From NCBI GenBank assembly GCA_025617745.1, contig CM046853.1, positions 60,650,616 to 60,714,615 of the forward strand: a stretch of DNA of 64,000 bases, given 5' to 3'. A model generated the notes under the pieces. It was not told the DNA's origin and searched no databases. It saw only the letters and a list, made by a program, of their open reading frames with translations. How positions within the stretch are numbered: position 1 is the stretch's first letter; the number at the start of each line of letters is the position of its first letter. A program made the translations under genes and the position numbers. Shown piece by piece: positions 1 to 64,000 of the stretch. The DNA is from Heliocidaris erythrogramma (Eukaryota; Echinodermata; Echinoidea; Camarodonta; Echinometridae).

Positions 1-375
1 TGATATCAAGAAATGAATTCTTAATATCAAGAAATGAATTCTTGATATCAAGAATTGCCATTGGTTAACAACACAAAATGATTTCTTGATATCAAGAATT
101 GCCGTTGGTTAAGAACACAAAATGATTTCTTGATATCAAGAATTCGATTTCTTGATATCAAGAATTCATTTCTTTGTATCGAGAATTCGATTAATTGATA
201 TCAAGAAATTAATTCTTGATATGAATAAATCATTTTGTGTTCTTAACCAATGGCAATTCTTGATATCAAGAAATCGAATTGTTGATATCAAGAATTGAAT
301 TGTTGATATCAAGAAATCGAATTCTTGATATCAAGAAATCGAATTCTTGATATCAAGAATTTAATTCTTGATATC
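1..375. repeat. Palindromic minisatellite (TTCTTGATATCAAGAA units)
   Basis: Many copies of the 16-bp palindrome TTCTTGATATCAAGAA, or close variants, are separated by AATT-type spacers and continue to the left edge of the window. A longer segment (attgccattggttaac...aaaatgatt) occurs twice in direct orientation before 125. It recurs inverted near 225-265 (aaatcattttgtgttcttaacc), so the array is itself a foldback. Confidence 0.85.
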
Positions 376-574
376 ATGAAATAGGATTAAATGTTAAAAG
401 GGCTTGCCATACTCGCGCGGAACTGAACTCCGAGCGACTCCGAGAGCGCGTACTGGAGCTTCGATTAGTCTCCTCACGGGTCGCTTTTACGCATATAGAG
501 ATTGAAATTAAACTTGCAATATCTCTTTATGGAAGTAATATTTGAATCCCATATTTTGAATATAATATAACGAC

Positions 575-1206
575 ATGGAACCTCTAACATATAGAGCAAT
601 TTATTTTGCTTGGTACACTTTAAACGCCCTATTCCTATTAAACCAGACATGTATTGTCGTAACCTCAGTCTCCCAAAACCGAGAACCAATAACTGTAAAA
701 GAACTTTCTACTACAGAGGAGCTTCATTATACAACAAATTGCCATTTAATACGCGTAGTGCTTTTACAATCCAAATATTTAAATCCAATCTACAAAATTA
801 TTTCCAAGTATAGAAGTGTGCACAAGGAAGTATTCATCTCCCTCTTTCCTTTTACTTGTACTTTGGGTTTGTGTATAGGGTTTGTATGGTTTTGTCTCCC
901 TTATAAAACATTGAATATGTAATACAAATATAATCGAAAAGAATTGTATTCTTTAATGATATCATGCATATTCAATAATTACATTGTTTTTGTTTTGTTT
1001 CGTTTCGTACAGTATAATTATATGTATTCAATAAGACTTTGTAAATCTATTTTCCAAGAATTGTAATATTTGTACATAATCATTGTGATATAAATGACCC
1101 CATGGAGGAACAGCCGTCTTTTGTTAATACGTTTGTTAATATGTTATGTATGCTATTTATGTCATTCATTATGGAAATAAAAACAAATAAACAAACAAAC
1201 AAATAT
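575..1206 (+). mobile_element. Non-LTR retrotransposon (LINE) 3' fragment, inactive
   Basis: The frame 595-813 encodes a typical reverse-transcriptase C-terminal tail: LSLPKPRTNNCKRTFYYRG, then LYNKLP and FKSNLQNYF. It is closed upstream by a stop at 592. Downstream is an AT-rich 3' UTR with gaccccatggagg, then ggaaataaa and a terminal (aaac)n-like tail ending about 1206. The 5' part is missing, as is usual for truncated LINE copies. The clade is uncertain (CR1/L2-like by the look of the tail). Confidence 0.65.
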
Positions 1207-2480
1207 ATCGCTTTCAAATACCCCTTTCTTTACAGTGTCACACATATAAAACATCCGGCTAATCCAGTAAATTATCTAGAATATCTAAGTTATGTCATGC
1301 TTTTTTATGATAACCATACAAATTTTCGTGAATTACTAGATTGTTTGGTTTTAATTTGAATCATTGTAAATTCATCGTATTCCGGCTTTCCTGCAATGAC
1401 GATTACTTTTCTAAGTCAATAATCCATTCATCTATCTGTTTACCTTTTCATCTGCTATTCTCCTGAATATTTAATTTAATTTCCCCTTCTCACTTTATCT
1501 TTCGTTTTTCCTATGTGTAATTATTATCCATGTTTAAAGACATGATAACATAAACCCTCTTAACTAGTGTTGTGACGAGAAATACCTTGCTAGAGCTGTG
1601 AGGCAACAAATCACTCGGAGAATTAAAAAATATGTAAATAAATCTATATTTATAATCCATAAATCCATATTTCTATTAGGCCTACACATCAGAATAGAAA
1701 GGGAAAAAAGACATGTGGAGTGCAGTAATCGTCTCAGCTAGGCCGTCTGATTTTTATATTCGATAAGAGGTAGAAGCATGGGTATTTTACTTTAATTAAT
1801 ATTGAATGACTTAGATACTTAATAGGATGAAATTACACTCTCTTATTCTAATCAATTATCTTACTCGAGCCACTAATATATATTAGGCAAGCTTCATCAA
1901 GTTCTTTTCTTAGATGGAAAAAAATATATGCCTATCTTTTCTGATGGTAATATTCAGTTGCTATTCGGTTACCAACTTACTCAAAAATGATACATTGAAG
2001 AATCATGATACTAGTCATCCTCTTCACTATGTTTCTTATTTTACATGTCACTTTATATCATATTTCATTCTGCCTATTTTAACTATTTTTTGTGTGTGAT
2101 TCATATTAATCTCTTTGATAAAAAGTGTATTCCATTGTGTGAGAGGATATACCGATATCTAGCTTTTTTCCTTGGCCATTAAAATTGCCTTTTGTACACA
2201 GTTGATGGTCTCATACACACTCTGCAATTCATCCCGTTTATTGGCTAAATTATCATTGATTGATATTTTGCATGTTTTTTGTTTATCTATGCACATAAAA
2301 TGATATTTTAAACAAAAATTACATCTTCATTTAAGTGTAGGGAATAACACAGCAAAAAACCTGCTCTATTTCTTTCTCATCTTCTGCTTAGGCTTTTGTT
2401 CCTCTTCGATTTGCACAATTTAACTGAAATTATATCGAATTACTTTAACTGCGTATTCTTTGCATTCCCCCAATACACAA
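1207..2480. other. Gene-free stretch between the LINE and the promoter
   Basis: AT-rich sequence with no open frame longer than about 60 codons. I see no repeat structure or RNA gene here. Confidence 0.5.
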
Positions 2481-2619
2481 GCCTACGTGCGTCTAATCAT
2501 GATATCGTATGAAACCGATGCATTTCACGTTATCCGCCAAATTTCCACTTAGCCTAACATTTTCCCAGGCCTCCATCCCGACGCTGCTTCCTCTCTCTCA
2601 GCTCGCGAATACTTGCGTT

Positions 2620-2824
2620 ACATAAAACCAATCAAATTGTGCGTAAAATTAAACACTTATTACGCACGCGCCATTTCGCATACTTGTGTTCCAATGAGAA
2701 ATCGTGCCTGATAGTGCGGAGATTGAGTGCCGTCGATGCGCTATTTTGATTGGCTACTTACTTTGCTAAAGCGTCGTCACTGTCTGTGGCAATAAAAAAG
2801 CCAGCTTGAAAACTGTGGAACGAT
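2620..2824 (+). promoter_or_regulatory. RNA polymerase II promoter with CCAAT boxes and TATA-like box
   Basis: CCAAT at 2628-2632 and 2691-2695 and inverted ATTGG at 2749-2753 are spaced about 60 bp apart. A TATA-like AATAAAAAAG follows at 2791-2800. CpG is locally denser than in the surrounding AT-rich DNA. The start site should fall near 2820-2830. A palindromic E-box CACGTG sits at 2829-2834. The downstream leader has no ATG and ends in a strong donor, so the promoter reads rightwards. Confidence 0.55.
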
Positions 2825-2983
2825 TTATCACGTGCAGTTCTTAGTGCATTCATACAGGTGTTAGAACGTGGACAGACGAGAAGGGGGAAACAAAGAAGGG
2901 AAAACAAAACGAGGAAAAAAGAAAGGCGCTCAAACTGAAAGAGGTACCCGAAGTCATCCGTTAGTGGATTCGTTAACTTGAAG
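2825..2983 (+). other. Putative non-coding leader exon (exon 1, perhaps of the TRH-type gene)
   Basis: About 160 nt of purine-rich sequence contain no ATG in any frame and end at TTGAAG/gtaagaat, a near-consensus donor at 2984. This is what a 5'-UTR exon looks like. The next + strand acceptor followed by untranslated leader and a good start codon that I can recognise is exon 2 of the TRH-type gene at 45477, so the simplest model joins them. The start at 2825 is estimated from the TATA-like box. The leader could instead belong to an exon I failed to recognise. Confidence 0.4.
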
Positions 2984-3426
2984 GTAAGAATTCAGGCCCT
3001 TAACATTACCCTTATAGAGTTTCCTAACATCATATGCATCTTCCGTACACATGGAAGCGTTGTCAGCACTTAAGCTAGGATCAGATTACACAATTGATAT
3101 TAGTTAATGGGTTTAGAAGCTTTCTTTGCAGCGGTTTCGGTTCATATTGTTACCTTTAATAATGAAAAAAGAAGAGAATTTCTGTTAGAAAAAGGTGTTC
3201 ACATTATACGTTTTCCATCTCAAAACTACTAATTGGCTTGGTTGGCTGTAACAAGGAATTCCAGAGGGATAACGTACCGCATGTGTAAAGTTTTATCTTG
3301 GTAAAGACGTTTAAAGGTATATTGAATAACATTTGTATGATAAAAATTCCAATATACAGGTATCATTATTTGTAATACCCTGCCGTATGAAAGTATTGGA
3401 ATAGAAAATATCAATTTGAAGTACAA

Positions 3427-3617
3427 TATATAGAGAAAGCAATTACGGGAGATAAGTTCTGTTCTTTTTTTCCGTGACATTACTTTAAATTAATATACAA
3501 AGATTACAAACTTTTTTCTACAAGAGATATGGTATTTCGAAGATGTATTTGCTTTTCATGAATTGCTATGTTTTTCATACGCCACAAAAATCTTCCTCAA
3601 ATGCCTGCCTAGATCTT
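3427..3617 (+). repeat. Local duplication, copy 1
   Basis: This segment (gttctttttttcc...cattacttta...ttaatatacaa...ctacaagagatat...gcctagat) recurs with many substitutions at 4157-4330. The two direct copies flank the palindrome at 3923-4076. Confidence 0.6.
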
Positions 3618-3922
3618 AGTCCTAACGGACTTTAAACAGCATTTTAATTTTCTGCCATTACTGAAATGTAAATTAAATGCAAGTACATGTAGCTCACGAA
3701 TAAGAGTCGAATTTAAAATACCACTCAAGTGACAAAAATCATTTTCTGGGGCGGTGTTTTATTTCCTCGAAACATTTTCGTGAATCATTCTTTAATCATA
3801 CACAGACGTAGAACTACGTATATATAGATATATATATGTATATTTATATATAGTTCAAAAAGTTCTGCGACGGAGATTAAAAATAGAGAGAGACACAGAA
3901 TAAATGACTCCGTTAGCTAAAA

Positions 3923-4076
3923 GGTTCAATATTTCGCCTATAAGGCTTCTTCAGGAAATGATACTTTAGTACAAAAATGCACCAAGCATGTAGTGCATAT
4001 ATGCACTACATGCTTGGTGCATTTTTGTACTAAAGTATCATTTCCTGAAGAAGCCTTATAGGCGAAATATTGAACC
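3923..4076. repeat. 154-bp perfect palindrome
   Basis: Two 77-bp arms meet at 3999/4000 (gcatatatgc) with no spacer and no mismatch that I can find. The arm begins ggttcaatatttcgcc and contains ttcctgaagaagcc / ggcgaaat. Weaker symmetry continues outward (ccgttagc versus tagcgtta). TA and GT microsatellites flank it. The lack of a loop points to a recent head-to-head duplication or the tip of an inverted element. Confidence 0.9.
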
Positions 4077-4101
4077 TAGCGTTATATATAAATAAATGAA
4101 T

Positions 4102-4155
4102 AAATATATGTATATATATATATATATATATGTTTGTGTGTGTGTGTGTGTGTAT
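4102..4155. repeat. TA/GT microsatellite
   Basis: Runs of (ta)n followed by (gt)n next to the right arm of the palindrome. A second (ta)n run lies at about 4329-4352. Confidence 0.9.
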
Positions 4156-4156
4156 A

Positions 4157-4330
4157 ATATATAGAGAGTATTGTTCTTTTTTTCCATAACATTACTTTAC
4201 ATTAATATACAATAGTTACAACTTCTTTTCTACAAGAGATATCTTAATTCGAAGTTGTATTTGGTTTTCGTCATTTGCTGTTGTTTATACGTTACAAAAA
4301 TGTTCCTAAAATTGCTGCCTAGATTCTGAT
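4157..4330 (+). repeat. Local duplication, copy 2
   Basis: Diverged direct copy of 3427-3617, preserving the order ttctttttttcc, cattacttta, ttaatatacaa, ctacaagagatat, attcgaag and gcctagat. It is truncated by a TA microsatellite on its right. Confidence 0.6.
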
Positions 4331-7300
4331 ATATATATATATATATATATACATACATGATTGCGGTGAGAATAAGTACGTCCTTTACATTATAAACTCT
4401 GCTCAGATGAAGTTGGAATGTCAAAATATGGATCAGTCTGAGACAACACTGGGGATATTTATGTTTTTGAGCTCTGATGAGCAGATGGAAAATTTCCATG
4501 GCAATTATGGAACTTTATTTGTATTAATGTCATCATTAGTGTGCATCCTTAAGCCAACAGAGGAGACACTGTCACTTTGATAAACGACAAAATCTATTCA
4601 ACAGGAAATTGTCGATTCTATTTCTTCTGCACTGTCTTTAAATTATCCATGAAACCGCTCAATGTTTAAAACATGATTGTGGTCAATAATGAAGCAAATT
4701 GTAAAAAGAATGAGTATCGTTGTTGTTGTTTTTTAAACAAATACTCCCTACAAAATTCTAAGAAACATATGTATCTTTTAAAATCTTTTAAATTCCCATT
4801 ACTTATTGCCGATTTCGAACATGATTTGATTTGAGGTTCGCCTCCTCCACTGTGCGCAATTTGCCCTTTTTACCAACAGGACTCATGTGCATCAATCACT
4901 TGTTTGGTAAGCCAGGTATCATATTTGACTTCGGTCCCTAGACTTCGACTCCACAGGGAACTCCACGAAAAGTCAGGTTGCAATTTTCCACCATCTTTCA
5001 CTTGGAGAAAAGCAACCATCGCTTCTCATATCCTAATGAGTTTTGAAAATGGATCATCTTAGAAATATGCATTGTTGCTCTGCTGTGAGGCAGGGTTAAA
5101 ATATTAATCCCTGATTTCCCTATCTAACATTAACCCCCGTAAGGTTTGGGTGGGAACAATAAGAGAGGGAAAGGAGAGCCTTCGGGTAGGTTGGAAGGAG
5201 GGAGAAAAATCACGCTCAGGTACTGATTAAAGAAATGTAAGTATTCTGATGAGAAATCATAATACAACAGGTCACGTCGAAATATTATCTACAATGATGA
5301 ATGTCAAATTCTTGCCTTGTTTTCCACATGAGCTACCCAAAAAGAAAAGAAAAGAAGAAAAACCGATACATCAAATTAATATCCCCTTGTCATTCAACAT
5401 TCACTATTTGTGTCATTTGCCTCGAGTTATGACATGCCACATTTGTAACGTCCTATCAAACGGTGGACGATTGGACTTCCGTTATTTTCTGGAAATACAA
5501 TCATCAACCTTTCGCAACGGAACTATTTTAAGAGGAATAAGACTATGAACATATTCAAATGACAATTTTGATCACGTTTTGATCATTTTATTTATTTACT
5601 AAGTAGTTTTTTAAAGTACATATTTAATCTGTAATCATTGAAGAGAAACGCAGAGAAGGTACATTTGGATACAAGTTTGAAAACATGTAGGAAATACAGA
5701 AAATATTAAATAAAGTCAAAACTATACATGTATAACACCATTTATTTTCAACTGTGTGATTTGAAAGAGTTCTGTTACTCAGTTTATTGCAAGCTAGGAT
5801 TAGAGATCAAATATATTTTAAAATTATCAATAAAAAGTACAGTATTAAGTGTGACATTAAAAAAATACAGAAGCAAAGACCGAAATTATTCGTCCAGTAG
5901 TTTGGATTAAAGAATGTGCGCTGATTGGGCATAGCGGCTTAAACTGATTAGCTCAGAACCTCATGAAATATTGATGGAATCATTGTGTGAGTCTGCATCT
6001 ATTCAAAGAGTAGACTGTTCAGGAAATGCTTATGTTCTGTCACGCTTCATGTTTAAGATTGTCTTCATCACATTGTAAGAAGAATGCTTGGACAAAAGCA
6101 GTGCGGTAGAGTTTTCATGCTTTGACCTCTCCTAGGTATAATAGCAACAAAATTCACCTGCATAGTGACGAGACTTTCTAAACTTTGGGAAATAAAGCGA
6201 ATGGATATATCGAAGAATTACCTCAAGAAATGTTCTGCTAGTTGGTGGTTTTTTTTTTTGTTGTTGTTGTTGCAATTGAAATTGAGACACATTATCAGGT
6301 AATTTGCCATTTCCTTTTGATTTTCTTTATGTATAGTGATTTCAGTTTCTTTTCTCTCTGGATAGTGATTTGATTTTCTGTATTAGTAGTACTGGGTGTC
6401 CATTCTATCTCCCCATTTTGCCGCAAACGTTACAAGCATCGACTTTCCCTCTTGATAATACCAAAAGAATGTGTGATGGAAACGACCCCTTTTATGGACT
6501 AACAAGAACATACCATCCCTCCGACCTCTTGAGAATTATAACATTATTTGAATCTCTGCTCTTGATACGTCAGGAATCGTAAGGCCTTAAAACCTATTTC
6601 AAATCTTCTAAGGAATCAATTATTTCTTCTGAGGATCACCGAGCTGGTGACTAATCAGGTTGGTGTTACATCTTGTATGCAAACTGTTGTGGTGTCCATG
6701 GAGTCCATTATCCTGTTTGTTGTCGTATATGGTGACTCGGCATCCGCCCGCTTAGACGTCGCAATCCCCTGCTGACTGAAATAAAAGATGGTTTCGACTT
6801 GTAACATTATGCTCCCTTGAGGAATACATTCGCCGATGATTAAGATGTACAAGGTGATTAAAGGGATATCCCGCAGCATTGGGATAGGATGCTCTATGTG
6901 TCGTGAAAAGGGGAACCAATAATCCTGCGGCTCATAACTCTGACATGCACATATTTTTGTAGGAATGGAGACAACTATGTAATTATTTGTTAGGAACTTA
7001 GGATACAAAGCAGGCTTTTTCTTTGAAGGTTCTGTTAATCAAGTTCTTCAAGATTTTTAGATCAAGTTGTATAACATTCATACATCAGCAGAATGTATAG
7101 GAAGATTTATTAATTAGTGTAAAAAGTATCGGCCGGGAGGATAGTTCTGTTGTTTGCAATTCAATAATTATAGAATATTCATACAACAACAGTACTACTA
7201 CTATAGTAATTCCATTTCTATTTATACTACTATTATGATTCGAATTCTTCTACAACTATTTCTATTACTTTATTAATTCGCTGATATGAAATAAAGAGAC

Positions 7301-7966
7301 AACAAAAATGTGGGTTTCCTTAAAGATGTGTGGAAGGACATGGACAAGGGCTTTGGACCGGTACCTTCAGAGGGATTCTTGAGGTTATAAATGACCCGAT
7401 TAAGTATCCATACGGTGTGAGGTCATACTCCAAGCTTCACAGTATGTCAATGATAAACCAGTTTTCAATAAAGAAAACAAAAAAATAAAATGCAGTCCTA
7501 TGCGAAAAGGATAGGAATTTTTTATACCCCGTGAGCCATTACACTAGTAATCATTTTTTAACGTTTTAACTTTTACATACGGGTGACAATACAGCCCATC
7601 TGATCACTCGTAGTTCATAAATGTCATAGTTTGATGTTCATTTTGCATGCTTTCGAGCATATGATCATACCGAGCAAATTATGAACTGCACGAAAGAAGA
7701 TCATTCATGAGCAACCCCCCTGCCTCCAGGCAAGGGCATCGTTTATTCATAGAAGTCAATGGCGTTCGCACCCGAACTCCTACTCATTTTGATTAACTAT
7801 GTTAACCTTCTTCATAGTATTTAAGAAGGTAAACTTTCCGGTCCCCTGTAACGAAACGAGGTAATGCGTTCTTATGGCTTTAGGCGCTAACTGAAGAATT
7901 AGGTTAATGAGATTAAGAACGATCTAATTTATAAGGGTTTGTAATATATTCCATTATATATGACAT

Positions 7967-8114
7967 GGGGCAAGTTGCACAAGAGTTGCGTTTAAACGCA
8001 ACTCTTCAAGTCAAGCGCAAGTCCCAAATACCCAATCCTGATTGGTTGAAAATCAAGTTGCGTTAATTTTTTTAGTAATTGCGTTTAAACGCAACTCTTT
8101 GTGCAACGGGCCCC
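7967..8114. mobile_element. Foldback MITE with GTTTAAAC core motifs
   Basis: Both ends carry inverted versions of gggc..gttgcacaa(a)gagttgcgtttaaacgcaa. The left end is ggggcaagttgcac; the right end, reversed, is ggggcccgttgcac. The element is about 148 bp and has no coding capacity. Inside each end GTTTAAAC is itself palindromic. I cannot confirm target-site duplications. Confidence 0.7.
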
Positions 8115-11100
8115 CGGCAACATTAAATACTTTCATAACCAAAAAGTATATTTTAAATGAATTCATGAAGTTACGCCTACGATAAGGCATGATTTAGAAA
8201 TTTGTTAAGAAATGAAGGACCCCATTGGAAATAAGCCATTTCGGCTTTCATGGGCTATCCTGTCATGGTACCTGGTTATGTTTGTATTGCAATATACCTG
8301 ACGAATAAAATCAATCATGAAAGAACGATTATTTTTTAAGGATTACATTTTTGTTCCTTATTGTATAATAAAACAGACAACTTTACAAGATCTCACAAAT
8401 TTCTTTGCTATTTTTTTGTATTAAAAAAACCACATTACAAGAGAGATTTCTGTGCAATGACAGTGATAACGTGTCTAAATTGGAGACAGCATCGTCTAAA
8501 CGAAACTCCATCTTGCTCTGAGTCTTGGATGAGTCGGGTTTAGATGTCTATCTCTCTTCCGCCTCTATCGCACGATTCCATCTCACTTGCGAGCTTCCTG
8601 ATGTGTTCGGGTCTAGGAAGGTGGTTCGAGAACGATTACTAACTGGCTAATGGCTTTTCCAGCGATAGCAACGATTTGCCTAAATTTACCGATATTTACA
8701 AGGCTACAAGAAAAGAATCAATTAGGGTGATCTTGAATGTTCACATGCCGCAACAGTGACGAAAAGCACGGAAAAAAAGCAAAGTCCGAGAAGTAAGGAG
8801 AGCAAAAGGAAGAAGACATAAAGAGAAAATGAAGGAGTGAGCAAGAAAGAATTTGTAAACTGACTTAGAAATAAAGAAAATGAATGATGGATTGTATCAG
8901 GGGCACCTGCCTTTCATTTCATTTCTGTGAAATATGAAATTAATAATTTACATGCTATAAATCAACTCTGGAGTTCCTGCAGATAATAAGTGTTAAATAA
9001 ACGCAACATTTCTGTCTTTAAAAACCTATTTCCAGTTACAATCATGTCAACCAAAAGAGGTATCTAAAATTCCACTTTGGGAAATGCATCCCTGCGTCAT
9101 TTCGTAGATTTTGAATGTTTGCAACTTCTTGAAAACTGTGTTATGCTAGTTGATATCAGCTGTCAAAACGTGTGCAGTGAATATGGCTGGATTTTACTAG
9201 GAACTAAATGAAATTATGTCTCCCGATCATGACGGGTTTTTTTTGAGGCGTATGTGTCTGGTCTCTAACATCTGGGAATAACTGTCACACAATTTATTTA
9301 TCTAGATTGTAAATTTTAAAGTTAAAGGGAATGCAAACAATATGCATATATATATTTTTGGCATAGGATACGACTTCAGTAGTATCTATCAGGAAAGTTT
9401 ATTGATAATAGATGATTAAAAAGCGATGTGGTCATGAAAAGCTATGAAATTGCTTATCTATAAATTTTGGCTAGTGGTATGATTTTTTTAATCTCTCTTG
9501 TCTATTTATCAGAAAATAAAGAAACATTATAAGCTCCACATCTGCATTATGTCTAATATTAATCGCACATAATCCACACTTTCGTCCAGTAGCCAGTTAT
9601 TCACTTGCAAGTATTACCTATGGAACCTACATGCTGTATATCTTGATATCTTTCTTGACGTGAATTTTTTTTTTCCTTCAAAACTTTATTTTTTTTCTTC
9701 CTTCAAACTTGATTTTTGTTTTCATGTAAACATCTTTCGCTTATCCAAAATGCATCACTTTGACATAGTTGGCCCATTAAAAAAAATCATTGTAATGAAG
9801 GTCGAGAGTATGTGGCTGAATCGTTGTCATGGTTGTTGTGACTGGAAGGGAGTAAAGAAATGGAAGTTTGGAATAAAAAGTTATACAAAAAGTTAACGAA
9901 GGACTCCAGGCTTTTTACTGTACTTGTGTTGGACACAGGATGTATGGTATGCTCCCCCATGATATCATGAAGAGCACTTTTTATATAAAAACAAAAACAA
10001 ATTCATGTGAGATGTGTATTAGTGCCTCATAATTATAAAGTTGTGAAGTATATCAATCGAATGGCAATTTTACCAAAGACTTTTTCATCTGAATGGCACT
10101 AAGCTTTTACAGCGAGGACCTGCCCTTCTATGCATCTCTTTAAGATCCTTAATCTGAATCAGTTACTGAAGTAAGAATAAAATGGAAGACTGAAGATACA
10201 AAAGAAATATCTTGGTTTCAACTCGGTAGGTAATTTCTTAAAACACCCCCTCATTCCTCTCCTAAGTTGGACTAAGTTGGAAATGTCACGGATTAACGGA
10301 GAAGTCTTCGGCTTATACGTCAACTGTAGTTTTGTAAGCTATAGAATCAATTACGACAATGCTATGATATTCGTACTAATGGATAGAGTGGGGAGATGTT
10401 ACCATCAGTTATACAGTGCGAATCGAAAAAAAATACACACTTTGAAAATATCTTCCAAAAAGCATAGTTTCACAATATCAATATGATTTTTTCTTATACA
10501 ATTACGGGGGAGGGTTTTTCCATCGGATGACACTATGAGTATTGACAGTATTTTATGCTTGAGGAAGTACTGGCTACTTTTGTAAAACTCGCAAAATTTG
10601 GTTTGCGCAAAACTATACCCAATCTTGAATTTGATCACAGTGAGTATCAAGCAGTTGCTACATGTTTTCAGTTAAGTATAATTAATTTATTTGAACGATC
10701 ATTCAATCCTTAACTCTATACTTATTAGTACACACCCACAGTTGTGTATCCAGAAAGTGATAAATGTGAGGCTCCTAAGACATGGGTTTAAAATATCTGG
10801 ACAGCTTGTAGAAGCATCACGGGCATAGCAAGTTGTACTGTTTTTCCCCCTGTGCCTTCAAAAAGAAGCTACACCAGCTCCAGCCAATGGTTGGATACAT
10901 TTCTTCAATTAAATATGTACATGTGAATGTGAAAGAGTTGTGGCAAAAAAGGAACCAAATTATATGTTCAAACCAAGAGTTTTTCTCTCTCCCTTCTTGA
11001 AAAATGGAGCATTTTAGGTCCATCTTCCTTTAATGCATTGCAATTTGCAGCCTTTCAACGTGCAGTCATAAGTGGAATTGTTTGCAGAAAGACATAATAT

Positions 11101-12097
11101 GCGATGTTTGGTGTGGGGCGTTTGAGTTTGTGTGTGTATGGGGGGGGGTGGAGGGGTGAGATTGTGTGGCTAGGTATACGGTTAAGGACTGAATGAATGT
11201 TCAAATCAATTATTGATACTTAACAGAGAACAGAAATTCAAGACTGAGGCACTTTTGCGCAAACCAATGTTTGTAGCCAGTAGCCAATACTCATTCAAGC
11301 GTTGAATATCGATATTGTGAAATTATGACTTTGAAGGATATTTTCGTCGGGGGGTCTTTTTTTTTTATACGCACTGCATACGGACTATATTTCACAGGAC
11401 GTATAGGTCAAGTTCATATAAATGCCGGTAAATGTCATGCGTATTTAAAAGATTGTCTATTTAAGCATTTTGAATTTGAAATTGTAGCTCTGACACTCGC
11501 TATTCCCCCAAAAAGTATATGCTATTTCCCACTTTTATCAGACATTATTTCTTGACCCCAATGATTGGAAGTTATAATTGCATACTCTGCTATGAGTAGA
11601 CATATATATGTAACCTCTGACTATTTTTTTAAATGTCAACTTAATGACAATACATCTATAAGAGTACTATTAAGATTTCCAAGTAAAATTTAGAGTGTTT
11701 GTTCTCTTGCAATGCTTTCCTTTTTTCTGAATTTTCAAACAACTGAATTATCCTCATTGTGTCAAAAGAGATATTTCTTATCAATTTGCTTTGGACGATT
11801 TTTTTTTTCAATGCGTTTACGAAACGAACTAGGAAAAAAACACTACTAGTTATGAACTGTTTAAAGTTTGGAGAGAAGTATTTGTTTCACTTTTTTATCT
11901 TGACCACTCCGGATTATTCTCCAAGCCACCCCACCCCCCCCCCCTCCCCCTTCCAAAAAAAAAAAAAGGTCAAAGAAAAATGACTACCAAAGCCAATGAA
12001 CTGAGGTCATTCAGATTGGTGAAGAAAACAAACAAAACTATGTTGCATGTGGGCTGTGAAAGTGAATAACATTAATTAGTAGAACAGAATTTAAATG

Positions 12098-12519
12098 TTA
12101 ACCCTTTCAGGACAGGAATTATTTAAGGGCTGAATTGATCACATTTTGTTCTTCAAATTGGCAGCAATAATATTTTTCTTTTCGTGCTACATGGTTCTGA
12201 TGAGGTGTAATATCTTTGAAAACAGTATATACATGGTTATAAATTTTGTCGAAAAGTTGGAAAAGTTTCCAATTTGGATTTTAAAAAACCCAATGATTTT
12301 GAACCTCTTGATGCGCTGCCAATTTAAGGATTTTAAAGGTTATTCTCTTTTTTTGTGGAAATTACTGGCATCAAACTCAATATGGTTATGCAACAAAAAT
12401 GGACAGTGTGTGCAGAAATTTTTGCTCTTTCTTCTCATGCATCTGGTAATTTTTTTTTAAGCTCTGAAAAGTTATTGAGCCAAACAACAAAATATGGTAA
12501 ATTGTCTCGAAAGGGTTAA
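12098..12519. mobile_element. piggyBac-type MITE with TTAA target sites
   Basis: The element 12102-12515 starts CCCTTTC and ends GAAAGGG. It is flanked on both sides by TTAA (12098-12101 and 12516-12519). TTAA target duplication together with CCCTTT ends is diagnostic of the piggyBac superfamily. At 414 bp, with only a low-complexity 104-codon open frame and no transposase motifs, it must be non-autonomous. Confidence 0.75.
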
Positions 12520-12713
12520 TGTGGAAAATTTACATGTGTGTTACTCGCAAACAAATCCATGTACTCTAATTTTAGAGTGCACAGATTAGGGAAGGGATTG
12601 AAAGAAGAATCAGAAATGTAATATACATGCACATAATCCCTTTGTTGATCTACCGTGTTTACTTTAGCTGTGAGTCACAAAGAAAACAGGTCTTTTTTGA
12701 TAATATCAAAGGT

Positions 12714-12881
12714 AATAATAATAATAATAATAATAATATAAATAATTATGATAATTATGATAAAAATAATAGTAATAGTAACAATAATAGAAAGGATAAT
12801 TATAATAATGAAAATAATAATAATAATATCAATAATTGTAATGATAAGAATAATGATATTAAATACAACAACAAAACATAG
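12714..12881 (+). repeat. AAT-rich microsatellite
   Basis: Imperfect (aat)n with gat and aaat interruptions. It keeps an open frame that would encode an Asn-rich stretch, but this follows from the repeat unit and is not evidence for a gene. Confidence 0.85.
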
Positions 12882-13597
12882 TCAACTGCACAACACAATA
12901 TCTTAAAGATACCTCCAAAATTCGCTCAGTGAGGGGGGTGGTTATGGCGGTCCAGTTTCCCTCCATAATTCTACGACAAGCCAAAAAAGGGGGTTTTCAT
13001 TCTAAAAGGGGGCACAATCGACAAAAGGGCGGATACTTTATGGTCAAAATGAAACGGTGGCACGTGTTCCTACCACCGCCCGCCCCCTCCCCCTCCCGTT
13101 GAATCTCAAAAAATGAGGAGAACAAGAGAAAGGGAAAGGAACCCTAGTATATCATGATACAACCCCTCCCACAATAAGCCAGTTAGTAATTTGTACATGG
13201 TACAAATGAGCCTGAAATGACCTCAATTAGTACGCGCACGCGCTTCTCTTTTCTTTTCTTTTTTTCTCTTTTAGTTTTTATTACTGAAAATAAAAAAGAA
13301 ACAGTTACAGAATCAAGGCAAAACTATATACATAATTGCACAAAGCAGCATATAAAAAATGATATATATATATATATATATATATATCTATTATTCATTA
13401 AAATCAAATCTCCACTTTTTGAAATGTAAAGAAAGCTTCTTTTTTTTTCTTAGCTATAAAATATTCTAAATCCTTGCTAGATTTCAAAAGAACCAAAAAC
13501 CCCATGCGCTTCTCTTTTCGGTGGACGCTACTTTATTACCAAGTAAGATACTGGTGCGTACATCATGGTGCGTACAAAATGACAGCATATAAAGGTC

Positions 13598-13840
13598 AAT
13601 AGACCTGTTTACTAAGTGTTCAAATTTATGGATGTTTCTTTCCTGGGGACCTAGTAACGACGTATTCCATTAACCTGTTATTAATGAATGAACTACAATA
13701 CTTGGAATCCAGTTTGCATACATTACTTGTTGCTATGTCTGACAAGCCTCTGGTAAGCTTTCAGGTTGTCAAGAACAACCTTTGTTTCAAAAGTATGCAT
13801 AAAATTTGAATCACTTAGTAAAACGCTCCCCTGGTCTATT
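13598..13840. mobile_element. TA-flanked MITE, copy 1
   Basis: It shares near-identity with 58773-59008. It starts aaTAgacctgtttac and ends ggtcTAtt. Relative to copy 2, extra bases (cgctcccct) interrupt its right inverted repeat. It has no coding capacity. Confidence 0.75.
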
Positions 13841-16800
13841 GTACTCGGTATAGATGATCTTTATCTGCACATGCGCAAATTGTAATTACGAACTTGCTTA
13901 TTCCCCGCTCGTAATTGGTCATATTCTCTTGCATGTCATCCATCTAATAAAACCATGACACCGGTGAACTGGCGATGACTAGAACCACACTACGCCAGTG
14001 GGATGTAAAATGCTTTGACATCCACACTAATTTCTAGTATTGATATGCAACACACGTTTTTCTTCCGCTAAGTAGTTGTTGATCTTCCCGGAAAACGTGG
14101 GCACTGGTGAACACTACGCGGGCGTAAACCCTATCAACTTATTTGTGAGGTACGAAAATTAGAACCTTTTAGACTTACCATATACATAAGCACTTTCATA
14201 TTTCCTTATTATAGGATCGTGGGTGCATTTAAAGAGATTTGCTTCATCCTACGTGATGTAGATATGGGTTAAAAGCACACATATGAATAGCTATTTCACG
14301 GATTATTAAAATATTTAGAGCTTCTACAATTTACATAAAATTCAGAATATTCAGGTTGAACGAATATATCACTGCATAGGTAAATTAACCCTGATAATTT
14401 ATCAAATTTCAAATATTACCACCGATATGATTTCTCTTTAGGAAAAATTATTTGTTGTAAAACCTTTGTAGAAACCAAAGTATCTCTGTGTTATCTATAT
14501 AAGTATATCTATAGTTCTCAAGTCTTCCCCTTGGGTGGCCTTTACAGACAGATCAGTTAATTGATGATTTTATGAGTTAAAGTCCTAATGAGAGAGATTA
14601 AGGTGGTATATTTTCCAGGCAATATACAGAATGAATTTGAGAGGAAATTGCAGAATAATAACAATAATAAGCGTTTGACTAACCCTGACATTTTCAGGTT
14701 CAGGTCCCCCAAATGTTTGCAATCATTGCATATCTGAAACAACGATTCTGACTGGTTAATGGACAGCCTTTTGAACAGTATGTGTATGCAGCGATGATCT
14801 TGATTGGCCATTGCCATTTTGAAAATAGTTCCAAACTTTTGTGTTAAGGGGCCCAAGATTTATTGATTTAACTTTTGGCAAATGTGTTATGATTTATTAA
14901 TTTGCATTTGATAAATATGAGATATAAAGTTCCTATTAATGGAATTCCCAGGACAGTTAATTTGGTCTTACGAATTGTATTCGATAACCATTTCAAATTT
15001 CAGTGAAGATAAGAAGCTGGCAGTCATATGCGTACAGCCAACAACCCCCCCCCCCCCCCGAGGATTTTGAAATTCTCGATTCGGGCAACTATCACCTCAG
15101 ATTCGGGCAGCCAGGTGCCGATATTTCCTCATATTTGGGTAGAGATGTGCCCGAATATGTAATATGTGTCATTTTCTCTAGCTTCGCTAGCTGTCAAAAA
15201 AATGAGAAACTGGAAAGAGAATTTTGGGCACAAGGTGTCAGCCCCCTTGCGAAAGTGGGCCCATACGCCTTTGCTGGCGGTGTGTGAACAATAGAAAACA
15301 AAATGATGTGTTTGTACAAAAAACCCTTTGAAAAGGAGGATTACACAATTATCCAAACTTATGATACAAATAAATTAGTATAACCAGTGCATGAATCTCG
15401 TGTATTTACATTTTCTTTTACTTTTCTAAAATGTGGCTTTTCTAGAAATGTTATAATCACATGTTCAACATAAAAAGAACAAAGAAGGATAAGGAGATAT
15501 TCTGCACACAACCAGAAATTCACAAAATCATCCTGGCTAAAGTCTGAGTTACATGTCTCGTTTGTAGCAGGAGGGCTCACTAAAGTTTCTTTTGAAAATT
15601 TCAACAACGGATGAAGCGATGTAAAAAGGTTAAATGTAATAATTCCATGAACTTATTCCTTGGATAGAAACAACTAATACTAAGCAAAGGACCGGATGGT
15701 TAAATATAACTAGATCTTATAAGTAACTGATCTCAGGAAATTCAACCTTGTTTACCCGAGATTACAGCCTGTAAGGTCATCTGATATTTGTCAGAAAGAT
15801 CGAGTACTATGCGTCAACTGATACGTTTGATGGGGGCGAGGTAAGATATAGAAACAAAAAAAATCAACCTTTGTCATTTCGGATGTAGAAAGAAAACCTT
15901 GATTACTTATCATCTTTAAATTAGTAACTCACTCTACCTCTTCATCACATGCTTGGAAACAAGATACGAAGTTGAGGTGCCTCCTCAGAATAATTCAGGT
16001 GAGTTTTTTACAATCGAGGTCGAGGATGGCAACGGCGCTATCAACGCATTGGACGTTGACAAGGATGAAATACTTGAAACTAAGATGAACGGATGTCTGA
16101 AATCACCCATTGCCCATTGCAAAGTACAATGACCTCTTGTTTGTGCCAGACTAATTTCCGGGGCGCTGCCCTTAACTATAAGTTGACGTATTTTTAAAAA
16201 CCTACATTGACGCATATTTATTGGTTGCACTGAGTAAATGTCACATATACATCGTGGTGGGGCGTGGCATTGCTTCTATCGGACAATGTACCTCTGATTA
16301 AGTGAATTTGATTTGGTTTCTTCTATATATTGAAATCGGTTGGGTTTTTTTTTACCAAGCCATCGGTAATGAATCCTACTAACTTTCATTATAGACATGT
16401 TCTTTATTCAACACATTTTGACGATTTCAGCAGTCCATGAAACAAAAGTTTGTACTTGAAGTTTTACAAAAACATGAATTATCTCTCTCCTTTTCTCCCT
16501 CCCTCCTTCTCATGCTAACTCTCTGCTTCTCTTGTTTAAAGATGAGGGGGAGGAGATTATAACACTTTCTTCGTTAATGCTATTCTTTATTTATCAACTC
16601 TTAATCTATAAAAATAATTTAAAAAAAATTCCTGTTTTAAATTTTACGCTAATGTATTTTTTAATACTTTCAGCTCGATACCCTTTTGCATATATAATAA
16701 TTACATGAATACACACACACACATATATATAAATATATATATATATTTATATACAAGGGTCCCAAGTCCTTGTGTTGCCATATAGACATTATGGTAATAG

Positions 16801-16883
16801 CCGGGAGGGCGCATTGTTATACATAATTTGTATATATTTATATATGTATACACACACAAACACACACGTTTACATGGCTTTAC

Positions 16884-17046
16884 TTCCGAGGAAAACTATT
16901 GTTCCTCTATTGTTACTCGTCCTCGGACAGTCGACGGAATAAGGCATAAATTCATTGTTCGACGTTCGAGGACTATTGTCCGCCTTCCGAGGACCATTGT
17001 TGTCATGATTTTTTTTTTGTTCTCTGTCCGAAAATGTCCTCGGACA
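16884..17046 (+). mobile_element. Short dispersed element with TCCGAGGA ends, copy 1
   Basis: It begins ttccgaggaaaac and ends tgtcctcggaca, with further CCGAGGAC motifs inside in both orientations. An inverted copy lies at 29102-29262. Both copies are bordered by CA/GT microsatellites. Confidence 0.7.
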
Positions 17047-17930
17047 TAATGCTTAACAAACGCACCCGTACACACAGACACAATAATTTTTAATCTCTGC
17101 CGCAGAACATGTTGAACTATATATATGTATATATACATATAAGGGTGTGCGCGCGTGTGTGTGAGTGTGTGTGTGTGTGTGTGTCTCTCTCTCTATATAT
17201 ATGTTATAACATTTGGGAACTATTTCTGATCACATACTGAATTACTGGAGTGTTATTCATCGTTTAATTAGGATATCTATTTCAAACTAGTCCCAAATAT
17301 ATTTATTTGAAGCAATCGCAGGTTTGAAGTCATATATGCTAAAAAGACTTATTCTGTTTACAGTATTTATTTGCCATAGCCATTGGTTTGAGGGGAAAAG
17401 GGGCGATAGAATTACTCGCTATCTGATATGATTGCGCTTGTACATTATCCTTTGTTGAACTTGAATACGAATACAGGATATCCGCTGCTTTGGGAAAGTG
17501 AACTTTTGATTTCGATTTACTCTTTTGTGAAACTATTGACGGGAAAAATTTGGACATGAAATATCATGTTTCGTAAAAGTCTTGAGACGAATAAAATGTA
17601 CTGATGTGCACTCAGATTAAACTTTTATATTTTATCATGAACAGCATTAGATTTCGCTCCGAACACGGATAATACATAAGAGAGCAGGATGAAAGATATC
17701 AGAGTTTAAATAAACTATTTGAAGGTGCAAACGACACTTTTTCGTATTTTCTAAAGACGAATATAGGCATTTGTCATGTTCAGTATTTCAAAAAAGATTA
17801 CGACAATTGATCAATTGATATAAAGTTACCTTCCTGAACGTTGATATTTCTTTTTTTGGTATCAGCTTTAAGTATTTTTCCCTACATAATTAAAACTTTT
17901 AATTAACTTCGTCTTCGCTTGTTGTGCCCT

Positions 17931-18168
17931 GTTTACATTTTCTTTACTCTTAGCTGTGTCATTTAATTTTCTCTCACCACATCGGCATTTGAAATAGAAC
18001 ATAGCCATGTTAATCGAATGGGAACAAATTCAATACGGAGTATTATCTGTTTACAACTTCTTTACTCTTAGCTGTGTCATTGTATTTTCTCTTGTCATTT
18101 CGGCCTTGAAAATAGAACACAGGCAAATTAATTGAATGGGAACAGATGAAATTCGGAGTATTATAATT
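17931..18168 (+). repeat. 118-bp tandem duplication
   Basis: Unit 1 (17931-18048) and unit 2 (18049 to about 18168) both run gtttaca...ttctttactcttagctgtgtcatt...gaaaatagaacac...cggagtattat, with about one difference in ten bases. Confidence 0.75.
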
Positions 18169-19423
18169 ATTCAACATGAAACCTATATCACTAAATAGGA
18201 ATTTGAATTATGTATAGGCCTACTAAAGAGAATTATTATGGCCTAAAAAGTATTCCAAGGATTTTAATCTCTGATCATTGAGATACACCGGTTGAATTTT
18301 GTTATGACAGCTCTTCTTATAATTGTCGCCTGTATATGTCGGATGTTTTCCTCTTATCGTGGAAGCAAAAGCAATCTATTCAGTAATCTTTTGGTGATTT
18401 TATCTTTTAGTAAAATAAGATGCGAAAGTTATTTTGTTTATGAACACATGCATTCAAGTTGATCGGCCATCAGGTGACCATTTTATTCTTATTTTGAATG
18501 GCGCTTTATTTATTATTTCACCACTGCCCGGGGCAAGTCGGGGTATTGGATTGCCCAAAATTCATCAGCATTTTGGGGTCGAAATCGAGGAGGGTTTTTT
18601 TTTTAAATATATAATCCTAAAATGATACCCAATCCCACCGGGAGCTAGTGGAGTGATGGGAAATTCATCTCACAAACTGTTTGCCTGACTTGTGCGCTGG
18701 TTCTCGGGGTCATCTCGATGGATGGATTTCAGAAGCCAGTCTGGCTACCCACCCGCATATTTTGGAGAGGTTGCTCAAGCCCAGAAAACACCATCTAAGG
18801 ATTATAATGTTCTAAGTTTGTTTCCCAGAAGCAGTACTCATCGATCTTTCTCATCGCTCTTCCCTTGGTGCAACCGTTTCAGGGACGAATTGTGGATGAG
18901 ATTCTTTTTTCTCGCGTACTCGCGTAGCAGCAGTCTGAGCCAGATTTGAATTGTTAACGAAGGAGATTACCACAAACAGTTTAGACAAGAATTTCCGAGG
19001 AGTTTCAGAAGAGAACGATCATCTACAAAAATATTGCTCTGACTTGATTGACTGATTCATTCATTCATTCATTCCATTGCAATTTCGATTGCATAAATAG
19101 TTTTATTTTCAGAAGGATATCAGAAAGTACTGGGATTTTATATCAAAGCAGCGTTCCAATGTTAAACAGTCATTCCACTCATATTTCGATATAGCAATGT
19201 ATAAATTATGTAGGTTTTGGATTATCAGTAATGGCATAAACCTGTAGGCTGACAGATGCTCATGATTTAATGTTCTGAAAAATGGTAAAAACGGATTTAC
19301 CCTTTCAAAATGTGTACAAGTAAGTGCTATTTGCAAAAGCGTATTTTCTATTTTACATCTAGTCTGATATATGATTAATATTAGGATATCAAAATTCCGA
19401 TGCAGTAAAAGTGCAGTTGAGTT

Positions 19424-20358
19424 CTGGGGCGGTATTCTGAAAACTATCTAAATCTCTAATGTTGTTGAATCTTCACCAATGATTATAACAAAGTTGGTAT
19501 TCTGACTATTGTTGTTACTTTTGTCGTAACTTTTGCTGTAACTTTGTTTACTCTGCTCATGATCCTAATTTACATATGCGCGCTGAAGATAATATCATGA
19601 GATAAGTCTGTACTGTGGCTATGGACTGTGGCATTCTGGGGTGGTATTCTGAGATTTATTTTATCTTTGATTTTAGTGAAATAATTTTAATTGTCATAAC
19701 AAAATGTCATAACAAAATAAAGATAAAATAAAACTCAGAATACCACCCCTGAACAGTATTGTATCTTTTGTTTTATCTTATCTTCCATGGTTATTACAAT
19801 AAAAACTTCAAAAAGCTAGAAGCTGTTGTATCTCATCAGGTCGGCAATTTCCTAGCTTAGAATAAAACAGTACATGCTCGAATAGCATGATTGAGACTGT
19901 GTGTGATTCAAGATCTCTTAGAGGAAATATTTTAAAGAAATTACAAGTGAGATTCGATGATTTTACATAATTATATCGTCCCTGTTTTCACGAAGTGAAG
20001 GTAATGAGGAAAATCGCATATCGTTTCAAATTTGACTTTCTTGCATTTTTTACATTATTCACTAAGATCTTATTGCAATCCAATAGCACATGGCGCATAT
20101 AAAACGCGTAATTTAATAACTACTCCCGAAATTGATATGCGCGAAGCGCATCCTTATGTTTTGACGTAAAATCCATCTTGATTAGTAAAGTGTCAAAAAT
20201 GGGCGTGTCAGAGATAAAGGCGTTCCTGAGAGAGTTAATATACAACAAAACAATTTTCACATTACCAACTTACAACAATATTAGCGCTGTGTTATCTCCA
20301 GAATAAAAAACAAAAGTTACAACAAAAGTTACAACAATTTTCAGAATACCACCCCTGG
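19424..20358. mobile_element. TIR element with GGTATTCTGAAAA ends
   Basis: The left end ctggggcggtattctgaaaa and the right end, reversed, ccaggggtggtattctgaaa are inverted repeats. Internal sequence near both ends repeats acaacaaaagttac-type motifs. There is no transposase frame. A related, shorter element is nested at 19638-19750. Confidence 0.6.
19638..19750. mobile_element. Nested 113-bp MITE
   Basis: It starts ggggtggtattctgag and ends as the reverse (ctcagaataccacccc). The arms continue into ttattttatcttt / aaagataaaataaa. It lies inside the larger element with similar ends. Confidence 0.7.
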
Positions 20359-22157
20359 TTATACGATTCAATTTGTGAAAAAAGTGTATTGGGGAAATGG
20401 GGAAAGGTTTGATCATGTCTACTGACATCTACATAATAATTGGTATAGGCCTACTGTGAGGTTTTGGGAACATCAAAATGATAAGAAATTGACCCATTCT
20501 CGCTGTAAATTTTATACATGCACGACCCACAGAAATGGGTATGAGGGACTGCACACACATGTGGCATGAATGTTTGGTCCAAAACACTTTAGCTATTTCT
20601 AGTCATATTTTGTTTATGAGGGCATTTGATTAGCAATCCCAATTAGGGGACACTTCTACTATGATGTTCTTCCAAGCTGACATAAAAAGAAAGCTCACCT
20701 GTACCAGAACTCCACCTTCTCTTTAAGTTCCCCTACAAAGCGATGTTAGAAAGAAGGCATGCAACAATTTCATATCTTCTCTAGATAACATTTTCCCTTT
20801 TTATGATTGATTAATGTACAGGTATTGTTGTTTTAAAGTTCAATCATAATCAATGTGCTGAAATGATAATGTATAGAGTGGCAAAATCTAACTTTGATAG
20901 TTTTTTATATGAGTATCTCGTATGTATTTGTTGTTGTCTGTTTAAAACCGCTTTCACTTCACCTAGTATTTATCATCAATTCATATGCATCTAGTTACAA
21001 CTTCTCTGTTCGAAATGAAAAAAAGCCTAAGGGAGTGATTTATCCGTCATTTCAGCTGCACAGATTAATATGGGTCGAAATGATATTTTAGATTTTATAG
21101 AATTATGAAGAAAAAAATTATCAGCAGTTGCATATGACATATTTTGGCCAGGCTTTCACAAGTAAATGTGGCTATAGAATGTTGATGACATCCTCTAAAC
21201 TACGTACATTGTGTGTGGGGGGGGGGGGGGGGGGAGTATATGAAGATTATGGTTACTATAGGGAAAACGATCAATGCCAATGACCGCCCAAATCGATGAA
21301 AATGTTCCTTTAAAGGTTTACTAAATTAGAGAGAAAATGGGTGCTCTTTCCATGTAGTTTTGCCTTCTAATCACGAATCTGCCAATCGATTGTCCAAATT
21401 ATGTCTCGTTTTGGCGAAAAGGGGGGAAAGTAGAGGTTTTGGGACCGTTCCTTAAAACTCGTGAGCTGATTGGCCAACCCCCAAGTGACGTATGAAAAGT
21501 AAGAGGCACAAGATCTGCAGGCTGCATCATATAATACTGTACACAGAATGCGGTATTTGACCCCTCTGTTCAATGGACAATTTATGAAAAAAGGAAATTA
21601 ATCAATATAATCTTAGGAGTGAATAATCATTAGCAATATATTTTCTACAAGATCAGAAAACGCTTTTGCCCAAATATACAGCTCTTGTTTTGTTTTTAGC
21701 TTTTCTTTTGAACAATGTTCTCATCCATCTGAGCTTGCCGAACGAAAGTTTTGCATTGGTCATAAACGCGTGCACAGCCGTTTAATGCGTCTGTATATAA
21801 TTATGTACAATGTCCTACACATCTTTAGTACGGCAGTGACTATGTTCCCCTCGTACATAGCGACTGGTGAACGCTTTTGTTTTGTTTATTTCACACGGCT
21901 TTTTTTTTTTACTTCGCTTTACATAGTACGTTAGTACTGACTTAGATTTTGGCTGAATTCGAGTAACTTATATAGAGAGAGGAAAAGTGCCCGCGATTCC
22001 GAGTTGGAGGACTTTTCTGAGCCATGCAGATACGAAGTCTGATTTATCAAATGATTTATCAGACACCGAAGGCAAAGAAGCTCGAGTGGCAAGGGGAAAT
22101 TCGACCATATTATATCTTTGAACCCCTCGCAGAATACGGTGAAGGGCCGTGGGTGAA

Positions 22158-22201
22158 GTAACTCCAGGGAGCTCCAACGCGTTGGAGCTCCCTGGTGTTA
22201 C
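22158..22201. repeat. 44-bp hairpin palindrome A
   Basis: The core 22164-22195 is a perfect 32-bp palindrome centred on aacgcgtt. It extends to gtaac...gttac with one mismatch. It is flanked by gggtgaagta on the left and cgggtgaagt on the right. Confidence 0.85.
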
Positions 22202-22208
22202 GGGTGAA

Positions 22209-22281
22209 GTAGACCGAAAATTCTGTCTCTCGTTCGTTAGTCGTCTTAGCTAACGAAAGAGAGACAGAATTTTCGGTCTAC
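22209..22281. repeat. 73-bp hairpin B
   Basis: Arms of 32 bp (gtagaccgaaaattctgtct...) match with one mismatch around a 9-nt loop. It follows hairpin A directly and is again bordered by gggtgaag on both sides. Confidence 0.85.
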
Positions 22282-23417
22282 GGGTGAAGCTGCTGCAGCT
22301 GCTGTCGTTGAAAAACAGATTGGAAGACGACTCCAAGTCTGATCGTTGGAATAGCTGAATCTTTTAGTTAGCTTATCCTTCTCTTCATGTCAAATTCTGA
22401 ATACAGGCCAGGATACTCAAATCATCTTCAGCAAAGTGATCGCTGCAGATTGTACTCCACTCACTTGGCCGGCCCTTGCCACTCTGCCCGCGTGAGCTTT
22501 ACATTTGCGACCCACAATTTCCGTAGATTTTCATCTTTAGGAAAATGATGTAGGCTTACATCATCTTTAGGGGTCTTGCTACAGCCCGCAACTATACACC
22601 GATTAGGCATTATTGATGAAACTGTGTCCCAAAATCAAAGTTATTGTGAGGAATTAAACACACGAAAATACGCAATGCAAATGGTCGATGCGGTGAATAT
22701 CATGCTCGGCACCGGGCTAGGCCTGCCGGGGGCCTCCGGGCGTGCACGATATAGGTTAGTGGAATATTTTTCCCTTACTTTTCATGCGTCACAGATCACG
22801 TGATCGCGATGTCGCTTCGATGAGTTTTTTTAGGGGCGGGGCTTATGACTGTGTAAATCAGCAAAAATGTACTTTTCAAATGATTATAAAATATGACTGA
22901 ATGCATAAAAAAATGTGTGATGGATATTTTTTGGCTCCTGATGACACCTTCCTACGAAAAATGGGCAATTATTTTTTTATTTTAGTGACCCTTTAAGATC
23001 ATAGAATTACCACAAGAACAGTAATTGTACGGAAAAAGATCAATGCTAGTGAATTGCTTTTTGCGCTATTTTAGTTTTTGATTTAATTGCGTTGGTTCCT
23101 TGGCCACAAATCCATGGAGGCGGAGGTACCCGTTTCATCCCTGATAGCAGAAAGTGGTAAAAATTACGTGATATTTACGTCGTGGTTTTCGTCTTTTTTA
23201 CGTCCTGTAATTACGTCAATAAGACGACAACTTGCACCAACGCAAGACGTCAAGAGGACGTCTTATTTTGACGTCATCTGTACACTGCAAAAACTGAAGT
23301 GCTGAGCACTTTTTGAGGGCATGCATAGGGACTGCACTCAGAGTGCTATTTCAGCACTTTCACGGGAGCTGGACAGGCTCCTTAAACTGCTAAACATTCA
23401 CACAAAAAAATGATTTG

Positions 23418-23483
23418 GGCGAGCTTCGAACCAGGGTCCGCTGATCGAGAATTGCTGGCATTACCGCTAGACTAACTCACATT
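23418..23483 (-). pseudogene. tRNA-like sequence, left arm
   Basis: Read on the minus strand it has an A-box-like TTAGTCTAGCGGTAATG and a B-box GGTTCGAAGCTC at normal spacing. Acceptor and T stems do not pair well, so it is a tRNA-derived relic and not a functional tRNA. Confidence 0.5.
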
Positions 23484-23587
23484 GTACGATTTAGAGGAGA
23501 TCATATTGTTACATAGTGAATTTACGACACCACATAGTTCATGTTATCTATTTTACTCCCATGACTAAACTGGATTGCAAGAAGCAT

Positions 23588-23655
23588 TTGTTAGTCCATC
23601 GGTAACGTCAGCGCCTCCCAATCAGTGGAACCTGGTTCGAGGCTCGCCACGGTCA
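23588..23655 (+). pseudogene. tRNA-like sequence, right arm
   Basis: Read on the + strand it has A-box-like TTAGTCCATCGGTAACG and B-box GGTTCGAGGCTC. It is homologous to the left copy in mirror orientation, and its stems are also degenerate. Confidence 0.5.
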
Positions 23656-24090
23656 CATTTTTTTTTGCTGGTAAATTAGCACACTACAAGTGCTATAAAC
23701 AGCATTTCAGGTGCAGTCACTATACATGCCCCTAAAAGTAGCACTTTAGTTTTTACGGTGTACAAGACGTAGAGATGACGTCAAAATAAGACGTCCTCTT
23801 GACGTCTTGCGTTGGTGTAAGTTGTCGTCTTATTGACGTAATTACAGGACGTAAAAAAGACAAAAACCGCGACGTAAATATCACGTAATTTTTAACACTT
23901 TCTGCTATCAGGGAAGAGGAATGAAGACGTAGAGATGACGTCAAAATAAGACGTTCTCTTGACGTCTTGCGTTGGTGCAAGTTGTCGTCTTATTGACGTA
24001 ATTACAGGACGTAAAAAAGACGAAAACCACGACGTAAATATCACGTCATATTTTAACACTTTCTGCTATCAGGGATGTTATACTAATACT

Positions 24091-24147
24091 AATATTACTA
24101 ATGCTACTACTCCTACTTCTACTACTACGACTACTACTACTATACCA

Positions 24148-24185
<38 letters not shown>

Positions 24186-24194
24186 GCTCCTATA

Positions 24195-24240
<46 letters not shown>

Positions 24241-24255
24241 GCTACTTCTACTACT
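24091..24255 (+). repeat. CTA/CTT trinucleotide microsatellite
   Basis: Long (cta)n with ctt, cct and cgt interruptions immediately right of the foldback element. The open frames within it come only from the repeat. Confidence 0.95.
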
Positions 24256-26459
24256 CCTAAGCTGTAGCTTCAGATTCCGCTATTATACTGCATATTTTCC
24301 ATCACTCCAAGAATATTCCAACCAGTGAAAATTTATTGGTGCCCATTAATCCAGCTGGGTGGGATAATTGTTACCATTTAATAGGAAAAAGGTTTATCGA
24401 GACACCGAAGAAGATAGACGATCAAGCTAAGTGTCGTACACCATCCCTTTTGCAATGTGTAAAATGCGGGGGGATCGAGTGTTAAAATCCCCTTGCTACG
24501 ATAGGGTCATCTCTCTCTCTCGCTCTCTGTTTCTCTATCTCTCCTTATTTCCTTCCCATTTTGTTATAGCCATTCGATGGGAGGGAGAGTACCCCTCATC
24601 CAACCGTCGCTAGGACACTCTACAAGATCAGTTTAATCATATAAATGGAGGTGTGCAGGTTGCACCTAGAATTTTAACGCACCTGTAAACATGATAAACG
24701 ACATTTTGAAAGATTCCTCTTTCTGAAAACAACAATACATAATGTGGGTCTCATTCTCCGTAATTGCACGGCCAGGTTTACAATTGTCCTCCAGTCAAAA
24801 AAAGCTGTAAAATAAGATACAAAAGAAGTCACATTCACCACTTTTCATTCGGTTTCTACCAATAGGTCACATTATCCATGAATGCTCCAAGGTAATAAAT
24901 GGACAGGCCCGATAGCACAATAATATACTTAAAAGTCAGGGGATCATTTTTCCTGATTAAAGTGCACCTTCTGGCACTTTCTATACCGTTAACAATCCTA
25001 AGAATTACAAGGAGCATTGTTGGACTAATGCTGAATGAATATGAAACGGACGTGGTCTCCTACATGTTATAAAAATTGGTTTCTCCCTCCAATCTCCTAC
25101 GTGAACTACTTGAACCTTGAATTCTGAACAAGAATACCCAATTAGATGGGGAAAAGCGCAATGCTTAGAGTTGATCATCCATCACCATGCATTGAAAGGT
25201 GGACCTACATGGAATAAATAACCTAGATTATCCTCAATTTTGCCATGGATGAAAGGCGTTGAGAAGACAACTTTTGATAGTGAGACGTAGTGTTCTCTCA
25301 TTCTCCATTCACAGCCCGTAGGTCTTTGTGCAATCATCAAGCATTTTGGGCTATGTCGGGATACTCTCACTCCCTCGTGCCGCCCACGCAAGAGATGACT
25401 GAGGGCACCATGCAAAGTGGCAAATGTATTTTCCATTGGTTAAAATCAAATGGAACGAAAAACAAAAGCCTTTTTTATCTTCGATTTATAACACTAATTG
25501 TACTCAAGGTGAATTATTTTGTTGAGATACCGTATGACGTGTCACCATAGTTCGTTTGGTCTCTGTCTGTTTAACCAAGAGAAGTATCATTATCATCTCC
25601 CATGGTATACTGGTACATTGCATTACTTAGTCCGACTCCTACTGATTGAAGACATCACACAAAGATATTCAAGCAAGCTTAATACCTCAATTTCGGAAAT
25701 TAAACGGTTTAAGACCCTCCTACATGTCATATGGAACTGTTACCAGTGCATCTGAATTTGGACCAGCGCCAGTGTGCTTTCGTGGTTTTGCGGTTTTCAG
25801 TATATGAAATTATCATATAGCTACATGCAGGAAAAAATGATATCTCCTATCTTTAGACACTATTGGGCATTAATAAGCATGGTTACTTTTTCAAAAAGTA
25901 ATTCCTTTGTGTTATGGTGGACTGTAACCTATTCTAGATTTGCTTTTGTGACCGTCCTTTCTCACTATGTTTACGCTACAATGCAATTCATTTATTTTAG
26001 TGATGTATCACTCATAATTTTACGCTCATTTTGTTTATATCATCTGAAAAGAAAGTGGGGAATGTGATAATAAAGAGACATAAACGAAGTGAAAATCAAC
26101 TTCTGGCTATTTGTCTAAAATAGACCAGGATTTTAGACTCACTAAATGTACACACATAAAAGTAGCAAAGCGACATCATGGAAATGAGATTATATGCCAC
26201 GAAAAGTCTATAAAAAGGGAGAGGGAAAGCGCTATTCGTTATCATGGTATGGTGGGCATGGGTTTTCAAGGGGGGGGGGGGCAGAAACTGGGGGTATTTG
26301 ATGTGGATACCTAGAAAAGGATTTATCACTGATATATAAGAAGACTGATAGAGATATTATACTCCATCAAACTTCCCAATGTCTCTCTTGAGTACGACTC
26401 TTTGACATTGATTACATGAATAATGCAAGACGTTGTTTGCGAAGGCCGCCAATAACCCT

Positions 26460-26715
26460 CAGTCTAATTATAATCTCCCCACTCCTTTCTCTTTCAGTCT
26501 TTCTCTTTCATTTATTATCTTCTCTCCTCTTCTACAGTTTCTTTCAACATGTTCAGTCTCCCGTTTTCTCTTTCTCTCTCTTACCCTTTTCTCTCTCTGT
26601 TTATTTCACTATTTTCCCCCAGTTTGTTGCCCTTTTCACCCCTATTTCTCTCTGTAATCTTCTTTTTCTTCTTTCTCAATCTCTCTCCGTTTCTCACGCA
26701 TTTTCTCTCCTCTAA
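26460..26715 (+). repeat. Polypyrimidine (CT-rich) tract
   Basis: Long imperfect (ct)n/(ctt)n sequence. Overlapping open frames in all three + frames are low-complexity Leu/Ser/Phe strings and not genes. A similar tract lies at 28070-28250. Confidence 0.8.
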
Positions 26716-29101
26716 CCCTGAGTTAATGTCGATTCCTGATCCCGTTCTAATGTTAAGAATTAGAGACAGATAATGAGACAGTGAGGTATTAATAACAAAT
26801 TACAACATTCATCATGATCAGTTTTGATACATTGTTACATTGCATGTTAAACCTTAAACAGACAGACGGGACCTGGGAGCACACGCCTCTGTCAATAATA
26901 GCTTTTTAATATCCGTTGAAAAGTACAAGATAGAGCTGGCAAATGTTTTCGCACTACATTACCTGTAAGCTTAACATAATCATGATAATAGATGAAAATA
27001 CTTAGACATGGCCGTACTGGTTTATAGTATTTGGATATTACAAATATTTTGGGAAATTACTGAGTCATATATTCGGGAAACGATATGGTCTATTTGTATT
27101 CTTTATATCTTATTTTGAACATTTTGCCTGAAGCGATTACAAATGTCGAAATTTTTGTTCGCTCTCATCGCTTGCTCGGAAAATGTAGAAACTGGAAAGT
27201 TAATATTTGGACAAGAGAGGTAAGCCTCTAGACAAAGGTTTTGCCGAATACCTATGAACTAAGAATCACACACATGTACAGAATTTACAAATCTTCAAAG
27301 GATGTAAGAAACACAAATAAAAATTGAATAATCTGATTTGGTGCTATCTATCTGAAAATTTGCATGTGATTACGCAATGATGGGCACTGAGATAAAATTA
27401 TACTAATGATATTTAGCTAAGATATACCTACCAAAACTAGCAAAGATTGCAACATTTAGCTATTGTCTTAAGTGTGCCTTGATACAATAACTTAAAACTT
27501 AGAGATGTGATTTTGTGCTGGTAGATGTATTTTTCACTACACTTTCAGTTTTGTCTTCATGATACCGATTACTGATGATAAGCCGACAATTACTGTTTAG
27601 TATTTCTGGTGAGTGTTGTTGATACAAGGAGTCCCCAATGAGAGGGGTTGTCCTGACGATGGAGACGAGTAGGTGGTGGCGAGAGCAATATATCATTCGC
27701 TCGAACATTTCTGGTCAGAGTCAAATAAGCGGGGAAAAAATGATTCTCACATCAAAAAGATGATTGATCTTAAAATTTATTAAATGAGTCCCCTGGCACA
27801 AAGAATGAGTATAATAAACAATTTGATTGTAGGACCATGTCGACAATACTTCTCTTTTTATGCCCCATTATTTTCTCTGGAAAAAGTGTCACTTTGAAAT
27901 ATTGACCAATTCCGATGTAATGTAAAAGATATCCTAAACGAGATTTGTCGAAATTAAATTTGAAAAGGAAATTAACCTTGTACAAAAGTAATAATCAGTT
28001 TATAAAAAGAAAGAAATATATTTCGCCAGGCTTAAGGCCATAACACATTCCTACGAATGTGTTACTTTGTCTTTCATCTTCCTTTTACCCTTTCTTTCTC
28101 TTCTTCTCACTTCTCTTCTTCCGCCTCCTTCTCTTCTTAATAATATTCTTCTGCATTTTCTTCTTCTTTTAATATTTCTTCTTGTTATTCTTTTCCCCTT
28201 CTCATCATTTCCATCTGCGTCTTCTTTGTCACCTTCCCCTTCTCCCCTCCTTCGGATTACAAGTATAATGATATATGTTATTATTCTTCAGATAGACATC
28301 GTAAGTGCTAAATTTTCATATAAAGAGACGCCCATATGACATGGGTTGGTATGACAAATGATCGTTTCTGTACTTACATGTATAATGACTATTACTTCTG
28401 ATTCAGTGCCTTATGGTGGGTCAATCCATTGAGGGGCATGGGTGTGTGTGTGGTAGTGGGAGGGCGTGGGACACCTGACTCACGCGATGGATGCAATGCA
28501 AGATAGCATGGTCATCGAGTGAGGGTGGGAATTGAATGGTCATATTTTTTCACATTGCTTCTGCCTTCTCCTTTCCTTTTCTCTATTTTTCTCTTCTCCC
28601 CCCCCCCCCCCCCCCCCAGCCAATCGACGAGGAGGGCACGTGTCCCTTACCTCCCCCGAGCTACGGTTCTGTCCTGGGCAGTTGTTTCCTTTAATTCTTT
28701 GATCCCACAATCATTATAATAATACCGCATCCCAATCCACACTGCTCATCTATCAAGAAATGGATGACGCTGCAAAGGTTTTAGACACCATACTCAAAAC
28801 ATAAGATTTAATCTGGTGACATTATCGCATGGTATCGTTTATCATCTGAAACAGGAATAAAAAACAAAGTATTAATTTTAATTTTTCTGAGACAATTCTT
28901 TGCGCAATTACGCTCGAAATTACGTTTTTCATTTTTATTATCTATTTTATTTGCATATAGCATACATTTTGGGATGACAACTTGCATCCTGTGTTCAGCC
29001 TTATTAACAGTGGACTCAATGAAAATATTAATCTTTCGAGAAAAACGTATTTGTGTCAGTGTGTGTGTGTGTGTGTGTGAGTGTGGACGTGTTTAGCCGT
29101 A

Positions 29102-29262
29102 TGTCCGAGAACATTTTCGGACAGAGAAAAAAAAAATCATGAGAACACTGGTCCTCGGAAGCCGGACAATAGTCCTCGAACGTCGAACAATGAATTTGTG
29201 CCTTATTCCGTCGACTGTCCGAGGACGGAGAAACAATAGAGGAACAATACTTGTCCTCGGAA
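29102..29262 (-). mobile_element. Short dispersed element with TCCGAGGA ends, copy 2
   Basis: Inverted homologue of 16884-17046. It shares the internal run cgtcgaacaatgaatttg on the + strand and the gtcgactgtccgaggac motif. It is non-coding. Confidence 0.7.
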
Positions 29263-30539
29263 ATAAACAATACAAGACCGTGTGTGTGTGTGTGCATGTG
29301 TGTGTATGGATTAGTGTTTGGAGTGTGTGGGGTGTGCGTGAGTGCGAGTGTTTCTGAGTGAGTGTATCATTTAAAATAGAAAACAACAACACAATATATC
29401 CGCACCTTTCTATCAATAAACTGGTAATTATCAGGCCAAATAATATACTGATTATTATAACAGATTTTCATTCGTATTAACTAAATTAAATGCACAATAA
29501 CATCACTATAATAAAAAAAAAATACGTGAACAACATATAGTGGTTGAAGGCACTTGACCTTTTCTACACCACCAATATTATAAACCACATCGAACCTTGG
29601 TAGAATGACGTATATGTACTTGAAAAGTGTCCTCAGGGACTCCTTTTCCAAGTCCAATTTCCGATATGGAGATTTACTCGGTACTTGTGATATTGAAACC
29701 CCCTGGTATCGCTTAAAGCACTACTTGAGAACCAAGGGTTCACCTCTCATCCTCTTCACATTGATTACGAGCTCAATATCTTATAGATATTTGACTTGGG
29801 TGGTTTCCTAGTAATGTTTCGAATCTCATCAGTGCTGGACTAGACTACGTACTTTATTCTCTTGTATATGTGATAACTTGTTCTCGTGGGAGTACCTTTA
29901 TCATCCATTGTGTGACAATGTTAGGAGTGTAATTAGAGCTAATTTTGCAAGGATATCGCAAAAGCACGTAACATACATTTATACTATGGAGGGTGTGAAA
30001 AAAAACAATTATCTTGGTTTGATGGAAGCCGTTGCGGAGGCCAAAGACAGTACTGTCGCTTGCGACGTATCTTAAATTTAGTAACAGATGCTTTATGATA
30101 ATAATCTATGTATTATAATATCTTAAGGATATAAACTGCCTTGGGAGACTCTAGTTTAATCGTTGGGAACGCGATGACCGTAATAGTATTATTTCCTGAT
30201 TGACATTCACATTCGGGAAGGAAACAGTGCTTTGGGTGGCCCAGACCCAGTAGCTAAGCTCTCGCGAAAAAGTAGCGTATTTTTGTTTCTCATCTCTCAC
30301 TTCTAAATAGTTAGTTTTATTGCATCTAGTAGAGTAACAAATATAACTAAAGAGAAGTACTGACTTTATAATGATCGGCCCATTAGGCAATGAAATGATG
30401 TCATTTTCAGCCAGCAAGCGGAATCACAAACACGGTCCTGCCGTTGTATCGCGGTAGTTGCCCGAGCGCGTAACTTGCATGCTCGCAAAGCAGCTGAGTT
30501 TCTGCAAGCCAGTCACTTGGCTAACAACACATAAACTAT

Positions 30540-30679
30540 TATAGAATGGGGAGAAGAATCTCTGCAATCTGATTGGTCAATTCCCATGCATCATTTTTTA
30601 CCGGACGCATGGCTCACTTTCACTGGATGCATGATTGGGAAAAAGATTGATTTTCACTTTTTTTTTTACCCATTCTATA
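30540..30679. mobile_element. Short element with TATAGAATGGG inverted ends
   Basis: The left end tatagaatggg (30540) is repeated inverted as cccattctata (30669-30679). The interior is 118 bp of non-coding sequence. It lies 5 bp from the hairpin element at 30685. Confidence 0.45.
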
Positions 30680-30684
30680 AAACA

Positions 30685-30846
30685 GATGATGCACAGGTAT
30701 TTTTCGTGGGTCGGTAGGAATTGTGTACCCTCGGTACCTCTGAATTTTGCCCGAAACCCACTCGGCTGCGCCTCGTGGGTTCACACAATTCAGAGGTACC
30801 TTGTGTACACAATTCCTACCGACCCACTCCAACCTGTGCATCATTT
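30685..30846. mobile_element. Foldback element with about 75-bp arms
   Basis: The left arm (gatgatgcacaggt...gtgggtcggtaggaattgtgta...ggtacctctgaatt) is repeated inverted on the right, with a short GC-rich centre (actcggctgcgcctcgtgggt). It is non-coding. Confidence 0.8.
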
Positions 30847-32497
30847 GTATAATGTCTGCATGGAAGCAGGGGGAAAATCATTCATATGACCGTGACGTCA
30901 CACCCATGCCTAGTACGTGAAATGCTCTTACGTGAAATCATCAACATCAATATCATTTTCCTGATAACCATCAAAGCAGTCCTGTATACAGGGTAAACTA
31001 TACTATAAAAGTTATCCAGTCGAATTATTTGACTTTCATAAACAGGGGAAGCTGGATATCGATTGAGATTTGCCTGGAGCGGCTTTCTGGACATTCTGGC
31101 AGACAGTATATGTGTAAATCTCAACTTTCATAGGCAAAGGGTAATAACTGACCAGCTTTTCCATGCCATTTCTCAACGGATAAATTCACGCGTTGGAGCT
31201 TATTGCGCTCATTGAATTCACATTTGTGACATCTTGCCTCTTCGAAAACAAAACAATTTACAAAAAAAAATTTCCTACGTAAACAAAAGAAGGGGTCGAT
31301 GGGGTGTAATGGAAAAATCTTTCGGAGATATATTAGAATGATTTGGCTTTCACAAATAGAGTATAAAAATATAATAAATTCATTAAGCATATCGCAGAGG
31401 TAGGAATATTTTCATTACGAATGGACATTACGTGTTGACCCTGAAAATTTTTTGCAAGACGCTTGTGATGGCCGCTGTATACTTAATCAATAAAATGCAA
31501 TCAGATTAATGCAAATTAAGAGTTTTCTTTTTTTGGTTAATATCACATCACTTTTTTTGTAGAAAATTGACCAAGCTTACAATGCAAATATTACGAAGCT
31601 TTTACCTTCAGTGAGAATGTGAACAACTTTTAAAAAAGATCTGTTTGTGCATACATAAACAAATATAAACAGAGAGTATCTATGATTTGAACAAAAATAA
31701 TGATGCCGTGGTATACCACAAAAGAGATGAATGATATAAAAAAAAATGAACGTTAATTATCTGACAATATTAGAAAGTAAAGGAAATATCAATTATCTCT
31801 TTAGGGTATCATCACTTTCACTTTGATCATATTCGGTTAAGCCTCCTACTTCTTAAGCTTGATTAGCGTACAACATGAGGGCTATTGCCCGGTTACATCA
31901 AATTGCTACACAGAAATTGAAATGATATCAAGGCGTCGTTTCCTGGCGTCCCATAGCCGAACATGACGCAATGGACGACATAGCATCTCACATTTTTACC
32001 GTGCGTTAGAGCTTCTTAACGGCCTTGTTTGCCTCATGAAAATATTTTCGGTCATCACCGGGTAAAATTTGAATTGCCTCGAAGTACATTCTTCCCTTCA
32101 CTTCCAAATATGCTTACCACTCTTAAAATAACTAACCTTTAAGAGTCATTAAGCATTCCTTTGTAATTACCTTTAGAAAGCACAGGGTTGAAGTGCTGTC
32201 TTGGCGTCATTTTATTTCAAGCGTGTACAAATCACTGTTAACGATTACAAAGTATGCGTTCCATCCATTTTTACTATAATGCATACCATTATGACGTTTA
32301 ATTTGAAGTCGCAAAACATATTCACACTGCAAGCATGATCAAAGATTCATTCTGTTTGAAGAATTATTACAAGCCACAAAGACTGTTGACTATGACATGG
32401 TTCCAAGTAGACGATTATCAGTTTACTGCTAAAATGACAACACATATTTCCGGTTGATTTCCTAAACTCGACTGGATGACGTTAGAGAAATGTGTCG

Positions 32498-33092
32498 TCA
32501 CTCACAAATACTTCGGTTAAATATCTACACCTAGGCCTAAATATATATCCGTAGCCTTTAGTTATACTTGCAACAATAAGTAGTTTTGCATGGTCATGAT
32601 CGTATTAAGCATAAAATCATACACAAATGCTGTTTATCAGCAAAACTATTATGTTATCCTAATTAATAACTGGATTTTGCTTGCAACAAACGAAAACCAA
32701 AAAAGTGCAATACAGACATATCATTGAGCCAAATCTGATTCATCAAGAATGCAGAAATGATTTTTATGGTATAGATAGTATAATACATACTTCTTTCTTT
32801 TCAGGGTCAAGTTTTATTTCCTTCCTTTTTACTGGCTTTATGATTTTCCTTCATTTTCACAAGAGTAATAGTTTAAGCAAATGATAAGAGATGAGAGATG
32901 ACGTATCGAATCACAGAGATTCTAATCTTGTCCACAGTCGATGGAATTCGATTTTCATTTTATTTGAGAACATATTATAGGACAAGGACAGGTTGGCTTT
33001 TGAGGTGGCGACGAACCTAAACCTAGCCACATTTTCCCCCGACCGCAAAAAATATTGTTGACGCTATGCCCAACGCCCCGCCCCACACGCAC
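32498..33092 (+). repeat. Large duplication, unit 1
   Basis: Direct copy of 33279-33790 at an offset of about 781 bp. The segment near 32694-32811 is absent from unit 2. Both units end in gcccaacgccccgccccacacgca. Confidence 0.85.
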
Positions 33093-33278
33093 TCACAAAC
33101 ATCCGCGCGCACACACCACCGTACGATAATGTGATAATAGTTTATCCACTAGCACGTCCGTTCTTTTCATGTGCGAGCAATACTGAATATGATACATTAT
33201 TTGTTTAATATATTGTGCCATACAAGAATGATATCTTCTTTTTTCCGTTACAATGATTAATGAATTATCTGATTTTCG

Positions 33279-33790
33279 TCACCCACAAATACTTCGGTTA
33301 AAAATCTACACCTAGGCCTATATATATATACATAGCCTTTAGTTATACTTGCAACAATAAGTAGTTTTGCATTGTAATGAATGTCATGTATTAAGCATAA
33401 AATCATAGACAAACACACTTTCTAAGTCAGTCTGTTTATCAGCAAAACTATTATGTTATCTTAACTAATAATTGGATTTTGCTTGCAACAAAGGAAATAC
33501 CAATAAAGTTTTATTTCCTTCCTTTTACTGGCTTTATGATTTTCCTTCATTTTCACAAGAGTAATACGTTTAAGCAAATGATAAGAGATGAAAGATGACA
33601 TATCGAATCACAGAGAAGATTCTAATCTTGTCCACAGTCGATGGAATTCGATTTTCATTTTATTTGAGAACATATTATAAGACAAGGACAGGTTGGCTTT
33701 TGAGGTGGCGACGAACCTAAACTTAGCCACATTTCCCCCCGACCGCAAAAATATTGTTGACGCTATGCCCAACGCCCCGCCCCACACGCA
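33279..33790 (+). repeat. Large duplication, unit 2
   Basis: Near-identical to unit 1 apart from a deletion of about 120 bp and a small insertion (acactttctaagtcagt). It ends in the same GC-rich segment. It is non-coding. Confidence 0.85.
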
Positions 33791-36700
33791 CACACGCACT
33801 TCAGAACTTTGAACAGAATTTAGACCGTCGATTCTTCGGGAGATCCGGTGGCGGATCTAGATTTATGTTGCAGGGGGATTCAAAGTGCATAGGACGAAAG
33901 TAAGTCGTGCGTATCAGAGTGGGAAAGGAGAGTTTATTTGTGCCCCCCCCCCCCCCCCCCATCCATCAATCATGCCAATGGGACGATCCCAGCTGTTTGA
34001 ACTGCATCCTTTTGTCAAATTGTCATTTCCCAACATTTGGCTTTTACATTAATGTCCTACTGTATGTTACTTTGTGACCTTTTTTCAAATTGACTACATG
34101 AGTGATGGAGAAAAGTTATATCAATCCATATGGTCGCGTGAAATGATGTAAAGGGATAATACTTTGGAATGGACGTCTCACCTTCGTATATGCATCTCCA
34201 TATTACAAAAAACAAACAATCAACAAGAACCAAAAAAGGAAATATATTCAGGACGACAAACCCAAACACCATCGATGTTTATGTTCTGATTACCAACGAC
34301 CGATATGTCTGGGGATGTAGATTGAATTACAGGAACAAATCTTATCAACAAATATTAACAAAGTGTCAAAGTGAGATTGAATGATGTGATGAACGAGCCC
34401 CAAGATATTTAAATTCCTCTCCCAATCCTTCCCCAGTTGATCCTTCAATTCTTTCTGCGATGCCTTCTGTGGGTGATGACGTCGAAATCAGCATAAGTCG
34501 TTAATTATTGGGCAGGCGGAGAGAGTCCCCAATCCTCCAGCCCACCCAATCTTCATCTGATTTCTCCCGGGCGGAGTGCTCCATACTTTATTTGGTCAAC
34601 TCCCTCTATATAGCACGTGCCTCCAGGGTGGTATACCGCCAGTGGAAAAAGCAATTTCTACTTTCTGAAACATTTTTTTACTTCTTGTTTCTTTGCTTTT
34701 AAATTGCCTTCGTGTTCCGTTGTTCTCTCGGAGCCCGGAGGAGATATGGAAGCATCCCGAAGGCCTATAAGACAAAAGAATATGACGGATCGATTCACGG
34801 AAATAGAACTTAGAAAATTATTCTCGCAGTGTATGGTAAAGGAAGCTCAAATGTATTATTTGTCATTAATTGTGTCCTTGTTTTTCGACATATGTATCCA
34901 ATTTCTGCATTAGACGGGGTTACTTCAAACCGGATCATCATAAAACAGGAAACAAAATGAAAAAAGAAATCTAAACACATTTAACTACAGTTTATCAAAG
35001 TACTGGGTGACTACATGTATTCCGAAAAAGTAAGATATTTCTATAATTCCTTATCATAGTAACCCACAAAGATTCCACTTCTTATTCATTTCACTTCATC
35101 TCTGTCTCTCTTTTTTCCTCGTTTTATTCGATTTTCGTGATTAAAGAGTTTTGGAGGTGATTACAGTCAGGTAGTCGTTATCAGGTTTCTTCTGTACTCG
35201 CATCTACGCCAAGGGGTACGGCATCGCGTAATGCAAACTGCTGCGGGCCATGCACTCGTCTTATCTTATTGTTGCATTAAAGCCACCATACGGTTTTTGC
35301 TCTGGAAGTTAGTTTCTTCGTCCAAACAAAGCCCATTCTTATATATTTTGCGAACAGCACCTTCCTGATCATTGAAAGCCAACTTAATATTTCCTAGAAC
35401 AACTTTAAAAAGGATCTTGTTGTCTATTCTGGAAATAATATATCAAAATAATTATTGTCCTTCTTTTCTGTGAGTTAATTTTGATCAAGGATACCTCGAT
35501 GAAAAGAAATAGCATTAAGATTTTAGATGACATTACAGCTCTCTTTTATGAAAATATATTGCAAACTAAAATAACGTTAGAGCAGACAAAACGAACTTAA
35601 ATATCAAGAAAAGAAAAGCCCCAAGGAGTTCATCATGTACATCCCGCTCTATAATACTCTGACTGTATTGGAGACATAAGAACGAATGTCTTTAAAGTAA
35701 ATGGGAATGGATGAAGAATGTAATATCCTAATGGCATTCTTTAATTATGCCCTTCTCTTAGTCATTAATCAAACTGAATACAGCACTGTCTCCTTTCGTG
35801 AACTCTCCTCCGTTTCAATCACATTTCCGTCGACTTTCGGTAAAGATACTGGGCTTTTAAAACATTTCTTTTCTATCTACCACTCGTGGTTGTTGTTTGG
35901 TGTTGATAGACATAAAATGAAATCTTTAAAAAATTGGTCGTATACTAGAAAATGATGTCTGTCATTAGTCTGCGGATTATGTTTTTTCTTAAGATAATGT
36001 TTAATTTTTAGGAACAGTGGTTGCGAATATGGTCAGGGAATGATTGTGGTCTTACATCGCACACCGCTTATAAAAAATGTGTGTTTGGTATGTTGATGTT
36101 TCGTCCATGATTTATAATAAATGTTGTGCAACTATTTGGGGAAAATACTCCCGGCAAAGCGAGGCTCTAGCTTATTCTATCTACTCCTAAACTCATGGAA
36201 CAGCACGGCATGCACAGAGGTTTTTACAATTCCGGCATCGACAGCTGTGTATTGGTGTACATCAGGGTGTATTGGTCGCACGTAGGATTTCAAATCCTTG
36301 CACAAATCACTTTAATCTCTTATTTGAATAATTTTCTACTCCAAGAGGATTTTTGAAAATTATCTTACTGTATCAACGAAAACCATCGAAATTTGACAAA
36401 GGATTTCAGGCTTATCATACCTCAAAATGCTTTTAAAATTATACACTGATGATACAAAGGAAAGTATAATTTTGCACTTCATGGATTTTTTTCTTCAGCA
36501 TATAACTGCAGTAATAGAGTGGTAGCGTGGGTCCAGGCGCCGGTCCTACTTGTTATACGTTACTCGAAAATTTAAATGAAAATTTTTAAACAATTATTGA
36601 AAGGGGAGGGAAGGGAGAGGGGGCCGCAGGGTCTTTTTGACGTCCCCTTTAACCCTCTCCTTAATTTTTTTTTTCGTTTTCCATTTTTTCTTTTTCGCCA

Positions 36701-39410
36701 TTTCATGGGTACACTGGCGTATCATTTATAGGGCACATCTATGTTTCAGCTACATATATTTCGACTTTATTTTTATTTAGTACAATGCAGGGATGTCACA
36801 CACACACACAAACATGCGCACCCACCCACACATTTTGAGAGAAAGACAGAGATAAAGGGATAAGATAATTTGAAACATAATTTAAATTATTTCAGGTTGG
36901 GTATAACTATTTTCTAAGGGATATTAGACAGTTTTGTGGGGAAATGCTTGCATATTAATAAAAAGTTCATTACTCAAAAGATATAAATAGCAATACAAAA
37001 TAGCTTCTTTGATTGTATTGTAATTGATTAGAACAAAAATTAACAACATAGATTACATAAATCAACAACATCGATGGTACTAGAATGATAATGCGCTGTG
37101 AATTCAGATGATGCAGGCATATATCATTGAACCCTAATCAAACCCATACTGTGACCAATCAAATATGTAATTAAATTTAGAGATTATGAATGCATTGGTA
37201 TCTCTGTTGGAGAAGCAGGGCTGTGGTTTAATTAAAAACGTCGGATTGTAGCTGATTTTTAATGTATAATCCTCAATTTTATTAACGAAAAACGGATCAT
37301 TTGTATGAATTTTCCATGCACTCTCTGCGTCTTTATTTCAATTAAAAAAAACTTTCGTTACTTTTGACATGCTAGCTTATTATGTGAAGGTGCACCATCT
37401 TGTAAGTGAGGGTTAAATCATTTAATTGTTATGACGAGGCCATTAATTGAAAAAGAGATTGATACGGAAAATAAAATGACAGGTAGGAAGACTACGCGCA
37501 CGTATAACATAAGAGTTCGGACGTTCCAAAAACAGCAAACTAACCAAAATAAAGTATACCTCTTTTCCATGTTTCCTGTCGATATAACCTCGACCTCGTT
37601 CTATTTTGTTATTCGAATCTTCCACCAGACTGAATACTCTCAACGAAATCGGCCTGAGCATATTAAACATTTTCCACCTCGAGCTAGGCCATGATTATCA
37701 TGCATTACAGCAGGTCCATGTGATTCCCGTTTCCATTTCTCCCTTTCCCTTGTTTCATTATACTTTTTACATTTACTCCTCTTTCGTCATCCTCCAGATC
37801 TCCTGCTTATTCCTTATACTACGCTTAAAACTATCAATGAACACAATGATTTTTTGATTTTTTTTCATCGGTTACAAATCTTAATGATGGGACATAATTA
37901 GAAACTTGTTATCCTCAAAATCATATATGTTTGTTATGTTTCCATGGCTGTAAATTGCTCTCATGCACTGTGCAAAGCATTTATTTGTCATTGCATAAAT
38001 TCATATATGGGACGAGATTAGCAGCTGATGCTCATTGCATGAACAAATATCTCGGTAGTGCGCGCAGTCGGTTCATAATGCAAAGAGCTAGCGATCCTTT
38101 AACAGTGAAACTTACAATAAAGTGGGATAAAGTTTTAATATTTAGGATACAAGCAAGAGATGTGCAAAACAATGGACAGAGAATATAACACAAAAGGTAA
38201 TATGGATCTTGAATCGGAACCTGAGACCTCAATAATATTTCACACTCCTTTTCTATTAAACTAGCCCACTTTCAGAATAAGAACTAAATTGCAACAGCTG
38301 GAGATTTTGATATCTTGCTATTTATCTACTGAAATTAGATAGAAAGAAATCTGCCATATGGAATCTTGGGGCTTACCAAAAGAGGTTTATTGGCTTTAAG
38401 TTAGCGTCTAAAGCGTGAATGGAAAAGAGACCTGGTGGACGCCAATTAAAACCCGTAACATAAGCCCTAGGCGATGTTTAGGTTGACAGCATCCGAATGT
38501 TGCCGTTTAAAACCTGCACCTAAAGTGCATTTTTTCCCATTCTATCAGGAAAGTTGTGCCAATTTTGTACATTGCTGGAAAATGTCAATATAGTCTCAAA
38601 AAGCAGGGGCATAGGCGGGATGCTAGTGGCTGCAGAATCTCTCCTCCTTGGAAATTTGCAATCATCCATATTTCAGCACCCGTCACCTCATATTCGGGAA
38701 GTGAGGTGATCTACTTGTATTTTTCATAAAAATTATCGAGAACAAAATTACGTTGTTTCTCCGTTTGTCTTCATTTTCCGTTTAAAACTCAAACTATGTA
38801 CATTACACAAATGTACAAAAAAGAATAATAAAGGCAGGAAAGCTGTACTCGTATATCCATGAATAAAATTGGTCTGGTCTTGCTACAGGTGAGTGAAAAC
38901 GGGACCTCTGAACAATAAAAAATTTAAAATGTGTCCAAATAACTTTATTTTAGTCGTCTCTTTGTGACAATGCATCAAATAATTATCATAATATCAATTT
39001 CTATAAAAATGCCAACAAACTTCACACAATAGTGTCCATAATCTTAAGTTTAAAAAGAGGGAAAGAGAAATGCTTACCATGACAAATAAAGTTGATTGCA
39101 CGTTTTCCTCTTTACACTCAGGCTATTCATTACTCGAGGTATCAATTTATAAAAACCACAGCCTGAAATTACTTTTGTGAATACATGTCGCAAAAGTCTT
39201 CATGTGTAAGTCCATAGGGAATTCCTCCATTTGTATTTTATTTCATCTCGATGAAATAAAAAAAACAAAACATAGGCGGCTTTCTTTTTAAATTGAGCAT
39301 TACGATAATATTTTTTGATAGGTAGGTGTCAAATTAAAGAGACAGGATATTAAAATGACAAAATGTGATTAAAATCAAGTTGATAACGATATCTGCAATG
39401 TTGCAATTGT

Positions 39411-39570
39411 AACGCAGGGGAGTTTGGACATTTTAAAATGTCTAAAAATATATATTTTTCCAAATATATGTCATTCGTCAGCAGTTTTGGTAACGCAGGG
39501 GAGTTTGGACATTTTAAGAGGTCCAAAAATATATAGTTTTTTCAAATATATGTCATTCGTCAACAGTTTT
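39411..39570 (+). repeat. 81-bp tandem duplication
   Basis: Units at 39411 and 39492 both read aacgcaggggagtttggac...tatgtcattcgtca(g/a)cagttttgg, with few changes. Confidence 0.85.
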
Positions 39571-39669
39571 GGGAGTAAATCTGAGATATTTTGTTAAGCC
39601 TGGAAGCAAGGCAAATGTACCTTTCACAAAATTGTATTGTTTTTCCCACCACCGTTCTATAAATTGCCA

Positions 39670-39960
39670 ACATGTTAAGCAGAGTGGCTCATTCACTTCG
39701 TTTTCAACCAAAAGATTGAAGGTTCGAATCAGGGAACATACTAGGAAAGAGAGCAACAACTGTTTCTCTCGACCCCGGTATAATAAAATTATACCTGGTA
39801 GCTTATCGTCATTAAAATGTACTCTGCGATAATTAAGGCTGCCGGTGCTAATACAAGTGAAGATCTGAGGCACTATGGACGGACTTAGAAGCATTCTTTC
39901 TGAGCTAAACGCTACACTAAGAAGTCTTATCCGGACCGGTCACACATGCATTTGTCACAA
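39670..39960 (+). mobile_element. tRNA-derived SINE (putative)
   Basis: The head 39676-39730 has an A-box-like TAAGCAGAGTGGC and a perfect B-box GGTTCGAATC at 39721-39730, with ttcaacc in the anticodon-loop position. A non-tRNA body follows (cgaccccggtataataaaattatacctggtag...). The 3' end is not clearly defined; the boundary given is approximate. Confidence 0.5.
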
Positions 39961-42121
39961 CGACACTAAGAGTTGCATGGACTGATGGACTCTAAGTCTA
40001 AAAAAGGGTGCGGTACTTGATTTTATATATGGTCTGCTATTTTCCCCTAAATTCTTTGCTCTTCTTAAATCCCATACTTTATGAATATCTTGACTGCATT
40101 AATTTCTGCTCTATAAAATCGGACACGAAGCAATGTCAATAATTTATATGTAACTCCGTAATTTTAGGGGTGTTTTGAAGGAGCAAATTGTTGATTACAA
40201 CTAACTGTATGTTACGGAATTGAAGATAAGATTGCGAGGGGCCATACCGACAGGTATATCCATAAACAATAATACCACAGGCAAAGAAATTGGCAGGTTT
40301 GAGGTAAAGAGTGACGTCACCATCACACATACAAAAAGAACCATCTTCAATTTGTACCCATACCACAGAAAAAAGAATTGTCTGAAACCATCTTGGTCTA
40401 ACAATTTTTTTTCATGGCTGTATAATATCAAAATCTAATACTGTTTTTATGAGGATGAGCTGATAATTTGTGGATAATTTGAGGAATTCTAAAGCGAAAA
40501 CCATATGCTAAAGGAACTACACAAGATTCGCAATCTTACTTTTGGCATCTTTTGGCATCAAATCGCAAAAATATAGGTTAGGAGATGAAGCAAAGAGAAC
40601 AGTCGCATTTATGATCAGCGCTAAAGTGTTCCAATAACACTCTCAAAGTGGTGTGCAAATCCTTATCATTCCATTTTTTCACATTTATATTTTTTCTCCC
40701 CTCCCACCCTTCTTTTTCTTAATAGTCCAATTTGAGTGACTTATAATGGTAGGACAGGGACTATCATACAGCCTTAGAGATTTGAAGAAAGAGTAATATC
40801 TTCAGTAAGCATGACTTTATGCGTCATTCTGTGTTTTATACTAATAAGATTTCTGCCTGTGGAATACGTGAGAAATTATCACAGTCATTAAAACGAACCT
40901 CACTTTTTCGGAGAAGGTTATTTTATACGATGCCATTTTACAAATAAAAAAGAGCATTCTTGCGTATTGTATTTAAATAATGAATGCATAATACATACAT
41001 TTGCAGAGTATTGCAATGTTATATAGGTAGGAATATAAAACAAAACACTTTGTTGGTTGAATTTAAAGAGCGTGGAAAGGAAAGGGTCGTACATCATTAA
41101 ACCAGGGTTCAGTACTCATGTAATCCCTGGAGATCCAGTTTAAGCCACAGCCATTTAAAAATCAAAAGCCACTAGTATCTAAGGAAGCATATGACTGAAA
41201 AGCCCTATTCAGAATGAGTTTATTTCTGTACCTGCATGCGTGTGATATAATATTAGACATGGGATTTTTTTTTTATCTACCTCTCAGTGGAGTCTATGAC
41301 AGAAGATAAATCATAATCAAGCAAAATATTTGATAATCATCACCATTGGTAACACGGGAATGACAGGTTCAACCACTGTATTCTTGTATTAATCACAGTC
41401 CATTCTCCTAATCATGAATAAACCCATGTGCGTCATCGTCGGTTATACAATAAACAACACACACCTCCAACCACTGAATTGGCGCCCCCGATAGCATCGC
41501 CTATATAAGGTGTGATTAGGAAAAATGATTGCGGGCCATACCAGCATCCCACGCCAACTAATATAGGAGCATTTCACAAAGGAACAAGTTATAAATGGGG
41601 AAGTAAAATGTGAGAAAATTGCCAAATAATTAGATAGATTACGCATTGTATCGCCAGGCTATTCGATGTTAATCGTGAGCTAATGTCAAGGTTTGAAACA
41701 TAAAGCCATATGGAAATGAAAATCGCTAATCTCATATCTATTCCCCGTCATGATGTCCTGCACAAACACACATCAAGGTTATTCGCTCTAATTTCCGACA
41801 AAAGGATAGCATCCATTACTTTAGAATTTACAATAATTAGAATAAGTTGCAATGATTATGAACTAAAATATGAAGTTTTAGGCCTACCCACTCTGTTTCA
41901 TTGTTCAACGTGGGCGATAATAGTACTGAGCATCACATTGACGTAATGTGAGCTGCTTGACTTTTTCCTAATAATGAGTAAACTAATAAATAATTTTTAC
42001 TGAATATACTAAAAAAAAGTATCGTGTTAACATATTCACAAAAATAGCAATAAGATCGCATACTAATGTTGATTATCATTATATCGTTCATTTATTTTTT
42101 TTAAATTCATTTTAATGTGTG

Positions 42122-42668
42122 GGATGCAACAACCTTATCAGAATAGTATGTTGATTCACACTAAAACAAAACAATACCATCATCAGATCATAGATATAAC
42201 AAGAATATATAATACACAAATAGGTGAAAAATATTATCATGGTATGTATTTCAGGGTATTCGAAAACATTCTGAAGTTATCCATTAACATGATCGAGGCA
42301 TCGGCGTTAAAAAAAAATGTTATGCCGTTTCTCAGGTTCAGGATAAAAAGTGTACTTCCCTTGCATCTGGTAGATTTGATGATTTTTAAATTGTTGGATG
42401 CAACAACCTTATCAGAATAATATGTTGATTATCCATTCATTCACACTGAAACAAAACAATACCATCATCAGATCATAGATAATATAACAAGAATATATAA
42501 TACACAAATAGATATAGAGATGATATTATCATGGTATGTATTTCAAGGTATTCGAAAGCATTCAGAAGTTATCCATCAACAGGATCAAGGCATCGGTGTG
42601 AGAAAAAAAAAAGATGTTATGCCGTTCCTCAGGTTCAGGATAAAAAGCGATTCCCTTGCTTTTGATAA
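42122..42668 (+). repeat. 274-bp tandem duplication
   Basis: Unit 1 (42122-42395) and unit 2 (42396 to about 42668) share ggatgcaacaaccttatcag, accatcatcagatcatagat, ttatcatggtatgtattt and ttatgccgtt(t/c)ctcaggttc in the same order. The 101-codon frame in unit 1 is broken in unit 2, arguing against coding. Confidence 0.85.
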
Positions 42669-42905
42669 AGAATTTTCTAGCAGCTAGAAGAAGATGGTAA
42701 TACGTATATTCATTAATTTATATATTTGTATAGAATGGTGAATCATTGATGAGCTGGTATTATGCATTTTGGTAGTTTTGGGTTAATCTCGCTATGCATT
42801 ATTAAACGCTCTTAGTATTGAACTTGACAGACAGGTAATATTGGGTACATTAGCTGCATGTATTTTCCACTTAGTCATGGAAAACTCTGCATCAACAAAT
42901 GAAGA

Positions 42906-43799
42906 GTTTCATTCCAAAAGGAGCTAAATCCACATTTAGCGTTTTTGATTTACCATTTTCCCTTGTCCACTGTTACTTTATTTGATATGTATGGTAAGGC
43001 TATTGTCTTAGATTAATTTTATAATCGAAGAAGCTTGACTGGGGAGGAATTTTTAATTTGTAAACAAATCTTTCGGCATATTTTTCTGACTTGTGTTTTT
43101 ATTACATTCGAGCATACGATCTTTAACACTGGGAGTAATATGCCGAAAGATTTGTTTACAAATTAAAAATAATTTTATAATGTTTTTAAAATCTAGCAGT
43201 CAATTTCAATTTTTAAGAAACTGTTATGATTTTTATTTCCATGGATTTAGCCCCTTTTGGAATGAAACGAAGTCTTTTTCTGCACATTTAAACACCTTTA
43301 GCAATCGGAATTCAACACGAAACATTAATATTGCTAGCAGAGTACATTTACATCTTTTCAGATGTTTATTTGTTGATATTATTATTATTTTTTATTTTTT
43401 TTCGGAAGGCAGGGATTTTTCGATGTTTCTTTCCAAAAGGAACTAAATCAAAAAAAATATTCATAAAAATAACAAAACTCGGTTAATCTTATTATCAAAA
43501 TTTTGCACTGATGAACTAGACTGGTACCCACACCATATACGTAAAAATCTTAATACATAGCTTTAGGGAATGTGGTTAAATAAACAAATCCTAAATGAAC
43601 TATAGTGGATTTGGCTGCTTTTGGAATGAAACGGTTTTGGATTTAGCCCCTTTTTGAATGAAACCTAAATTTGTAACCAATTTCTTTTCAATTAAAAAAA
43701 AAAATTGTCAATGCGATATAGTGCAATCGATTCCCATGTCCGAAATTCAATTTCGGTCAAAAATGGATTTAGCTTCTTTTGAAATTAAGAAAACTTGAA
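42906..43799. repeat. Cluster of TGGATTTAGC-CCTTTTGGAATGAAAC motifs
   Basis: A 26-27-bp motif occurs directly at 43242, 43606, 43638 and 43773 and inverted at 42906 and 43425, with a few substitutions each. The paired inverted copies suggest overlapping foldback elements whose ends are this motif. Confidence 0.7.
43049..43170. repeat. Hairpin with perfect 34-bp arms
   Basis: 43049-43082 (atttttaatttgtaaacaaa...) is the exact reverse complement of 43137-43170, around a 54-bp loop. It lies inside a cluster of GGATTTAGC...GAATGAAAC motifs. Confidence 0.9.
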
Positions 43800-44341
43800 A
43801 ATTATGTCAAAATTATATCTAAAAGTATAAAATATAAATCCCCGTTACATGCATTGATAATAATAATAATAATAATAATATATATAGAGAGAGAGAGAAA
43901 GAAGAAAAAATCTATATAATATATAAACGACAACACTGAAAAAGTATGTTTTCACCGTTTATACGTTATTAGTTAACATCCAGGCAGAATCATTATGAAA
44001 TCTGCCACGAAGGATTCTCTTTCGCTTATCCTTTATTGTTCACACTTTACTTCAAATATAGAGAACTCTATTTTCTCAGTTCCAAGAACTGTGAAAGATC
44101 TGTAAAATTCGGATGAAGATATAATCTTGAAAATTACAGTGACATCCATCAAATTTCAAAACCTCACATATAAGTGAATGCCTTCGAAAACCTTGTTTAC
44201 TTAAAAGCACATGTATTCTAAAATTCATATTGCATTAACTGACACCAGTAACGATAATAGTCTCAGATTCAATGACCAATTTTCAAATCCCACATATGCC
44301 CATTAGTTTGCCTGAACTCTTTCACGGTGCAACATGCTTTC

Positions 44342-44644
44342 TTAGTTTTTCCTCATCTTGGAGGGAGTGATCCGTTGACTCCGGCAGATTGCAAGGCGTT
44401 TCAAATTTTGAAATGGACGATAATCCGCCAAATTTGCCGGAACATTTTCATCGCCCAATTTATCAATATCCCCTCCCTGCTCATGGCATTGGTGTAATAA
44501 GATCACCAGGGTAGTAATAATATCCCTCGGCATATTTGTACTTCCAATAAAATCGTCTGCGCATGGAATGTGGACGCTTTCTTCTGAAGAATACTGACGA
44601 CATCTTGCAAACAGATAGCATATACTTTTAAGAAAAGAAATCAT
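44342..44644 (-). CDS. Unidentified 100-codon open frame, possible gene
   Basis: ATG at 44644-44642, stop at 44342. The product begins with a short hydrophobic segment (MISFLKSICYLFARC) followed by a mixed hydrophilic sequence with a helical middle (DIITTLVILLHQCHEQ) and a basic C-terminus (RSQRITPSKMRKN). Composition is balanced and unlike the low-complexity frames around it, which is why I list it. I recognise no family, see no promoter or polyadenylation signal, and cannot rule out a chance frame. If real it would lie antisense inside the proposed intron 1 of the TRH-type gene. Confidence 0.2.
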   Translation of the reverse strand: MISFLKSICYLFARCRQYSSEESVHIPCADDFIGSTNMPRDIITTLVILLHQCHEQGGDIDKLGDENVPANLADYRPFQNLKRLAICRSQRITPSKMRKN

Positions 44645-45476
44645 GTTACACGATGGATGTACTTTTGACTTTCACATTTGCTTTTTGGCGCCTTATTGCT
44701 CTGTCGTCTGTTTGGGGTCAATCGATTTTTTTTATCTGCAATGTTCGTCGTTGTGATGTCCACACGTTTGACAAAACGTGATAAGAGCAATTCTTCTCTG
44801 ACTTGGTGTTTACATTTATGACAAGATTATATCGTTCACTCTTAACGCTCAATTTATCTTTGCTAATTTTCTCTGTAGTATGACCGTCCTTGCTTTTTCT
44901 AGCAAAAAAGAAAAGAAAAAGAAAGAACTCACGCCTAAGAACGTAGTGCCAGGGTATCATATGGGATTCTGATATTGAAATTGAATTTTGTGTCAATTTT
45001 TTACCCACCTTTACATGAATACTAGACCACATTAAGACCGTTTTAATTTTTCACCTTTTTCGAGTGCGTGCGTGCGTGCGCGCTGACCCATAATATCCCC
45101 ACGAATTCACTCTTCCCCACAAATTCACCCTTTCCGAAAGACGGATGAGAAGTTTGGAGTGAAAATCAAAGAACGTAGAAATTTGCATACTTTAGGAATA
45201 TTGCAAAATACCCATACGTTTGAATACAACCGTACACGTACTACATCGACTTGTACTTTTTTATCGTATAACTGTTTCAAAATGCCAGCGCATTAATGCA
45301 CAAAACAGTGGTATCTGAATTCAAAGATTGGGATTGAAGGAATACATGGAGTAAAAAAAAAATGTTTATTCATCTTAAATTCACAATTTAGAATTCTGAC
45401 TTTTTATTAGCAGGCATATAATGATTCTTTAAAACCAGTCTTTCACTAATACGGTATTTCTGATTCTTCATTGCAG

Positions 45477-45704
45477 GTCAAAACCCACTTTATTTGCTCG
45501 CCAGTTGAAAGAGAACCATAGATGAGCGACTAGGAGAACTCACGCAAATCTTTACGTGTGGGACTTAGCAAGAGGGCCTGGCCATGAAGGTGACTGTGGG
45601 ATTATATCTGTGGGCTTGCATTCTGGGATACGTCACGTGGGGTGGAGCTGCACTACCAACCGTCCTAGGAAAAGAACTCGTAGTTACTGAGAACGATGGG
45701 CCAG
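45477..45704 (+). other. Exon 2 of the TRH-type gene (5' UTR plus signal peptide)
   Basis: A pyrimidine-rich tract ending ttcattgcag precedes 45477 and makes a strong acceptor. The exon has 107 nt of leader, then the ATG at 45584, and ends at 45704 before gtacag. It encodes the first 40 residues plus one base: the signal peptide and a short linker (ELVVTENDGP). The presence of untranslated leader downstream of a good acceptor implies at least one further upstream exon. Confidence 0.8.
45522..45533 (+). promoter_or_regulatory. Three-codon upstream ORF in the TRH-type leader
   Basis: The only ATG in exon 2 upstream of the main start is followed by AGC GAC TAG, giving Met-Ser-Asp-stop, 50 nt before the main ATG at 45584. 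A minimal uORF like this can lower initiation at the main start or allow reinitiation. The effect is inferred. Confidence 0.45.
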
Positions 45705-47648
45705 GTACAGTTCAAATCATTATCAGTTTAAAGATACAGTTGAGTACATTGCGAAAGATTTTGGGAAACGTTTTTTTTTTTAGTAGTATATAACCACTAT
45801 TTTCAAAGTTATTGATTTTTTTTTTTAATTTAACTGGATATATTCGTGATTATCAACTTTATTTCGTCAATATTCGTTTGAATAGATTACGAAGTGTTAC
45901 ACAGACAAACCATCACTTAGTAAAATATTTAATGATAATAATACATTTTTCATTTTTGGAATTATGAACCCTATTTCATATTCGGAATTACGAACCGTCG
46001 GAGTAACGAACCTGCGGAAAAACGAACCGTCGGAAAAAAGAAACTTCGGAATTCTGAACCTTCGGAAAAACGACATGTAACCGTTATATATACATTCAGT
46101 CTATATGCATGAATTCACACCAGTGTGTATTTGCATAATATTCTTTTCTATCATTTTCGACGTTGTAAATTCTAATTGTCGGTGAACGCATTCAATTAAT
46201 CGTGATTTCTCTCGCATTTCTCCTGTCAACCTTGCCGATAAATAATTGCAAGTTCATTAACAGAAATTTCAGGACAGAACCCAAGGTCTGCTTCAGTATT
46301 GCCGTCTTGTTCACCCCCGATTATGAGTTGATTGTTGCAATTACATACTTGTCAAACTTGTCACATTTGATTAAAATTAACTAGGCGTGAAATCGTTTCG
46401 TCCGTGATTTTCATCATCTCTAACAATAATTACCTGACTGCGAGGGTGTAGTAGTCGTTGTCAACAAAGCATGGTCACTATCAAGATATTAAATTAAACA
46501 CAATTTTGGTTATTATTTCAGCGTGTGACGAAGCATATGAGTTGGATCTTTGAGGGAACGTTAAAAACGTTCCAACGTTTACAGATTTCGAAATTATGAT
46601 TACTGTGTTCAAATAATGTTAGTCCTAGATGATGCTTTTATCATGAAATTATATCATTAAACGAATGCTTTCAGTTTTGTGGTGATGCTTGGACCATAAC
46701 ATTTTCTGTAAATATTTTGTAGGTCCTAGGTAAAAGCAACATGACTACTTGCACAATGCATGTATCATTAATTATCAACTTATTATACTCTCATATTTTT
46801 TCTGTCCATATGTAGAGATAGCTGACTGGGTGCAGGGAAAAGAAATCCCTCTAAGGCATCAATTTTGGGACGACGTAGCAGAGGAAGCAGAGGAAGAAGA
46901 ACTTGACATGTTGTCCCCCGATTCAGAGAAACGCCAGTACCCAGGTGGCAAAAGACAGTATCCGGGAGGCAAGCGACAGTATCCTGGGGGCAAACGACAA
47001 TACCCCGGCGGCAAGCGCCAATATCCAGGAGGCAAAAGGCAGTTCGTCGGAGGTGAACTTATACCATCACCAGAGCTACGTCAATACCCGGGTGGAAAGC
47101 GTCAATGGCCCGGTGGCAAGCGACAGTACCCTGGTGGGAAGCGTCAATATCCAGGAGGTAAAAGGCAATACCCTGGTGGCAAAAGGCAATACCCTGGTGG
47201 AAAACGTTCGGAAGGCGATCAAGACCTCCTGCCCATGGAAATCCGACAATACCCTGGAGGTAAGCGACAGTACCCTGGTGGTAAACGACAGTATCCCGGA
47301 GGCAAGAGGCAATATCCAGGTGGAAAACGACAGTTTCCTGGTGGAAAGCGCCAGTTCGTCGGCGGGGAAGCACTCGAACAGGAATCGAACATCAACAAGC
47401 GATTCGTACCGGAAGACGACACCATGGACTTCTTTAGGCTAACCCAACTTTATGACACGAACGATAACCAAGATACAGATGAAGGAGAATTAGCTCTAGA
47501 AGATCTCCTGGATGACATCATGGTCGACACGAGGCCAGAGGTGGAAGACCCAAGGGACATGTTACTAGGCAATGTTGATCCAGAAGATGCTCTTGCGTTA
47601 GATTTATCGGCTTTACTTGGAGAAAGAAACCCGGTCAACGGCTGGTAA
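45584..47648 (+). CDS. TRH-type neuropeptide precursor (QYPGamide-type), two coding exons
   Basis: Coding sequence joins 45584-45704 and 46816-47648 and gives a 317-residue preproprotein. The donor (CCAG/gtacag) and acceptor (tatgtag/AG) leave a phase-1 junction that rebuilds a Glu codon. Residues 1 to about 23 are a signal peptide (MKV..., hydrophobic LYLWACILGY). Residues 81-219 hold 16 seven-residue units ending GGKR: 14 QYPG, one QWPG, one QFPG, in blocks of 5, 6 and 5. Known chemistry of this family: convertase cleavage at KR, N-terminal pyroglutamate, and amidation using the second Gly, giving pQYPG-amide and variants. Two QFVGGE segments (116-121, 220-225) lack a following basic pair and probably yield no amide. 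Residues 237-317 are an acidic tail without dibasic sites. The architecture matches echinoid TRH-type precursors; ligands of this type act on TRH-receptor-like GPCRs. The start ATG has G at -3. Identification is confident; peptide processing is inferred. Confidence 0.95.
45705..46815 (+). other. Intron 2 of the TRH-type gene
   Basis: It is a 1,111-bp intron with gtacag at its 5' end and a pyrimidine-rich stretch ending tatgtag at its 3' end. It interrupts codon 41 in phase 1, between the signal-peptide exon and the peptide-bearing exon. It contains a short degenerate minisatellite near 45957-46073. Confidence 0.85.
45957..46073 (+). repeat. Degenerate minisatellite of CGGAATNACGAAC-type units
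   Basis: About six to seven imperfect units of roughly 18 bp follow the pattern (t)cggaat/aaa-acgaacc(gt). Successive versions read ggaattatgaacc, cggaattacgaaccgt, cggagtaacgaacct and cggaaaaacgaaccgt. It lies wholly inside intron 2. Confidence 0.6.
46816..47648 (+). other. Exon 3 coding part of the TRH-type gene (all peptide copies)
   Basis: The acceptor is at tgtag/AGATAGCT. Frame from the exon 2 junction is kept through to TAA at 47646-47648. It encodes a linker (IADWVQGKEI...), the peptide blocks and the acidic C-terminus. The open frame runs upstream into the intron as far as 46749, but that extension lacks a signal peptide and is interrupted by the acceptor, so it is not part of the protein. 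Confidence 0.9.
46935..47351 (+). repeat. 21-bp coding tandem repeat encoding QYPGGKR units
   Basis: Sixteen 21-bp units lie in three runs: 46935-47039 (five), 47082-47207 (six) and 47247-47351 (five). Spacers of 42 and 39 bp encode QFVGGELIPSPELR and SEGDQDLLPMEIR. Third-codon positions vary between units (tac/tat, cca/cct/ccg/ccc, ggt/ggc/gga), so the amino-acid repeat is kept while the DNA has drifted. This is the signature of selection on peptide copies rather than a recent minisatellite expansion. Confidence 0.95.
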
Positions 47649-48490
47649 CATCAGTGATCACACCAGCCGGGTTCTGCTTCGTTGTCATTCTTTTAACAGA
47701 ATATTTTCGAAAAAGATATCATGAGAAAAACGATTACACTTTACACAGAATCAATCACAGGCTAGCTGTTCTCAAATGGTTCATCTTCATAATGCCTTTT
47801 CTGCGAATGCGTTGTTATTGAACGGTTAGAAAACAAATACAATTCTAAAATCAATTTTACTTGTACATTGGTATATGTTTGCTTTGGGTTCTTTTCCCGT
47901 GTAGCTAGAGTAAGTATTATATCAAAACTTTAGGGGAAGCAACTAACGGTGCAAAAAGAAAAAGTGTTTTTGTCATTATCCTTTGAGTCAAAAGGGACAA
48001 ATGAAAACTATTGAAAAGTATTCAATTACATTACCAATGCCTAGTAAAGAACATGATGGCGTGCAAATTTATGAAATTGTATTTTTAGCTCAGACATGTC
48101 GCCCTATGCTGGAATCAATTTTGTATGCTTGTATCATAGGTATAATTGTGTGAATTAAACCTAAAAGAGAGAAAGAATCCATTTTCCTCCTGCAAATGAA
48201 TCCTAACGAAATGTGGTAAGATACACTGATAGTTTAAATTAAAAAAAAAACATTTACTGGTATTGTGATGGAGGGAAAAGCTCCCGTTTGATATATATTT
48301 TTTTTCTCTCTCTCTCTCTCTTCATCTTGGCACAGATATCTAATTGTAAATATATATAGAAGGCACTGTTTATATGTTGTGTTAGTTATCATAAATTGTG
48401 TAAAGATACTGATAAGACTTTATATTGTGTTTGTCTTTTGGAAGATCTCGTTTGTATTCATAATGAATAAACGAAGATGATAATAAAAAC
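47649..48490 (+). other. 3' UTR of the TRH-type gene
   Basis: Non-coding sequence follows the TAA. The first canonical polyadenylation hexamers are at the far end, at 48466-48471 and 48482-48487, giving a 3' UTR of roughly 840-860 nt. A CT microsatellite lies near 48303-48322. The exact cleavage site is not determinable from sequence alone. Confidence 0.5.
48466..48487 (+). terminator. Polyadenylation signals (two AATAAA)
   Basis: AATAAA occurs at 48466-48471 and again at 48482-48487, about 820 nt after the stop codon. No other canonical hexamer lies between the stop codon and this pair. Confidence 0.5.
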
Positions 48491-48499
48491 CACATTTCT

Positions 48500-51470
48500 G
48501 CCCTATAAGAACAAGAATCCGTCCTACCATTCGAATTGTTTCATGTTCTGTCGATCAAAAGAATGATATTCTTTGTCAACCTTGTCACGATTTGGATATT
48601 CTTAATCTCAATGGTATTGTGTCTCTGTCCTTCGCCAAACCATGTTAACTTGAGATAATTAGGCCTACTCCCAAATTTAGCTACTTGGATGATAATGTTG
48701 TAGAACTATCGGTATTTTATGTAACGAATAGCGAAAAGCTCCCTTAATTTGGGGCCACCAACAACGCATGTACATCAAAAGTCCGACTTATGTGACCGTT
48801 TCGTTTAATAGTACCACATTTTTTTTATAATTTGAATTTTTATCGTTGGCTTTCCTCTCGCCAAATCAAAAGTCCAATTATTCCATTTCCAAAGCTACAG
48901 CAACGAAGCAGTCGGCTTAGCCTTATTCATAGACTGAATGAATAACTGAGAACAATTTTGACGGGAGGGTACGCACAGTTCCATCTCCCTCTCTGTGTTA
49001 CTTTTGAAACATTATCCACTCGTTCAATGTCATTAATCGTGTTGCTCACGATGCGTCATTTGGTGACGTAGGGCTGCGTCAGCGACTTCTGGGGTCTTTG
49101 ACGCACCATTTGATATCGGACAAAAAGTGAATGCAAAATGAACAGCACAGATTTTGCGTTAAATTACTGAAGTATTCATTATCTCCAGCGGCTTGATCAG
49201 GTAATAACGCAATCAAAATAACGCTTTTTGTGCAATGGGTATTAGGAGAGAATGGTTTGCGTCTGAGAAAGGAGAAGTGCGACTTGACCAATACTTACGC
49301 TGTGGAAGACACTGACTGCCCTAATCATTGTGTATGAGAATAATGGAACCGCATCTTGGGAAGATATTTGCAAAATATTGCAAATCATAAGATTTCAGTG
49401 TTATTATAAACAAGAAAACAGACGACAACAATGGTAAATGTACTTAAAAGTTACCTTTAAAAACTTGCAAGTCTAAAAGTTTGCATTATATGCCACTTGA
49501 ATATGACATGCTTGATATATTTTCAACTCAAATTCAGTTTACTTTCTGTTCATTGCGTTGAATATGAAAATTATTATGACCAACTATATACATGTGTTGG
49601 GTTCTTGATCAGGACTCACGACGTGTTTAGGCCAAAAGAGAGGGTAAAGTATCTCTAGCACGTGACTTTAACTATGTCATGGGCATTTAAATGTGTGATA
49701 ATATTCAGGAGCACCGTCAATGAATCGAAATTGATTCATCAGATTAAATGCCACTTTCCTACGATAAAATCATTCTTTAAATTCGATGTAAGATTTCGAC
49801 AACATGAACTTATCATATCCAAAAGATGCGTGGTTTATTTTTGAAGTAAAATGTTCGTTGGCAGTTGTGAATGTTGCCAAGAAATGAAACAAAAGTGCGT
49901 CATTTCTTCTTTTCAATATTTTCAAATGTATTATGTAGTATGATTTTACCGTACATGACATCGCATATGGCAAATTTGTACAAATGAATGAAATTGGGTA
50001 GTTATAAACAAATATCTAGAAATTCAGCTTGAAATGCTATTTTACTATTTCCATTAATATTCTGTTAATCGCCATAAGGCCCAGGAATTGATTGCTTTAA
50101 TTTTATTGTGATTTTGACTCATTATTTTAGACCTAATCCGTTGCAAGAGAACCCCATGTTTAATCTCCAAAATTATTTATAATATGGGTAATGTTTCCAA
50201 ATGACCAGTAATTTGAAAATAAGATCATACTGACACATTGAGTATATTTATGACATTCTTGCTGTAATCAATGCTAACTTCAATTATAGCTTAATTTTTC
50301 TTTATTTAAATTCAAATTATCTATCAGTTGACCAATAGTAATTAGAATTAGAATCGAAAAGTCACTTGATACGTTATATTAAAGAAGAAAGTAATGTCAT
50401 TATAGGTATTTAACAATGAATATATCACTTAAGAAGACATTTTTTTAATTTGAAGATAAGATATAATTATATTTTTTTTGATCCCTTTATTTATTTTGCT
50501 GCAACGGTAAAATCTTTATCTATTCTGAAGCAACGGTAAAATCTTTTTGTAATAAAATGAACAGATATATATGTTAAAATAAAATGGAAAATAAAGTAAC
50601 ATTGGGAAACAAACTTAGAATTTTAATTTCTTTATACTTTGCACGATAAGGTAATTGTCAAATTTTGAAGGATCATCATTGATAATAGTAATTACGTCAT
50701 GATTACTTTAATTATGATAATTAAATATTGCCAAGGACCACAGTTAAAGCAACAACATACGTGTAAAGTAGTCTTCGTAGTGATAATGTGTTAAGGTCCG
50801 ATAGTGTCATTTTGTAAATCTTGACCACTATTAATTTTTGTTATGATACGAAATGAAGAAACATTAATAAAGACAGAATAATTTAATTAAAGGATCAAAG
50901 AGTCAGGAAGGAAAACAACTTAATGATGGATGTAATGTTGTTTTACCCTTAATGGGCGATTTGGGAAAAACATTTTAAACTTTGCATTATTAATAGAAAT
51001 TCATTTTCTGATGATAAATAAATTCTTTGAAAAGTAAAATATCTTTCGGGCATGATCAATCTCATCTAATCAACAATAAATTAATATTTTGCCAATCAAT
51101 TTTTTTTTCTTCCTGGGGCCTAATTACATGCTTATACGGGGTAGAAATTATGGGTCATGGCATACTTTGGTAGTACACTACAAAGTGACCAATCTTCTAA
51201 TATGAAAGAAGAGCGCTCTCTCTAGCTCTGTAATGACTTTAAGCAACATGACCAAACATATATTATTGGCAATGTATGAAAAGTGTGTAAATGTTCCCTC
51301 GTATCTATAGTGTCCATTTAATTACTCATTCACTGAATAAAGGTATCATTTTGGATTCTGCGAGTGTAATGTAAAGCTTGTCTCTCTTACATATTGACTG
51401 GCTTGGTACAGATTCCTACGAACATGTCTGTAATGAACAAATGAAATGAAGTGAAAGTGGAGAAAGAGAA
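48500..51470. other. Gene-free AT-rich stretch downstream of the TRH-type gene
   Basis: I see no coding frame above about 70 codons and no clear element. There is a small direct repeat (gcaacggtaaaatcttt) at about 50501 and 50531. Confidence 0.5.
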
Positions 51471-51474
51471 AGTG

Positions 51475-51695
51475 TGAGAGAGAGAGAGAGAGTGATTGGG
51501 GGGGGGGGGTGTGAGGGGAGAGTGAGAACAGGAAAAGAGCAATATACTGTATAAACGAGGGAAAGACAGACAGACAGGGAGAGGGAAAGTGTTAACGGGA
51601 GATTTTAAGAAGGGAAAGACAGAAAGGGAGGAAATAATTTTATAGCGGGAAAATGGTGAGAGACAGGGAGAGAGAGAGAGATAGAGAGAGTAAGG

Positions 51696-51735
<40 letters not shown>

Positions 51736-51736
51736 A
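51475..51736 (+). repeat. GA-rich microsatellite with a G-tract
   Basis: (ga)n with interruptions and a run of G near 51499. Another (ga)n run lies at 52161-52191. The Arg/Glu-rich open frame across it comes from the repeat. Confidence 0.9.
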
Positions 51737-52156
51737 GTAGGAAGTACGTGTAGTTTTAATCATCACTTTATTTTAATATTGAAATCAAACAAAGAACATA
51801 ATAGAGAACAAAATCTACACCGAGGTCATGCATTATCACATTTTGAAAGAATTTCAAACTTTATGATAGTGGCACAGTATAAATCAATATCATATTTGAA
51901 TTACCTATACATTAGTTAAGGTGCCGAAAGGTGAGAATCAGCAAATTTTATTCTAATTAATAATCTTGGCATTAATATATGGGATTTCCAAGCGCATTTC
52001 GTCTGATTGAGAGCCAGAAGGGCATTAGCTCGCACCAACGTCCTTCTGGCCCCAAGAAGACGATTTATTGCCAGACAGTAATAAGATGGCAAGACATGAC
52101 AGATGAGGAGGTGGTGTAATTGAAAAAGAGCAATATACTGTATTGGACAGAAAAGA

Positions 52157-52199
<43 letters not shown>

Positions 52200-53762
52200 T
52201 AGATCAAGTAGATAGAGTGACGGTGAAGAGTACCAAAAAAAAAAGAGAGAAATAATGGACGCATATAACATGCGAATACAGAGAGAGTGCCGGTGAATAA
52301 TTATACAATTGTAAACAGAAAGAGATAAATAATAATCCCATTGAATATGCAATTATCGAAAAATACATGTATATAGTTAAACCTTTCGACCCTCCACGCT
52401 CCATTAAAAAAAAACATTTCCTGATATAAATACGGAGGAAAGTATAACCTTATAGACAATCTGGTTTCGTGGATTAGATGGGTCTGCTAAACGAGGCAAC
52501 AAGAGAGAGAGAGAGCGTGAGAGAACATGATGATAGAAAAAATAGAAAGTTAGATGCTGGAAGATATATCGTCAAAACAAACGAAACACTGCGGCTATGC
52601 TATAAAGTGAACTAGATCAGATCAATCTTTTACTCCTCTGCATATTGTCAATCAACATGCTAATACTCCTCTTGTAAGAAGAAAAGAAAGAGTCATGAAT
52701 ATAGTTTGGGATTTTGGTTAATTTTGCGGGGCTTAATCCAGAAGAAGCACATTCATTTCAAAGAAAAACTATTTTAGAGTTTTGTCATTTCAATTAACGT
52801 TAGATGGAAAGAGAGATTTCAGAGGATAATCAATTTGTTGTAGATGAAGAAATGACAGGTCCAGTCAGTGAGAGCATTAGATCCTAAAAAAACTCATCGT
52901 TTTGGAAAGCTCCCCCCACCCCCCAGGCATTTCATCTACACCCCAGTGCTTTGTGCACGCCTGTAAAATGGCAGCTGGCTGGAGTGCTCCCCTGGGAGTG
53001 AAGAAGGTGCACACATTGTGTACGGGAAAGCCTTAATCCGAAATCCGAAATTTCACATTATTGTTGTAATCATTATTATTATTATTATCATCATCATCAT
53101 CATTGGTATTATTATTATTATTATTGTTGTGGTTGTTGTTGTTGCTATTATTTATATATCATAGACGCCGATAAAACAGGAGATTACATGAAGATAACAA
53201 ACTTTAAAATATGGTAAGTCTAATATCGTGAGCCACGATATAATCAGCACACCACAGGTACAGTGGTAAATGATATGGGGTATGGGGGGGGGGGGGGGGG
53301 GGGAAACACCTTCGGGCCTGTGAAATACAACGATAAATGTTTCATTAAAATAATTCTATAGGTTTTATAGCGACAATATTGAGCTATTGTGTGAGTAAAT
53401 GATGATAACTGAAGGAATTAAAGAAGACTGCTGAAAATCACAAGCAATGAAAAGAGTAAGTCATGATTGAAATAATGAGAGTATTTTTATGGGACACCGA
53501 TACTAAGATAATTCTTCAATGGAAAAATAAAGAGAGTGAAACAAATTATATATTCTACTTTTCCTTCCAAGCAGAACTTAAGGTTTTCTATAAAACGAAA
53601 TGATCATTGCATGTCAAAAAGAAAAGTAAATAAAATAAAATAATTGCGCTACCGTTATGAGCTAAAGAGGGCGCTAGTCTGATGTTAGCAAGCAGAACCA
53701 CATAACTACGTCTTTGCTCAAATCTGTTCCTGATACATTTTCCCGTTGTGTATTAAAATTCG

Positions 53763-53838
53763 ATGCATAGATCAATGCCCGCGTTTAATTCACTGTTATC
53801 ATGCATATATCAATGCCCGCGTTTAATTCACTGTTATC
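53763..53838 (+). repeat. 38-bp tandem duplication
   Basis: Two units starting atgcata(g/t)atcaatgcccgcg differ at a single base, so the event is recent. Confidence 0.95.
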
Positions 53839-54635
53839 AGTCATATAAACTAAAAATATAATTGTTTTATGATGTAGTAAACGTGTATATTAGTAATGAT
53901 ACACTGGGGTTCTAAGAGTAGATTTTCGGTGGCGGTGCTTCATTAAGTGTAGTAGAATTTTCATTACTTGCTCTCAAATTGTTAGGTTGGAATTTCGTGT
54001 CCTTTTTAATTATTGCCATAACAAGAGAAAATAGCGGAAGACACTAGCTTTTTAATTTATATTTCAATTTTTATCACCGTTAACAGACATCATAAGCTAT
54101 AGCAAAAGGCTCTATATGTTACATATCTGACGACAAAGAGGGCTCACTTCGCTTGCTGAAATTTGTCGAAATGATTTGCGAGGTGATTAACGACGATAAC
54201 CCACTGACAGAGTGTAGAAAAGACATTTTCATCGGCAGAAAGAGCTCAGTATTTCAAAGTTTTGATAAAGATCATAATAATGTCCATTGTGGGAATAATT
54301 TTGTATTACTAGTATCGTACGCATTATGGGCTGATAGTAGAGGGTTTAATACATTTGATATACTCTGAATGCTTAACACCAAAGCGGCAAAAATACACCA
54401 AAAACAACGAACAAACACCATCAAACAAAACATATCTTAGATATTGGCATTTTGAAATGCATCCGTGTAGAATTCAATCACCAGGATACAAATGATGCTA
54501 CGACCAATGTTCGAAGTGCAATAAACCATACAGGGTATTATGAATAAGTAATTTCAAGAATCTTGTTTTTTTTTTTAATACGATGTCAATAATTGCATTA
54601 TATTATACATGAGCAGATGCGAGCTGGCGTAATCA

Positions 54636-54720
54636 GGAATGGCTCTGTGGTAGAGCAGTGATTTCGTCGTAACCGGAAGTTGAAGCATGAATGTCCTGGA
54701 GTCAGGCATGAATCTTCACT
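54636..54720 (+). pseudogene. Degenerate tRNA-like segment
   Basis: TGGCTCTGTGGTAGAGCAGTGATTTCG resembles a tRNA D-arm/A-box followed by an anticodon-arm-like stretch. The expected GGTTCGANTC B-box is not intact, so it is most likely a SINE-derived relic. Confidence 0.3.
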
Positions 54721-55078
54721 GACATATAATACCGGTAATCTTAAAGATTTATTCAAAGTATTTAATTTAACAGATACAATTTTTAAATGATGACATTATT
54801 AGCCATCTAGTGACATTTTCAAATCAAAGTCATAAAAGCAAAATATGTGGAAAATAAAAAGACAAAATGTACCGGTCACTATGTTCTAATGGATCTTTTG
54901 GATATGTTCTCAAGTTCGAGTGTGGGGGTTATTCGTGAGCAGTCAGAGATGTCATCACCCCCTCATCTCTCGTATTATTGCCCCCATCGAGGAAGCCGCG
55001 GGAGGGCTACTTCAACCAGATAGGTCACCCTCCGCTCCAGGGAGGGTCATCATCATCACCCCCAAAGATCACATCTCC

Positions 55079-55091
55079 GTTGCCTAGCAAC
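55079..55091. promoter_or_regulatory. X-box (RFX-binding motif), perfect half-sites
   Basis: GTTGCCTAGCAAC has both RFX half-sites (GTTGCC and AGCAAC) with a one-base spacer. It lies in a locally GC-rich stretch (54940-55080), just upstream of ATGs at 55100 and 55200. RFX X-boxes within about 100 bp of the start are typical of ciliary gene promoters. Confidence 0.55.
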
Positions 55092-55199
55092 CACTGTCAA
55101 TGAAATTCAACGAACTTACCGGCGGTTTCGGAGTACTAGTAAACGACAAATGCTGTGGTTGAACTTCTTACTAAAAATGCGCAATACTCGCTAAAATGC

Positions 55200-55406
55200 A
55201 TGGATAGGACTGACTCAACCATAACCGAATTCTTTGCGACGCAAAGTATTTGGCATGTTTCTCCGAAATTACCAGTAGCTTTTGAGTATTCTGACCCAAG
55301 ATTATTACGGTTTAAGCGAGAACAGAAGATCCAGCCAACCATACGAAAGCAAGCGGGAATGAATAGGGCGCCTCGAAAAGTTCTATTGTTGGATTGGCAG
55401 AGTTAG
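55200..55406 (+). CDS. Unidentified 68-residue protein downstream of an X-box
   Basis: ATG at 55200 and TAG at 55404-55406. The product (MDRTDSTITEFF...) is rich in charged and aromatic residues and basic towards its C-terminus (KREQKIQPTIRKQ, NRAPRKV). It has no signal peptide or membrane segment, as expected for small axonemal or cytosolic proteins. The frame is open back to a stop at 55127. The X-box at 55079 and GC-rich upstream sequence support a real transcript. An earlier ATG at 55100 opens only a 20-codon frame. I recognise no family, and the ATG context is weak (T at -3, G at +4). It might also be one exon of a larger gene. Confidence 0.3.
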   Translation: MDRTDSTITEFFATQSIWHVSPKLPVAFEYSDPRLLRFKREQKIQPTIRKQAGMNRAPRKVLLLDWQS

Positions 55407-56355
55407 GACGTCCCGTATGGTAACCAAAAACGACAATCGCTTGTAATACGGCTGTTTAATACACACAGAGTAGCGAAGCAAACACAACTTATGAATACAT
55501 TGATGTTACGTGCCATGATCTTCAGAAACTGAAGCCCGTGATTTCTTCTTCAAGACTCCACGCCGACGGCGTATCTCGGGTCCTATCCAAGTGTGATCTA
55601 TGCTCATCCGATATCGTTTAGTGAAACAAAGTAATATTCAAGTTTTTCTCCTGAAGTTTTAACAAGAATTTTTTTTTGGAAATGTTGTGATTTGTTGCCA
55701 GTAAGCAAGCCATGCATTGCTGAAACATCGCTGGCACATAACATGACATATAAATGGATGGCACAAAGGTAAGGTTACACGCTTGGTGTAAAATTTTGTT
55801 GTTCTCGAAAATATAGAACTGCATGCATGCATGGTAACATTAAGATTTTATCTGGTGTGCAAATGTATAGTACATGTACTATAGCTCCTTACCTGACAAA
55901 TTTGAGATCTTCAAAACCAGATTAATTCACAAGATGAACTGGAAATCCTTGTTTTACCTATGCATTCGTTTTCCTTCCGCCAAGTTATAGTATCTATCTG
56001 CTTGCTTACTATCTAACAATATCATTTCTAAAAGACTAACATTAATTCATCTCCTCTCCAGACAAAACAAACAGAATGTGCGGTAGTTCAAGCACATCAT
56101 CAGTAACACCATCGATGATAAATTAAAATAAGACATGAAGAAAAATAGAACCTTCATAATCTGATGATTAAAAATTACTTCAAAAACACACCAAAGAACT
56201 TAGGAAGTTCTAGTGAGTATAAGTATTTAAGATACAGAAGAGTCCAATGATTTGTCAGATAAGACATGTATAGATAAGATATTCCGCAACAAGATTACCT
56301 CCAGAGTAAAGGCTCAGTAAGTAGACGGACACATGATAAATAATATACCGTCTTT

Positions 56356-56496
56356 CAGTACTCATCAACACCATTTGCAGAATCCTCCTTCACTGAAGTA
56401 GGAAAGCCCTGGAATGATCTACCCCAACAGAATGTGGACATTAAATTCAGAGCAGTATTCAAATCTGCAACCCAACAACTAAGCCAAATCGCATAA
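56356..56496 (+). pseudogene. LINE reverse-transcriptase C-terminal relic
   Basis: Translation from 56356 to the TAA at 56494 has the pattern SSFTEVGKPWNDLP...FRAVFKSATQQL. This fits the C-terminal tail of non-LTR reverse transcriptases (aromatic-N-x-LP, then FK followed by a hydrophobic helix). No ORF remains upstream. Related short duplications occur around it (56176-56240 with 56650-56730; 56616-56661 with 56727-56772). Confidence 0.4.
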
Positions 56497-58199
56497 CCCT
56501 AGTAGATAGAACCAAATCTTCATCATAAAATACTCACTCTCGTCAAGCCCCAAGTTATACTTCCAGTCATAGTTCCCAGTGGACCATTCGGAAGTGATCA
56601 ACACAAGGCACAAGGTATGAATCTACAAAAGTAAAGTGGGTCGTCTACTAAAAATGCAAACTTCAAAGACACACCAAAGAACTTAGGAAGTACTTATACA
56701 TTATATAGGGAGCAAAAGTATTTGAGGTAGAGAATATGAATCTTCAAAATTAAAGTGGGTCGTCTATCAAAAATGCAAACTTTGCACAGAATTTGAGTGA
56801 AGGATGCTTGTTTTGCAAATTGCATAATGCAGATTTTTAATATATATTTGAGTAGGATATTCAATAAAACTTCCCTATGGAAATTTATTTCGAAAGTATG
56901 TCCTATTATTTTATACTCACAGCAATTTTACTCTTCTGTATATACAGGCTCGCCTTGTTGGTAATGAATCTTGTTCTTTCACTGGGTTCTTTCTGTACGA
57001 GTTTACATGATCACCATAGATTTATTTACTTGAACTAAACGAAAACAATATATTTTTTATGTGAGAGAAGAAGAACATGTTCACCCGATAGTTGTTAAAG
57101 TTGGGTAGAGTTTTTGTGGTTACTGAAATAGCTCATTATAATTATATTCAAACAACGTTTTTCATATTTCCAACAGCACCTGAAATCTAATGATGCTGAT
57201 ATGATGTACACACTTACACTTTCTCCAAAACTCATACACAATTTATAATCCGTATTGATTAATGACCATCAACAGTGATAACACATGGCTATATAGATCC
57301 AGTGTGGACACCATGTAACAAACAAGTTTGCCATCATAATAGTTCAGGGGAGGTGCTCGAAGAGGGGAGGAGGATATGAGCTACCTTCTACCAAAAATTT
57401 CCTTCTGATGATTCATGTCTGTTGTCAAATTTTAAGATTAAATAATTTCGTGGTTATTATCGTCTGAAAACACTTTGACTTTCATATTTCATTATTGGCA
57501 AACTATGCTGCCCTGTACACTTGTCGGTAAGATTTGTCTGACAACCCCCCCCCCCCCCCCAATGACAAATCCTCAATGTTCCTACTACGCCCCTGATGTA
57601 GGTGTCAGGTAAGAGCTTGTTCATGTTGCTCGACCACCTGCTCGTTCTGTCAAACACGATCACAACCTAGCATTTCTATTGTGTTGTGTAAAAATAAACA
57701 CCGATCCGTTACTGTCATGACTCGTGTGAGAATAATGAAGAGGAAAGACTTAATGGACCCGGCCGATGGATTCATCATGAGATTATCGACCAATTTTACC
57801 ATGAGTTATTTTTTAATTCTTCTTTTCTGGGGTTCAAGGGGTCAATCCATTAATGGATAGTCTAGGCTTGCCCTTGAAGCTCGCCATGCTTAAAAATTGC
57901 GCTGCATTTTAATTTTTCGCCATGCATGTACTACAACTGCTTTACATGCGAAGCTATTTGTCACTCGGAGGAAGTTTAGTTTTTATTACTTGTACTTGAT
58001 ATTGACCTGTTTGTACCTGACCTACATTATTTCAGATGTAATTCGATTCCAGAGATGAAAGTGAACGTGATCATTTATTTCTTTACTCAAAAAAATCTGT
58101 CACTGTATGCAATATATGCATTGGTTTTGTTTGAATCATAACTGTAATCTGACCTCAAATCACTGCATTAATAAGAGAGAGAGATGGGAAAATAAAGAT

Positions 58200-58270
58200 A
58201 AAATTAGAGTGTGGGTGCATGTGTGAATGTTGTGTGAGAGAGAGAGAGAGGGGGGGGGGGGGGGGGGGGA
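58200..58270. repeat. GA microsatellite plus G-tract
   Basis: (ga)n followed by about 20 consecutive G residues at roughly 58250-58269. Confidence 0.95.
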
Positions 58271-58548
58271 AGAGACAGACAGATCGAAAGCCTGAAGGGG
58301 CAGTCGTAAATTAGCACGGTTAAAAAAGTATCGGCGATGGAAATCAATTTCATATACCAAATTGTTAAAGGTCAATACATGTGAATTAGAAGCATGGAAG
58401 GATATCTGCCCTTTTTCGGTTCGACATTGCAGTTGTAGACGAACGTCCAATCTCATATGATCCACATTAAAGTCGGGTTTAGTGACTGAGACTACGACAC
58501 AACACATCTCACCGACAGCTGACGTCGACTCGAACACGTGCGATACAT

Positions 58549-58562
58549 GTTGTCATGGTAAC
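58549..58562. promoter_or_regulatory. X-box-like motif
   Basis: GTTGTCATGGTAAC matches the RFX consensus (GTTGCC-AT-GGNAAC) at all but one position. CpG-richer sequence surrounds it (58480-58620). Open frames start on both sides, but none is convincing: on the minus strand a frame from an ATG just below 58510 runs into a GA/G microsatellite. Confidence 0.35.
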
Positions 58563-58772
58563 ACACGACGCCGAATACATATCAACACACAGATGTCGGG
58601 TTCGAGTTCAACGTGAGATTGGTTACCTCGTCAAAGTTGCCACTTCCAAACTCGAATCATGTCATTGTGATGATGTGTAGCGATGGTGTAAAAACGCAAC
58701 CATTGTTTTCTCCCCTCGTGTATAAGATTAAGATTCGTTCTATTCTGTGGAAGAAAGAGATGCCACTTGCTC

Positions 58773-59008
58773 AATAGACCTGTTTACTAAGTGATTCAAA
58801 TTTATGGATGTTTCTTTCCTGGGGACCTATTAACGAGGTATTCCATTAACCTGTTATTAATGAATGAACTACAATACTTGGAATCCAGTTTGCATACATT
58901 ACTTGTTGCTATGTCTGACAAGGCTCTGGCAAGCTTTCAGGTTGTCAAGAACAACCTTTGTTTCAAAAGTATGCATAAAATTTGAATCACTTTGTAAACA
59001 GGTCTATT
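58773..59008. mobile_element. TA-flanked MITE, copy 2 (intact ends)
   Basis: The left end gacctgtttactaagtga and the right end, reversed, gacctgtttacaaagtga form terminal inverted repeats of about 30 bp. TA lies immediately outside both. TA target sites suggest the Tc1/mariner superfamily. It is 236 bp and non-coding, in the same orientation as copy 1, 45 kb away. Confidence 0.8.
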
Positions 59009-59782
59009 TAGCGATGTCACAGCATTGTGTGGCCTGTCGTGCTCTCATATTTATGACTGTATAACAACATTTAGCACTATCATCTGATCATTACGAACTT
59101 ACATTGTAATTTCAAAAAGAAAAAAATAAATTATTGGGAGTATCATGTAAAACTTGACGTGGCATGAAGTACCTTTTCTTACTTAGTCCTCCACCAGTAG
59201 CAATATAGTATTGCCCCCGTCTCTTATTTCGCTTTAATTGATTCCATGAATTCTCTTTAGATCTTCTTCAACATCGCAATGTCACGTCACGTCACACCTT
59301 CTAGAGATGGTTTGAGGAAAATGTATCTCCAGAAGTAGCCGTCGTAGCTTTGAGACCTGTCCGAATGATAGTAGTGAACGTGCCAAGGTTATGATAATGT
59401 CAAAGAGGGGTTCTCTATCACGCCAAAGTAATGTTTTATCGATTTTTTTTTTACAAACCGCCAAGACTAGTGTCTTTAATGATCTTTAGACTAACATGAG
59501 AAAGAACATGATCGTCAGATGATCTTGTTGACCAACATTGGGGAGACATAGTGTTGAAAATCAATACATCGTGTCTCATCACATGCATGGTCTCTCGACA
59601 CTGACGATGTTCAATACGGGTGCTTTTGTTTGAGCGAATGTTGGTGAAACAAAGGACAAGATGAACATCAAAACATTTGGGCATAGACACAGCGTGTCTG
59701 ACAAAACCACACGACCATTTAATCAATACTTCTTTCAATTTACACAAGTTTACTGAATAAACATGACATGTACATTCACCGC

Positions 59783-60013
59783 CTATGTTGATGTCGTGCA
59801 AACATTGCACCAGCTCATAAGGCAGTTTTCGGCGGGTGCGAACGAGTCAGAAATTCGATCAACTTGATCTTGAATGTGGTAGTTTGCCGTCTTTGTCTTT
59901 GGGGGCACCCGCTGTAGTGGTTTTGAGGGAACAGGTTGTAGCGGTTTAAGAGATCGAAGCGATGTGTTCAAACTGAGAAGGGTGAGAGAGAGAGCTAGTA
60001 TAGTCTTATTCAT
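59783..60013 (-). CDS. Putative secreted 76-residue peptide, family unknown
   Basis: ATG at 60013-60011, TAG at 59785-59783. Residues 1-20 look like a signal peptide: MNK, then the hydrophobic core TILALSLTLLSL, then polar NTS. The rest is basic and proline-rich (KPLQPVPSKPLQRVPPK), then an acidic helical stretch, and ends with a cysteine cluster C-x4-C-x2-C (NCLMSWCNVC). Position -3 is G. No dibasic amidation site is present, so it is not an ordinary neuropeptide precursor. The start codon overlaps an X-box-like motif that fits a + strand gene better, which counts against this frame. It could also be a chance frame. Confidence 0.25.
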   Translation of the reverse strand: MNKTILALSLTLLSLNTSLRSLKPLQPVPSKPLQRVPPKTKTANYHIQDQVDRISDSFAPAENCLMSWCNVCTTST

Positions 60014-60025
60014 TACTATGGCAAC
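60012..60025. promoter_or_regulatory. X-box-like motif upstream of a + strand start
   Basis: ATTACTATGGCAAC has a perfect right half (GGCAAC) and five of six matches in the left half with a two-base spacer. It is 43 bp upstream of the ATG at 60069, the usual position in RFX-controlled ciliary promoters. Confidence 0.4.
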
Positions 60026-60068
60026 ACTGGACTGAGCAGACACAGATTCCTAATATTTCCTGAACTTC

Positions 60069-60150
60069 ATGGAAATATGGCCCAGGATTTATGAACCTGC
60101 TCCATTCGTTGATCAGACAACATCTCTTCTCACTCCTGCTAAAGGAGAAG
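60069..60150 (+). CDS. Candidate first coding exon of an unidentified gene
   Basis: The ATG at 60069 opens MEIWPRIYEPAPFV..., a Pro/aromatic-rich N-terminus. At 60151 the sequence GGAGAAG/gtaaca makes a reasonable donor after 27 codons plus one base. Beyond that point the open frame becomes a Phe-rich string of low quality, as expected for intron. With the X-box 43 bp upstream this resembles a first exon of a cilium-related gene extending right. No following exon is recognisable before 64000, and I cannot name the protein. Confidence 0.25.
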
Positions 60151-61075
60151 GTAACATCCAATCTCGGCTTGGTTACAGGCTACCATCTTTTACCTCTCTC
60201 CAGTCAAAGTTTCATTTCATTTTTTTTTCTTTCTTTGTAATTTTCGATGGAATCTTCTCTTCTACACATGCTTATTGATTTCCCGTCGAGTGAAAATGAA
60301 TATTTCTCTAGTTTTTCCACTAACATGCTACAATCATGATAATAAACACCTCTTTAATTGTTTGATTAAAAATGCTGTTTTCCAAATACGATGATTTCCT
60401 ATATCATTTTCCAGTGGCTGAAAATGAAATGCGAATGCTATAATCATGATACTGATAATGGCAGATATGATAAGTATGCACCTGATACAGCCTATGTAGA
60501 GCACATCGGTATAGGAAATATGAGTCCAATATTCATCTTTCTTTGCTTTCTCTTCATGATTAGCAGACTCCCCGTGTTCTAATGTTGTTTTAAGTTTCTA
60601 TACAGTTAAAAATCAGCAACAAGAAAGCTTTGTGGATTTGAATTAAATTTGTTTGTAACAAGTGTTCACATTCGAGTGATAAACGTGATGATAATGTATT
60701 TCTCATTGTACTTCACACTTCTAAGCTAAAATATAAAACAGGTGGGGAAATATTCCATAGATATGGAAACGGCTCATAAATGGAAATACTGAAAACATAC
60801 TCCGTTGGTGTTATACCGGGATCTCAAGATAAATCTAATGTCGAATTTAGTCCAAAAATATTTCCAAAATTCTCACATATGCACAAAACTGTGCTTTTTA
60901 CTCGGAGGCATCACTTAATTTTGATAAAATGTTGGGCCATCAAGGAAGGCTTATTGCGTATACCTTCCCTGTAATGGTACTGGTAGACACCCCCTCCCTG
61001 AAAAAAAAGAAAACTGTTAAACTAAATTGTGATTTATGAACAATCTTTACAGTGCGTCGCAGAATATAAAATTTC

Positions 61076-61525
61076 TAAGTCTTTTTATTACTCTCAACTT
61101 GGCTGATACCAGCCAAAACAAAAACAAGCATTTGTCAAGAATGGATACAAAATTGGCGTTTGCTCACCCAAGCGTAAAATATTATCAGATATTTTGGTGT
61201 AATTTAATACAAGAGACCCTAAGCTAATCACAGGTATGAAATTTTCCTGAAAATATTTTGAAATATTCAATTGGGGAGACTTTTTTAAACTGTCAATTTT
61301 TAACGATTCTCAACCTTGTTGTGATACCAGCCAGAACAAATACCAAGTCTGAATTTTGCACCCTTTCACAAAAGTAATTTTAGATCACTCATGCCATAAC
61401 TAGTCAGATTTTTTGGTGTTATGGCAGTGGAGTAACCCTAAACTATCTCCATGTAAAAGAATTAAAAATTTATTGAAAATAAGCAGAAATATTTATTTGG
61501 GGAAACTTTTCCCCACTGTGAACTT
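61076..61525 (+). repeat. Old tandem duplication of about 230 bp
   Basis: Both halves share, in order, a ctcaac-cttg-ctgataccagcca motif, a ttttggtgt motif, ccctaa(g/a)ct and a ttggggagactttt-like end. Divergence is high. Confidence 0.5.
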
Positions 61526-62306
61526 TTTTGGGGACGCAGAGTATAGGCTTAGAGTTATTGGGTTTTTGAGTCAGTGGGTTATATTATTGTGAAATGCGAC
61601 GTGCAAACTAAATGTAATGTTGGATCGGTGGTAATCAGAGGGTTAACGTGGAGCAAAATGTTACTGAAGGCAGCATTTGTTGACGTATTAAAATCCAACA
61701 TGAATACATTCATGACATTGGTACACAGAATCGTTGTGTGGAGCATTGTTGTATGTCGACAGGATGCGTCTGGCGGCGGTAAAGTGAGAAATCAATAGTC
61801 TAGTCAATAGTCGACATGTTTGCGCTCTCTATCTGGACAAACAGTCCCACATCGGGGCACTTCACTTTTTGTGAAGATCCTACGATTTGGTCCATTATTG
61901 GTTTTTACTGTTTGCTAAGTCTTAAGTATGTGAAATCGTGTCATGTTGTGTTTCAAACAGCTAGCTTTAGTCACCCGACAGGCACGTAAACACACTCACG
62001 CCGATGCGATTGGCATTTAAAAAAAAATTTAATGCATAAAAAAACATTCGGGGAAGTTTTTAATATTTCGTATTTCTTAGAATACATATATAAGTTAAAA
62101 ATGGGTTACAAATAATTATGAGCAGAATGTACTTTGGACGTATACATGACATATATAGGCAAAGTTGTTTTATTGCACAAGACGTAAAATGTGTAAGTAG
62201 AGATCATATGTACGCGTGACCGATCATATACCTTTGATCAGCTATATGAGGTAAACAAGTTATGTTGCTAGTGATCTAATGTCGGTTGCTGTAGCTAGCC
62301 TACCTG

Positions 62307-62470
62307 GTAATAATAATAATAATATTCAGCTTTTATATAGCGCCTAATACATCGGAGATGTCTCTAAGCCCTTTACAGATATATTATTACCCTGGTCATC
62401 GGAGTCTGGCATGCCCGCACACAATGTATGCACATTCTCCGCGCCCTGGGGAGTATTCCAGCCCATGGGC
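62307..62470 (+). repeat. SINE-like interspersed repeat
   Basis: It begins with (aat)n followed by cagcttttatatagcgcc and contains ctctaagccctttacagatatattattacc and tctggcatgcccgcac. I recognise this as a common echinoderm interspersed repeat by its tatatagcgcc and ccctttacag motifs. No coding frame is present. Confidence 0.45.
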
Positions 62471-62479
62471 GCAAATCCA

Positions 62480-64000
62480 AACAGGAATTCTATTCAAGGG
62501 GGGGGGGGGGACACCCGATTGTTGCATCCAGGTGTGTCTTCGGCTTCATTCGATCAATCGATGTTCTCCGCCCCCAAATCCCTCGTCATTTGCAGAAGGA
62601 TAGTTTTCTAAAAACAGACCAAAACTTGAATAAGCATTTCCAAATTTTCAAAAATTAAAATTAAAAACGTATAATTCGATAGTAAGTAACAAAACATGGC
62701 AATACATTTCTCCTCGAATTTATTTTTGTTTGGTTGCAGTTTTAAATAAATTGTTAAAAATCACAGTTTGAAATCCAGAAACATTACAGGGTTTGTCAGT
62801 CTAACCTAGTTCATAATCAATACATACATTTTATACATAGTTGAAGGTAACAACTGACGTATATAATATCATGTACCTGAGCAACAAGCATACTTCCGTA
62901 AAACACACAAGGGGTTACTGGTGTTGTCTTGAAATTCTTACTTTACTTTCGATTATTTGATGTCAGTTCCAAATTTCTTGCAACCCGTATGCCGTTGGGA
63001 TACTATCACCAAGCTCGGAAACTATTTCAACATTATGAAAAACAAACCTATCACAGGGGTGGATCAAGGAGTTTTCACTTTTCCAAGGCTAAAATTTCTG
63101 AGGGCTTTCTAATGATCCTCTTTAAGAATAATAATGTTTTCTCATTAGGGGAGGGTCGCTGGATTCACCTATGTCTATTTCTGGACATCTTGCTGTTTTG
63201 AAAGGGGGGGGGGGGTGTTGCAATTTCCAACACAAACAAATGCAAGAAAAGAGAAAAGGTCCCGTCATTATAGCAACCGAGGCCTTACGTCCCTTTCACC
63301 ATCTACATGACATGTCTTGTGAAAATGAAACATCGATATTTTTTCAAATGAACTAAAATCCTCACTGTAATGTACTAAAATTCCTGGAATATTGTACCTG
63401 CCATCCCAAGAATAATGTATTTATGGTTTCCAAAGTTATCATGAGCAGATCACATGACCCAGAACTGAAAAAAACGTATTGATTCTCCTGCATCTGTTAA
63501 TCTAAAATGAAACTATCAAACGGACCGTAATTAAAAATTTATCTTACTAAGTATGTTTATTATGTGTACCACTAATCGTTTTTCCACTTGAAACTATCAA
63601 TAGTCAAATACAGAATTTAATGATGACCATTTTTTTTTCTGTTTCACTTCTGAACAAAAGCATATGATAAGACAACGATTTTTTGTCAGGTTTTATTTTT
63701 CTTGGGGGCGGGGTACGTTTCTTATCGATGTTTTATATAATCCTTTACACTTTAAGATGTGAAGGCTACATCACTTGTCTATTTCTATTACATTATGGTT
63801 AAATACATTAATGACATCTCAACTTTCCATTGTGTATTTACTGATAAGGCTAGGAATACCAAAAAAGGCAATGTCAACTGAACGTTTGACCTTAGTAAAG
63901 TCATTAAAGGGAGCAAAAAAATTGCTTGGAAGATGCCGCCCCGTTAATAATTTCCAAAAGAGCCTTCAGAGGATTATTACATCGAAATGAATTTTGTTGG
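62480..64000. other. Right end of the window, no gene seen
   Basis: AT-rich sequence with G-tracts near 62502 and 63207. Open frames up to 90 codons are present, but none has recognisable features. Confidence 0.4.

Follow-up and report, generated by a model that had tools for sequence, protein, structure and literature searches.

Gene structure and predicted peptides

The analysed window, a 64 kb stretch of DNA (C1:60650616-60714615), contains a plus-strand gene with two coding exons, 45584-45704 and 46816-47648, as read and translated from the sequence; positions are those of the window unless given with a contig, and the gene's features and the duplicated stretch are given on the + strand. 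The exons are predicted to join in phase 1, as in the preliminary description, across a GT-AG intron (45705-46815); joined, they encode 317 residues before a stop in a single open frame, the codon for Glu41 being split at the junction with one base in exon 1. The donor boundary, CCAG/GTACAG, follows 45704, and the acceptor boundary, ATATGTAG/AGATAG, precedes 46816. Two related proteins found by database search, P0001 and P0002, continue across the predicted exon junction, which falls at one shared alignment position, and homology to a third, P0003 from Lytechinus pictus, begins at the residue corresponding to it; these alignments agree with the predicted two-exon splice. The start ATG is at 45584 and an upstream in-frame stop is at 45566. 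Coding exon 1 is 100% identical in a second genomic copy of the gene, and the part of this exon at 45477-45583 is probably 5′ UTR. Position 45477 is marked only by a good-looking predicted acceptor (TTCATTGCAG/GTC), which would imply an upstream non-coding exon. A degenerate 16-bp tandem repeat (TCGGAATAACGAACCG) occupies 45981-46073 within the intron.

The encoded protein consists of a hydrophobic N-terminus, an acidic spacer, three repeat blocks and an acidic C-terminal part. Exon 1 covers the signal peptide and the start of the propeptide, and exon 2 the acidic spacer, the peptide array, the C-terminal propeptide and the stop. N-terminal hydropathy reaches a 9-residue maximum of 2.0 at residues 5-17, the hydrophobic region is aligned in P0001 and P0002, and over residues 1-80 the identity to P0001 is 75%. 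On the basis of this hydropathy and of the alignment to relatives, rather than of SignalP, and with an inferred cleavage site, MKVTVGLYLWACILGYVTWGGA (45584-45649) is probably the signal peptide, as had been claimed from the first inspection of the sequence.

Translation reproduces exactly the earlier count of 16 amidatable units, of which 14 are QYPGGKR, one is QWPGGKR and one is QFPGGKR. The array opens with block A, five QYPGGKR units (46935-47039), followed by QFVGGELIPSPELR (47040-47081), a long pyroglutamate (pQ)-type segment that cannot be amidated, has one Arg at its end and is present in P0001 and, as reported, in Strongylocentrotus purpuratus (PMC5860471). Block B (47082-47207) comprises one QYPGGKR, the lone QWPGGKR (47103-47123) and four further QYPGGKR units. 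It is separated by the spacer SEGDQDLLPMEIR (47208-47246), which ends in a single Arg and has an aligned counterpart in P0001 and P0002, from block C (47247-47351), which holds four QYPGGKR units and then the lone QFPGGKR (47331-47351), a unit whose place is conserved in the alignment. The protein is completed by a second long pQ-type peptide, QFVGGEALEQESNINKR (47352-47402), also reported in S. purpuratus (PMC5860471), and by the acidic C-terminal propeptide with the stop (47403-47648), where the only coding difference from the second genomic copy lies. The two longer pyroglutamate-type peptides encoded here, QFVGGELIPSPEL and QFVGGEALEQESNIN, were missing from the first reading and, together with the 16 units, bring the predicted peptides to 18. 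KR precedes 14 of the 16 QxPGGKR units and a single Arg the other two; the latter are the Tyr units at residues 130 and 185, which follow ELR and EIR, so their release would need monobasic cleavage. At both of these positions P0001 likewise carries just one Arg.

By analogy with established neuropeptide chemistry, the precursor would enter the secretory pathway, convertases would cut at the KR and single-Arg sites, a carboxypeptidase would trim the basic residues, the N-terminal Gln would cyclise and the last Gly would be used for peptidyl-glycine amidation. Each precursor would then yield 14 pQYPG-amide, one pQWPG-amide and one pQFPG-amide, along with two long pQ peptides without an amide. 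The predicted peptides would probably act on a TRH-type G-protein-coupled receptor; the many copies may serve chiefly to increase the output of a single ligand, and Tyr, Trp or Phe may all be tolerated at position 2.

Relationship to TRH-type precursors

With a probability of about 95%, the gene encodes an echinoid thyrotropin-releasing hormone (TRH)-type neuropeptide precursor; its orthology, reading frame, peptide units and cleavage motifs are directly evident. A search of a database of 5.8 billion proteins gave four matches (P0001 to P0004), from which the gene's own sequence was absent; P0004, a weak match with 15% coverage and a few QYP words, was excluded from counts. P0001, from Lytechinus variegatus, is named pro-thyrotropin-releasing hormone-like by NCBI and shows 81% identity over 93% of the query, with values of 64% over 99% for P0002 and 75% over 86% for P0003. 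In the alignment with echinoid TRH-type precursors, homology holds without the repeats: once these are removed, the N-terminal 80 residues are 75% identical to P0001 and 55% to P0002, and the C-terminal part is 73% identical to P0001 (59 residues) and 65% to P0002 (78 residues). Compared alone, the N-terminal 80 and C-terminal 81 residues match P0001, P0002 and P0003. The link to the TRH-type family, previously drawn from established knowledge of such precursors, is upheld by this full-length alignment with the L. variegatus protein and by a composition near that reported for the S. purpuratus precursor (PMC5860471). Echinoderm TRH-type precursors are recognised by many Q-x-x-x-G tetrapeptides between mono- or dibasic sites, found here as the 16 QxPGGKR units. 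Long pQ peptides of the QFVGGELIPSPEL and QF(V/L)GGE... types are also present, as in echinoid TRH-type precursors, and P0002 has QFVGGELIPAPEL.

The L. variegatus protein P0001 shares with the window protein its length of 317 residues, the block order, the kinds of spacer and the place of QFPGGKR, and is 84% identical in the alignment, but differs in having six QYPGG, three QYPAG, six QWPGG and one QWPEV, and in carrying QFLGGEPLEQESNIN where the window protein has QFVGGEALEQESNIN. P0002 (328 residues, from a contig of 1122 bases) likewise has 14 QYPGGKR, a QFPGGKR before the last long peptide and alignable ends, whereas it lacks a Trp unit, includes one QFPAGKR and an extra QYVGGKQDYIPSKR, and is 64% identical. 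The S. purpuratus precursor, as described in PMC5860471, is of similar length (316 versus 317 residues), with QYPGG as the commonest unit, a single QFPGG and both QFVGGELIPSPEL and QFVGGEALEQESNIN; it differs in giving 19 rather than 18 peptides, with 10 QYPGG and four QWPGG as against 14 and one, and in containing QWPEV and QFPAG, both absent from the window protein. The vertebrate TRH precursor (Pfam PF05438) also has several pQ-x-P units, six pQHP-amide in human (PMC5627052), but yields an amidated tripeptide where the window protein would yield an amidated tetrapeptide. The window protein scored 18.9 bits against PF05438, under the gathering cut-off of 27.8, as did P0001 (18.8), P0003 (11.9) and P0002 (23.2); one scrambled-tetrapeptide control gave no PF05438 match. 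In the database entry for P0003 (LOC129258037), a reverse-transcriptase fragment (PF00078) is joined to TRH exon 2 and the signal peptide exon is missing; this gene model is probably a wrong fusion.

Genes of this kind are already known and have been in print since 2012, when Rowe and Elphick reportedly described the S. purpuratus TRH-type precursor, and the present sequence adds one member. Precursors of pQ-x-x-x-amide tetrapeptides are described in other echinoderms too, with 12 predicted peptides in A. rubens (PMC4772807), 19 in A. japonicus (PMC6586643) and, for O. victoriae, which has two precursors, 21 in the first (PMC5627052). In a sea cucumber, both the pyroglutamate and the amide of a longer TRH-type peptide are reported to have been verified by mass spectrometry, the tetrapeptides being outside the reach of the method (PMC6586643). 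An amidated QYPG peptide has been the immunogen for an antiserum, and in the S. purpuratus larva Go-opsin occurs in TRH neurons as well (PMC10486798). A meeting abstract reports QYPGamide and states that larval arm growth is inhibited when the precursor and receptor are knocked down (PMC6233258). The listings, abstracts and passages searched contained no receptor assay and no mass spectrometry of the sea urchin tetrapeptides; a 2024 P. lividus paper presents a precursor alignment in its supplements.

Coding nature of the repeat

The motif Q-x-P-G-G-K-R is confined to one frame of the whole 64 kb window (counts per frame 0, 0, 16, 0, 0, 0), and all 16 units are distinct at the DNA level. When all 18 seven-residue array units, taken by position, were compared in pairs, 592 of 748 codon differences were synonymous in the coding frame, but only 10 of 768 and 64 of 786 after shifts of one or two bases. 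This synonymous excess reflects selection acting on the peptide that this frame encodes. A separate chance estimate of about 1e-10 was set aside as biased, since it used only the 14 Tyr units, which had been chosen by their residues.

The synonymous pattern, the conservation of the signal-peptide and C-terminal regions and the existence of a named L. variegatus orthologue together contradict the alternative that the repeat is a non-coding 21-bp minisatellite, open by accident. This alternative is extremely improbable, although the NCBIfam model NF041631 ('KRQAASG repeat spurious translation') is just passed (30.4 against a cut-off of 30) and the genome contains 65 other weak matches to the repeat region, 59 of them with stops. 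Because the non-repeat ends of the protein are conserved, we take the NF041631 score to be a match to the KRQ rhythm.

The weak matches come from a paralogue search in which 125 of 463 candidates were scored. Of its 69 matches, four belong to the complete gene copies, each of which contributes both of its exons, and besides the 59 with stops there are six without. The nearest stop-free match, C1:60487684-60488019, was rejected as a paralogue, being an (AAAAGGC)n microsatellite, and from tandem spacing we infer that the remaining weak matches are repeats. Stop-containing matches form tandem groups at C13:37387827-37391879, C4:33059390-33065296 and elsewhere; these groups look like minisatellites, not paralogues. 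The window itself holds a tandem array at 1-382, with units around the palindrome TTCTTGATATCAAGAA, and two 160-bp tandem copies (96%) beside a long TAC repeat at 23764-24259. A Pfam scan of 8 of the 16 other long open frames in the window gave none above cut-off and two weak matches, the window had no Rfam match at gathering score and no detected tRNA, and a search of solved structures gave no match up to E = 1.

Trp and Phe units

The number of QWPGG units is six in P0001, none in P0002, six in P0003 and one in the window protein, and is reported as four in S. purpuratus (PMC5860471). This variability suggests that Trp can replace Tyr and vice versa, and with 0 to 6 copies in relatives the single Trp unit more likely reflects drift than a special ligand. 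These counts leave unsupported the hint in the preliminary description that the Trp singleton might act differently at the receptor. Exactly one QFPGGKR, by contrast, is present in each of the four precursors, always directly ahead of the final long peptide, although two of these precursors (P0001 and P0003) are congeneric, so that the count does not amount to four independent cases; one QFPGG is also reported in S. purpuratus (PMC5860471). While the constant place of the Phe unit would fit a view of the single Trp and Phe units as distinct ligands, kept for a receptor action of their own, the varying QWPGG number makes such a role rather unlikely, as does position 2 of the QxPGG units: it is always aromatic, which points to Tyr, Trp and Phe being able to stand in for one another. 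It is the Phe unit, not the Trp unit, that is worth testing functionally.

A second, inverted copy of the locus in the assembly

When the genome (1,064,227,859 bases in 26 contigs) was searched, exon 2 had a second match at C1:61287718-61288550, on the opposite strand of the same chromosome-scale contig and about 590 kb away. In a protein search of the genome, which scored 125 of 463 candidates, each of the two loci matched with its pair of exons, and the scored candidates included no further full gene. The coding sequences of the two copies differ by one synonymous change, in codon 238 (47408), and the proteins are identical; the introns differ by three substitutions and indels. The repeated part of the window, 39701-64000, recurs in inverted orientation from C1:61295523 downward and continues past the window. 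Its edge, C1:60690316 (window 39701), aligns to C1:61295523 downward, and the alignment was directly followed to C1:60722988. With gaps and pieces under 400 bases excluded, there are 440 substitutions in 31,847 aligned bases (1.38%), ranging from 0.1 to 5.2% per 2 kb bin, and many indels. Beyond the direct alignment, five of six sampled sites match at the mirrored place, one in pieces only, the farthest pairing C1:60867615-60870115 with C1:61053961-61056790; for the sixth site, C1:60785615-60787615, scoring 40 of 2068 candidates brought up no second copy.

At C1:61295523 the duplication breaks off against a run of exactly 500 N, a scaffold gap that begins with the adjacent base; on the window's side, 264 kb of sequence was read and contained no such run. 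For the sequence left of the window edge of the duplication, all 11 candidates were scored and there was no second long match, the other ten being short. Since homology ends exactly at the 500-N gap with no long match to the left of the edge, and since the patchy divergence, the many indels and the unchanged protein are as expected for alleles of an outbred sea urchin, the second copy is most likely the other haplotype of the same locus, retained in the assembly. Against this, true duplications can also cause assembly breaks, one sampled site has no second copy and one is matched only in pieces, and the sampled sites did not extend to the far end of the arm. Sea urchin genomes are moreover reported to be heterozygous at about 3 to 5% (PMC11310861), and the rate of 1.38%, gaps excluded, falls below this range.

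A real and recent inverted duplication of ~180 kb or more would instead place two TRH genes, encoding the same protein, in each haploid genome. It would account for two full genes, each with both exons, on one chromosome-scale contig, for arm collinearity that spans at least ~180 kb on the window's side, with five of six sampled sites in mirrored order, and for a substitution rate lower than typical sea urchin heterozygosity. A brittle star is reported to have two TRH-type precursors, but these differ in sequence, and S. purpuratus, A. japonicus and A. rubens are each described with one (PMC5627052). Given also the exact end at the scaffold gap and the allele-like combination of patchy divergence, many indels and an identical protein with one synonymous change, such a duplication is quite unlikely.

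Implications

Counting genes in this assembly would yield two TRH genes, although the true number is probably one. If the duplication were true, peptide dosage would be raised by gene copying on top of the internal repeats. For the family as a whole, the locus adds a clean gene model with exon structure to a known group of neuropeptides, in which the Tyr/Trp make-up shifts fast between sea urchins while the lone Phe unit and both long peptides persist.
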